Origin: Clostridia bacterium
GTDB taxonomy: Bacteria; Bacillota; Clostridia; UBA1212
Length of the DNA: 36,511 bases
NCBI GenBank assembly: GCA_017848335.1
Contig: JAGDAX010000034.1
Span: 1-36,511 of the forward strand
Reading direction: 5' to 3'
In this document: positions 1 to 36,511 of the stretch, piece after piece
Layout of the letters: each line of letters starts with the position of its first letter
How positions within the stretch are numbered: position 1 is the first letter of the stretch
Notes under the pieces: generated by a model
Told to the model about the DNA's origin: nothing
Seen by the model: only the letters and a program-made list of their open reading frames with translations
Databases searched by the model: none
Translations under genes and position numbers: made by a program

Positions 1-162
1 CTGAGGAGCGCCAACCGGGCAAACCTCTTCACAGCTTCCGCACTCGATGCACTGCTCAGGGTCGATAACATATTTGCCGTCGCCTTCGCTGATGCAATCC
101 ACGGGGCATCCTGCCGCGCATGCGCCGCATGCTACACACTCGTCTGTAATGATATATGCCAT
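1..162 (-). CDS. 2[4Fe-4S] ferredoxin (3' end cut by window edge)
   Basis: A small bacterial-type ferredoxin that carries electrons in the cytoplasm through two [4Fe-4S] clusters. The 54 visible codons show both cluster motifs: CVACGACAAGCP near residues 9-20 and CIECGSCEEVCP near residues 38-49, each CX2CX2CX3C followed by proline. Clostridial ferredoxins are about 55-56 residues, so only a few codons should lie beyond position 1. The ATG at 162 follows a GGAGGTG ribosome binding site at 171-177. A near-consensus promoter lies upstream, suggesting strong monocistronic expression. Redox partners in this window could include the FNR-type reductase and the ferredoxin:thioredoxin reductase, which is inference. 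The family call is very safe; the exact C terminus is not visible. Confidence 0.95.
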   Translation of the reverse strand, partial: MAYIITDECVACGACAAGCPVDCISEGDGKYVIDPEQCIECGSCEEVCPVGAPQ

Positions 163-204
163 AATAAATACACCTCCATCTGAATCCGTATTTTTACGGA
201 GATA

Positions 205-233
205 AGTATACCACCGTTTTGCGGCCCTGTCAA
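205..233 (-). promoter_or_regulatory. Sigma-A type promoter of the ferredoxin gene
   Basis: On the minus strand TTGACA (228-233), a 17-bp spacer and TATACT (205-210) form a near-perfect vegetative promoter. Transcription should start near 198, at a small inverted repeat CCGTA/TACGG (186-199), giving a leader of about 35 bases before the ferredoxin ATG at 162. Confidence 0.85.
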
Positions 234-285
234 GTAAATTCCGCTGACAAGTCCGCCTGAAATCCGCACGCAGGGCGTCATAGTT

Positions 286-747
286 TTACTCCGCAGGCTC
301 CATAATGTAGTTCGGTGTTGCGGACTTGACCAAAGAATTGTCCTTGATAAGCTCGATTCCGGCCGTCACAGCATCCTTTGTTTTTTCACTCAAGGTGACA
401 ATAAAATCTGTGCCGATTTTTGCGGCGTATGCGTCCGCCTGTTCCTTGAGCTCCGGATTGTCCTTAACCCTGTCGTAAGCCTTTTGATTGACGTCTTCCG
501 CACTCTCAATATTGAGTTCCGGGAACAGACTTTCAATGGAACCGGTTTGCTTTTCATTAAGAGTCAGCAAAATAACGCCGGGCTGAAAATCCCTGCCCTG
601 ATCGTCACTGTCCGTAGGCTCCGGTGTGAAATTATCTGCAGTACTTCCTGCAGTACTCTTTGCGGGCTCCTGATTCACGGCGGTGCCGCAGGCAACTATG
701 AAAATCGCCAATGCAAAAATCGCGACCAAAACTATAATTTTTTTCAT
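286..747 (-). CDS. Small lipoprotein resembling a subtilisin propeptide (I9/fervidolysin prodomain-like)
   Basis: A 153-residue predicted lipoprotein. The signal peptide ends in the lipobox IVAC (residues 17-20), so Cys20 should be acylated and the protein held on the outer face of the membrane. After a low-complexity Ser/Thr/Asp stretch (about 21-55) the rest looks like a peptidase-inhibitor or propeptide fold: it opens with PGVILLTL, and near the end NSLVKSATPNYIME resembles the VxxAxPNY ending of subtilase propeptides. No catalytic domain follows; TAA comes right after. It could be a stand-alone inhibitor or foldase of a secreted subtilase encoded elsewhere, or the remnant of a protease gene. 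The ATG at 747 has an AGAGG-type site 13 bases upstream. The lipoprotein call is strong; the prodomain call rests on short motifs. Confidence 0.7.
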   Translation of the reverse strand: MKKIIVLVAIFALAIFIVACGTAVNQEPAKSTAGSTADNFTPEPTDSDDQGRDFQPGVILLTLNEKQTGSIESLFPELNIESAEDVNQKAYDRVKDNPELKEQADAYAAKIGTDFIVTLSEKTKDAVTAGIELIKDNSLVKSATPNYIMEPAE

Positions 748-782
748 AACTTTATTAACCTCTTTTTGAATACGGCTACAGT

Positions 783-945
783 TTAACTCCCTAAATGAGA
801 GATACAGCTAAAGAAATAATGACACATGCCTTCAATGTCAGCGCCCGTAAGTAAAAACGCTTTACCTTCAGGATCTAACTCCATGGCAATCGGAACGTCT
901 TCATGGATAACTGCTTTAAACCTCTGCGCGCAGTCTGTAAAACAT
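783..945 (-). pseudogene. Small frameshifted gene, unrecognised
   Basis: From the ATG at 945, preceded by AAGGA four bases upstream, the frame reads MFYRLRAEV and meets TAA. In the +1 frame the protein-like sequence continues without interruption: FKAVIHEDVPIAMELD, then GKAFLLTGADIEGMCHYF, and a stop at 783-785. Removing one base near 920 would join both parts into a 53-residue protein. Codons are AT-richer (TTA, GGT, GAA) than in neighbouring genes, suggesting a different origin. The product is not recognised. It may be a decayed gene, a sequencing error, or a functional +1 frameshift at GTT-TAA, which resembles the shift site of release factor 2. The continuation is seen directly; the interpretation is inference. 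Confidence 0.4.
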
Positions 946-980
946 CAATTCCTTGATTTCAGTTTTGTTGAAGCTGCGTC

Positions 981-2267
981 TCACTTCCCCGACCCCCGTG
1001 TGCCGCCGCCAAGCTCGATCTCCATATCCGACAACGGGAACGTCACGCAGGGGTGAACGTAATTATATATCGTATCCGCCTTGCGTCTGCCGTCCCTGTC
1101 CGGCGCCGTGAAGTATTTTCCCGAAATAACCCTTGTGTGGCAATATCCGCATTCGCCGCTTCTGCACCTTGACGGGATGATCATCCCTGCGTATTCGAGG
1201 GCCTTCATTATCGTAACGTTATGAGGACATTCCGCCGCGAAAATATTCCCGCCCTGCCTTACCGTGATCCTGAATATTCCCGGGTTTTGGGCGCAGCCCT
1301 GCTCTTCCCGCGCCGCCTGATATTCGCTGTATTTTTCCGGATCTGCGGGCTCGCCTCGGAAATCAAATCTGATAAACTTTTTCCGCAGCGAAAGCTTCGG
1401 AAGCTCACCGTCCAGGAATCTGTACATCGCGTCGGGACCGGCCGCAAACACGGAATAGGGTTCATTTTCGGGTGCATATTTGCGGATAAGCTCCGCGTCA
1501 ATAAACCCGTGCTCAAAGCCGTCCTTCCTGTCAGGCGACTCAGCCGTGTCTGGCAGATCGTTCCGGCTCCGGTCGCCGCTAAGCACGTACACGACACTTA
1601 TCCCGGGCGTGCCTGCGGCCTCGTCAAGTTCGTCCCTCAGCACGATATCCTCCTCGGTGCGTACGCCGTAAAGCAGCGTCAGCGTGTGGTCGGAGAAGCC
1701 GTCCCTGATGGCCTTTATCATGGATCGCATGGGCGTTATTCCTATGCCGCCGGCAACGCCTATCACGTGCCTTGCGTCGCGCAGCGGATTGTACGAAAAC
1801 TCGCCGAAGGGGCCCGAAACGCGCGCCTCCGTGCCGACGGACCAATTGTCGTGAATAAATCCCGATACCAGGCCCTCCGGCTCCCTCTTCACGATGATCT
1901 CATAGTACCCCTCAAGAGGCGACGACGAGACGGAATAAGGCCGTTCATGGCTCACGCCCTCGATTACGACCTCCACGGACACGCACTGCCCGGGGGCAAA
2001 AGGCGCCAGCCTGAAGCAGTTTTTGTCCTTGTCGGGGGAGAGTCTGATCAGCTTTACGTCGGGCGCAAGCTGTCTCACGTCCGTAATTTTAACGTATTGA
2101 ACCTGCGGGTGAAGCTCCGCGGCAAGAGCATTCGGTTTGTAGTCGCGAAGCGGCTTCACGTCGCCTGCTCCGGCGTTCTCGATTTTCTTCTGCCTCTCGG
2201 GGACGATCTTCAGGAACTTCGCGGCGGAGAGCCTCAGCTTTTTCGCTTTGTTTGCTATTTTTCCCAT
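981..2267 (-). CDS. FAD/NAD(P)-binding oxidoreductase with C-terminal [2Fe-2S] ferredoxin domain
   Basis: A 428-residue soluble electron-transfer protein. After a basic N-terminal tail, the FNR-type FAD domain has RPYSVS (109-114). The NAD(P) domain has VAGGIGITPM (171-180) and a C-terminal FAAGPDAMY. It is fused to a plant-type [2Fe-2S] ferredoxin with ligands Cys368, Cys373, Cys376 and Cys407 (CX4CX2C...C). Such fusions move electrons from NAD(P)H through FAD and the iron-sulfur cluster to a partner oxidoreductase. It starts five bases after the CrtI-like gene ends, so the two are almost certainly cotranscribed and the flavoprotein is the likely partner (inference). The ATG at 2267 is the first codon that keeps this spacing. 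The electron acceptor is unknown. Confidence 0.9.
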   Translation of the reverse strand: MGKIANKAKKLRLSAAKFLKIVPERQKKIENAGAGDVKPLRDYKPNALAAELHPQVQYVKITDVRQLAPDVKLIRLSPDKDKNCFRLAPFAPGQCVSVEVVIEGVSHERPYSVSSSPLEGYYEIIVKREPEGLVSGFIHDNWSVGTEARVSGPFGEFSYNPLRDARHVIGVAGGIGITPMRSMIKAIRDGFSDHTLTLLYGVRTEEDIVLRDELDEAAGTPGISVVYVLSGDRSRNDLPDTAESPDRKDGFEHGFIDAELIRKYAPENEPYSVFAAGPDAMYRFLDGELPKLSLRKKFIRFDFRGEPADPEKYSEYQAAREEQGCAQNPGIFRITVRQGGNIFAAECPHNVTIMKALEYAGMIIPSRCRSGECGYCHTRVISGKYFTAPDRDGRRKADTIYNYVHPCVTFPLSDMEIELGGGTRGSGK

Positions 2268-2272
2268 GTGGC

Positions 2273-3931
2273 TCAGGCTCCTTTCATCTTTCCGGAGGCC
2301 TTCGCAGCCGGTTTACCGGAGGCGTCCGCGGCAGGTTTACCGGAGACATTCGCGGCAGACTTATCGGCGTCCTTCCTGGCGATCCTGGTGATATTCCTGA
2401 TCTTTGTGAGCCTGTCCTTGAACCTGAGGCTTCTGACCACCTTCTCGGCAGCCTCGATGCCCGAAAGGTACGTCACGCCGAAGCCGTCCCCCGTCTCGCC
2501 GTGGCCGCCGCAGAAGGTCAGCCCGTCGAAGTCGAACTTGTTGATCTTATCCAGCATTCTGGCCATCAGACCGTCCCAGTGGGACAGCTCGTAGCCGTAG
2601 GCGGTGCCTTCGGGGGCGTTGAAATAGCGGGCAAACGTGACGGGCGTCGTGACGGATATCTCCTCGATGTGTTCCCTGATGGACACGCCCAGCGTCCTCT
2701 CGCAGTCGTCAATGTAATGCTCCGCGGCGGCGTTCTTGAAGGCCCGGTAATTCCCGGCGGTCACGTCCTCCATGAAATATTGCGGGTACACCGGCACCGT
2801 TATGAAAAGCGTGCTCGTGCCCGGAGGCGTTGCGTCGTCCACCACCGCGTTAAGGCAATTGACCACGTACACGTCCGGAAACTGCCGTCTCAGAGTGTTC
2901 CTGTCGGAAAAGAGGCTGTCGCTTATAAAGGTGGTGTAGTTCATTCCCAGCTCCTCCGCGCTCACGTCGAGGCCGATGTAGATGCACAGGAACGAAATGC
3001 CGAACCTGCGGGCGTTCAGGAGCTTCTTGTCGCGGTCCCTGACCTTGTCGGAGGGAAGCATGTTCGCCACGTTGTGAGGAATGATATTCGAGACCACCTC
3101 GCGGGCGCGGAACTCCTCCCCGGAAGCGATTTTGACGCCGCAGATCCTGTCGCCGTCAAGAATAAACTCCGTGACCTCCGAATCCAGCCTTATCTCGCAG
3201 CCCTTGTCCAGCGCCCTGTCCGCAAGGGCCAGCGATATCGCGTAGGATCTGTTGCGGGGCACCGCGGCTCCGCCGTTGATATACCCGAACATCATCTCCA
3301 GGTAGTGGAAGGCGTTGATCTCATTGGCGGGCACGCCGAGGTAGCTCCAGTAGGTCTCCAGGATCGAGCGGGCCTTGTCCTCAAAGCCGAGTGACAGGAG
3401 CACGTCGTCCAGTGAGTGGGACGCCGAGATCAGAAAGCCGCTGTATTTGAGAAGCATGACCAGCTTGCTGGGCTTTCCGTGGGTGCGCTCGTTGTATTCG
3501 AGGGCCTTGGCCGTGGAATCCAGAAGCTTCAGAAGCTTTTCGAGGCTCTTCCCGGACTCGGGGCAGATTTCCAGCATGGATCTCACGAAGTCCTCCCTGC
3601 CTGCCTTCACGGACACGTCGTAGCCGTTCTCGCCCTTGACGACGGTCCTGAAAAGAGTCATTTCATTCTCAAAGGGCTCCGAGACGCCCAGGCGGTCCAG
3701 CAGAAGCTTCACCTTCCCCGGGTGCTCCTCGGTGCCGAGGTCGCAGAGCTCGTGAAGAGACGCCTCGTACTCGAACCGTCCGCGCACAAAGCTGGACGCC
3801 ACGCCGCCCGGCAGGTTGTGCTTGTCCAGAAGCAGCACCCTGTAGCCGTTGGAGGCTATTTCGTTGGCGCAGGTAAGCCCGCCGTTGCCCGCGCCCACAA
3901 TTATCACGTCATAATCCATGCTGTTCGCCAA
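2273..3931 (-). CDS. CrtI/RetSat-type FAD-dependent oxidoreductase (phytoene desaturase superfamily)
   Basis: A 552-residue flavoprotein. A Rossmann FAD site (VIIVGAGNGG, about 9-18, followed by LLLDKHNLPGG) opens the protein, and a C-terminal FAD motif GDGFGVTYLSGIEAAEK lies near residue 490. Overall it matches the phytoene dehydrogenase-related and retinol saturase family, which dehydrogenates or saturates polyene lipids. The true substrate is unknown; no other carotenoid gene is visible. The start is probably TTG at 3931, because GGGAGGG (3939-3945) sits seven bases upstream. The in-frame ATG at 3919 would be 19 bases away. The last ~30 residues are an 8-residue tandem repeat (KPAADASG-like) that seems dispensable. 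The gene heads an operon with the FNR/[2Fe-2S] reductase. Confidence 0.85.
   Translation of the reverse strand: MANSMDYDVIIVGAGNGGLTCANEIASNGYRVLLLDKHNLPGGVASSFVRGRFEYEASLHELCDLGTEEHPGKVKLLLDRLGVSEPFENEMTLFRTVVKGENGYDVSVKAGREDFVRSMLEICPESGKSLEKLLKLLDSTAKALEYNERTHGKPSKLVMLLKYSGFLISASHSLDDVLLSLGFEDKARSILETYWSYLGVPANEINAFHYLEMMFGYINGGAAVPRNRSYAISLALADRALDKGCEIRLDSEVTEFILDGDRICGVKIASGEEFRAREVVSNIIPHNVANMLPSDKVRDRDKKLLNARRFGISFLCIYIGLDVSAEELGMNYTTFISDSLFSDRNTLRRQFPDVYVVNCLNAVVDDATPPGTSTLFITVPVYPQYFMEDVTAGNYRAFKNAAAEHYIDDCERTLGVSIREHIEEISVTTPVTFARYFNAPEGTAYGYELSHWDGLMARMLDKINKFDFDGLTFCGGHGETGDGFGVTYLSGIEAAEKVVRSLRFKDRLTKIRNITRIARKDADKSAANVSGKPAADASGKPAAKASGKMKGA
2283..2372. repeat. 24-bp tandem repeat inside the 3' end of the CrtI-like gene
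   Basis: About three and a half imperfect 24-bp units (TTACCGGAGGCGTCCGCGGC-like) lie in frame in the last ~30 codons. They encode repeated KPAA-x-A-SG octapeptides after the conserved domain ends. Their period is a multiple of three, which preserves the frame. Confidence 0.8.
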
Positions 3932-4030
3932 TAGGTTTCCCTCCCGAACCGGTCAGAAATCACTTAATGTTAATGTTTTACCACATCTGAATCAAGCTTT
4001 TGATTCTGTCTTTGAGCTTTTGTTCTGAAC

Positions 4031-7000
4031 TCATCTTTTGATCTCGAAATTGTACTCGCCGCTCCCGAGAAGGATCTCCGCCACCCCGTCTTGAACCGAC
4101 ACCAGCGTCACGCCCTTCGCGTCCGCAAGGCTCACGCCGCCCTCGGTGATCATATCCGCGCTTTCCGCAAACAGCCGCAGCGTGGCAGTGGTATTGCCGG
4201 GCACCTTGCAGGAGTAGGACGTGATCTTGCCGTCCTGCGTGGCCTTCCAGCTGCTCTTTATGAGCCCTCTCACGGAAGCATATTCGCCGCTCACGGAGGT
4301 AATGCCGCCGCCCGCGGTGGGCTTCAGGAAGAAGTGCGCGAAGGCAGGATTGCCGGTGTCGCAGGCGATGCCCGCAAGGCTGTCGTAAAGCCACTCGGTC
4401 ACCGAGCCGTAGGAATAATGGTTAAAGGAATTCATTGCCGCGTCGCCGAAGCCGCTCTCCAGCGTGTAGCTGTTCCAGCGCTCCCAGATGGTGGTGGCGC
4501 CCTGCAGAATGGGATATTTCCACGAGGGGTATGCCTCCTGCTGGAGCAGCGCAAAGGCGGTGTCCGTGTAGCCGAACCTGCAAAGCACCGGCAGCAGAAG
4601 GTTGCAGCCAATGAAGCCAGTGGTGAGCCTGGTATTGTTCTTTACGATCTTTGTATTGAGTCTGTCGGCCAGCGCCTGCCTCTGTTCCTCAGGGAAAATA
4701 TCGAAGGCCAGCGCCACAAGGTACGACGTCTGCGTGTCGGATTTGAGCTTGCCCTCGGAGCGCAAGAATTTTCCGATCCACGCCTCGCGGTATCTGGCGG
4801 CGGTGGCTGCGAATCTCTCCGCGTCCTTATCGTGCCCGAGAAGCTTCGCCATCCTCTCCAAAAGGTCGAAATCCCTGATGCAATAAGCAGTGTCCGTGAC
4901 GTTCACGGGCGTGGACTCGCCTATCGAAAGCCAGTCGCCGTAAGCGCTCCTGGAGCGGATGTAATTCTCGCTGGTGCTCACAAGATAATTGGCGTAGCGC
5001 TTCATATTGGAGTAGTACTTTTCGATGTAGGAAACGTCGCCGTAGCGCTCGTACATGATCCAGGGGATAATGATTCCCGCGTCGCCCCACGCATTGTTGC
5101 CGGCGCCGCTGTAGTTGGCACGCCAGGTCTCAGGAGCCACGTCCGGATACGCTCCGTCGTCGTGCTGGCAGTCGTTCAGGTCTGTGACGTACTTGTCGAA
5201 GAACGCCTTCACGTTCATATTGTACGCCGCAGTGCCCGAGAATATCTGCGCGTCGCCGGACCATCCCATGCGCTCGTCTCTCTGCGGGCAGTCCGTGGGC
5301 GTCGAAAGGAAGTTGCCACGCTGTCCCCAGTAGGTATTGGACACCAGCTTGTTCACCAGCTCGTCGGAGGTCTCAAGCTTGCCGCTGTCCTCAAGTGCCG
5401 AATAGAGCACAAGGGCCGTGACGTCTTCAAGCGAAGGCGCCTCAGCAAGGCCGCCGATCTCCAGATATCTGAAGCCGTGGAACGTAAAAGCCGGCGTATA
5501 GGTCTCGCCCGCGGGATCACCCTTCAGAATATACCTGTCCGTGGCAAGGGCGGTTCTCAGATTGGCCGTGTACAGCGTCCCCTTGGGGCCGTCGCTGCCT
5601 ACGCTGCCGTCGTTGAGCATTTCCGCGTGGCGAAGCGTTACCTCCGTCCCTGCGGCGCCCTTGACCTTCATTCGTACGACGCCGGCCAGATTCTGCCCGA
5701 AATCGTAAATATATTTCTGCCCGCCGATCGTCGTTACCGACAGCGGCTTCAATTCGGCCATCACCTTCACCACGCCCGAAAGCTGCGGCACAAGCTCGCC
5801 AATGCCGATGGACTTCGCGGTAACAGTCACAACCTTCTCCCAGGTTCCCTTGGGCGCGTCCGTACCGCACCACCCGTCAATTTCACGCCTCGCGTCATAG
5901 GTCTCGCCGTTGAACACGTCGTTGTAGGTGATCGGCCCGTCAAGAGTATACGTCCAGTCACTGCCGCTTCCGAAGGTGACACGCCTGCCGTCCTTGTAAT
6001 CCACCACAAGCTTGCAGATAAACGCCGGATTGGTGCCGCCGTAAGGCGAAAAAGCGCCGATATACCAGCCGCGGCCCAGCGCTGCGCCGATCACGTTTTT
6101 ACCTTGTTTAAGGCAATTTGTCACGTCAAACGACTGGTACATTATCCGCTTCTGGTACTCCGACCTGCCCGGATTAAGCATGCTGTCGTCGATCCTTTCG
6201 CCGTTCACGTATGCGTCGTAAAGCCCTGCCGCCGAAGCGAACAGGAACGCGTTCACGATCTCTCCGTCAATGGAAATTTCTCCCCTCACGAGCGGCGCGG
6301 AGCCCTCCGCAGTAAGCGTCACGTTGCGGTACCAGGGCGCGTCTCCGTAGGAAGCGCCGAAGTCTGCTTTTTTGTAATCCTTCTCGCTTGCATTTTCCTC
6401 AAACCATTTGCCGCCCTGATCCTTGGCGGTGGCCATCCAGGCCTCGTCCGCGGCGCGGCTGTTGGTCGTGGCGAAATATTCCGACGTCCCGTCGGTGTAA
6501 ACCACCGAAAGCCCGGCGATAAACCCGCCGTAGCCCATGGACGTATTGACGACCTTCGCGGCAATGAGGTTAGACCCCTTCCTGACGAGCTCCGTCACGT
6601 CCGCGATCACACCGTTCTGCCACCCTGCCGCCTCGGTTTCCTCGGCAGCAAATTTCCCGTTAATATATACCTCTCCGAAGTCATCCGCCGAAAAGGCGAT
6701 ATGTGCGGATCTAACGTCCTTTGCAATATTAACCTTGCCCCTGAAATACAGGGTCTTGGCGGGCACGTTGCCCTGCGCCTCCCCCGCAAGAAGCCAGATC
6801 CATTTGGCACTGTCGATGCTTCCCGAGCCTGTGGCGCAGGCGATCCACTCCGCGCCTTCAAAGCCGCTCCCGGTAAGCGCAGTCGAAAAGGAGGCCGCGC
6901 CCGATTTCATTTCCGCGCCGTCCCCGTCCTTTACGGAGACACGCCAGAAGTACCGTGTAGCCTCGTCAAGCTTATCGCCGCCGAAGGGCACCGCCACGTT

Positions 7001-7354
7001 CTGATTCGAAGCCACTTCTCCGGAATCCCAGACAAGGCTTTTCCCCGCGTCAATATCCTCCGCGCTCTTTGCCACGACAATGCGGTACGATTTTTGCACC
7101 ATTCCCCGCTTCCCGGTGTTGACGGCCCACGAAAAGAGCGGCGTCCCCTCAACGCAGGAAGGGTTCTTCTCGTAATTGACGCGCAGGAACGTCACCTCGT
7201 TTCCGTCGTCATCACCGATCTCCGGCGACGGCTGCGGGTCACGCCTTTCCGCAGTGGTGACAGGGCGTTCGTCACTGCGGCCGCCCTCCGTGCAGGCGGC
7301 AAGGGCCGATAAAGTCATAATAAGTGCGATAAGGATCGCGATCGTTTTTTTCAT
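4031..7354 (-). CDS. Secreted lipoprotein alpha-L-rhamnosidase, GH78 family
   Basis: A 1107-residue enzyme expected to release terminal alpha-L-rhamnose from plant or microbial glycans outside the cell. The signal peptide ends in the lipobox LAAC (18-21), so it is membrane-tethered. N-terminal beta-sandwich modules (about 50-620) precede the (alpha/alpha)6 barrel. The GH78 hallmark DCPQRDERMGWSGDAQ lies near residues 684-700; its Glu in DER is the family general acid. YGSVTEWLYDSLAGI near 985 holds the likely general base Glu. A beta-sandwich closes the protein. Length and order fit full-size bacterial GH78. AAAGGA lies eight bases before the ATG at 7354. The EEP lipoprotein gene lies 63 bases upstream on the same strand, so both may share transcripts. 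No sugar transporter is adjacent. Confidence 0.93.
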   Translation of the reverse strand: MKKTIAILIALIMTLSALAACTEGGRSDERPVTTAERRDPQPSPEIGDDDGNEVTFLRVNYEKNPSCVEGTPLFSWAVNTGKRGMVQKSYRIVVAKSAEDIDAGKSLVWDSGEVASNQNVAVPFGGDKLDEATRYFWRVSVKDGDGAEMKSGAASFSTALTGSGFEGAEWIACATGSGSIDSAKWIWLLAGEAQGNVPAKTLYFRGKVNIAKDVRSAHIAFSADDFGEVYINGKFAAEETEAAGWQNGVIADVTELVRKGSNLIAAKVVNTSMGYGGFIAGLSVVYTDGTSEYFATTNSRAADEAWMATAKDQGGKWFEENASEKDYKKADFGASYGDAPWYRNVTLTAEGSAPLVRGEISIDGEIVNAFLFASAAGLYDAYVNGERIDDSMLNPGRSEYQKRIMYQSFDVTNCLKQGKNVIGAALGRGWYIGAFSPYGGTNPAFICKLVVDYKDGRRVTFGSGSDWTYTLDGPITYNDVFNGETYDARREIDGWCGTDAPKGTWEKVVTVTAKSIGIGELVPQLSGVVKVMAELKPLSVTTIGGQKYIYDFGQNLAGVVRMKVKGAAGTEVTLRHAEMLNDGSVGSDGPKGTLYTANLRTALATDRYILKGDPAGETYTPAFTFHGFRYLEIGGLAEAPSLEDVTALVLYSALEDSGKLETSDELVNKLVSNTYWGQRGNFLSTPTDCPQRDERMGWSGDAQIFSGTAAYNMNVKAFFDKYVTDLNDCQHDDGAYPDVAPETWRANYSGAGNNAWGDAGIIIPWIMYERYGDVSYIEKYYSNMKRYANYLVSTSENYIRSRSAYGDWLSIGESTPVNVTDTAYCIRDFDLLERMAKLLGHDKDAERFAATAARYREAWIGKFLRSEGKLKSDTQTSYLVALAFDIFPEEQRQALADRLNTKIVKNNTRLTTGFIGCNLLLPVLCRFGYTDTAFALLQQEAYPSWKYPILQGATTIWERWNSYTLESGFGDAAMNSFNHYSYGSVTEWLYDSLAGIACDTGNPAFAHFFLKPTAGGGITSVSGEYASVRGLIKSSWKATQDGKITSYSCKVPGNTTATLRLFAESADMITEGGVSLADAKGVTLVSVQDGVAEILLGSGEYNFEIKR

Positions 7355-7377
7355 TGTGTAGTCCTTTGTGTTTTTTA

Positions 7378-7411
7378 GTGCCGAGTGCCGGGTGCCGGGT
7401 GCGCTGCGCGG
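7378..7411. repeat. Dispersed GC-rich intergenic motif, copy 1
   Basis: The spacer between the rhamnosidase and EEP genes contains three GTGCCGGG-like octamers followed by GTGCGCTGCGCGGC. Related blocks recur at 9644-9714, 21403-21487, 31951-31983 and 32081-32113. Confidence 0.6.
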
Positions 7412-7417
7412 CCCGCC

Positions 7418-9334
7418 TCACTTAACCTTAAACACCGCAAATACCGGCAGATGATCCGATATCCACAGTCCGTCCTGCGAGAACAGGAACGTCTCGTAGG
7501 AGAGCGCCTCCAGCTGCTTGTCCTTGCTGTAGAAAATATAGTCGATGGGTTCTCTTGACGGGTTATACGAGGAGCTGTCCTTGTCGTACTGGCTCACCAT
7601 GGTGGCCAGGTGGTCGCCGTCAACAGTCACCGGCGCGGTCAGCCTTGCGTCGGAAAGCTTGATCTTGTACTTGGTGCCATCCTTGTCCTCGAAGGATGAA
7701 TCACCCTCGATCATCTTGATGAGCGCATAGGTCTTGCCGGCACCGGTGGTGCGGCGGTTGTTCAGATCGCCGGTGAGGAACATCGGCAGGTCCTTGTATT
7801 TTTGCGCCATCTTGATAATTACGCCCATCTGGGCCTTGCGGATGGTGTTGCCGGCGGAGGAATCGTTGCTGCCGTTGTGGTCGAGGTGCGTGTTGAAGAT
7901 CGAGAACTGCTTGCCGGTGGCCTTGTCGCGGAGGACCGCGAAGGTGCATATTCTCGGGTAGTTGACGCCTTCAAGGGCTGAGCCCTTCACGTCGGGCGTG
8001 TCAGAGAGCCAGAAGGTGCCGCTCTCCACCAGGTCGAATTTGTCCTTCCGGTAATAGACCGGGTTCGCCTCGCCGCCGGTGGTACGCGCCTCGCCGACGC
8101 CTGCGTAGGATGCATTGAAAACGTACTCGTCAAGCCATTTGCGCCAATTGGTGGTAACCTCCTGCATGCCCACGACGTCGGGCAGCAGCCTGTCCACCAG
8201 CTGCCGGTAAAGCTCTGCCCTCGAAATGAAGGGCGACGGGTTTCCGTTCTCGGTCTGAATATTGAACTGGAGGACCCTCAGCGTGTCCGAGTCGCCGCTC
8301 ACAGGATAAACGTCCGGTTTGATATACCCGGAAGCCTCGGCCTCCGTCATAAACAGGATCTCGCTGATCAGAATCGTCTCGCCGTTGGCCGCAGAAAGCT
8401 GTTCGAAGCAGAGCCTGAACATCATAATATCTCCGGGCTTGTTGACGCTCCGCAGGTCAAACGTCAGGTAGTGCCAGTCGCTGCCCGAGTTGAGCGCGTA
8501 AACCTCCTTGCGGACGGTGGTGGACTCGGTGAGCGTCGCGGTGCCCAAAAGGCCGAATTTGCGGTCGTGGGCGCTTACGTTCTTAATCTTCAACACCACG
8601 AAGGGCTTCCCGGCAAGGCTTACATTCCTGCATCCCGCAGCTTTGCAGAATTCCTCGTACTTGAAGAACAGCGATGGCTTGTACGTGTTGGGCGTCGTGA
8701 TCCCCTTAGACGCGATCCGGATGACCCTGCCCGCCTCGGGGTCGGTCGCAAAATCCGCGGCGCAATATTTCGCGTTCACGAAGTGCGACAATATACCGTC
8801 CGCAAGCCCGTCCTTGACCTTGATCGCGTCAAGAACAGCCGGCTCAGGGGTCGCCGTCGCAGGCGGTCCAGCGGTCCCGGCAGATTCTCCGGGCGTTGCG
8901 CTTGCTGCGCCCGTTGGCGCGGAAATACTCTCCGTGGGCGGCTCAGCAGTCTTTTCTTCGTCACCCGGCGTGCTGTCCGGCATCGTGCTGTCCGTGCCCG
9001 GCAACGTATCCCCCGGCGTGCTGCCCGCGGGTATGCCCGTGCCGTTCTCTCCGCCGGTTTCGTTCCCTTCGCCGGTGTTCTGCTCTTCGCCGGTGTTCTG
9101 CTCTCCGCCGGCTGCGGTCTCAGAAGGCGCATTTGTGGCGTCTCCTGACTGACGGCCCGGCGAAGCAGACTGCCCCGGTGGATCCGTGATTCCGGATTCC
9201 CTGTCTGACGTCGGCGGTACCTTTGAGGGATCCCGCTCCGTATTGCAGCCAAGCAACAACGAAAAGGCCGTTGCCGCAACAAGCAGAAGCGCAACAGCTT
9301 TTATTATGTATCCTAAACGTTTTTTGGTAGTCAT
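7418..9334 (-). CDS. Lipoprotein with endonuclease/exonuclease/phosphatase (EEP) domain
   Basis: A 638-residue surface lipoprotein. The lipobox LLLGC puts the modified cysteine at residue 30. Residues 31-165 are a Pro/Thr/Gly/Glu-rich linker with short repeats such as EEQNTG. A beta-rich module (about 170-330, possibly carbohydrate-binding, not recognised) follows. The C-terminal EEP domain starts with LRVLQFNIQTENG near 350 and shows the metal and catalytic motifs GMQEVTT, NTHLDHNG, LTGDLNN and the final WISDHLPVFAVF. The family includes DNases, sphingomyelinases and inositol-phosphate phosphatases; the substrate cannot be read from the sequence. Cell-surface location suggests an extracellular phosphodiester or phosphomonoester substrate. 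AAGGAG lies nine bases before the ATG at 9334. Confidence 0.9.
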   Translation of the reverse strand: MTTKKRLGYIIKAVALLLVAATAFSLLLGCNTERDPSKVPPTSDRESGITDPPGQSASPGRQSGDATNAPSETAAGGEQNTGEEQNTGEGNETGGENGTGIPAGSTPGDTLPGTDSTMPDSTPGDEEKTAEPPTESISAPTGAASATPGESAGTAGPPATATPEPAVLDAIKVKDGLADGILSHFVNAKYCAADFATDPEAGRVIRIASKGITTPNTYKPSLFFKYEEFCKAAGCRNVSLAGKPFVVLKIKNVSAHDRKFGLLGTATLTESTTVRKEVYALNSGSDWHYLTFDLRSVNKPGDIMMFRLCFEQLSAANGETILISEILFMTEAEASGYIKPDVYPVSGDSDTLRVLQFNIQTENGNPSPFISRAELYRQLVDRLLPDVVGMQEVTTNWRKWLDEYVFNASYAGVGEARTTGGEANPVYYRKDKFDLVESGTFWLSDTPDVKGSALEGVNYPRICTFAVLRDKATGKQFSIFNTHLDHNGSNDSSAGNTIRKAQMGVIIKMAQKYKDLPMFLTGDLNNRRTTGAGKTYALIKMIEGDSSFEDKDGTKYKIKLSDARLTAPVTVDGDHLATMVSQYDKDSSSYNPSREPIDYIFYSKDKQLEALSYETFLFSQDGLWISDHLPVFAVFKVK

Positions 9335-9370
9335 AACGCATCTCCTTTAGGGGTAAGATGTATATGACAA

Positions 9371-9400
9371 TTTATACCATATCCTGCAAGAGATTTTCAA
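9371..9400 (-). promoter_or_regulatory. Promoter of the EEP lipoprotein gene
   Basis: On the minus strand TTGAAA (9395-9400), an 18-bp spacer and TATAAA (9371-9376) lie about 35 bases before the ATG. It overlaps the last codons of the small hypothetical gene ending at 9372. Confidence 0.6.
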
Positions 9401-9605
9401 GCACTTCGAGCCGGTTCGATCGTGTCAGGTTTTGACGGGTCGGCCCGCAGAAATCCGGCTGACCGATACCATAGCCGTTCCTCAAGCCTTGGTTCAATTC
9501 ATGGTCGACAGCCGCCTTGTACAAGACGTCGTCGCACCGGAGGAGAAGGTCACCGAACGCCCGGCAAAGCCGATCCTGCACGTTCCCATTGATCTCTGAG
9601 GCCAT
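9372..9605 (-). CDS. Hypothetical small helical protein
   Basis: An open frame of 77 residues from the ATG at 9605. It reads as a plausible helical protein (DRLCRAFGDLLLRCDDVLYK, then LNQGLRNGYGIGQPDF) and ends within the promoter of the EEP gene. No family is recognised and no clear ribosome binding site precedes the ATG. The open frame extends upstream to 9845, but that part crosses the dispersed GC-rich repeat and looks non-coding. It may be a shadow or a remnant. Confidence 0.3.
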   Translation of the reverse strand: MASEINGNVQDRLCRAFGDLLLRCDDVLYKAAVDHELNQGLRNGYGIGQPDFCGPTRQNLTRSNRLEVLENLLQDMV

Positions 9606-9643
9606 GTCGTCAAGGCTGCCCGGCTTGAACGACGCCTCGGGTT

Positions 9644-9714
9644 GAACGCGCGGAGGGCACCCGGCATTCGGCACCAAGTATCCGCGCAGCGCTCTCCGGC
9701 CTCCGGCCTCTGGC
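9644..9714. repeat. Dispersed GC-rich intergenic motif, copy 2
   Basis: Contains GAACGCGCGG, GGCACCCGGCATTCGGCACC and CCGGCCTCCGGCCTCTGGCC. The same three blocks occur in similar form at 21403-21487, and parts of them at 7378, 31951 and 32081. Confidence 0.6.
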
Positions 9715-9764
9715 CTTACCGTTACAGTGTCACAATCTGTCACAGCTGGAAAGCAATTTTTCCC

Positions 9765-9794
9765 TTTACACAGCCTCGCAATAAATGGTACAAT
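9765..9794 (+). promoter_or_regulatory. Promoter of the ABC exporter operon
   Basis: TTTACA (9765-9770), an 18-bp spacer and TACAAT (9789-9794) form a good vegetative promoter. Transcription would start near 9801, leaving about 200 bases of leader before the first ABC gene. Confidence 0.65.
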
Positions 9795-9800
9795 GTACCC

Positions 9801-10003
9801 CGTCTGCACTCCGGGCGGTTTTTTCATCTCACGGCCTACTGCCACGGACAGTCCATTTTACAAAAGCCGGCTGTTATCCTCGTGATTTCAGCGTCCTTCC
9901 GGTCAGCGGCGAGATAACTGCCAAGCCTTCCAGGAAGCTTGATGCGACCGATAAGGTTCCGGCGGAGGCCCTTGACCGGCGGAAAGAAAAGAGATGATTC
10001 TGC
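9801..10003 (+). promoter_or_regulatory. Leader of the ABC exporter operon with an overlapping heptapeptide frame
   Basis: The roughly 200-base leader contains small hairpins, for example AAGCCTTCC/GGAAGCTT (9930-9947). It ends in a tiny frame, ATG at 9994, encoding MILLDIR with TAA at 10015-10017. This frame overlaps the TTG start of the ABC gene by 14 bases and sits behind the only purine-rich site. No known riboswitch class was recognised. A role in translational coupling or attenuation is inference. Confidence 0.35.
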
Positions 10004-11788
10004 TTGATATTCGGTAAACACATCAACAAATACTATCTGAAATATTCGTGGCTGCTGCTCATCGGCATTGCGGCTCTTTTTGTTATTGACTCATTCCAGC
10101 TGCGCATTCCGGGCATATACAATATGGTTGTGACGGCGCTCAACACGGGGAACGTGGTCATTAACGGGCAGGAGGTTCCCTTCACGATGGACATCCTGCT
10201 GGACAAGATCTGCCTGCCTATGCTTTTCATTGTGCTGGGGCTGCTGGTCGGGCGCTTTGCCTGGAGAATCTGCTTCTTCGGCTCGGCCATCATGGTCGCC
10301 AAGGATATGCGCGGCGAGATGTTCGACCACTGCAAGGACCTCTCCCAGCAGTTCTACAACGTGAACAAGGTCGGCGACCTCATGTCGCTTTTCACCAATG
10401 ACCTGGACACCATCGAGGACTGCTTCGGCAGCGGCATTCTTATGTTTGCGGACGCTCTGTTCCTGGGCGTGCTGGCCATTATCAGGATGGCGGGCATGCA
10501 TATCTACCTGACGCTGCTGGCGCTGATCCCGCTGGTGTTCCTGTTCATACTGAGCACTGTTGTCGGGAAATCCATGATGAAGAAGTGGGACAAGCGGCAG
10601 GAGCAGTTCTCGAAGCTGTCCGATTTTTCCCAGGAAAGCTTCTCGGGCATCGCGGTCATAAAGGCGTTTGTGCGGGAGACACACGAGCTTCTGGCGTTCA
10701 AAAAGCTCAACAGCGACAATGAAGAGGCGAACGTGTCCTACGTGAGGACAGCCACCTGGCTTCGGGTGCTGGTCACGCTTTTCGAGGAATCGGTGGTGGG
10801 CGTCATTCTCGGGTACGGCGGCTATCTGGTGTACAAGAACGTCTTCACGGCAGGCGACCTTATCGAGTTTATAGGCTACTTCACGGCGATCATCTGGCCG
10901 ATAATGGCTATCGCAGAGCTCATCGATATGACTTCGCGGGGCAAGGCGTCTCTGTCGCGCATCGGTAAGCTTCTCGAGGAGAAGCCGGACGTGGTGGACG
11001 CGGCGGGCGTCACCGATATGGACGTCATTCGCGGCGACATCGAATTCAGGGACCTCACCTTCTCCTATCCGGGCGCCAACCATGACAACCTCAAAAACGT
11101 TTCGTTCAAGATCAACGCGGGCGAAAACGTGGGTATTATAGGCAAAACCGGCTCCGGCAAGACCACTCTATGCGACCTTGTGCTGAGGACCTACAACGTC
11201 CCCGACGGCACGCTGTTCATTGACGGGCGGGACATCAACACCATCCCCATCAAGACCGTGCGGCAGTACGCGGCGTACGTGCCCCAGGACGGATTCCTGT
11301 TCAGCGACACCATCAGCGAGAATATCGCTTTCGCTTCGGACACCAACGAGATCGACCGGGTGAAGCGGGCCGCTGAGATCGCAGGCGTTATTGACGACAT
11401 CAACGAATTTCCCGAGGGCTTCGAGACCGTGCTCGGCGAGCGCGGCGTTACGGTTTCAGGCGGCCAGAAGCAGAGAATTTCCATCGCCAGGGCCGTCATG
11501 AAGGACGCGTCGATCCTCATAATGGACGACTCGGTCTCGGCCGTCGACACCGCCACCGAGAAGAAGATTCTCGGGGAGCTGCGGACGCTGCGGCAGGGCC
11601 GTACCACGATCCTCATTGCCCACAGAGTCAGCTCCATCGAGCAGATGGACAAGATCATATTTATGGAGGGCGGCCGCGTGACAGGCGTGGGCACCCACCG
11701 CGAGCTTATAGAGAGCTGTCCCAGCTACGCCAGGACGGTGGAGCTCCAGAAGCTCGAGGACGAAAAGGACGGTGATATCAATGCGTGA
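10004..11788 (+). CDS. ABC exporter half-transporter, subunit with degenerate catalytic site
   Basis: A 594-residue fused permease and ATPase. About six membrane helices fill residues 1-310. The nucleotide-binding domain has Walker A GKTGSGKTT (about 378-386), an intact signature VSGGQKQR (about 484-491) and Walker B ILIMDDSVSAVD (about 504-515). Asp replaces the catalytic Glu after Walker B, as in the degenerate-site subunit of heterodimeric exporters such as TM287/288. It pairs with the next gene, which overlaps it. Such exporters move lipids, peptides or drugs out of the cell; the substrate is unknown. TGA lies in frame nine bases before the TTG at 10004 and the next in-frame ATG would remove membrane helix 1, so TTG is the likely start. 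Confidence 0.93.
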   Translation: MIFGKHINKYYLKYSWLLLIGIAALFVIDSFQLRIPGIYNMVVTALNTGNVVINGQEVPFTMDILLDKICLPMLFIVLGLLVGRFAWRICFFGSAIMVAKDMRGEMFDHCKDLSQQFYNVNKVGDLMSLFTNDLDTIEDCFGSGILMFADALFLGVLAIIRMAGMHIYLTLLALIPLVFLFILSTVVGKSMMKKWDKRQEQFSKLSDFSQESFSGIAVIKAFVRETHELLAFKKLNSDNEEANVSYVRTATWLRVLVTLFEESVVGVILGYGGYLVYKNVFTAGDLIEFIGYFTAIIWPIMAIAELIDMTSRGKASLSRIGKLLEEKPDVVDAAGVTDMDVIRGDIEFRDLTFSYPGANHDNLKNVSFKINAGENVGIIGKTGSGKTTLCDLVLRTYNVPDGTLFIDGRDINTIPIKTVRQYAAYVPQDGFLFSDTISENIAFASDTNEIDRVKRAAEIAGVIDDINEFPEGFETVLGERGVTVSGGQKQRISIARAVMKDASILIMDDSVSAVDTATEKKILGELRTLRQGRTTILIAHRVSSIEQMDKIIFMEGGRVTGVGTHRELIESCPSYARTVELQKLEDEKDGDINA

Positions 11789-13664
11789 GTATTATCCCCT
11801 TCTCATTATAGGCGCCTCCATAGGCGTATTCACGTCACTGTTCGTGCTGGCCTTCGCCCTGATGAAGGACAAGAAGGAGACCATCGGCTTTGAGCGCAAC
11901 ATGAAGGACAGCGAGATATTGAAGCGCCTCATCGGCTACGCTAAGCACCACATAGGAAGCTTCGTGGCGGCCTTCCTTATCATGCTGGTGTCCATCGTCT
12001 ATTACATCCTCTCCCCTCTTATCGTGGGTTACATCGAGGAGCTCATCAAGGACGATTTCACGCTGCCGAAGCTCTACGCGGCGGTGGCGGTTTACAGTGT
12101 GGCCCTTATCATTTCGCTGGTCTGCACATACGTACAGTCCATAATTCTGCAGAAGGCGGGCCAGAAGATCATTTCGATGCTGCGCCTCGACACCTTCAGC
12201 CACATCGAGAAGCTGTCCCACTCCCAGCTGCACGCGATCCCCACCGGCAAGCTGGTCACCAGGGTCACCAACGACACGAACGCGGTGTCCTTCCTGTTCA
12301 CCAACATATTCATCAACCTTGCCAAAAACACGATAATGATCGTGGGCGTGCTGGTGGCGATGCTTCTCGTGAATTACGAGCTGACGCTCATGGTGATGTG
12401 CTTCATGCCCTTCATCTTCATTTTCACGCTGATATTCAGGAAGTTCTCCCGCAGAGCCTACCGCAAGGTGAAGGACTGCACCACGGACATCAACACCTTC
12501 CTGTCCGAGAATCTCTCCGGCATCAAGATAATCCACATCTTCAACCGCGAGGAGCGCAAGAAGAACGAGTTCGACGGCAAGAACGCGGAGCTGTCCAAGG
12601 CCAAAATGGGCGAAATATTTGTGTTCAGCATTTTCCGCCCCGTGATCTACATGCTCTACGTATCCTCGGTGCTGGCGCTGTTTTACCTTGCCGGCAGGGG
12701 CTACATCAAGGAGACGCAGTTCCTGGGCCAGACCATCAACGGCGGCATTCTGGTGACGTTCTACATGTATATCAACACGTTCTTCAACCCCATCCAGAAT
12801 CTGGCGGAAATGTTCAACTGGCTGCAGTCCGCCCTCGCATCCGCCGAGAAGATATTCACGATCCTCGACATTAAGCCTGAGATCGTCGACAAAGAAGGCG
12901 CCTTCGAGGCAGAGAACATCCGCGGCGAGATCGAATTCAAAAACGTGTGGTTTGCGTACGAAGAGGAAAACTGGGTACTGAAGGACCTGTCCTTTAAGAT
13001 CAAGGCCGGCGAGACCGTGGCGCTGGTGGGCGCGACAGGCTCCGGCAAGACCACCATCCTCTCCCTCCTCTGCCGCAACTACAACATCCAGAAGGGCGAG
13101 ATTCTCCTTGACGGCGTGAACATTCAGAACTACACCGTCGATTCCCTGCGAAGACAGTTCGGCCAGATGCTGCAGGACGTGTTCCTGTTCTCGGGCACCG
13201 TCAGAAGCAACATCGTGCTCCGCCGCGAAGACGTGACGGACGATGAGATCAACGAAGCCGTGAAGTACGTCAACGCCGACGTGCTTGTGGAAAGGCTCGA
13301 AAACGGCCTCGACGACGAGGTGCGGGAGCGCGGCAATAACTTCTCCACAGGCGAGAGGCAGCTGCTGTCCTTTGCTCGTACCATACTGCAGAAGCCCAAG
13401 ATCATGATACTGGACGAGGCAACCGCCAACATCGACACCGAAACGGAGCTCCTCATTCAGGACTCCCTCAGCAAGATGATGAACATCGGCACAATGCTCA
13501 TCGTGGCCCACAGGCTGTCCACCATCAAGAGCGCGGACAAGATAATCGTGATGTCCCACGGCGAGAAGGTCGAGGAGGGCTCCCATGACGAGCTGATGCG
13601 TCAGGGCGGCAAGTACCATTCGCTGTACATGCTGCAGAGCTCGCTCGAAAGCTTGCGGGCCTAA
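11781..13664 (+). CDS. ABC exporter half-transporter, catalytic subunit
   Basis: A 627-residue permease-ATPase. Membrane helices occupy roughly residues 5-340, with one extra N-terminal hydrophobic segment. The ATPase domain has Walker A GATGSGKTT and Walker B IMILDEATANID with the catalytic Glu intact, but a degenerate signature STGERQ. This is the mirror image of the upstream subunit, so the dimer should have one consensus and one degenerate ATP site. The ATG at 11781 overlaps the upstream stop by eight bases (ATGCGTGA), implying translational coupling. A GTG at 11772 is possible but lies too close to the AAGGA site. An intrinsic terminator follows at 13781. Confidence 0.94.
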   Translation: MREYYPLLIIGASIGVFTSLFVLAFALMKDKKETIGFERNMKDSEILKRLIGYAKHHIGSFVAAFLIMLVSIVYYILSPLIVGYIEELIKDDFTLPKLYAAVAVYSVALIISLVCTYVQSIILQKAGQKIISMLRLDTFSHIEKLSHSQLHAIPTGKLVTRVTNDTNAVSFLFTNIFINLAKNTIMIVGVLVAMLLVNYELTLMVMCFMPFIFIFTLIFRKFSRRAYRKVKDCTTDINTFLSENLSGIKIIHIFNREERKKNEFDGKNAELSKAKMGEIFVFSIFRPVIYMLYVSSVLALFYLAGRGYIKETQFLGQTINGGILVTFYMYINTFFNPIQNLAEMFNWLQSALASAEKIFTILDIKPEIVDKEGAFEAENIRGEIEFKNVWFAYEEENWVLKDLSFKIKAGETVALVGATGSGKTTILSLLCRNYNIQKGEILLDGVNIQNYTVDSLRRQFGQMLQDVFLFSGTVRSNIVLRREDVTDDEINEAVKYVNADVLVERLENGLDDEVRERGNNFSTGERQLLSFARTILQKPKIMILDEATANIDTETELLIQDSLSKMMNIGTMLIVAHRLSTIKSADKIIVMSHGEKVEEGSHDELMRQGGKYHSLYMLQSSLESLRA

Positions 13665-13780
13665 GCGGAATGCCGAATGGCTGACGGGTGAACGTCCGAA
13701 GAGCGGAACGTCCGGTCGGCCAGATCCCGCGAAATGAATTGAAATTTAACGGTCGAAGTCATCCCGGCCCGCAATGCAAG

Positions 13781-13827
13781 CCGGCCCGCGCCCCCTGTAA
13801 TATAGAGGGCGCGGGCCGGTCCTTTTT
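13781..13827 (+). terminator. Intrinsic terminator of the ABC exporter operon
   Basis: A perfect 13-bp stem, CCGGCCCGCGCCC (13781-13793) with GGGCGCGGGCCGG (13807-13819), and a 13-base loop is followed by CCTTTTT. No T-run lies on the other side, so it works for the plus strand only. Confidence 0.9.
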
Positions 13828-13867
13828 ATGAAAGCTTTTCTGTGGGGTCCCTCCCTGCCGCGCGCTC

Positions 13868-13965
13868 AAAGCAGGTCAAGCCGGCTAAACAGGTCAGGCA
13901 GGTTCAGCAGGTCAAACAGGCCAATCAGGCAAACAGGCCAATCAGGCAAAACAGGCCGGGCAGCT
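13868..13965. repeat. Degenerate 8-10 bp tandem repeat downstream of the CE15-like gene
   Basis: On the minus strand about ten units resembling CCTGTTTG or CCTGATTGG follow the stop codon of the esterase gene. The stop context CCCTGA itself resembles the unit. The rest of the 13665-13965 spacer holds only the terminator and a doubled GAACGTCCG. Confidence 0.65.
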
Positions 13966-15120
13966 TCAGGGCTTTTCCCACGAATATGCCTTCGCGGGCG
14001 GCACGAAAGGCAGCCTGTACATTCTTTCGTCCGTCGGGACAGCGCCGTTCTTCTCGTGCAGGATGACGTTCACGAGCATTTCCACGTCCTCCGTTGCGTG
14101 AGCATGAACACCGGGCCTGAAATACCAGTAGAGGCGGTCCCTGACGCCCAGGAAGTCAAACACCTCACGGGCGGCTTCGGTGGTCTGCCAGGAACCGACC
14201 GGATTCGACCACAGATCCCCTGCAGCTTCGGACACAAAAAGCGTCCGCGGCGCCACCATGGCCTTGAGAAAATGCGCGTCAAAGGGCAGCAGTGTCTCGT
14301 CGTCCGCGTATTCCCCAAGGTCTTCGCCGAACCAGAAGGGAAAATTGCCCCAGATGTCCTTAAGCGTTTCGCTGCGCCCCTCCGGAATATCCCCGCACCT
14401 GCCCTTCATGTGCACCCTGTAGCATCCGCAGGAGCCGGCGCAGGTTTCGTTGGGGTTCACGATTCGCGCCCTCTCGTCCACGGCTCCCGCCAGTGCCGCC
14501 GTTTTGCCTCCGCGCGAATGGCCCGTAAACGCGATCCATTCGAGGTCTACAGGCAGGTCGGTCTTGCCGAGTGCGTCCACGCATCTTGAATACCCCCAAG
14601 CCCAGGCGGCCAGCGCGCCGGCTCTGCACTCGGGATATGTTTCGTAGATCTGCCCCTTGCATCTGCCCTCCCCGACCACGTCATGGGCGAGCTCGGTGCG
14701 GTCAAATAAGACCCATGCAATATTATTGTCGAGTGCCGCGTGAATAAAATCCCTGTCGAAATGGTAGCCGAAGCAAAGGTCGCCGTCCACGATTGCAGGA
14801 ACCTTTTCCCGGATCGCCCAGGGATAGTCCGGCAGTACGACCTGCATGCGAAACCGCACAGGCCGGGCGCGGGTCCCGGTACTTATCAGATAACTGCAGG
14901 TCTTGGCCTTGTAAAGAGTCTCCACCTCAACGAATTCGGGCTCCGGCGGCATTCCGCCGTACTGAAGCCCGATGCAGCTACTGTATAGCTCGGCGCGCCT
15001 TTCGGCCCACTGTCCGGGGCTTGAAATGCGTTCGCCGGAATCCTTTAAGAACGGGTCCGGAAGCCCGGCCAAAAGCTCGTAACCGGTTATTTCAAGCGTG
15101 TTTTCGTCAACCTTTTTCAT
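13966..15120 (-). CDS. Alpha/beta-hydrolase of glucuronoyl-esterase type (CE15-like)
   Basis: A 384-residue hydrolase. GHSRGGK places the nucleophile at Ser202. NETCAGSCGC, then FPFWF, LPFDAHFLKAMVAPRTL and GDLWSNPVGSW follow in the order typical of CE15 and related carbohydrate esterases; the catalytic His is probably in GVHAHATED near residue 350. CE15 enzymes cleave ester bonds between glucuronoxylan and lignin, while related members act on other uronate or acetyl esters. No signal peptide is visible, so it should act in the cytoplasm on imported oligosaccharides, which is unusual for CE15 and argues for a different substrate. The sugar isomerase gene lies 78 bases upstream on the same strand. 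The ribosome binding site before the ATG at 15120 is weak. Confidence 0.75.
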   Translation of the reverse strand: MKKVDENTLEITGYELLAGLPDPFLKDSGERISSPGQWAERRAELYSSCIGLQYGGMPPEPEFVEVETLYKAKTCSYLISTGTRARPVRFRMQVVLPDYPWAIREKVPAIVDGDLCFGYHFDRDFIHAALDNNIAWVLFDRTELAHDVVGEGRCKGQIYETYPECRAGALAAWAWGYSRCVDALGKTDLPVDLEWIAFTGHSRGGKTAALAGAVDERARIVNPNETCAGSCGCYRVHMKGRCGDIPEGRSETLKDIWGNFPFWFGEDLGEYADDETLLPFDAHFLKAMVAPRTLFVSEAAGDLWSNPVGSWQTTEAAREVFDFLGVRDRLYWYFRPGVHAHATEDVEMLVNVILHEKNGAVPTDERMYRLPFVPPAKAYSWEKP

Positions 15121-15210
15121 AATTGCTCAATTAATTTGTATACCGCGGATTTCCCGGAACTGTTCGTCGGCTTTCCGCGTGCTGTTTCCTGGATCTTCAA
15201 GTACTGTTCA

Positions 15211-15999
15211 TCACAATCCCACGAACCGTTCACTGTCGAACAGCGCCAGCATGGGCCTTGACGCGCGAATCTCCGCCTCAAAGTCCTTCCCGAAGGTGCA
15301 TTCGATGGACAGATTTCCGTCATATCCGACGCGCCGCAGCGCCTCCGCCCACTTCACGAACGTGGCGCGGTTCTCTTCCTTCAGATATGCCCTGTCAGGG
15401 TCTGGCCTCGCAACGTGCACGTGCGAAAGCTCCCCGGGCCGCAGTATATCAAACTCGCTCAAATCCTCGCCGCTTAGGTAAAAGTGATAAAAATCCACCA
15501 GGCACCCGAGGTTTTCATTCCCCACGCGCCGCACAAATTCGATCCCTTCAGTGAGCGTGTTGCAGAAGTTTGTCTCATCCTTGCACAGCGGCTCGAATAT
15601 AGTCCGCACGCCGAATTTCGCGCCAAGAGACGCAATCGAGTCAAAAACGCGTACGTACTTCTCGAGCAGAGAATCCCTGAGATTCTCGTCGGGAATACGC
15701 CGGCTGACGCCGCTTCCGATCACGCAATAAGACGCCCCGAGAATATTCGCCACCTCGAAGTTCCTTCCTGCGTAAGCAAGCAGGCTGTCCTCCGGGTCGC
15801 TGTTCAGCTTCGCGTCACCGCCGAAGAAGCAATTGAAGCCCTCCACGGCAATACCGCACCTGTCGGCCTTCGCCTTTATCTCGAAAAGTCTTTCATCATC
15901 CAGTCCGCGAAGCGCCGCCATCGGCGGCTCCGCATAGGAGTAGCCATTCTCCGCAAGGCAGTCAAAACGGTCGGGGCCGCAACAAATACCGTAATTCAT
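15211..15999 (-). CDS. Sugar phosphate isomerase/epimerase (TIM barrel, AP endonuclease family 2 fold)
   Basis: A 262-residue TIM-barrel protein of the xylose-isomerase-like superfamily. The expected metal ligands sit at strand ends: IFEPL, LVDFYHFY, SHVHVARPDPD and LSIECTF, giving Glu, Asp, His and Glu. Such enzymes isomerise or epimerise free sugars, keto acids or inositols. The substrate is not defined. GGAGG (16008-16012) lies eight bases before the ATG at 15999. A GTG at 16008 is inside that site and can be excluded. It is likely cotranscribed with the CE15-like esterase, suggesting a joint catabolic role. Confidence 0.85.
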   Translation of the reverse strand: MNYGICCGPDRFDCLAENGYSYAEPPMAALRGLDDERLFEIKAKADRCGIAVEGFNCFFGGDAKLNSDPEDSLLAYAGRNFEVANILGASYCVIGSGVSRRIPDENLRDSLLEKYVRVFDSIASLGAKFGVRTIFEPLCKDETNFCNTLTEGIEFVRRVGNENLGCLVDFYHFYLSGEDLSEFDILRPGELSHVHVARPDPDRAYLKEENRATFVKWAEALRRVGYDGNLSIECTFGKDFEAEIRASRPMLALFDSERFVGL

Positions 16000-16018
16000 C
16001 TGATACACCTCCGGGCAG

Positions 16019-16047
16019 ATTATACCATGCCGGCCGCGTTTAGTGAA
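16019..16047 (-). promoter_or_regulatory. Promoter of the sugar isomerase/esterase operon
   Basis: On the minus strand TTCACT (16042-16047), a 17-bp spacer and TATAAT (16019-16024). The start point would fall near 16012, inside or next to the ribosome binding site, so the leader would be only about 13 bases. Confidence 0.6.
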
Positions 16048-16069
16048 GAGCCAACGTATGCAAACGTCT

Positions 16070-16143
16070 GAACCTGCCTCTGAACCTCTGAACCTGCCGG
16101 AACCTCTGAACCTGCCGGAACCTCTGAACCTGCCGGAACCGCC
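16070..16143. repeat. 18-bp tandem repeat between divergent promoters
   Basis: Three exact copies of AACCTCTGAACCTGCCGG (16083-16136) with partial copies on both sides. It lies between the divergent promoters of the isomerase and SASA-esterase genes. The period is a multiple of three, which lets an artefactual frame (LNLPEP repeats) run through it. Confidence 0.95.
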
Positions 16144-16173
16144 TTGCGGTACTGCCTGCGATAAGCGTATAAT
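16144..16173 (+). promoter_or_regulatory. Promoter of the SASA-family esterase gene
   Basis: TTGCGG (16144-16149), an 18-bp spacer and a perfect TATAAT (16168-16173). The expected start near 16180 is about 37 bases before the ATG. The -35 element abuts the 18-bp repeat array. Confidence 0.6.
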
Positions 16174-16216
16174 AAGCCTGCGGCTTACCGCTGAAAATCA
16201 CGAAGGAGTTTGTACA

Positions 16217-17080
16217 ATGAAAAAAGCGGAGATCATCATATTGTCGGGCCAGTCCAATGCAGTGGGCGTGGGCCATGCCGAATACCTTCCCAAGCATTTC
16301 CCACCGGAGAAGGTTGAAAAGTGGAAAAACGGCTATCAGAATATCAAAATCAACTATTTCTCACACGACAAGAAAAGCAACGGCTTCGTTCCCACGACCA
16401 TCGGCTGCACGGAGATCTCCAAGGTCACCGTCGGGCCGGAGCTGGGCATTGCGGACGCTCTTGACGAGCGCTTCCCGAGCCGTGAATTTTTCATCGTAAA
16501 GTGCGCATACGGCGGCATGTCGCTCTACCGAGACTTCCTGTCACCTTCCTGCGGCGGCCCTTACGACCCGGAAGCCTTTGCCGACCAGTACGAAAACATC
16601 GTTGCAAGCTCGGAGCAGGGATTGCCTGTCCGTCCGGGCTGGAGCTACAACGAGCTCGTGAAGATCACCCGCGAGAGCATCGGGATCCTGGAAGCGCAGG
16701 GCTTCGTCCCCTCCGTCAAGGCCTTCTGCTGGATGCAGGGCGAAGCCGACTCCGGCACCGAAGAGAACGCGGAGCAGTACATCGGCCTCTACGGGCATAT
16801 GATTTCCGACTTCAAAAAGGAATTCGCCGGCTATATGGACGGTTGCCTCTTCCTGGACGCGGGCATACACGAGCTGTGGGTCTTCCACGAGAAGATCAAC
16901 GCCGCCAAGAAGGCCTTCGCAGAAGCCCATTCCGACTGCGTGTTTATAGACACCATCGCCGCGGGCCTCACCTGCGCAAAGGAACCGGAGGGATGTGTGG
17001 ATATATACCACTACGACTCGGACTCGGTCATAGCCCTGGGGCACCTGTACGCAGACAGGATTCCGGTGGAAGGACAGTAA
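16217..17080 (+). CDS. SASA-domain carbohydrate esterase (sialate O-acetylesterase family)
   Basis: A 287-residue SGNH-type hydrolase. Block I is LSGQSNAVG with nucleophile Ser13. The family block WMQGEAD is at 172-178. The catalytic Asp-His pair is probably in the C-terminal CVDIYHYDSDS. Relatives remove acetyl groups from xylan or sialic acid (CE6 and SASA families). No signal peptide is present, so it should act on imported oligosaccharides. The ATG at 16217 follows AAGGAG nine bases upstream. The frame stays open upstream to 16043, but that stretch is an 18-bp tandem repeat and not part of the protein. It is transcribed divergently from the sugar isomerase/CE15 pair, suggesting one glycan-degrading function. 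Confidence 0.85.
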   Translation: MKKAEIIILSGQSNAVGVGHAEYLPKHFPPEKVEKWKNGYQNIKINYFSHDKKSNGFVPTTIGCTEISKVTVGPELGIADALDERFPSREFFIVKCAYGGMSLYRDFLSPSCGGPYDPEAFADQYENIVASSEQGLPVRPGWSYNELVKITRESIGILEAQGFVPSVKAFCWMQGEADSGTEENAEQYIGLYGHMISDFKKEFAGYMDGCLFLDAGIHELWVFHEKINAAKKAFAEAHSDCVFIDTIAAGLTCAKEPEGCVDIYHYDSDSVIALGHLYADRIPVEGQ

Positions 17081-17106
17081 ACAGTTCTTTGGCCGATCTG
17101 TCAGCT

Positions 17107-17448
17107 GCGCCATAGCGAAAGCGCCGATGCTTTGCCGTCGGGATAACAGGACTTAGGAGTATAACGACTTGAGGGAGCCCCGGTAGGTCTCCCTTTTTGG
17201 AATCGGTTCGACGGTCAAAACATTGTCTCGAGAGCGGTTCCGCACCCGGTGCGCCATAGCGAAAGAGCCGATGCTTTGCCGTCGTGATAACAGGACTTTG
17301 GAGTATAACGACTTGAGGGAGACCCGGTAGGTCTCCCTTTTTGGAATCGGTTCGACGGTCAAAACATTGTCTCGAGAGCGGTTCCGCACCCTGTGCGGCA
17401 TAGCGAAAGAGCCAATGCTTTGCCGTCGTGATAACAGGACTTTCTTCT
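17107..17448. repeat. 144-bp tandem repeat array downstream of tRNA-Leu
   Basis: Two complete units (17107-17250 and 17251-17394) and the start of a third, nearly identical. Each unit contains GCGCCATAGCGAAAG, then GATAACAGGACTT, which matches the reverse of the 3' end of the neighbouring tRNA-Leu gene. Next comes TATAACGACTTGAGGGAG, a hairpin GGGAGACC-CGGTA-GGTCTCCC with TTTTT, and a GGTTCGACGGTC block. The second unit is the cleanest; the first carries a few substitutions (GGGAGCCC in the hairpin). The plus-strand hairpin plus T-run looks like an intrinsic terminator and occurs twice. The period is a multiple of three, so an artefactual protein frame runs through it. Confidence 0.95.
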
Positions 17449-17533
17449 CGCTATCGGAAGACCCACCGGGTCTTCCTCCCGGACCTTCCTCGCTTTGCTT
17501 GAACGTCCGGAGCTCGTTTCAAGTCCTGTCTTT
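17444..17533. other. 90-bp insertion inside the third repeat copy
   Basis: Compared with copy 2, the third copy is split by 90 extra bases. The sequence CTTT occurs at both junctions (17440-17443 and 17530-17533). The insert holds a hairpin GGAAGACCC/GGGTCTTCC and ends in AAGTCCTGT (17521-17529), the exact inverse of ACAGGACTT (17434-17442) just before the insertion. Confidence 0.7.
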
Positions 17534-17536
17534 GGA

Positions 17537-17585
17537 GCATAACGACTTGAGGGAGACCCGGTAGGTCTCCCTCAAGTCGTTATGC
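17537..17585. repeat. Perfect 22-bp inverted repeat fused to the tRNA 3' end
   Basis: The left arm (17537-17558, starting GCATAACGACTTGAG) and right arm (17564-17585) are exact reverse complements around the loop CGGTA. The right arm overlaps the last three bases of the tRNA-Leu gene. In the 144-bp units the outer part of one arm is replaced by TTTTT, turning the palindrome into a terminator-like hairpin. Confidence 0.95.
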
Positions 17586-17661
17586 GGATAACAGGACTTG
17601 AACCTGCACGCTTGCGCACTGGTTCCTAAGACCAGCGTGTCTGCCATTCCACCATATCCGC
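17583..17661 (-). tRNA. tRNA-Leu, anticodon UAG
   Basis: The minus strand starts GCGGATATGGTGG and ends TATCCGC plus discriminator A. The acceptor stem GCGGATA/TATCCGC is perfect. The anticodon stem CTGGT/ACCAG encloses CTTAGGA, which gives anticodon TAG (codon CUA). The variable arm (about 11 bases around GCGCAAGC) is consistent with a class II tRNA, and the T arm GCAGGTTCAAGTCCTGT is normal. CCA is not encoded; the next bases are TAA. At 79 bases it is short for tRNA-Leu because the variable arm is short. It has its own strong promoter. Confidence 0.95.
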
Positions 17662-17678
17662 GCGTTGGTGCGGGTACG

Positions 17679-17707
17679 ATTGTAGTGTATTTGGGCAGTT
17701 TTGTCAA
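17679..17707 (-). promoter_or_regulatory. Consensus promoter of tRNA-Leu overlapping the galactokinase stop codon
   Basis: TTGACA (17702-17707), a 17-bp spacer and TACAAT (17679-17684) on the minus strand. The -35 hexamer contains the galactokinase stop codon (17704-17706), so the tRNA promoter starts within the end of the upstream gene. Confidence 0.9.
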
Positions 17708-18915
17708 GTGAGCTCCCTGGCGCCGTCGCCCACGGAGCAGGCGTAAAACTCCGGAGTATTGCCGGTGGCTTCTGTGTACAGGCGGGCGACGTGCCGCTCG
17801 AATTCCTCCACGCTGTCCTTGCGTACAATATTGACCGTGCAGCCGCCGAAGCCGCCGCCTGTCATTCGTGCGCCCACAGTGCCTTCGAAGCTTATTGCCG
17901 CGTCAAACATCGCGTCCAGCTCCTCGCCCGTAGCCTCGTAAAGGTACCGAATCGACTCGTTGGCCTCACGGAGAAGCCTTCCGAATGCGGCCAGATCGCC
18001 CTTCTTGAGCACCTCCACGGCTTCCCTGACCCGGATATTCTCGCTCACCACGTGCAGGACGCGCTTCCTGATCGTATCGTCTTTAATCTCCGGAGCGTAT
18101 GCCTTGAGCTCTTCGCGGGAATAGCTGCAGAGATTGTCGCGCGGAACGGCCACGCCGTGAGTTCTCTCGATGGCCTGCATTTCCTCAAGGCCGACTGTGA
18201 CTTCGCGGCGTCTTTCATTGTACTTGGAGGCTCCGAGGGCATGCTTCTTGCAGGTATTTGCAAGCACCAGCAGATTGTCGCCCAGGTCCAGCGGCACGTA
18301 TTCGTATTCGAGCGTTGCGCAGTTCAGGAGGATCGCGTTGTCCTTTCTGCCCATTGCGGAGGCAAACTGATCCATAATGCCGCAGTTAACGCCGCAGAAG
18401 TTGTTTTCCGCCCTTTGCCCGGCAAGAGCCAGCTCCACAGGCGTGAATTTGCCCCCGAAAAGCGCGTTCACGGCAAAGCCGGTGACCGTCTCCTGAGAAG
18501 CCGAGGAAGAGAGCCCGCTGCCGATGGGTACGGTCGGGTGGAACACCATGTCGAAGCCGCCAATTTCAAGGCCCGCCTCAGCGAGCTCCTTGACGACGCC
18601 TGCCTGGTAATTGCCCCAGCGAAGGGTCTTCGCGCGGTCGATATCCTCAAGGTCGAACTCGTACACGCCGTCAAGAGTCGTTGCCGCGAGCCTCACGGTC
18701 GAAGCAGTGCCGTTCTTCCTGACCGCCGCCACGGTATCCAGAGTCAGCGCCGCAGGGAACACGTATCCGCCGCAATAATCAATATGCTCGCCGATAAGAT
18801 TCACGCGGCCCGGAGCGGCGAAGAACCGCAAGTCCCTGCTGTCGCCCTTGCTCTTGCCGAAGGTCCCGGCAAACCTTTTTTCAACTGTCTGCATTTTAAG
18901 AATTTCGTTGTCCAT
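17704..18915 (-). CDS. galK: Galactokinase (GHMP kinase family)
   Basis: Phosphorylates alpha-D-galactose at C1 with ATP, the first committed step of the Leloir pathway, in the cytoplasm. The galactokinase signature GRVNLIGEHIDYCGG lies at 36-50 and the GHMP ATP-binding loop PIGSGLSSSASQ near 120-131. A C-terminal GHMP motif MTGGGFGGCTVNIV is present. The start is set at ATG 18915 because GGAG lies 11 bases upstream, giving 403 residues, normal for GalK. The frame is open to 18957 but that ATG has no ribosome binding site. No galT, galE or transporter gene is adjacent, so the Leloir genes must be elsewhere. The tRNA-Leu promoter overlaps its stop codon. Confidence 0.95.
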   Translation of the reverse strand: MDNEILKMQTVEKRFAGTFGKSKGDSRDLRFFAAPGRVNLIGEHIDYCGGYVFPAALTLDTVAAVRKNGTASTVRLAATTLDGVYEFDLEDIDRAKTLRWGNYQAGVVKELAEAGLEIGGFDMVFHPTVPIGSGLSSSASQETVTGFAVNALFGGKFTPVELALAGQRAENNFCGVNCGIMDQFASAMGRKDNAILLNCATLEYEYVPLDLGDNLLVLANTCKKHALGASKYNERRREVTVGLEEMQAIERTHGVAVPRDNLCSYSREELKAYAPEIKDDTIRKRVLHVVSENIRVREAVEVLKKGDLAAFGRLLREANESIRYLYEATGEELDAMFDAAISFEGTVGARMTGGGFGGCTVNIVRKDSVEEFERHVARLYTEATGNTPEFYACSVGDGARELT

Positions 18916-18958
18916 ATATGAAAAATCTCCGTTAAATTGCTTCGATTTGAGTGGCATG

Positions 18959-18966
18959 TAACGTTA
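18959..18966. promoter_or_regulatory. Possible LacI-family operator core upstream of galK
   Basis: The palindrome TAACGTTA, with a central CG as in many LacI/GalR operators, lies 44 bases before the galK ATG in the galK/CarD spacer (18916-19198). The flanks are not symmetric and no regulator gene is nearby, so this is weak. Confidence 0.2.
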
Positions 18967-19032
18967 AAGGTAATCCGCTCACAGCTTCGCGTGAGGCAGG
19001 CATTTTCGCGCCTCATACGCGGTCTTTCTTCG

Positions 19033-19072
19033 CGGCTTCCTAAGCGGTTCTTCAGCGGTTCTTCGCGGCTCT
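19033..19072. repeat. AGCGGTTCTTC repeats upstream of the CarD gene
   Basis: Two AGCGGTTCTTC units plus related CGCGGCTTCC and CGCGGCTCTT blocks. The same AGCGGTT/TTCTTCAG vocabulary is found downstream of the CarD gene at 19750-19858. Confidence 0.65.
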
Positions 19073-19087
19073 TAACCTTTTTGCGCC

Positions 19088-19116
19088 TTGAAAAAAAGCC
19101 TCGAATAGTTTAAAAT
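19088..19116 (+). promoter_or_regulatory. Promoter of the CarD-family gene
   Basis: TTGAAA (19088-19093), a 17-bp spacer and TAAAAT (19111-19116). The expected transcript start near 19123 leaves about 75 bases before the ATG at 19199. Confidence 0.65.
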
Positions 19117-19198
19117 ATTCGCGGGGGAGTTTCAAGCGGATTTTAAGCTGCGACCACGCTGCAACCACCGTGAATGCCGCTTGCGAACGATTGTCTTT

Positions 19199-19690
19199 AT
19201 GAATTTTAACGTTGGCTCTTATGTTGTCTATCCCTTGCACGGCGCGGGCACTATCGATTCCATTATCGAGAAGGAATCCCCCGACGGGGATACAGTTAAA
19301 TATTACAACATCCGATTTCCCTACGGAAACCTTGTGCTGATGGTGCCTGTCGATTCCGCGGAGAATATCGGTCTGCGGCCTGTCGTGCCCTTGTCCACCA
19401 TTCCCGAGGTCTTCGAGCATCTCAGGAATACCGACCTGGTGCCATTGGAGACCAACTGGAACAAGCGCCAGCGTGAAAATCTCGAGAGGATGAAAAGCGG
19501 AGACATTTTTGTGACCGCCGACGTATACAAATATCTTCTGAAGCGCGACAATGAACGCGCCCTCTCATCCGGCGAGAAAAAGCTTCTCGTGAGCGCCCGC
19601 CGCATACTTTTCAGCGAGATTCATTTCGTCTCAGGCATGGCCGAGGACGAGATCGAGTCCGCCATATCAAGCATTATAAAATCAGCCTGA
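19199..19690 (+). CDS. CarD/CdnL-family RNA polymerase-binding regulator
   Basis: A 163-residue member of the CarD_CdnL_TRCF family. The N-terminal RNA-polymerase-interacting Tudor-like domain is seen in MNFNVGSYVVYPLHGAGTID and YYNIRFPYGNLVLMVPVD (about 1-65). The helical DNA-contacting half follows, with NWNKRQRENLERMKSGDI and DNERALSSGEKKLLVSARRI. Such proteins bind the RNA polymerase beta subunit and stabilise open complexes at rRNA and other promoters. ATG 19199 matches the usual family N terminus; a TTG at 19181 would add six residues. No convincing ribosome binding site precedes either. Confidence 0.92.
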   Translation: MNFNVGSYVVYPLHGAGTIDSIIEKESPDGDTVKYYNIRFPYGNLVLMVPVDSAENIGLRPVVPLSTIPEVFEHLRNTDLVPLETNWNKRQRENLERMKSGDIFVTADVYKYLLKRDNERALSSGEKKLLVSARRILFSEIHFVSGMAEDEIESAISSIIKSA

Positions 19691-19749
19691 CAAGGCACGC
19701 TCCGGGGTCGCAGCGTTTCGCTTCAAGTAAAGCCGCGCGGTGCCGGAGC

Positions 19750-19858
19750 TTCGGTGGTTCGTGCCGGTTCTTCAGCGGTTCACGCCGCTTCACACCGGTT
19801 CGTGCCGGTTCTTCAGCGGTTCGCGCCGGCTCGTGCCGGTTCACGCAGTGTCGTACCG
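19750..19858. repeat. GTGCCGGTTCTTCAGCGGTTC repeat family downstream of CarD
   Basis: The block GTGCCGGTTCTTCAGCGG occurs at 19761 and 19802 (period 41 bp) with degenerate GGTTC-x-CGCCG pieces between. It fills most of the CarD to membrane-protein spacer. Confidence 0.8.
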
Positions 19859-19899
19859 ATTCCCCGCCAGACCCGTCAAGGCTCTCGAAAGGATCTGCT

Positions 19900-20427
19900 A
19901 TGCCTTCCAAATTCGATAATTACGACAAGGAAACCGCCTCCGTTAAGGTCATCCGTTTCCTCAAATATTTCGGCATTGCCCTTGGCGGCGGCCTCGTGGG
20001 CGCCCTGCCCTACGTTGTCCTCCAATGCGCCCTCAGCGTCAGCTCCGTCTTTACCATGATCTTCTGCGGCGGCGGCGCAATGGCCTTCCTGGCGGCTTTC
20101 GGCCGAAGCCGGCTCTCCAAGGTATCGGACCATATCATTGTCGTGCTTTCGACGCTTCTGGCGTCCTTCATCGCGAATTTCGCATGCATCCTCATCCATT
20201 TCGCCCCCCAGTTCGACGTCGAAGGCCGCAAGATGAACGTGTTTCAGAAGGCCTTCTTTCTGCTGTTTCATTCGAAGCCGGACGAAATTACCGGGCAGGG
20301 TCTCGTGACGGACGGCGGCTCCTTCAGCATTTATACGATCCTCATTGCGTCCGCGGTCTTCGCGATCCTGGGGGCGTACGTCGTCTTTTTGATTATATTC
20401 AGATGGGTGCGGAAGCACAACCAATAA
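19900..20427 (+). CDS. Integral membrane protein of unknown function
   Basis: A 175-residue protein with about four hydrophobic segments (near residues 21-47, 50-68, 78-104 and 143-168). A soluble loop around 105-142 contains FDVEGRKMNVFQKAF. The helices are rich in Gly and Ala. No family is recognised. AAAGGA lies six bases before the ATG, so translation initiation is well supported. The next gene, also for a membrane protein, starts 28 bases downstream, and the two may form one transport or envelope unit. Confidence 0.8.
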   Translation: MPSKFDNYDKETASVKVIRFLKYFGIALGGGLVGALPYVVLQCALSVSSVFTMIFCGGGAMAFLAAFGRSRLSKVSDHIIVVLSTLLASFIANFACILIHFAPQFDVEGRKMNVFQKAFFLLFHSKPDEITGQGLVTDGGSFSIYTILIASAVFAILGAYVVFLIIFRWVRKHNQ

Positions 20428-20455
20428 ATGACCGATAAGGAACCCGGGCGATTTC

Positions 20456-21391
20456 ATGATTGACAAACTTTCCTTCACCGAAATAATCGGCGAGGCGGCC
20501 CGCATTTTCAGGCTACATTTCGCAAAAATAATACTGCTCGTGCTTTTGATCGTTCTCCCGGTGAGCCTTCTCCAAAGCTGGATCATGGACGTCATACAAA
20601 AGGACAACTCCATCGTCATGTTTCAGGAGACGTTTAGAAAATACGAGGGCTCCACCGAAGAGGAATTGAACGCGGCCTCCGAGGAGATCTACTCCGTCAT
20701 CAACGAGGCAGCCTCAAGGCTTATGCCGTACACGCTGGTTTACCTTCTCGCGTACGTGCTGTCGCTGGCCTTTACCGCGGCTGTCATCAGGCTGACCTTC
20801 GACGAAGGGCGGCACGGCGCGTTGTCCCTCAATTACAAGTACGGCGATATCACCGTCATCAACGAGCACAGCGAGGAATTGCACGACGTGGGCTCCGCCG
20901 TCGACTATCTCACGGTCGGCATTAAGGCGCTGCCAAGGCTGGCGCTCACGATGATCGTTGTTATCGCCCTCACCTTCCTGGGCTTTATGCTCTTCCTGGT
21001 GCCGGGGTTAATAATTGCGCTTCTCGGCTCCCTGGCGATCTACACCACGGTCATCATCAACCGCGGCGGCTTCAAAACTGTGGCTGCCACCGTCAGAATC
21101 GTATTCGCACACCCGGCGGCGCTTCTGTATTACGTCGCCAGGCTTGCAATCTCGTCATTGCTCTCCTGGGCCGTCTCTATGGGCGCTTCGGGATTGTTTC
21201 TGCTGACCGGGATCGAGGTCTCCGGCGCCCCGGCAATCATCGCCAACACCGTGATTTTGTCGCTGGTGTCGCTGCCGGTGGCGTTCCTGGACGTCGCGGT
21301 TACAGTGGCGCTCATTAACCGGATCGATAAAATGAAATCCGCGCACCTTCTCAGCTTTAACGAGAAGAATGACGCGGACGCTGACAGTTAA
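20456..21391 (+). CDS. Polytopic membrane protein, similar to glycerophosphodiester phosphodiesterase membrane-domain proteins
   Basis: A 311-residue protein with about six hydrophobic segments: 21-42, 88-112, 152-176, 178-200, 212-240 and 250-285. The organisation, a cytoplasmic start (SFTEIIGEAARIFRLHF), a long extracellular loop after helix 1, then paired helices with GLIIALLGSLAIYTTVII, resembles the membrane domain often found with glycerophosphoryl diester phosphodiesterases and related uncharacterised proteins. No catalytic domain is attached. It follows the 175-residue membrane protein by 28 bases, so cotranscription is likely. AAGGA is 14 bases from the ATG. The family assignment is from memory of the topology and is tentative. 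Confidence 0.75.
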   Translation: MIDKLSFTEIIGEAARIFRLHFAKIILLVLLIVLPVSLLQSWIMDVIQKDNSIVMFQETFRKYEGSTEEELNAASEEIYSVINEAASRLMPYTLVYLLAYVLSLAFTAAVIRLTFDEGRHGALSLNYKYGDITVINEHSEELHDVGSAVDYLTVGIKALPRLALTMIVVIALTFLGFMLFLVPGLIIALLGSLAIYTTVIINRGGFKTVAATVRIVFAHPAALLYYVARLAISSLLSWAVSMGASGLFLLTGIEVSGAPAIIANTVILSLVSLPVAFLDVAVTVALINRIDKMKSAHLLSFNEKNDADADS

Positions 21392-21402
21392 AATATCTCA
21401 AT

Positions 21403-21487
21403 CCGGCGCGAAGCGCACCCGGCTCTTGGCACTCACCCAGTCGCGCGGAACGCGCGCCGGCCTCCGGTCTCCGGCCTCCGGCCCCCA
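21403..21487. repeat. Dispersed GC-rich intergenic motif, copy 3
   Basis: Between the converging membrane-protein and truA genes. It holds CCGGCGCGAAGCGCACCCGG (a TTCG-capped hairpin on the minus strand), CTCTTGGCACTC, TCGCGCGGAACGCGCG and CCGGCCTCCGGTCTCCGGCC. The last two blocks recur at 9644-9714, and TCGCGCGGAACGCGCG is identical at 32081. Confidence 0.65.
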
Positions 21488-21501
21488 GCCTGTTCCCGGC
21501 A

Positions 21502-22296
21502 CTAAAATCTCAACCACACCTTCGCCAAATAAAGCCCGCACGGAGGCGCCGTCACACCGGCGTCTTTTCTTTTGCCCTCGCGGAGCGCGTATCTGACGCT
21601 GTCGCAGGTGCGCTTGGCGAGCCCGGCCTCGACCACCGTGCCGGTGATGATCCGCACCATATTGTAAAGGAAGCCGTTGCCGGTGATCCTGAGCGCGTAC
21701 AGCCTGACGTTCTCCATACAGAGCGGCGGCGCTTCTTCCTCGACGGAGCATTCATAGATCTCGCGGACAGTGTCCTTCTTGGGATCCAGCGTACCCGAGA
21801 ACGCCTCAAAATCGTGCTCGCCCACAAAAAGTGCCGCGGCTTCGTTCATGCGCTTCAAATCGGGCGCTTCGGCGCTTCTTATATGCCACGCGGCGGGGTC
21901 AAGCACGGGCACGGCCGCATCGCTCCAGTAAAACCGGTAAACGTATGTTTTCCTTACGGTGTCGCGCCTGGCATTAAACCCGGGCGGCGCCTCCTCGGAC
22001 CTCACGGCGGTGATGCCTTCCGGGAGAAGGTGATTCACGGCGGGGGCGATCTTGTCGGGCGGCACGATCGGATTCTCCACGTCAAAGCTGACGCAGTATT
22101 CCAGCGCGTGTACACCGGCATCGGTCCTGCTGCAGCCGACGGTCTTCACGGTGTCGGTCTTTAAAAGCGCACAAAGAGCCTTGTTGAGGGCGCCCTGTAC
22201 GGTGACCGCCCCGGGGTTTGGCCTGCCGTCGCGGTTCTGTATCTGCCAGCCGTTAAAGCCCGTGCCCCTGTAACGAAGGAACAGCCGGACCGTCAT
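21502..22296 (-). CDS. truA: tRNA pseudouridine(38-40) synthase TruA
   Basis: Converts uridines 38-40 of the tRNA anticodon stem-loop to pseudouridine. The 264-residue length fits the family. The catalytic motif GCSRTDAGVHAL has Asp59 as nucleophile. FLYNMVRIITGTVVEAG, the conserved C-terminal TruA segment, is present, and the N terminus RLFLRYRGTGFNGWQ is typical. The ATG at 22296 overlaps the stop codon of the upstream ROK kinase gene (ATGA overlap), so the two are translationally coupled even though their functions are unrelated. Confidence 0.97.
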   Translation of the reverse strand: MTVRLFLRYRGTGFNGWQIQNRDGRPNPGAVTVQGALNKALCALLKTDTVKTVGCSRTDAGVHALEYCVSFDVENPIVPPDKIAPAVNHLLPEGITAVRSEEAPPGFNARRDTVRKTYVYRFYWSDAAVPVLDPAAWHIRSAEAPDLKRMNEAAALFVGEHDFEAFSGTLDPKKDTVREIYECSVEEEAPPLCMENVRLYALRITGNGFLYNMVRIITGTVVEAGLAKRTCDSVRYALREGKRKDAGVTAPPCGLYLAKVWLRF

Positions 22297-23237
22297 AGCA
22301 TTGCGGCGCCGATTATGCCGGCGTCATTGCCGAGGGCGGCTTTCAGTATTTTGGTAGCGGGAATGAGCCCCGCGCCGTAGCTGTAGGTACCGACGTATTG
22401 CCTCAGCGGCACCAGCAGCTTCTCCCCCTGATTGGCGATGCCGCCCCCCAGAAGGATGACCTCCGGCTGGAAAATGTTAACGTAGTTGACGATTCCGTCG
22501 CCCAGCTCGACAATATAATTTTCCACCACCTGCTTCGCGGTCTCGTCTCCCATTTCGGCCGCGTCAAACACGGTCTTGCCGTTGACTTTGTCCGGGTCGC
22601 CGCCCACCAGCTCACTGATTTTGGACTCCGGATGCTGCCGCATGGCCTCCCTGGTGTCATTGATGATCGCGGTGGCCGAAGCATAAGTTTCGAAGCAGCC
22701 TCTCCGGCCGCAGCCGCAAAGCCTGCCTCCGAGGTGCGTAACCATATGGCCCATCTCGCCGCCCGCGAAGTTAAAGCCCGAGTAGATCTTCCCGTCAATG
22801 ATAATGCCCCCGCCAACGCCTGTGCCCAGCGTAACGGTGATGCAGTTTTTCACGCCCTTGGCGGCCCCTGCCACAGCCTCGCCCAGCGCGGCGCAGTTTG
22901 CGTCGTTGTCGAGTCTGATGGGAACGGAGGTTCTTTCCGCGAAGAACGCCGCAAGGTCAAAGCCGTCCAGCGGCACGTTGGCGGTCCTTATGACGAAGCC
23001 CCGGTCTCTGTCCACTGCCCCCGGTATGCCGATGCCGATAACCGAAATATCGCTCTCCTCAAGGCCGTTCTCCCCGATAATATTCAGCGCCGCGTTCACC
23101 ATTCCTGCGGCCACGGCAGCACCGTCGTTACCCTCCGCGAATGTGGGCACGCTCCTTTTGCAAACAAGGTTCCCGTCGTTGTCAACAAGTCCGCAGGCGA
23201 TATTGATGCCGCCCAGATCGATTCCAATTCTGTACAT
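22293..23237 (-). CDS. ROK-family sugar kinase (glucokinase type)
   Basis: A 314-residue cytoplasmic kinase expected to phosphorylate glucose or a related hexose. The ATP loop IGIDLGGINIACG (4-16) has Ile where the family usually has Thr (DxGGTxI). The catalytic Asp is in RLDNDANCAALGE. The ROK zinc site is intact: GHMVTHLGGRLCGCGRRGCFE. LGGGIANQGE supplies the second ATP-binding motif. The start is ATG 23237, with AAGGAG 12 bases upstream; the frame stays open to 23357 only because a 21-bp repeat upstream has no stops. The stop overlaps the truA start by four bases. Confidence 0.93.
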   Translation of the reverse strand: MYRIGIDLGGINIACGLVDNDGNLVCKRSVPTFAEGNDGAAVAAGMVNAALNIIGENGLEESDISVIGIGIPGAVDRDRGFVIRTANVPLDGFDLAAFFAERTSVPIRLDNDANCAALGEAVAGAAKGVKNCITVTLGTGVGGGIIIDGKIYSGFNFAGGEMGHMVTHLGGRLCGCGRRGCFETYASATAIINDTREAMRQHPESKISELVGGDPDKVNGKTVFDAAEMGDETAKQVVENYIVELGDGIVNYVNIFQPEVILLGGGIANQGEKLLVPLRQYVGTYSYGAGLIPATKILKAALGNDAGIIGAAML

Positions 23238-23260
23238 AGCTTGAGTTTTCTCCTTTATTT

Positions 23261-23362
23261 GATTGCTCTGTCGTAAATATTGATTGTTCTGTTGTAGATT
23301 CTGATTGCTCTGCGGTGAATTTTGATTGCTCTGCGGTGAATTTTGATTGCTCTGCATTCAAA
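23261..23362. repeat. 21-bp tandem repeat upstream of the ROK kinase
   Basis: Five units starting at 23261, 23282, 23303, 23324 and 23345, each GATTGCTCTGCGGTGAATTTT or a variant. The period is exactly 21 bp, so the minus strand can be read as repeated SNQNSPQ heptapeptides, but the array lies beyond the AAGGAG site of the kinase gene. Confidence 0.95.
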
Positions 23363-23480
23363 CGTTGACCGCGCTGTTGTAAAGCTGCTTCAGGCACCGG
23401 TTCGGGGCCTGGTCGCGAAATCCTGTTACAAATCTCCCTTAAACCCGCCACCGTACTGTCCCGCGCAGACCGTAAGCTTC

Positions 23481-24176
23481 TCAAATCAGCTCATAATCCT
23501 TGAGCATTTCCCCGATCGTTCCGGCGTCCGCCCTCGCGATAACGTCAAGGATCGAAAGGTCGCCCTTCGCGCCAAGCCGCGCCTCCACCGCCTCAAAGTC
23601 GGTCTTCAGAAAATACAGCCGGATGCCCTTCTCCGCGAACGCTTCACGCGAATAAAGCTCCGTCCCGCCGATCGGATTCACGTACGTGTCCGCCCCGAAT
23701 ATCCCGCAAAGCTCGAGAATACCCTCCTGCGCCTTGCCGTGCAAACGCGGCCGCAGCTCCGAAGCCTTTACCACGGACGTCCCGATGCCGAGATAAGCCA
23801 TCACCTCAAAAAGCTGATGCCTGATGAAATCCGTCAGGTCGCTGCTCCCGAAGGCGAAGCACCCGTCAATAATATTTTCCACCGCACCGCTTCCCGGGAA
23901 GCCCTTGTACGTCCTTTTGACCGCATTCACAAATCTGTCGCGGCCCCTTTTGTCCTCCGAGAAGCTCATGTCGCAAATGAGGCTGTTCTGCGAGGCGTGC
24001 TCCACCGGCAGCGTCAACAGCTGCTCCCCGCCGGGCGCCAGAATACGGTTGCGGTTGATCCAGCCGCGCTTGATATAATTCACGTCGTCAAGGATCACAA
24101 AGACGTCGGCCGCGTTAATAAGCTGCCAGTATCCGATATATGGAAAAAGGTAGGGCTGCATTATCGCGAGCTTCAT
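23481..24176 (-). CDS. WbqC-like family protein
   Basis: A 231-residue WbqC-family protein. The N terminus KLAIMQPYLFPYIGYWQLI is the family hallmark, followed by VILDDVNYIKRGWINRNRI and the C-terminal NPIGGTELY with FLKTDFE. WbqC proteins are linked to O-antigen and other surface polysaccharide clusters and are thought to act on nucleotide-sugar or aminosugar intermediates. The activity is not established. No glycosyltransferase gene is close, so its role here is open. AAAGGA is ten bases before ATG 24176; the longer frame to 24266 runs into repeat sequence. Confidence 0.9.
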   Translation of the reverse strand: MKLAIMQPYLFPYIGYWQLINAADVFVILDDVNYIKRGWINRNRILAPGGEQLLTLPVEHASQNSLICDMSFSEDKRGRDRFVNAVKRTYKGFPGSGAVENIIDGCFAFGSSDLTDFIRHQLFEVMAYLGIGTSVVKASELRPRLHGKAQEGILELCGIFGADTYVNPIGGTELYSREAFAEKGIRLYFLKTDFEAVEARLGAKGDLSILDVIARADAGTIGEMLKDYELI

Positions 24177-24239
24177 GTTTTGAACGTCCTTTCTTTCAAT
24201 GGCGCCGATTATTGCGACGGGGCAAGGCTTCGCAGAATA

Positions 24240-24330
24240 CTGCGGCAGGATGGCTTGCGCAGACAACTGCGTCAGGATTGATCACGCAGAAGGCTGCGGC
24301 AGGATGGCTTGCACAGACAGACTGCGGCAG
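24240..24330. repeat. 27-bp tandem repeat upstream of the WbqC-like gene
   Basis: Units begin CTGCGGCAGGATGGCTTGC at 24240, 24267, 24294 and 24322. The period is 27 bp (the last 28). The rest of the 24177-24494 spacer holds the terminator at 24377 and a TATAAT at 24359-24364 without a matching -35. Confidence 0.85.
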
Positions 24331-24376
24331 AAAACCGCTTGCCTTTTCCCCGTTTGGAATTATATCACATCTTTTT

Positions 24377-24427
24377 AAAAAAAGCGCCCTCAGAACCCCT
24401 TTCTTTCGGAGGAGCTCCAAGGACGCT
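24377..24427 (-). terminator. Intrinsic terminator of the small membrane-protein gene
   Basis: On the minus strand AGCGTCCTTGGAGCTCC and GGGGTTCTGAGGGCGCT form an imperfect stem with G-T pairs, followed by a run of six or more T (24377-24382). Confidence 0.7.
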
Positions 24428-24494
24428 GACGAACAGTCCCGATAATATCTCCGGTCAACGACCCGTCTTCTTAATTTACCGCCTATCCGGCAAA

Positions 24495-24869
24495 TTATTT
24501 AACGAAGGTAATCTTCTCGGAATACTTGCCTACGATCGGAAGAGGCTTGCCCTGTCCGCGAGCGGCGGTGACAATGCCTATAATCGAAAGAACTCCGGCG
24601 AAGACACATACGGCGCCTCCGACGATGCCTGTAATCCACCCGAGAATCGGAATAAAATCAAAAAATTGAAGAACTACGCCCGCAGCATAGATAAACACTA
24701 ACACGAAGCCCTGTTTCACGTGGAACTTTGTGAACGGAGAATCCTTGCGGGTGAAGAAAGGAATCAAAACAAGCAGAAACAAATACGCAAGAATAGCCAT
24801 AAATCTGTTGTTTGAAATATCTTCCTCTGTGAACGTTTCCTGTACGTTTACATTTTCATTGTCTGCCAT
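24495..24869 (-). CDS. DUF4870/Tic20-like small membrane protein
   Basis: A 124-residue protein: an acidic N-terminal tail, then a helix MAILAYLFLLVLIPFF (24-39), the motif SPFTKFHVKQGFVLVF leading into a second helix (about 52-75), and a Gly-rich third helix (76-103). The pattern of helix, FHxxQG-like motif and two helices fits DUF4870/Tic20-like proteins of unknown function, common in Bacillota. TAGGAGG precedes the ATG at 24869 with good spacing. It has its own promoter and terminator, so it is monocistronic. Confidence 0.85.
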   Translation of the reverse strand: MADNENVNVQETFTEEDISNNRFMAILAYLFLLVLIPFFTRKDSPFTKFHVKQGFVLVFIYAAGVVLQFFDFIPILGWITGIVGGAVCVFAGVLSIIGIVTAARGQGKPLPIVGKYSEKITFVK

Positions 24870-24931
24870 AATAAAAACCTCCTAAAGTATCGAATAGGCG
24901 AAGCAGCTGCAAACCGTTGCTTCTTGTGTAA

Positions 24932-24960
24932 ATTATAGCCCAATTCGCAATTATTTACAA
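24932..24960 (-). promoter_or_regulatory. Promoter of the DUF4870-like gene
   Basis: TTGTAA (24955-24960), a 17-bp spacer and a perfect TATAAT (24932-24937) on the minus strand. The start near 24925 gives a leader of about 55 bases. Confidence 0.8.
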
Positions 24961-25020
24961 GAAAAAATGCGGCTTTTACCGAAAATAGCGAAAATATCCG
25001 TAAACGGCGCAAGGGGCTCA

Positions 25021-25056
25021 AAAAGAGCGGCGCATCCTGCAATCAAGAGCGCCGCC
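25021..25056 (-). terminator. Intrinsic terminator of the FTR-thioredoxin operon
   Basis: On the minus strand GCGGCGC (25050-25056) and GCGCCGC (25028-25034) form a 7-bp stem followed by TCTTTTT. It is 31 bases beyond the trxA stop. Confidence 0.8.
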
Positions 25057-25086
25057 CGCAGCTGTCAGTTTATTATTCAGCAGCGA

Positions 25087-25404
25087 TCACACAATGGACA
25101 CCAGCTCGAGAAGGCTCTCCTTCTTTGTGAATCCGATGCTCTTGCCGATCTCCCTGCCGCCTTCAAAAGCATACACGGCGGGAATCGCGTTGATGCCGAA
25201 CCTGTCCGCCAGCAAGGGCTCCTCGTCCACGTTGACCTTGCAGACTTTAACCCTGTCGCCGTAATCTCTGTCAATCTCGGAAAGCACAGGAGCGAGCATC
25301 TTGCAGGGCCCGCACCACGAAGCCCAGAAATCCACCAATACCGGCTTGTCGGCCTTCAATACCTCCTGCTCAAAATTATCTGCATTGACTGTAATTTCAG
25401 CCAT
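25087..25404 (-). CDS. trxA: Thioredoxin
   Basis: A 105-residue classical thioredoxin that reduces protein disulfides in the cytoplasm. The active site WCGPCK has Cys31 and Cys34, preceded by PVLVDFWAS; the cis-Pro loop is in GINAIPAVYAF. AAAGGGTGAT precedes the ATG at 25404. It lies 82 bases downstream of the ferredoxin:thioredoxin reductase gene on the same strand, and a terminator follows, so the two form a redox operon. Confidence 0.97.
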   Translation of the reverse strand: MAEITVNADNFEQEVLKADKPVLVDFWASWCGPCKMLAPVLSEIDRDYGDRVKVCKVNVDEEPLLADRFGINAIPAVYAFEGGREIGKSIGFTKKESLLELVSIV

Positions 25405-25431
25405 AATAAATCACCCTTTCGTTTTGTATCA

Positions 25432-25497
25432 GGTCACTTTTCCCCGGTCACTGTTCCAGGTCACTTTTTCCGGTCACCTTTCCCGGTCACTTTTCCT
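25432..25497. repeat. 13-bp tandem repeat that includes the FTR stop codon
   Basis: Five units reading GGTCACTTTTCC or similar. On the minus strand each is GGAAAAGTGACC, and the first unit is the last codons of the upstream gene, AAG-GAA-AAG-TGA. The gene end therefore belongs to the array, and the later units carry copies of the stop triplet TGA. Confidence 0.9.
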
Positions 25498-25684
25498 TAT
25501 AGTACAGCATGCAGTGGCAGAAGCCCTCAAATTCGGGATCCTTTATCTGCTCCCTGAACTCCCTGCACATGCATTTTGTGTCGTCGGTCCGTTCTCTGCG
25601 GCAGGGGCAGTAACCGCCTGTCTCCTTAAGACCGTCCCTTACAGTCTGTACTACGTCTTTATCCGGATTTTCAGTAATCTTCAT
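25487..25684 (-). CDS. Ferredoxin:thioredoxin reductase catalytic-chain family protein
   Basis: A 65-residue protein with the six cysteines of FTR catalytic chains: C26PC28, C38MC40 and C56HC58 (the CHC motif with His57). In the family these bind a [4Fe-4S] cluster beside a redox-active disulfide and pass electrons from ferredoxin to thioredoxin. The length is short for plant or cyanobacterial FTR (about 100 residues) but matches compact bacterial forms. The spacing (X9 and X15) differs from the classical X16 and X8. GGAG lies seven bases before the ATG at 25684. Thioredoxin follows directly, the expected partner, which strongly supports the call. Confidence 0.85.
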   Translation of the reverse strand: MKITENPDKDVVQTVRDGLKETGGYCPCRRERTDDTKCMCREFREQIKDPEFEGFCHCMLYYKEK

Positions 25685-25746
25685 CGAAATACTCCGTAAT
25701 CAATCAGTCAAATCGTTTAATTGCCCGATGCGCAGCAACGCCACGA

Positions 25747-25840
25747 GATCCGCCAATGCTCCGCGGAAATCTTCCGGGATCCGCCAAGGCTCCGCGGAAA
25801 TCCTTCGAGATCCGCAAATCTCCCGGGATCCGCCGACTTC
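25747..25840. repeat. 31-bp tandem repeat between the FTR and MBL-rubredoxin genes
   Basis: GATCCGCCAATGCTCCGCGG-like units start at 25747, 25778 and 25809, with a shortened copy after. The rest of the 25685-25988 spacer shows no terminator or convincing promoter. Confidence 0.9.
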
Positions 25841-25988
25841 ACGCGCATCGATCAGATAATACCAGCCGAAACTTTAAAAATCCTAAGCTTGCGGACAGAT
25901 CATAAAGGAGTCGCTTACCTCAGGCGTCCGGCTATTGCGAGCCCGTCCGAAGCATGGGCGGGCATTCACGAACCCTTCCCCGGCAGGA

Positions 25989-26945
25989 TCAGGCCCTCTC
26001 GAACTTATCCTTGCTCTTGCGGCATCTCGGGCAGCGCCAGTCGTCGGGAAGGTCCTCAAACGCGGTGCCTGCGGGAATGCCGTTCTTAGGGTCGCCCTTC
26101 TCGGGATCGTAAACGTATCCGCAAACGCTGCAGATGTACTTGCCGGTGGACGTCTTGTAAACGATTTCCTCCGGGAACACCGTTGCGGGAGGATTCGCAA
26201 GATCCACCACCACGTCGCCCTCGAGATTTTCGTACCCCAGCGGCGTGTGTGTCGACAGGTAAACGGTGGGATTCGAGCGTATGAATTCGCGGACAAGGTC
26301 CAGTGTCCTGCGGGCCTCGGCGGCATCCTCATATACCACGGACAGCTTGTTGTCGTAGAGCGCCTCGTCGGTGTACGTGACGTCGCCGTGCATCATGTAG
26401 AACCTGCCGTCCTTCTCGGCAATGACAATGCTGTTGCCGGTGGTGTGGCCCTTCGCCTCGATAAGATACAGGCCCGCGGCAATCCTCTGCGATGCCGGGA
26501 AATTGTGATACGCGCCGTCCGTAAATCTGACACGCACCACGTTGTCCCCCGAAAGGCCCAGCGCGTCCGCCTCGGCCTCGGAAAGATAGATCTTGGCGTT
26601 CGGGAAGGCCCTCAGCTCGCCGGTGTGGTCAGCGTGCTTATGGGTGACCAGTATTCCCTTCACGTCCTCAGGTGCATAGCCGAGATTTTTGAGAGCCGTC
26701 ACGTAATCCGCGATGCGCGCCCCCATGTAAATGACCGTGCTCTCGTCCGGAGCGGCGTCGGGAGTCTCGACGGGCATGCCCGTGTCCACCAGGAATACGC
26801 CTTCGTCAGTCTCCACGACGAAATTCTGAAGGGAGGACCTGTATTTGACCTTCGGGTCAAACCTGTCGGGCCCGTCTTCCCCGCCCTTGGCAAAGGGCTC
26901 CGTCATAAAACCGTTCCCGTACAGTTTTACTGCCTTGATTACCAT
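25989..26945 (-). CDS. Metallo-beta-lactamase-fold hydrolase fused to a C-terminal rubredoxin
   Basis: A 318-residue fusion. The MBL domain (1-262) has THKHADH (101-107), GHTTGN (166-171), Asp188 and STHTPLG with His233, a full two-metal site. A rubredoxin domain follows: Cys272, Cys275, Cys305 and Cys308 in [14 protein letters not shown] and [13 protein letters not shown]. There is no flavodoxin domain, unlike flavodiiron proteins, and the metal site looks hydrolytic of the lactonase or glyoxalase II type, so redox coupling is unclear. The start is ATG 26945, with AAAAGGGG upstream; the longer frame to 27053 lacks a ribosome binding site. The alkaline phosphatase gene is upstream on the same strand. 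Confidence 0.9.
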
Positions 26946-27125
26946 AAATTTCCCCTTTTCCCTGCTCTGAAACAGGACTCCGCCGGCATTTACGCGGCCG
27001 TACGGCGCATCCCTTCCGGAGCAATAACAAATGTCAAACCGTGCCTTGATCAAGACTGCCTTGAACTCTTGCCGGGCAAGATCAACGTCTGCGCAAAATC
27101 AACGCCGGGGCATACCGCCGCAGGT

Positions 27126-29207
27126 TCAATCAGCGTCAGCCTTCGGCAGCACCGTCTCCAGCAGCTCTTCGGGCACGTAAAAAGTCGCCGCGGCCTCGCC
27201 CTTCTTGGCATTCTTGCGGCCGGACTCATCTTCATATTTATATGAGGCGGGATTTGTCACAAAAATCGGCAGCCCCGCTGAAAGCTCGTGCGTGTTGCCC
27301 TCAGCGTCACGGTAGGTCTTTGAATTCCGCACCGCCTCCGCGCCGTTTGCAAACCTGAACACGCCGGTCTCCTCGTCAAAGGTGCCGTAGGAATACCTTC
27401 CCTCGTCAAGCGCGTCATACACAGGCACGAAAAGCTGCTTTGTCGCGGCCTCAAGCTTCGTCCACCCGGCGGCCTCAAGCACCGCGTGGGCGATATCCGA
27501 ATTCTCGATCTTATATCTGTCGTCAAGGACAGTCTCGTCGTAGTACTGCCCGCTGCGGACGGTTTCGCGTGAAGCATCCCCGGGAAGGCCGAGGCGTCCC
27601 AGAATGTCTTCGCGGACACCTTCGGGAGCGTAAAGCCACACCGGAACGTTGTGGGGCGAATGGCCAAGCGCCGCGCCTCCCACCACCGTATTGTCGGGAA
27701 CGCTGCCCTCGTGGAGCGCCGTCACCAGCTCGTCAATGGACGCAAAAGCAGCGCCGGCCTTGTTGGCCTTTTCGGGAGCCTTCTTTTGATTGGCCGGATT
27801 GTAAAAGCCGCCTGAATCGTGGTCGGGACAGGCCACCACCACGGTGTCGGTCCTCTGCATCGCCCAGTTTACGCAATAGCCGAACACCTCGTCGAAGGCC
27901 AGGTATTCCGCCACGGATTCCTTCACGTACCTGCCCTCGGCAGCGTTGTCGATTGCGCCGCCCTCGATCACCAGGCAAAAGCCGTCGGGGTCGTTGATAT
28001 TCTCGGAAAGCACCTTCAGCGCCGCCACCGCGATATCCATAAGCGTGATATCGTTTTCCGCAGCGTCCACGTCATAGAGAATGTGCTGGCCCTGGTAGTC
28101 CGTGTTCCAGGCGGCCGTGGTCATATTGTAATTGGTCTTGGTAAGGTCCCTGCCCTCTTCGATAAGAGCGCCGAAATCTATCTGAAACTTGGAAAACAGC
28201 TTCTTTGCGCCGGAATTCACCGCGTCGTTGATGCTCTTGACGTCCGTGACCACCGTGTAGCCGTGGTTCGCCGCCCTGTCGTCGTTTATGATCAGCTTGT
28301 CGTTCATCTTGAGGCCGCTCTTGACGTAGCCGCCGTCGGTGCCGTAGCAAAGTTCCACGTCGATGCCCGAATTGAGTATCTGCGGCGATGCGTCCTTCTG
28401 GTAGGCGTTGCCGTCCTGATCGGGCCGTCTCATAAGGTGTGCGGTAGCCGCGGAGGGCGTGGCGTCCACAAGGCACTTGGTGGTCACAAAGCCCGTCGAC
28501 TTGCCTTCAAGTCTCGCCACCTCGAGAATATTCGCCGCCGGTGCGAAATCCGGCGTCATTCCCACCATCGTGTAAACCGTCTTCACCCCGCAAAGAAGCG
28601 CAGTTCCCGCGGCAGCCGAGTCGGTGGCGCTGTGACCGCCCATCATCTTCATGGACGTGTCCGCGTGGGCAATGAGGAACTCGTCCAGGTACAGTCCGTT
28701 CACCGTGCGGCCGCTGATGGCATTGGTGGTGATCGGCGTGGCCTGCCTCACCCCCGGAATGTCAGCGATTCCGTCGACGATCCCGTCCACCGCGCTTGCC
28801 GCGTATTTCTTTTTGTATTCGTTCGCATAGTCATAGCTGCCGAAGCCTGCGCCGTCCGGTATCAGGTAGATAACGTTCTTGATCTCGGGTTTCCCGGCCT
28901 TCAGCCTGTTGTATTCTTCCTCGGCAATGTTCACCGTCTCGCCGCCGGAGAGCTTAAAAAAAAACCCGTCCACCGCGGCAATACTGTCCTCAGGGGCCTT
29001 GTCGTAGCCCTTTTTGACGTACTGCCTGTCAAGAGCCGCAAATATCTCCGCGGCGCCCGCCTTCGCATTGGCAAGCTTTTCAGCCTGCTGCTTCGCCTGC
29101 TGTTTTGCCTGCTGCTTAGGCACGACAATAAGAACCGCCGCCGCGACAGCGATCAACGCCACCGCCGCGATAATAATACCCGTTATTAGACCTTTTTTGT
29201 TTTTCAT
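27126..29207 (-). CDS. Membrane-anchored alkaline phosphatase
   Basis: A 693-residue enzyme releasing phosphate from monoesters outside the cell. A single N-terminal helix (about 8-30, no lipobox) followed by a repeated KQQA stretch (31-42) suggests an uncleaved anchor or signal. The catalytic domain has metal ligand Asp118 in IPDGAG, nucleophile Ser197 in TDSAAAGTA, VIEGGAIDNAAE, CPDHDSGGF and the final HSPHNVPVWLYA, all in the usual order. It is longer than E. coli PhoA, with an extra C-terminal segment after about 600. A promoter lies 82-110 bases upstream. No Pho box was recognised. Confidence 0.92.
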   Translation of the reverse strand: MKNKKGLITGIIIAAVALIAVAAAVLIVVPKQQAKQQAKQQAEKLANAKAGAAEIFAALDRQYVKKGYDKAPEDSIAAVDGFFFKLSGGETVNIAEEEYNRLKAGKPEIKNVIYLIPDGAGFGSYDYANEYKKKYAASAVDGIVDGIADIPGVRQATPITTNAISGRTVNGLYLDEFLIAHADTSMKMMGGHSATDSAAAGTALLCGVKTVYTMVGMTPDFAPAANILEVARLEGKSTGFVTTKCLVDATPSAATAHLMRRPDQDGNAYQKDASPQILNSGIDVELCYGTDGGYVKSGLKMNDKLIINDDRAANHGYTVVTDVKSINDAVNSGAKKLFSKFQIDFGALIEEGRDLTKTNYNMTTAAWNTDYQGQHILYDVDAAENDITLMDIAVAALKVLSENINDPDGFCLVIEGGAIDNAAEGRYVKESVAEYLAFDEVFGYCVNWAMQRTDTVVVACPDHDSGGFYNPANQKKAPEKANKAGAAFASIDELVTALHEGSVPDNTVVGGAALGHSPHNVPVWLYAPEGVREDILGRLGLPGDASRETVRSGQYYDETVLDDRYKIENSDIAHAVLEAAGWTKLEAATKQLFVPVYDALDEGRYSYGTFDEETGVFRFANGAEAVRNSKTYRDAEGNTHELSAGLPIFVTNPASYKYEDESGRKNAKKGEAAATFYVPEELLETVLPKADAD

Positions 29208-29288
29208 TCCGTGTCCTTCCGGCGGAAGGCTACTGCGGGCAACACCCCGGGGTGACGCCCTGCGGCCTGCGCCTTATGTAGTAAGGAC

Positions 29289-29317
29289 ATTGTAACACAA
29301 AGCGGCGGAGGATTCAA
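29289..29317 (-). promoter_or_regulatory. Promoter of the alkaline phosphatase gene
   Basis: TTGAAT (29312-29317), a 17-bp spacer and TACAAT (29289-29294) on the minus strand, about 80 bases before the ATG. Confidence 0.7.
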
Positions 29318-29353
29318 CTTCTGGCGAGCGCGGGATTGACCGGGACTGACCGG

Positions 29354-30115
29354 TCATTTCTTGCCCTGCTGTCTGCACCAGATATTCATGGTAAGCTCCG
29401 TGGGAAGCAGCTTGACCATCCTGACCTGCGACCTTACCGGGAACCCCAGTATCGACACCTTTTTGCCCTTTCTGAGATCCTTCATGGCTTTTTCCACCAC
29501 CTGCTCCGAGGTGTACCAGCGGTCGTAATACCTGACAGTATCGTCGTGCACCGCCCTGTCCATAAATTCAGTCCTGATCCAGCCCGGACATACGCACAGC
29601 ACCTGTATTCCGCGGCTCTTAAGCTCCCTGCCGAGAGCCCTCGAGAAGCTGAGCACGTACGCCTTGCTGGCGCCGTAAACCGCGATATACGGCACAGGCT
29701 GCCACGAAGAATTGGACCCCATATTTACGATCCCGGAGCCCCGGGTCATATACGGGAGCGCAATACCGCAAAGCATCGTCAGCGCCCTGTCGTTCACGTC
29801 AATAATGCCCGCCTGGTCCTCAACGTCCATCGTCTCAAATTCCCCAAAAAGGCCGTACCCCGCGGCATTCACGAGAATACGAACCTCCGGCTTTTCGGCC
29901 TCCAGCAGCATTTTGATCCCGGCGACGCCTTCACGGGTCGAAAGGTCGCACACCACAGGGCGGACAGCCGCATCGACGTGCTGCCTGAGCTCAAGCAGAC
30001 GGTCCTCTCTGCGGGCCACCACCCAGATCTCGTCAAGGGCAAATTCGCGGTCAACCGCCTTCACAAAGTCTCTTCCCATGCCGGAGGACGCTCCGGTCAC
30101 GATGCCAATTGTCAT
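29354..30115 (-). CDS. Short-chain dehydrogenase/reductase
   Basis: A 253-residue classical SDR. The cofactor loop TGASSGMG (7-14), NAAG (83-86), a Ser near 133-137 and the catalytic Tyr147 and Lys151 (YGASK) are all present, followed by CVCPGWIRTEF. It should oxidise or reduce an alcohol or ketone with NAD(P)H. A basic residue after the second strand (ARRED) suggests NADP(H). The substrate is unknown. AAGGAG lies before the ATG at 30115. The stop codon sits at the head of a short decamer repeat (29335-29357). Confidence 0.92.
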   Translation of the reverse strand: MTIGIVTGASSGMGRDFVKAVDREFALDEIWVVARREDRLLELRQHVDAAVRPVVCDLSTREGVAGIKMLLEAEKPEVRILVNAAGYGLFGEFETMDVEDQAGIIDVNDRALTMLCGIALPYMTRGSGIVNMGSNSSWQPVPYIAVYGASKAYVLSFSRALGRELKSRGIQVLCVCPGWIRTEFMDRAVHDDTVRYYDRWYTSEQVVEKAMKDLRKGKKVSILGFPVRSQVRMVKLLPTELTMNIWCRQQGKK

Positions 30116-30277
30116 TTTTATCTCCTTGATTCAGCAGTCATTTTGAGTTGCAGCAGAGTGTGTGTGGGTGGCAAAGGTGCGGCGGGACGGCGGCAGAGGG
30201 CTCGCCCGAAGGCGCTGCCTTGGACTTCCCGGCGCCGCCTTGATTATTACGCAGCTGCACGCCGCGGTCTTCACGGG

Positions 30278-31171
30278 CTAATCCATTGTATCATTGGTCA
30301 CGTTCCCGTCGCCCGTGATATCAATTGCCTCGCCCAGATACTTGGGCAGCGGCTTCACGATGCTGAAGCAGAAATCCTTGCAGCGGGCCACCACTTCGCG
30401 GACGTCGCGCTTAGTCTGCGCATAATAGTTTCTGAGGCTGGCGGAAACTCCCAGCGCCTCGATTTCAAACGCCTCGCAAAGGTAAAGGGTCCTGTATAGG
30501 TGGTACTTCTGGGTCACCACGACGCACTTTTTGACTCCGAACACTTCCTTCGCGCGATAGATCGACTCATAGGTGGAAAATCCCGCATGGTCCATGAATA
30601 CGTCCTCAGGCGGCACACCCATCTCCACAGCGCAGGCCTTCATAGCATTGACCTCGTCGTAGTCCTCAGTGCCGTGGTCGCCGCTCATAAGAAGCTTGGG
30701 CGCGACGCCTTCCTCGTAAAGGGCCACAGCCGTACGAATCCTGTCCACCAGCATATCGCTGGGCTCGCCGTCGGGCCGCACGCCGCAGCCGAGCACCAGA
30801 ATGCAATCCGCCCCGAAGTCCCCGGGCACCTTCCCGGTAATATGCTTCCCGCCCCTGGTTTTCACGATAATATTGATCGTCAACGGTATCAGCGCCAGCA
30901 CAGCCAGCGCGGCAAGTATAATGACTAAAATCCTGGTTTTTTTCTGCCTGGGGGTCTGCTTTTTTTCAGGCTTCCCGGCCTTTTGGGGTTTCCGCGCTTT
31001 TTTCGGCTTTTTCACTTTTTCCGGCGTCTCCGGTTTTTCCGGCGTTTCCTCTTTACCCGGCGTCTCCTCCGTTAGAGGCGTCTGCTCCGCCTGCGGCTCC
31101 CCGGCTGTCTGCGTCATTTCATGCACAGAGTCAATATGTGTTTTGTCATTGGTTCTGTCTTTGGTTTTCAT
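30278..31171 (-). CDS. SanA/YdcF-like DUF218 membrane protein
   Basis: A 297-residue protein with a charged, Pro/Lys/Glu-rich cytoplasmic tail (about 20-78, repeated EETPEKPETPEK and KKPKKARKPQK types). One transmembrane helix (80-102) precedes an extracytoplasmic DUF218 domain beginning ADCILVLGCGVRPDG. Further motifs are LLMSGDHG, YDEVNAM and VVVTQKYHLYRTLYLC. The family includes SanA (vancomycin exclusion) and YdcF, thought to act on cell envelope metabolites; the biochemistry is unsettled. ATG 31171 has AGAGGAAA upstream; the frame extends to 31264 without a better start. Likely cotranscribed with the deoxyribosyltransferase-like gene. Confidence 0.88.
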   Translation of the reverse strand: MKTKDRTNDKTHIDSVHEMTQTAGEPQAEQTPLTEETPGKEETPEKPETPEKVKKPKKARKPQKAGKPEKKQTPRQKKTRILVIILAALAVLALIPLTINIIVKTRGGKHITGKVPGDFGADCILVLGCGVRPDGEPSDMLVDRIRTAVALYEEGVAPKLLMSGDHGTEDYDEVNAMKACAVEMGVPPEDVFMDHAGFSTYESIYRAKEVFGVKKCVVVTQKYHLYRTLYLCEAFEIEALGVSASLRNYYAQTKRDVREVVARCKDFCFSIVKPLPKYLGEAIDITGDGNVTNDTMD

Positions 31172-31218
31172 TTTACGATTTCCTCTTGTGTAATATTTGG
31201 CAAGCACGCCGGTCGTAC

Positions 31219-31326
31219 GTTTGCGCCGCAGGTACGTGCCTTTGCGCGACAATGCAGCAGGCAAGCGATTTTGCGCGTCAATACCGCAGGTACGGCTCTT
31301 TGCGCGTCAATACCCCTCAGTACATT
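31219..31326. repeat. 29-bp tandem repeat running into the end of the deoxyribosyltransferase-like gene
   Basis: Units TTTGCGCGTCAATACCGCAG-like start at about 31220, 31241, 31270 and 31299. On the minus strand the last codons of the upstream gene, TAC-TGA, are the head of the first unit (GTACTGAGGGGTATTGACG against GTACCTGCGGTATTGACG). Confidence 0.8.
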
Positions 31327-31739
31327 TTGCCTTCGTACCGGTGCCCGGGAAGCCTCTCAAAGTCATACTCGCGAAGCGCGTCAATCCCCTCCAAAAGGTT
31401 CGAACGTGTGCCTTCGTGGATCATCAGATTCGAGTCTCCGCCCAGATGCACAACCACCGACGGAATGCCCGCCCCGAAGGCGTAACCGCATTCCCAGGCC
31501 GTGCCCGTATCGCTGAAATTGCCCCAATAGAGCACTACCACCGCGTCCGCGCAATCAATAGCTTCCTTGTTGAGCAGGAACGTCTTGAGGCTCCATTCGG
31601 CGGTACCCTTGCGGCAAGGCGCCTCGTGCATTCTCGGAGAATAGACCTCAAAACCCCGTGAAGCCAGAATTTTCTCGCCATCCTCCACCGCAGCAAGCTC
31701 CTCCTCAGAGAAAAAGGGTGACGCAAGATAAATCTTCAT
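31317..31739 (-). CDS. Nucleoside 2-deoxyribosyltransferase-family protein
   Basis: A 140-residue protein of the PF05014 type, which cleaves or exchanges the N-glycosidic bond of (deoxy)nucleosides for salvage. KIYLASPFFSEEE opens the fold, DCADAVVVLYWGNFSDTGTA carries the conserved Asp, and AWECGYAFG holds the likely nucleophile Glu83. The length matches the family. GGGAGGAACC lies just before the ATG at 31739; the frame is open upstream to 31865 but that ATG has no ribosome binding site. Stress-metabolite clean-up or a host-defence role cannot be told apart by sequence. Confidence 0.85.
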   Translation of the reverse strand: MKIYLASPFFSEEELAAVEDGEKILASRGFEVYSPRMHEAPCRKGTAEWSLKTFLLNKEAIDCADAVVVLYWGNFSDTGTAWECGYAFGAGIPSVVVHLGGDSNLMIHEGTRSNLLEGIDALREYDFERLPGHRYEGKMY

Positions 31740-31884
31740 GGTTCCTCCCGTGAGGCGCGGTTTTGCGTCCGCGCATTCAAAGCTTCCAAAAATCAGGCGT
31801 TTAAGTGCGTCAAAGTCGTTCCCGTCAGGCGAATTCCCGTCAATGTTCATTCCCGTCAAAAACATACTTTTCGGCTATGCTTTT

Positions 31885-31917
31885 CCGCTCTCATTATAAC
31901 CTAAGAGCGGCTTTTTT
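31885..31917 (+). terminator. Terminator-like hairpin overlapping a minus-strand promoter
   Basis: CCGCTCT (31885-31891) and AGAGCGG (31904-31910) form a 7-bp stem with a 12-base loop followed by CTTTTTT on the plus strand. No plus-strand gene precedes it. The loop contains the -10 element of the minus-strand promoter. Confidence 0.55.
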
Positions 31918-31921
31918 GCAA
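31893..31921 (-). promoter_or_regulatory. Promoter of the deoxyribosyltransferase-like/SanA-like operon
   Basis: TTGCAA (31916-31921), a 17-bp spacer and a perfect TATAAT (31893-31898) on the minus strand. The start near 31886 gives a leader of about 145 bases. The -10 box is the loop of an inverted repeat. Confidence 0.75.
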
Positions 31922-31950
31922 CGGCGGGCAGCTGAGGGATGGGAGCGAAG

Positions 31951-32113
31951 GAAGTGCCAAGTGCCGGGTGCGCTTTGCGGCGAATCTGATTCCGCGTCTG
32001 CATTTGATACCGTCAACTCCTAACTAAAATTTCATGGCTGATAACTCAAAATTCATGGCTGATAACTCGGAATTCATAACTCGCGCGGAACGCGCGGATG
32101 GCACCTGGCACTG
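31951..32113. repeat. Dispersed GC-rich intergenic motif, copies 4 and 5
   Basis: AAGTGCCAAGTGCCGGGTGC with GCTTTGCGGC (31951-31983), and TCGCGCGGAACGCGCG with GGCACCTGGCAC (32081-32113), flank the 21-bp array in a 646-base spacer (31740-32385). Beyond 32113 the spacer shows no gene that can be supported. Confidence 0.6.
32026..32084. repeat. 21-bp tandem repeat in the spacer before the cation transporter
   Basis: TTCATGGCTGATAACTCAAAA units start at 32031, 32052 and 32073, the third shortened. The flanking dispersed motif begins directly at the end of the array. Confidence 0.9.
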
Positions 32114-32385
32114 ACTTATTGATTTTTCCACCCCGATTTATTAAACTTTGTTCACAGCCGGCCAGGCGCGGCCGCGGTATTTCGACACGCTCCAATGACT
32201 CATGGCGATCACGGAAGCTTCAAAAATACCGGAAAGCCGTCGGCGCCGCCGTCACATTGTCGCGCATTCTGCTTCACAGGTTCTGCCGCCGTTTAATTCT
32301 TGGGCATTTCGAAAGCCGTCACGCGGTGGATCACATTTTCGGGCAAAATTAACTTAGGACTATCGTAAGCTTTACGGGGTTTTGT

Positions 32386-33558
32386 ATGGAAGATATCAGA
32401 GAACTTGTATCGGAGGGCCTTTCGGAGGAAAACCTTCAGAAGTCGTCACAGCGCGACAAGGTCATCATCAGGACGGGCATTATCGGGATCGTCACCAACC
32501 TGCTGCTGGCCGCCTTCAAGGTGGCGGTGGGGCTCGTTTCGCGCTCCATCGCGATCGTGCTGGACGCCGTCAACAACACGGGAGACGCCGCCTCCTCGGT
32601 GATAACCATTATCGGCACCAGGCTGGCCGCCAAGGAGCCCACCAAAAAACACCCCTGGGGCTACGGCCGGATCGAGTACCTCACGTCAATGATCATCTCG
32701 GTAATAGTGCTTTACGCGGGCGTGACGTCACTTGTCGAGTCGGTCAAAAAAATCATCAGGCCCGAAACGCCGGACTATACGATTCCCGCGCTGATCATCG
32801 TGGGGGTGGGCATTCTCGTGAAGATCGCCCTGGGCATTTACGTGAAGAAAACCGGCCGGAAGGTGTCCTCAGGAGCCCTCATCAATTCCGGGTCAGACGC
32901 CCTCAACGACGCGATAATATCAACCGCCACGCTGGTCTCCGCCATCGTCTTCATGATATTCAAAATCAAGACCGAGGCATACCTTGGCGCGATAATATCC
33001 GCCGTCATCATCAAGTCTGGCATTGAAATGCTCCTGGAGGCGCTGTCGAAGGTCCTTGGCGAGCGCGTGAGCATCGAAACCGGCCGCGAGGTCAGGAACG
33101 TCATCAATTCCTTCCCCGAGGTTCACGGCTCCTACGACCTGGTTTTCAACGATTACGGCTCCGACAAGCTGATGGCGTCCGTCCACGTCGAGGTGGCGGA
33201 CAGCCTTACCGCCAGGGATATCGACATGCTGACGCGCCGCATTACCGCGGAGGTGTACGTTAAGACTGGCGTTGCCCTGACCGCCGTCGGCATCTATTCC
33301 ATGAACACGAAGGACCCTGAGATCCTCGAGATCCGCGCCAAGGTTCACGATATCGTTTTCAGCCATCCGCACATCCTGCAGCTGCACGGCTTTTTCGTGA
33401 ACACGAAGACGAATTCGATCCAGTTTGACATTATTATCGATTTCGACGAGAAGGACAAGGCGGGGCTCTACCGCGCGATTCACGACGAGGTGGCCGCGAG
33501 CTTCCCGGAGCACAGGATATATATTTCGCTGGACAGGGATTTCAGCTTGAGCGAATAG
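32386..33558 (+). CDS. Cation diffusion facilitator (CDF) metal exporter
   Basis: A 390-residue metal/proton antiporter. Membrane helices occupy about 27-235. Helix 2 has VNNTGDAAS with probable ligands Asn63 and Asp67, followed by KKHPWGYGRIEY, the CDF signature. Helix 5 has NSGSDALNDAI with Asp171 and Asp175. The Asn/Asp ligand set is typical of manganese-type CDFs rather than zinc ones (inference). The cytoplasmic domain (PEVHGSYDLVFNDYGSDK and SVHVEVADSL) follows, then an extra domain (about 310-390) seen in longer members. ATG 32386 is preceded by a weak ACGGGG site. The last codons, DFSLSE and stop, are duplicated directly downstream. A terminator follows at 33680. Confidence 0.93.
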   Translation: MEDIRELVSEGLSEENLQKSSQRDKVIIRTGIIGIVTNLLLAAFKVAVGLVSRSIAIVLDAVNNTGDAASSVITIIGTRLAAKEPTKKHPWGYGRIEYLTSMIISVIVLYAGVTSLVESVKKIIRPETPDYTIPALIIVGVGILVKIALGIYVKKTGRKVSSGALINSGSDALNDAIISTATLVSAIVFMIFKIKTEAYLGAIISAVIIKSGIEMLLEALSKVLGERVSIETGREVRNVINSFPEVHGSYDLVFNDYGSDKLMASVHVEVADSLTARDIDMLTRRITAEVYVKTGVALTAVGIYSMNTKDPEILEIRAKVHDIVFSHPHILQLHGFFVNTKTNSIQFDIIIDFDEKDKAGLYRAIHDEVAASFPEHRIYISLDRDFSLSE

Positions 33559-33584
33559 AAATGGATTTCAGCTTGAGTGAGTAG
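33538..33584. repeat. 26-bp duplication of the CDF gene end, including the stop codon
   Basis: GATTTCAGCTTGAGCGAATAG (the final codons and stop of the CDF gene) is repeated at 33564 as GATTTCAGCTTGAGTGAGTAG. The duplicated copy is in non-coding DNA. A trace of a third GATTTG follows. Confidence 0.95.
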
Positions 33585-33613
33585 GATTTGCGCGCGATCC
33601 GCGGGAAGCGGGT

Positions 33614-33662
33614 TCCGTGCGATTCCCGTGAAGCGGTCTCCGTGCGATTCCCGTGAAACAGG
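33614..33662. repeat. 25-bp tandem duplication downstream of the CDF gene
   Basis: TCCGTGCGATTCCCGTGAAG starts at 33614 and 33639, preceded by related ATCCGCGGGAAGCGG. Confidence 0.85.
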
Positions 33663-33679
33663 CTGCATGATCAAATAAA

Positions 33680-33720
33680 CCCGGAAGCCTTATTTCTGTT
33701 GCGGCTTCCGGGTTTTATTG
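33680..33720. terminator. Bidirectional intrinsic terminator
   Basis: CCCGGAAGCC (33680-33689) and GGCTTCCGGG (33703-33712) form a perfect 10-bp stem with TTTTATTG after it and AATAAA before it. It can end the plus-strand CDF transcript and the minus-strand operon ending at 33834. Confidence 0.9.
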
Positions 33721-33800
33721 CGTTAAATCTCGTTTAATTTCGCTTTGTTTCGTTTAATTTCGCTTTAGTTCGCTTGATTTCGTTTGTTTTCGCTTGTTTT
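33721..33800. repeat. Eight in-register decamers next to the terminator
   Basis: Positions 33721-33800 are eight consecutive 10-bp units starting CGTTT, CGCTT or CGTTA, for example CGTTTAATTT and CGCTTTGTTT. The 10-bp spacing repeats a T-tract about once per helical turn. Confidence 0.9.
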
Positions 33801-33833
33801 CGCTGTTCAAAACCGCATCGAGACTGCGTCCAG

Positions 33834-34493
33834 TCAATCATAAAGCTTCGCCCTGGCTTCCGCCGTAAGCGCGCCCCTCTGGTCGTAGAAAATTGCCGCG
33901 GAGGAAGCCCCGCTGGTGACGTACCATCTGTCCGAGCCGTCAAACCTGCTGACCGTAATATTGACCTGATTGCCGCCGGCATTGCTCCTGATCCAATAAA
34001 CTATGTTGAGCCTTCCCAGCTGCTTGAAGCTTTGCCCGTTGATTGTCAGCGTGTTGGGTTCATTGTAGTGGAGCTCGACAGACAGCGGCAGCGGCGGCTT
34101 GAATCCGTTGGAGGCCTCTGCTCCCATGAAATATGCCCTTGGGAGCCATCTGTAATCGTCATCCTTAAGCCTCTCGTTGAAATAGGGGTCCCAGCCTGCC
34201 CTTCCGGCGCCTCCGCCCTCCGTGAAGCCTCTCCCAAACGGCTCAATGTCCGCAAAAAGATACTTCATCATACTCATTCCTGCATTGTAATCCGCCACAA
34301 GGCACATCACGCTGTAGGCAAAATACGCCGCCACGCTTCCCGGGTCGCTCACGTCAACGGACGCTTTAAGCTCGTCAAGGCTCTCCGGCATCTCCAGCGT
34401 CACGACACGGTTCTGCGTCCATTCCGCTTTAAGTCCGTACTCGTCCGCTTCGTTTTTCTTGTTTGAGGACATAATTTTATCAAAAAATCCCAT
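33834..34493 (-). CDS. Uncharacterised protein, possibly DUF6935
   Basis: A 219-residue soluble protein starting MGFFDKIMSS. A conserved-looking core runs from VDVSDPGSVAAYFAYSVMCL (about 47-66) through YRWLPRAYFMGAEASNGF and PLSVELHYN. The C-terminal half (GRLNIVYWIRSNAGG, RWYVTSGASSAAIFY) is beta-rich. The arrangement resembles DUF6935-type proteins of Clostridia, assigned from memory. No catalytic residues can be proposed. GGAGGAAATGAC precedes ATG 34493, a strong start. It is probably the last gene of an operon with the GNAT gene 43 bases upstream. Confidence 0.7.
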   Translation of the reverse strand: MGFFDKIMSSNKKNEADEYGLKAEWTQNRVVTLEMPESLDELKASVDVSDPGSVAAYFAYSVMCLVADYNAGMSMMKYLFADIEPFGRGFTEGGGAGRAGWDPYFNERLKDDDYRWLPRAYFMGAEASNGFKPPLPLSVELHYNEPNTLTINGQSFKQLGRLNIVYWIRSNAGGNQVNITVSRFDGSDRWYVTSGASSAAIFYDQRGALTAEARAKLYD

Positions 34494-34536
34494 GTCATTT
34501 CCTCCTTGAGAGATTGAGAGATTACGTAGATTAATT

Positions 34537-35121
34537 TTACAAGAATTTAACAAGCCTGTAAAGGCCGTTGCCGTGTTTGGTCTCCGGAGATTTCCCGGAC
34601 TTTTCCACGCATTTTTCCGGAGATTTCCCGGACTTTTCCACGCATTTTTCCGGAGATTTCCCGGACTTTTCCGTGCAATTTTCCTCTTCGCCGCTCCCTT
34701 CTTCTGCAAAGCCGAGGCGAAGGTAGAAACGAAGAGCGGTTATTGAAGCATCGAGAACGATTTTCCGGCACCCGCGAAGCAATGCCTCCGCTTCAAGCGC
34801 CTCCATGATGCTGCGCCCGATCCCGCGGCCCTGATACTCCGGGTCCACAAACAAGGCGCTGACCAAACCCTCGCCGCTTTCCTCCCGAAAAGAAATCCCG
34901 CCGCAGCCGCTTATCGCGCCGTCAACTGCCGCAACCTTAAGGAGCATGTTTTCAGCACGGCTGATGATATTCCCGGCGCTGTAGACACCGACAAGCCTTG
35001 CAATTTCCTCAGCGGGATAATCACGGCTGTTGGATATCCGCAAGGTTCTTCCTATCATAGCGGAAACCGCGTCCGCATCGCTCATGCTAAAATCGCGAAT
35101 CGTAATGCCTGAATTCTTCAT
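34537..35121 (-). CDS. GNAT acetyltransferase interrupted by an 11-residue tandem repeat
   Basis: A 194-residue N-acetyltransferase. The acetyl-CoA loop PEYQGRGIGRSIM lies near 100-112, followed by KIVLDASITALRFYLRLGF. Three copies of CVEKSGKSPEK (33 bp each) are then inserted, and the frame ends with HGNGLYRLVKFL, which looks like the missing last beta strand of the fold. The repeat therefore sits inside the domain, in the loop before the final strand. The substrate is unknown. ATG 35121 has a GGGGGC site upstream; the frame to 35163 is less likely. It groups with the DUF6935-like gene downstream. Confidence 0.85.
   Translation of the reverse strand: MKNSGITIRDFSMSDADAVSAMIGRTLRISNSRDYPAEEIARLVGVYSAGNIISRAENMLLKVAAVDGAISGCGGISFREESGEGLVSALFVDPEYQGRGIGRSIMEALEAEALLRGCRKIVLDASITALRFYLRLGFAEEGSGEEENCTEKSGKSPEKCVEKSGKSPEKCVEKSGKSPETKHGNGLYRLVKFL
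34583..34681. repeat. 33-bp tandem repeat inside the GNAT gene
   Basis: Three nearly identical units start at 34583, 34616 and 34649 (TCCGGAGATTTCCCGGACTT and following). The period is a multiple of three and keeps the acetyltransferase frame open. Confidence 0.97.
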
Positions 35122-35154
35122 AGAACGCCCCCGAGGAATGCTTCCGGAAATCAC

Positions 35155-35232
35155 AACGCACACTCACACTCACGCTCACACTCACACGCACGCTTACAAC
35201 GCATACTCACGCTCACAATGCACACGCACAAA
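35155..35232. repeat. Six-bp CACTCA/CACGCT repeat between the two GNAT genes
   Basis: About twelve degenerate hexamers (CACTCA, CACGCT, CACACG) upstream of the GNAT gene at 34537. On the minus strand they read GTGAGC or GTGAGT. Confidence 0.85.
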
Positions 35233-35295
35233 GCGCAAAGAACCCGCAGGCACACACGGCGCACGCAAATAAGTCGTTCCCGCGCGAAGGCAAGC

Positions 35296-35517
35296 CTACA
35301 GCACGCCCTTGTCCTTGGCGGTCTTAACGAGCTCCGCGAAGTCTTCGTAGTGCCACCCGTCCGTCGGCTTTTGGCAGTCTATATCTTTAAAAAAGCAGGC
35401 AGGGATCTCCTTCTGCCTGCGGTTTTTCAAAATGCACGGGGTGCAGCCCTTGTCATGATTTGAAGGATGGCACGGGCACGCAAAGTCCTTGCAGGTGCAA
35501 AAATCCGTATCTTTCAA
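35296..35517 (-). CDS. Cysteine-rich DUF6485-like protein
   Basis: A 73-residue protein with nine or so cysteines in the first 50 residues (FCTCKDFACPCHPSNHDKGC, TPCILKNRR, IPACFF), a likely metal or iron-sulfur binding pattern, then a short helix (YEDFAELVKTAKD). It matches the DUF6485 pattern as remembered; its function is unknown. No ATG exists at the right place. AAGGAG (35525-35530) lies seven bases before TTG 35517, which is the probable start; a TTG at 35520 is the alternative. It starts 41 bases after the upstream GNAT gene ends, so the two are cotranscribed. Confidence 0.8.
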   Translation of the reverse strand: MKDTDFCTCKDFACPCHPSNHDKGCTPCILKNRRQKEIPACFFKDIDCQKPTDGWHYEDFAELVKTAKDKGVL

Positions 35518-35558
35518 CAAGACTCTCCTTGTATCCACTGTCTGCAATCGCCGTCGGA

Positions 35559-36104
35559 TTACAGTTCCTTCCTCATGTAAATGAGCTCCTGATAGCCCGA
35601 AATCCTCGACTTGAAGCCTCTGGGGTTTCTGCCGAATTCCACGAAGCCGTCCTTCTTGTACATCGTGACAGCCCTTTCGTTGTCGGCAACAACGCTGAGC
35701 TCGATCTGCTCGTAGCCCGCATCCTTTGCGCACTCGACGCAGGCGTCCATAAGGGCCCGGCCGATTCCCAGGTGCCAGAATTCGCGGATAACACTGATTC
35801 CAAGCTCTGCGCGATGGCGCACCTTGAAGCTGTCACCCACGGCCGAAATACCCGCCATACCCACAAGCTCGCCGTCCACCTCCGCGACAATTTCCATCTC
35901 TCTCTCGCTGCCGGCTTTCTTCTCAAGATAGGCAATTTCGTCCTCAACGCTCGAGGTGTTCTCCTCGGGATACGTCAGAAGGTAATCGGTCTCTTCGCGC
36001 ATTTGAATAAACGCCTCGAGAGCTTCGCGGCCGTCATTGCCGGTGCCGTGTCTGAGTGTGCATTTGCGACCGTCCTTGAGGTCAACAGTTCTCATATATT
36101 CCAT
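35559..36104 (-). CDS. GNAT N-acetyltransferase
   Basis: A 181-residue acetyltransferase. The N-terminal strand RTVDLKDGRKCTLRHG is followed by an acceptor-side helix pair. EIVAEVDGELVGMAGIS and AELGISVIREFWHLGIGRALMD carry the GNAT core; the acetyl-CoA loop REFWHLGIGRAL stands in for the usual R/QxxGxG/A. ELSVVADNERAVTMYKKDGF completes the fold. It resembles ribosomal-protein or small-molecule acetyltransferases, but the substrate is unknown. AGGAGG lies eight bases before ATG 36104. It leads a minus-strand group with the DUF6485-like gene. Confidence 0.9.
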   Translation of the reverse strand: MEYMRTVDLKDGRKCTLRHGTGNDGREALEAFIQMREETDYLLTYPEENTSSVEDEIAYLEKKAGSEREMEIVAEVDGELVGMAGISAVGDSFKVRHRAELGISVIREFWHLGIGRALMDACVECAKDAGYEQIELSVVADNERAVTMYKKDGFVEFGRNPRGFKSRISGYQELIYMRKEL

Positions 36105-36141
36105 ACGTAAATCCTCCTGTGTGCGGGTTCGTTAAGATGCC

Positions 36142-36172
36142 CCTGTCGGTGATAAGGCGCTCCTGTCGGTGA
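36142..36172. repeat. 20-bp duplication in the leader of the last GNAT gene
   Basis: CCTGTCGGTGA occurs at 36142 and 36162 with similar flanks. The surrounding 36105-36320 leader contains further short GGCGCTTT/GCCTGCCTGA repeats and no gene. Confidence 0.7.
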
Positions 36173-36326
36173 CGCGAAACCGTTTTCGACCGGCCGCGGG
36201 CTGCAGCCTTTACGCCCCGGCTCCGCTTTTCGCGCTGTCTGACGTCTGCCCGGCGCTTTCAGGCGCTTTTAAGGCCTGCCTGAAGCCCTTCGCCGCCGTT
36301 TGACGCCGCCTGACCTGACACCGTAA

Positions 36327-36355
36327 ATGATACAAAAAACTGCCGCTTAAATCAA
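36327..36355 (-). promoter_or_regulatory. Promoter of the rightmost GNAT operon
   Basis: TTGATT (36350-36355), a 17-bp spacer and TATCAT (36327-36332) on the minus strand. It would give a 215-base leader. Confidence 0.55.
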
Positions 36356-36466
36356 GAAAATAGTTGCGAAGGTTCTACTCCCGTTTCCGTAATGGATTCG
36401 TCGAAATGGCGTTTATGCCGCGAAAGGTTCTTGACATGAGTGCGGCGTGATAGGCTTGTCTCGCCT

Positions 36467-36497
36467 GGCAAAAACGCCTTAAAGGCGCTATTTTGCC
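36467..36497 (-). terminator. Intrinsic terminator of a gene beyond the right edge
   Basis: GGCAAAA...TTTTGCC with an inner CGCC/GGCG stem and a 5-base loop. On the minus strand GGCG is followed by TTTTT. It probably ends a minus-strand transcript entering from outside the window. The stretch 36356-36466 shows no supported gene. Confidence 0.6.
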
Positions 36498-36511
36498 GGT
36501 TTTGCCTTAAA

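Follow-up and report, generated by a model that had tools for sequence, protein, structure and literature searches.

The rtT or tyrT repeats of Escherichia coli (Rfam RF00391) are tandem units lying behind a tRNA gene, each with a copy of the tRNA 3' end; to our knowledge, they have neither a tRNA-matched inverted copy nor interchangeable cores and are not spread over many tRNA genes. In integrons, the attC site is folded, has complementary ends, and keeps its structure better than its sequence; it occurs in cassette arrays, some of them with genes. In the attP site of the CTX phage, the target core occurs twice in inverted orientation, at a distance of about 90 nt, and the copies pair in single-stranded DNA, while the bridge RNA of IS110 is structured and has segments that are complementary to the sequences on either side of the insertion point. 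Finally, islands and prophages inserted at tRNA 3' ends are marked by a direct repeat of that end and keep the tRNA intact (PMC9897764). The array analyzed here belongs to a group of folded units anchored at tRNA genes which, to the extent that our tools can show, was previously uncatalogued, and a search of the open-access literature, with subscription papers outside its range, found no description of such units.

The window, i.e., the whole stretch of 36,511 nt that was analyzed, carries on its minus strand a gene for tRNA-Leu(UAG) (17583-17661), preceded by a promoter-like site (TTGACA-17-TACAAT, 17679-17707, minus strand), which is putative and agrees with the consensus at 11 of 12 positions, by consensus match only. 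No such site was found inside the array behind the gene. The 144-bp tandem array reported in an earlier note on this DNA proved to be real, since TRF placed it at 17106-17443 (2.3 copies, 96% match), with units starting at 17106 and 17250 and a partial one at 17394. As the note had also stated, GATAACAGGACTT, the complement of the T-arm/acceptor region of the tRNA, is present in each unit, and there are four copies: (T/G)GATAACAGGACTT occurs at 17141, 17285, and 17429 as well as at 17586 inside the tRNA itself, whose T-arm/acceptor 3' end is the source of all of them. Unit 1, distal from the tRNA (17106-17249), and unit 2 (17250-17393) contain tRNA-end copies at 17142-17154 and 17286-17298, respectively. 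The hairpin ending in TTTTT, which had been ascribed to every unit, is indeed present on the plus strand in both of them (17171-17198 and 17315-17342) but is absent beside the tRNA. What follows the tRNA is the perfect 22-bp palindrome (17537-17585; arms 17537-17558 and 17564-17585, loop 5) that overlaps the last three tRNA bases, just as the note described; it occupies the position that the terminator hairpin has after the tRNAs of other units. This tRNA-Leu(UAG) has no encoded CCA, the sole such case among the 31 scanned tRNA genes of the genome, and relatives encode it; the palindrome begins at the position expected for CCA. A terminator scan of 16900-17900 returned none, probably because its stem rule consumes the T run, and the hairpins of the array were judged by sequence and folding.

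Compared with the 144-bp units, the copy adjacent to the tRNA has about 90 extra bases ('...CTCCAAAG[ACAGGACTTGAAACGA...GAGAAG]AAAGTCCTGTTATC' vs '...CTCCAAAGTCCTGTTATC'), and removing them leaves CTCCAAAGTCCTG, the sequence of the 144-bp units. Read on the minus strand, these bases form a recurring element of three parts: an inverted T-arm copy, INV (ACAGGACTTGAA, 17518-17529), complementary to tRNA nucleotides 54-65; a folded core of about 75 nt, called type A (17443-17517), with helices P2 and P3 and conserved loops; and a direct copy of the tRNA 3' end, DIR (AAGTCCTGTTATC, 17430-17442), corresponding to nucleotides 57-69. INV pairs with DIR in a helix, P1, that closes the structure around the two inner arms (-47.2 kcal/mol, z -5.2). 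Units 1 and 2 have neither INV nor core, and the partial third copy (17394-17443) terminates in DIR. The basic module is not the 144-bp unit, which looks like a derivative devoid of the folded core. It might be argued that the hairpins are a bidirectional roadblock shielding the tRNA from converging transcription, and hairpins with T5 on the plus strand do follow a gene of that strand, the end of which is at 17080. This reading leaves the tRNA-matched INV and DIR copies and the conserved cores unexplained, however, and we consider it very improbable. Two further repeats of the window lie within reading frames: an 18-bp tandem repeat (16063-16140, 4.2 copies) opens the longest frame of a SASA-family esterase ORF (16043-17080), the true start of which may be downstream, at 16218, and three 33-bp repeats (34583-34684) in an acetyltransferase-like ORF (34537-35163, minus strand) encode a repeated KSGKSPEKCVE tail.

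The genome from which the window comes (2.4 Mb in 169 contigs, 79% complete) was searched for the type A element both by DNA and by model. It also adjoins tRNA-Leu(CAG) on contig C22, where a second copy is cut off by the contig end, and tRNA-Val(GAC) on contig C167, and no other tRNA of the genome. The three cores are alike, with compensating changes in P2 and P3, and INV and DIR match the local tRNA (GCAGGACTTGAA and AAGTCCTGCTATCCGCACCA beside tRNA-Leu(CAG), GATAGGACTTGAA and AAGTCCTATCGTCCCCACCA beside tRNA-Val). Within this genome, three of the four tRNAs with the T-arm TTCAAGTCC carry the element vs none of the 28 others (Fisher p = 8e-4). In all three copies, the fold of the tRNA strand is somewhat more stable than that of the other strand (-47.2, -40.8, and -38.0 vs -41.5, -33.8, and -35.6 kcal/mol), both as RNA and as DNA. 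A model search of relatives and of the order gave type A matches in this genome only, and the core had no match in phages or plasmids. Exact-pattern matches in five viral contigs and 46 genome contigs were dismissed as chance, because none of them scored with the type A model.

To see how general this arrangement is, we took nine genomes of the genus and family, with 189 tRNA genes among them, and looked, within 600 nt downstream of each gene, for an inverted T-arm copy of at least 9 nt and, 50-330 nt further on, a direct 3'-end copy of at least 11 nt. The order tRNA, terminator, INV, core, DIR was found at 18 of the 189 genes (for Leu, Val, Lys, Ser, Ala, His, Met, and Gln), vs 5 of 3757 combinations of mismatched tRNA ends and downstream regions and 0 of 189 upstream regions. 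A scan of reverse-complemented downstream regions (18 matches) does not serve as a control, since reversal leaves the symmetric layout unchanged. INV usually starts 42-69 nt past the tRNA, after a terminator-like hairpin. The start of DIR depends on the type of core, lying at tRNA nucleotide 57 for type A, 56 for type B, and mostly 58-59 for type C. The complement of INV spans this start point in 16 of the 18 rows; at the tRNA-Gln of genome G001, an exception, the reported INV is a chance earlier match and the proper one lies further on. INV is not simply the 5' strand of the T-stem, a candidate that was rejected since the antisense of the loop is present (e.g., ACTCGAA for TTCGAGT) and since INV matches the complement even where the tRNA stem has a mismatch. 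At tRNA-Val(CAC) of genome G003, 20 nt of INV are exactly antisense to the T-arm, of which only 8 nt pair with DIR; INV is therefore either genuinely copied in inverted form or under selection for pairing with the tRNA itself. By the test proposed in the earlier note, the occurrence of further copies near tRNA genes of the same genome and the recurrence of the layout in relatives refute the view that the array is a single random duplication.

At least four types of core can be distinguished: A (that of the window), B, and C in the genus, and D outside it. Types B and C occur in all five other species of the genus that were searched (53 BLAST matches) and were not found in the genome of the window. 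Type D is present in a different genus of the family and in further families of the class, with tRNA-end pieces at tRNA-Leu, -Lys, and -Tyr, without a clear copy at tRNA-Glu, and also at sites away from tRNAs. In two genomes (L109 in G108:C53 and L166 in G309:C9), 5'-end copies of tRNA-Leu that lie upstream of the intact tRNA have their D-loop interrupted by D elements; a tRNA loop is involved here too, and the arrangement mirrors that of the T-loop arrays. Genome G350 has at least 15 places with D-family copies (including L139, L143, L148, L155, L159-L164, and L168), several of them near-identical; no tRNA was found nearby in the fetched stretches, and the copies there form a dispersed repeat. 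The idea that types A, B, and D derive from one ancestor was not upheld, as cross-searches were weak (best E 0.084 for the A model on B and C loci, best E 1.4 for the D model); the pieces common across types, a CCGGUGG hairpin tip and a CAAGC-loop-GCGCAG arm, are suggestive only.

The array of tRNA-Ser in G003 has three units, whose cores are B, C, and C and each of which consists of hairpin, INV, core, and a DIR reaching CCA. The same arms hold differing cores, so the arms belong to the tRNA, while the cores have been exchanged. Elsewhere, C is nested within B and D within D, and gene-free units of 60-290 nt are the rule. These data bear on the possibility that the tRNA 3' end and terminator were merely duplicated in tandem and then drifted, with hairpins as replication-error by-products of palindromes. 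Duplication does happen: the two complete 144-bp units of the window are in register and 97% identical, and G008 has three similar units in tandem. Yet different cores between the same tRNA-matched arms at the tRNA-Ser of G003, together with the same cores at different tRNAs, speak against plain repeated duplication, which leaves no room for the inverted T-arm copy or for covarying folds either. We thus find this explanation, and with it the earlier note's idea of relics of repeated duplication, improbable. The array of the window is neither an artefact nor a single duplication, but one decayed member of a wider group of tRNA-anchored folded units.

The folds of these units are real. Among 44 aligned elements of the D family, 90% of paired cells are standard and two-sided changes occur at 37 of 39 pairs; the covariation score is 0.558 vs 0.163 for shuffled alignments and at most 0.076 with slid partners, figures that lean toward the model to which the alignment was fitted, though the margin is very large. 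In eight type B elements, two-sided changes were seen at 24 of 43 predicted pairs, including those of P1, which follows the tRNA; the hairpin adjoining P1 uses the end of INV and reads ACCC-GAGA-GGGT at most tRNAs and ACTC-GAGA-GAGT at tRNA-Ser. With Rfam 15, cmscan identified the tRNA alone in the window at gathering level and no family for the cores, and permissive searches of the related loci gave matches far below the curated cut-offs.

Such covariation could mean that INV, core, and DIR are RNA genes, transcribed as a small structured RNA with a tRNA-like end (CCA, then a terminator), comparable with rtT of the E. coli tyrT operon. Since INV is antisense to the T-arm, tRNA maturation could be a target of this RNA or of read-through transcripts, and action at the RNA level is possible because INV at tRNA-Val(CAC) of G003 is longer than its pairing with DIR requires. 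The strong covariation, the DIR copies that often reach CCA before a terminator, and the greater stability of type A folds on the tRNA strand agree with this reading. So does the excess of G-T over A-C pairs in the D family (100:38), but this strand bias is weak evidence, because model and alignment favor G-U by construction. On the other hand, the units start behind the terminator-like hairpin of the preceding tRNA, no promoter-like site was found in the array of the window, and tandem, nested, and cargo-bearing layouts with cores swapped between tRNAs would not be expected of fixed RNA genes. All in all, we regard RNA genes as a rather doubtful explanation.

The reading that we prefer, to which we give about an even chance, is that the array is a partly decayed, cargo-less tandem set of site-specific insertion units anchored at tRNA-Leu. 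The tRNA-matched inverted and direct copies flanking each unit suggest insertion at tRNA genes, one unit after another, and the notion of a tRNA-derived mobile repeat or serial integration, raised in the earlier note, is in part supported by the copies beside other tRNAs and the layout at 18 of 189 genes. According to this model, a unit would have the order tRNA 3' end, terminator hairpin, optional genes, INV, and folded core and would enter at the T-loop (tRNA nucleotides 56-59). With a fresh 3' end and terminator from the incoming unit, the tRNA would stay usable, and the old 3' end would be left behind as the distal DIR copy. INV would be complementary to the target across the junction (typically tRNA nucleotides 51-66) and would pair with DIR, closing the fold, so that INV, core, and DIR would together make up the recognition site, in the form of folded single-stranded DNA or folded RNA. 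A circular unit recombining at the T-loop, in which the core would be joined to CGAATCCC, would yield the observed order with the tRNA intact. The position of DIR, the interchange of cores, their nesting, and the gene cargo speak for insertion; that it was insertion rather than another copying process is inferred, as are the order of these events and the folded state as substrate. Against insertion count that no recombinase is linked to the arrays in general, that no clean empty site was found, the relatives having unrelated DNA downstream of tRNA-Val(GAC), and that a D pattern had no match in viral contigs. That the unit works like a folded attachment site is our leading idea, one that we hold to be about as probable as not. 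Ordinary recombination copies DIR from the target but would not remake INV for each new tRNA. A more tentative version of the model is a new class of pairing-directed mobile unit, in which an INV of 12-20 nt, complementary to both sides of the T-loop point, might guide a small folded molecule, either RNA or single-stranded DNA, to its place in a tRNA gene; there units would stack, exchange cores, and collect genes, some of them defence-like.

Gene cargo lies between units at several tRNAs (1.5-7 kb in total), and some of its products match candidate defence families: AbiLi (E 1.9e-29), PDC-S01 (E 2.6e-115), and PDC-M13B. At L354, L355, L356, and L359, the cargo includes genes for an AbiLi-like ATPase, an AAA_14/DUF4143 protein, and an HTH-DUF3990 protein with such matches. 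A further possible explanation is that the units are ordinary scars of phages or integrative elements that used the tRNA as attB, with the folded stretch as the arm region of attP. Direct repeats of tRNA 3' ends are the usual mark of integration (PMC9897764), tRNA-Leu(CAG) genes of the same genus bear gene cassettes ending in a tRNA half of 50-odd nt, and one integrase adjoins tRNA-Leu(CAA). Moreover, on contig C14 of G200 (L158, 135500-140520, minus strand), an integrase-like C-terminus at the contig end, a motif recognized by eye, precedes three gene-separated D elements. That case is the exception, as neither phage genes nor a recombinase were otherwise found in the units. A regular-expression scan detected no tyrosine-recombinase signature near most copies, and none of the four tyrosine recombinases found in the genome of the window is near its three type A loci. 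Gene-free units of such small size are not what this explanation predicts, arm sites of a double-stranded att need no conserved fold, and, besides the lack of type A matches in phages and plasmids, a type D pattern had no match in 2.9 million viral contigs nor a type D locus in plasmids. Ordinary att scars are therefore hardly a likely account of the units.

Several neighboring arrangements were recorded as well. The three D elements of L158 have tRNA-like ends and are separated by genes for an AGCS symporter and for an acetyltransferase, each accompanied by a regulator gene (functions assigned by eye). In the genome of the window, an integrase gene faces the 3' end of tRNA-Leu(CAA) (L198, contig C56), with a displaced 5' half of tRNA-Leu on its other side, which is an ordinary integration event. 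Behind tRNA-Leu(CAG) of G001, G004, and G005 (L101 1501-2200, L102 490-1460, L097 and L103 at about 1500) lies DNA with small ORFs that ends in a 3'-half copy of the tRNA from the anticodon loop on, preceded by a shared 'CACCAAGGTAAC.CTACCA'; these cassettes look like a second, separate cassette-like integration system.

Set against the described systems, the units resemble each of them in part. Like rtT, they are tandem and have copies of a tRNA 3' end, but the RtT model matched neither the window (cmscan, gathering threshold) nor the related loci (permissive thresholds). With integrons they share arrays of small units, some with genes, and a conserved fold of variable sequence; the target here is the tRNA T-loop, however, no integron integrase was identified, and instead of the attC core sites RYYYAAC...GTTRRRY, the ends have the T-arm sequence of the host tRNA and change with it. 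Paired inverted copies of the target recall the CTX attP, but the target is a tRNA, not dif, and the units are of 60-290 nt with no phage genes. As in tRNA islands, the 3' end of the tRNA is present as a flanking direct repeat, the tRNA is intact, and some arrays have gene cargo, whereas the units are minute, have a folded core and a tRNA-matched inverted copy, and usually have no integrase nearby. They differ from IS110 in having no transposase gene and in bearing the complementary segment at the edge of the element. Nor do they agree with group IIC introns, since cmscan gave no group II intron match in the window or the related loci and a reverse transcriptase gene would not fit into so short a unit. 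None of rtT, attC, the CTX attP, and tRNA islands is thus matched by the units in all of its defining features, and filing them as a member of the integrons or of rtT would be wrong on present evidence.

If the insertion model is true, bacteria of this group would possess a compact insertion system, independent of any recognised integron or phage, for which tRNA T-loops serve as landing sites and folded units mark the boundaries, and it would help to explain how small variable gene sets accumulate behind tRNA genes. A guided mechanism could then be tested directly through the pairing of INV across the junction. If the units are RNA genes instead, they would represent an RNA family as yet unlisted, with strong covariation and with ends that follow the host tRNA.
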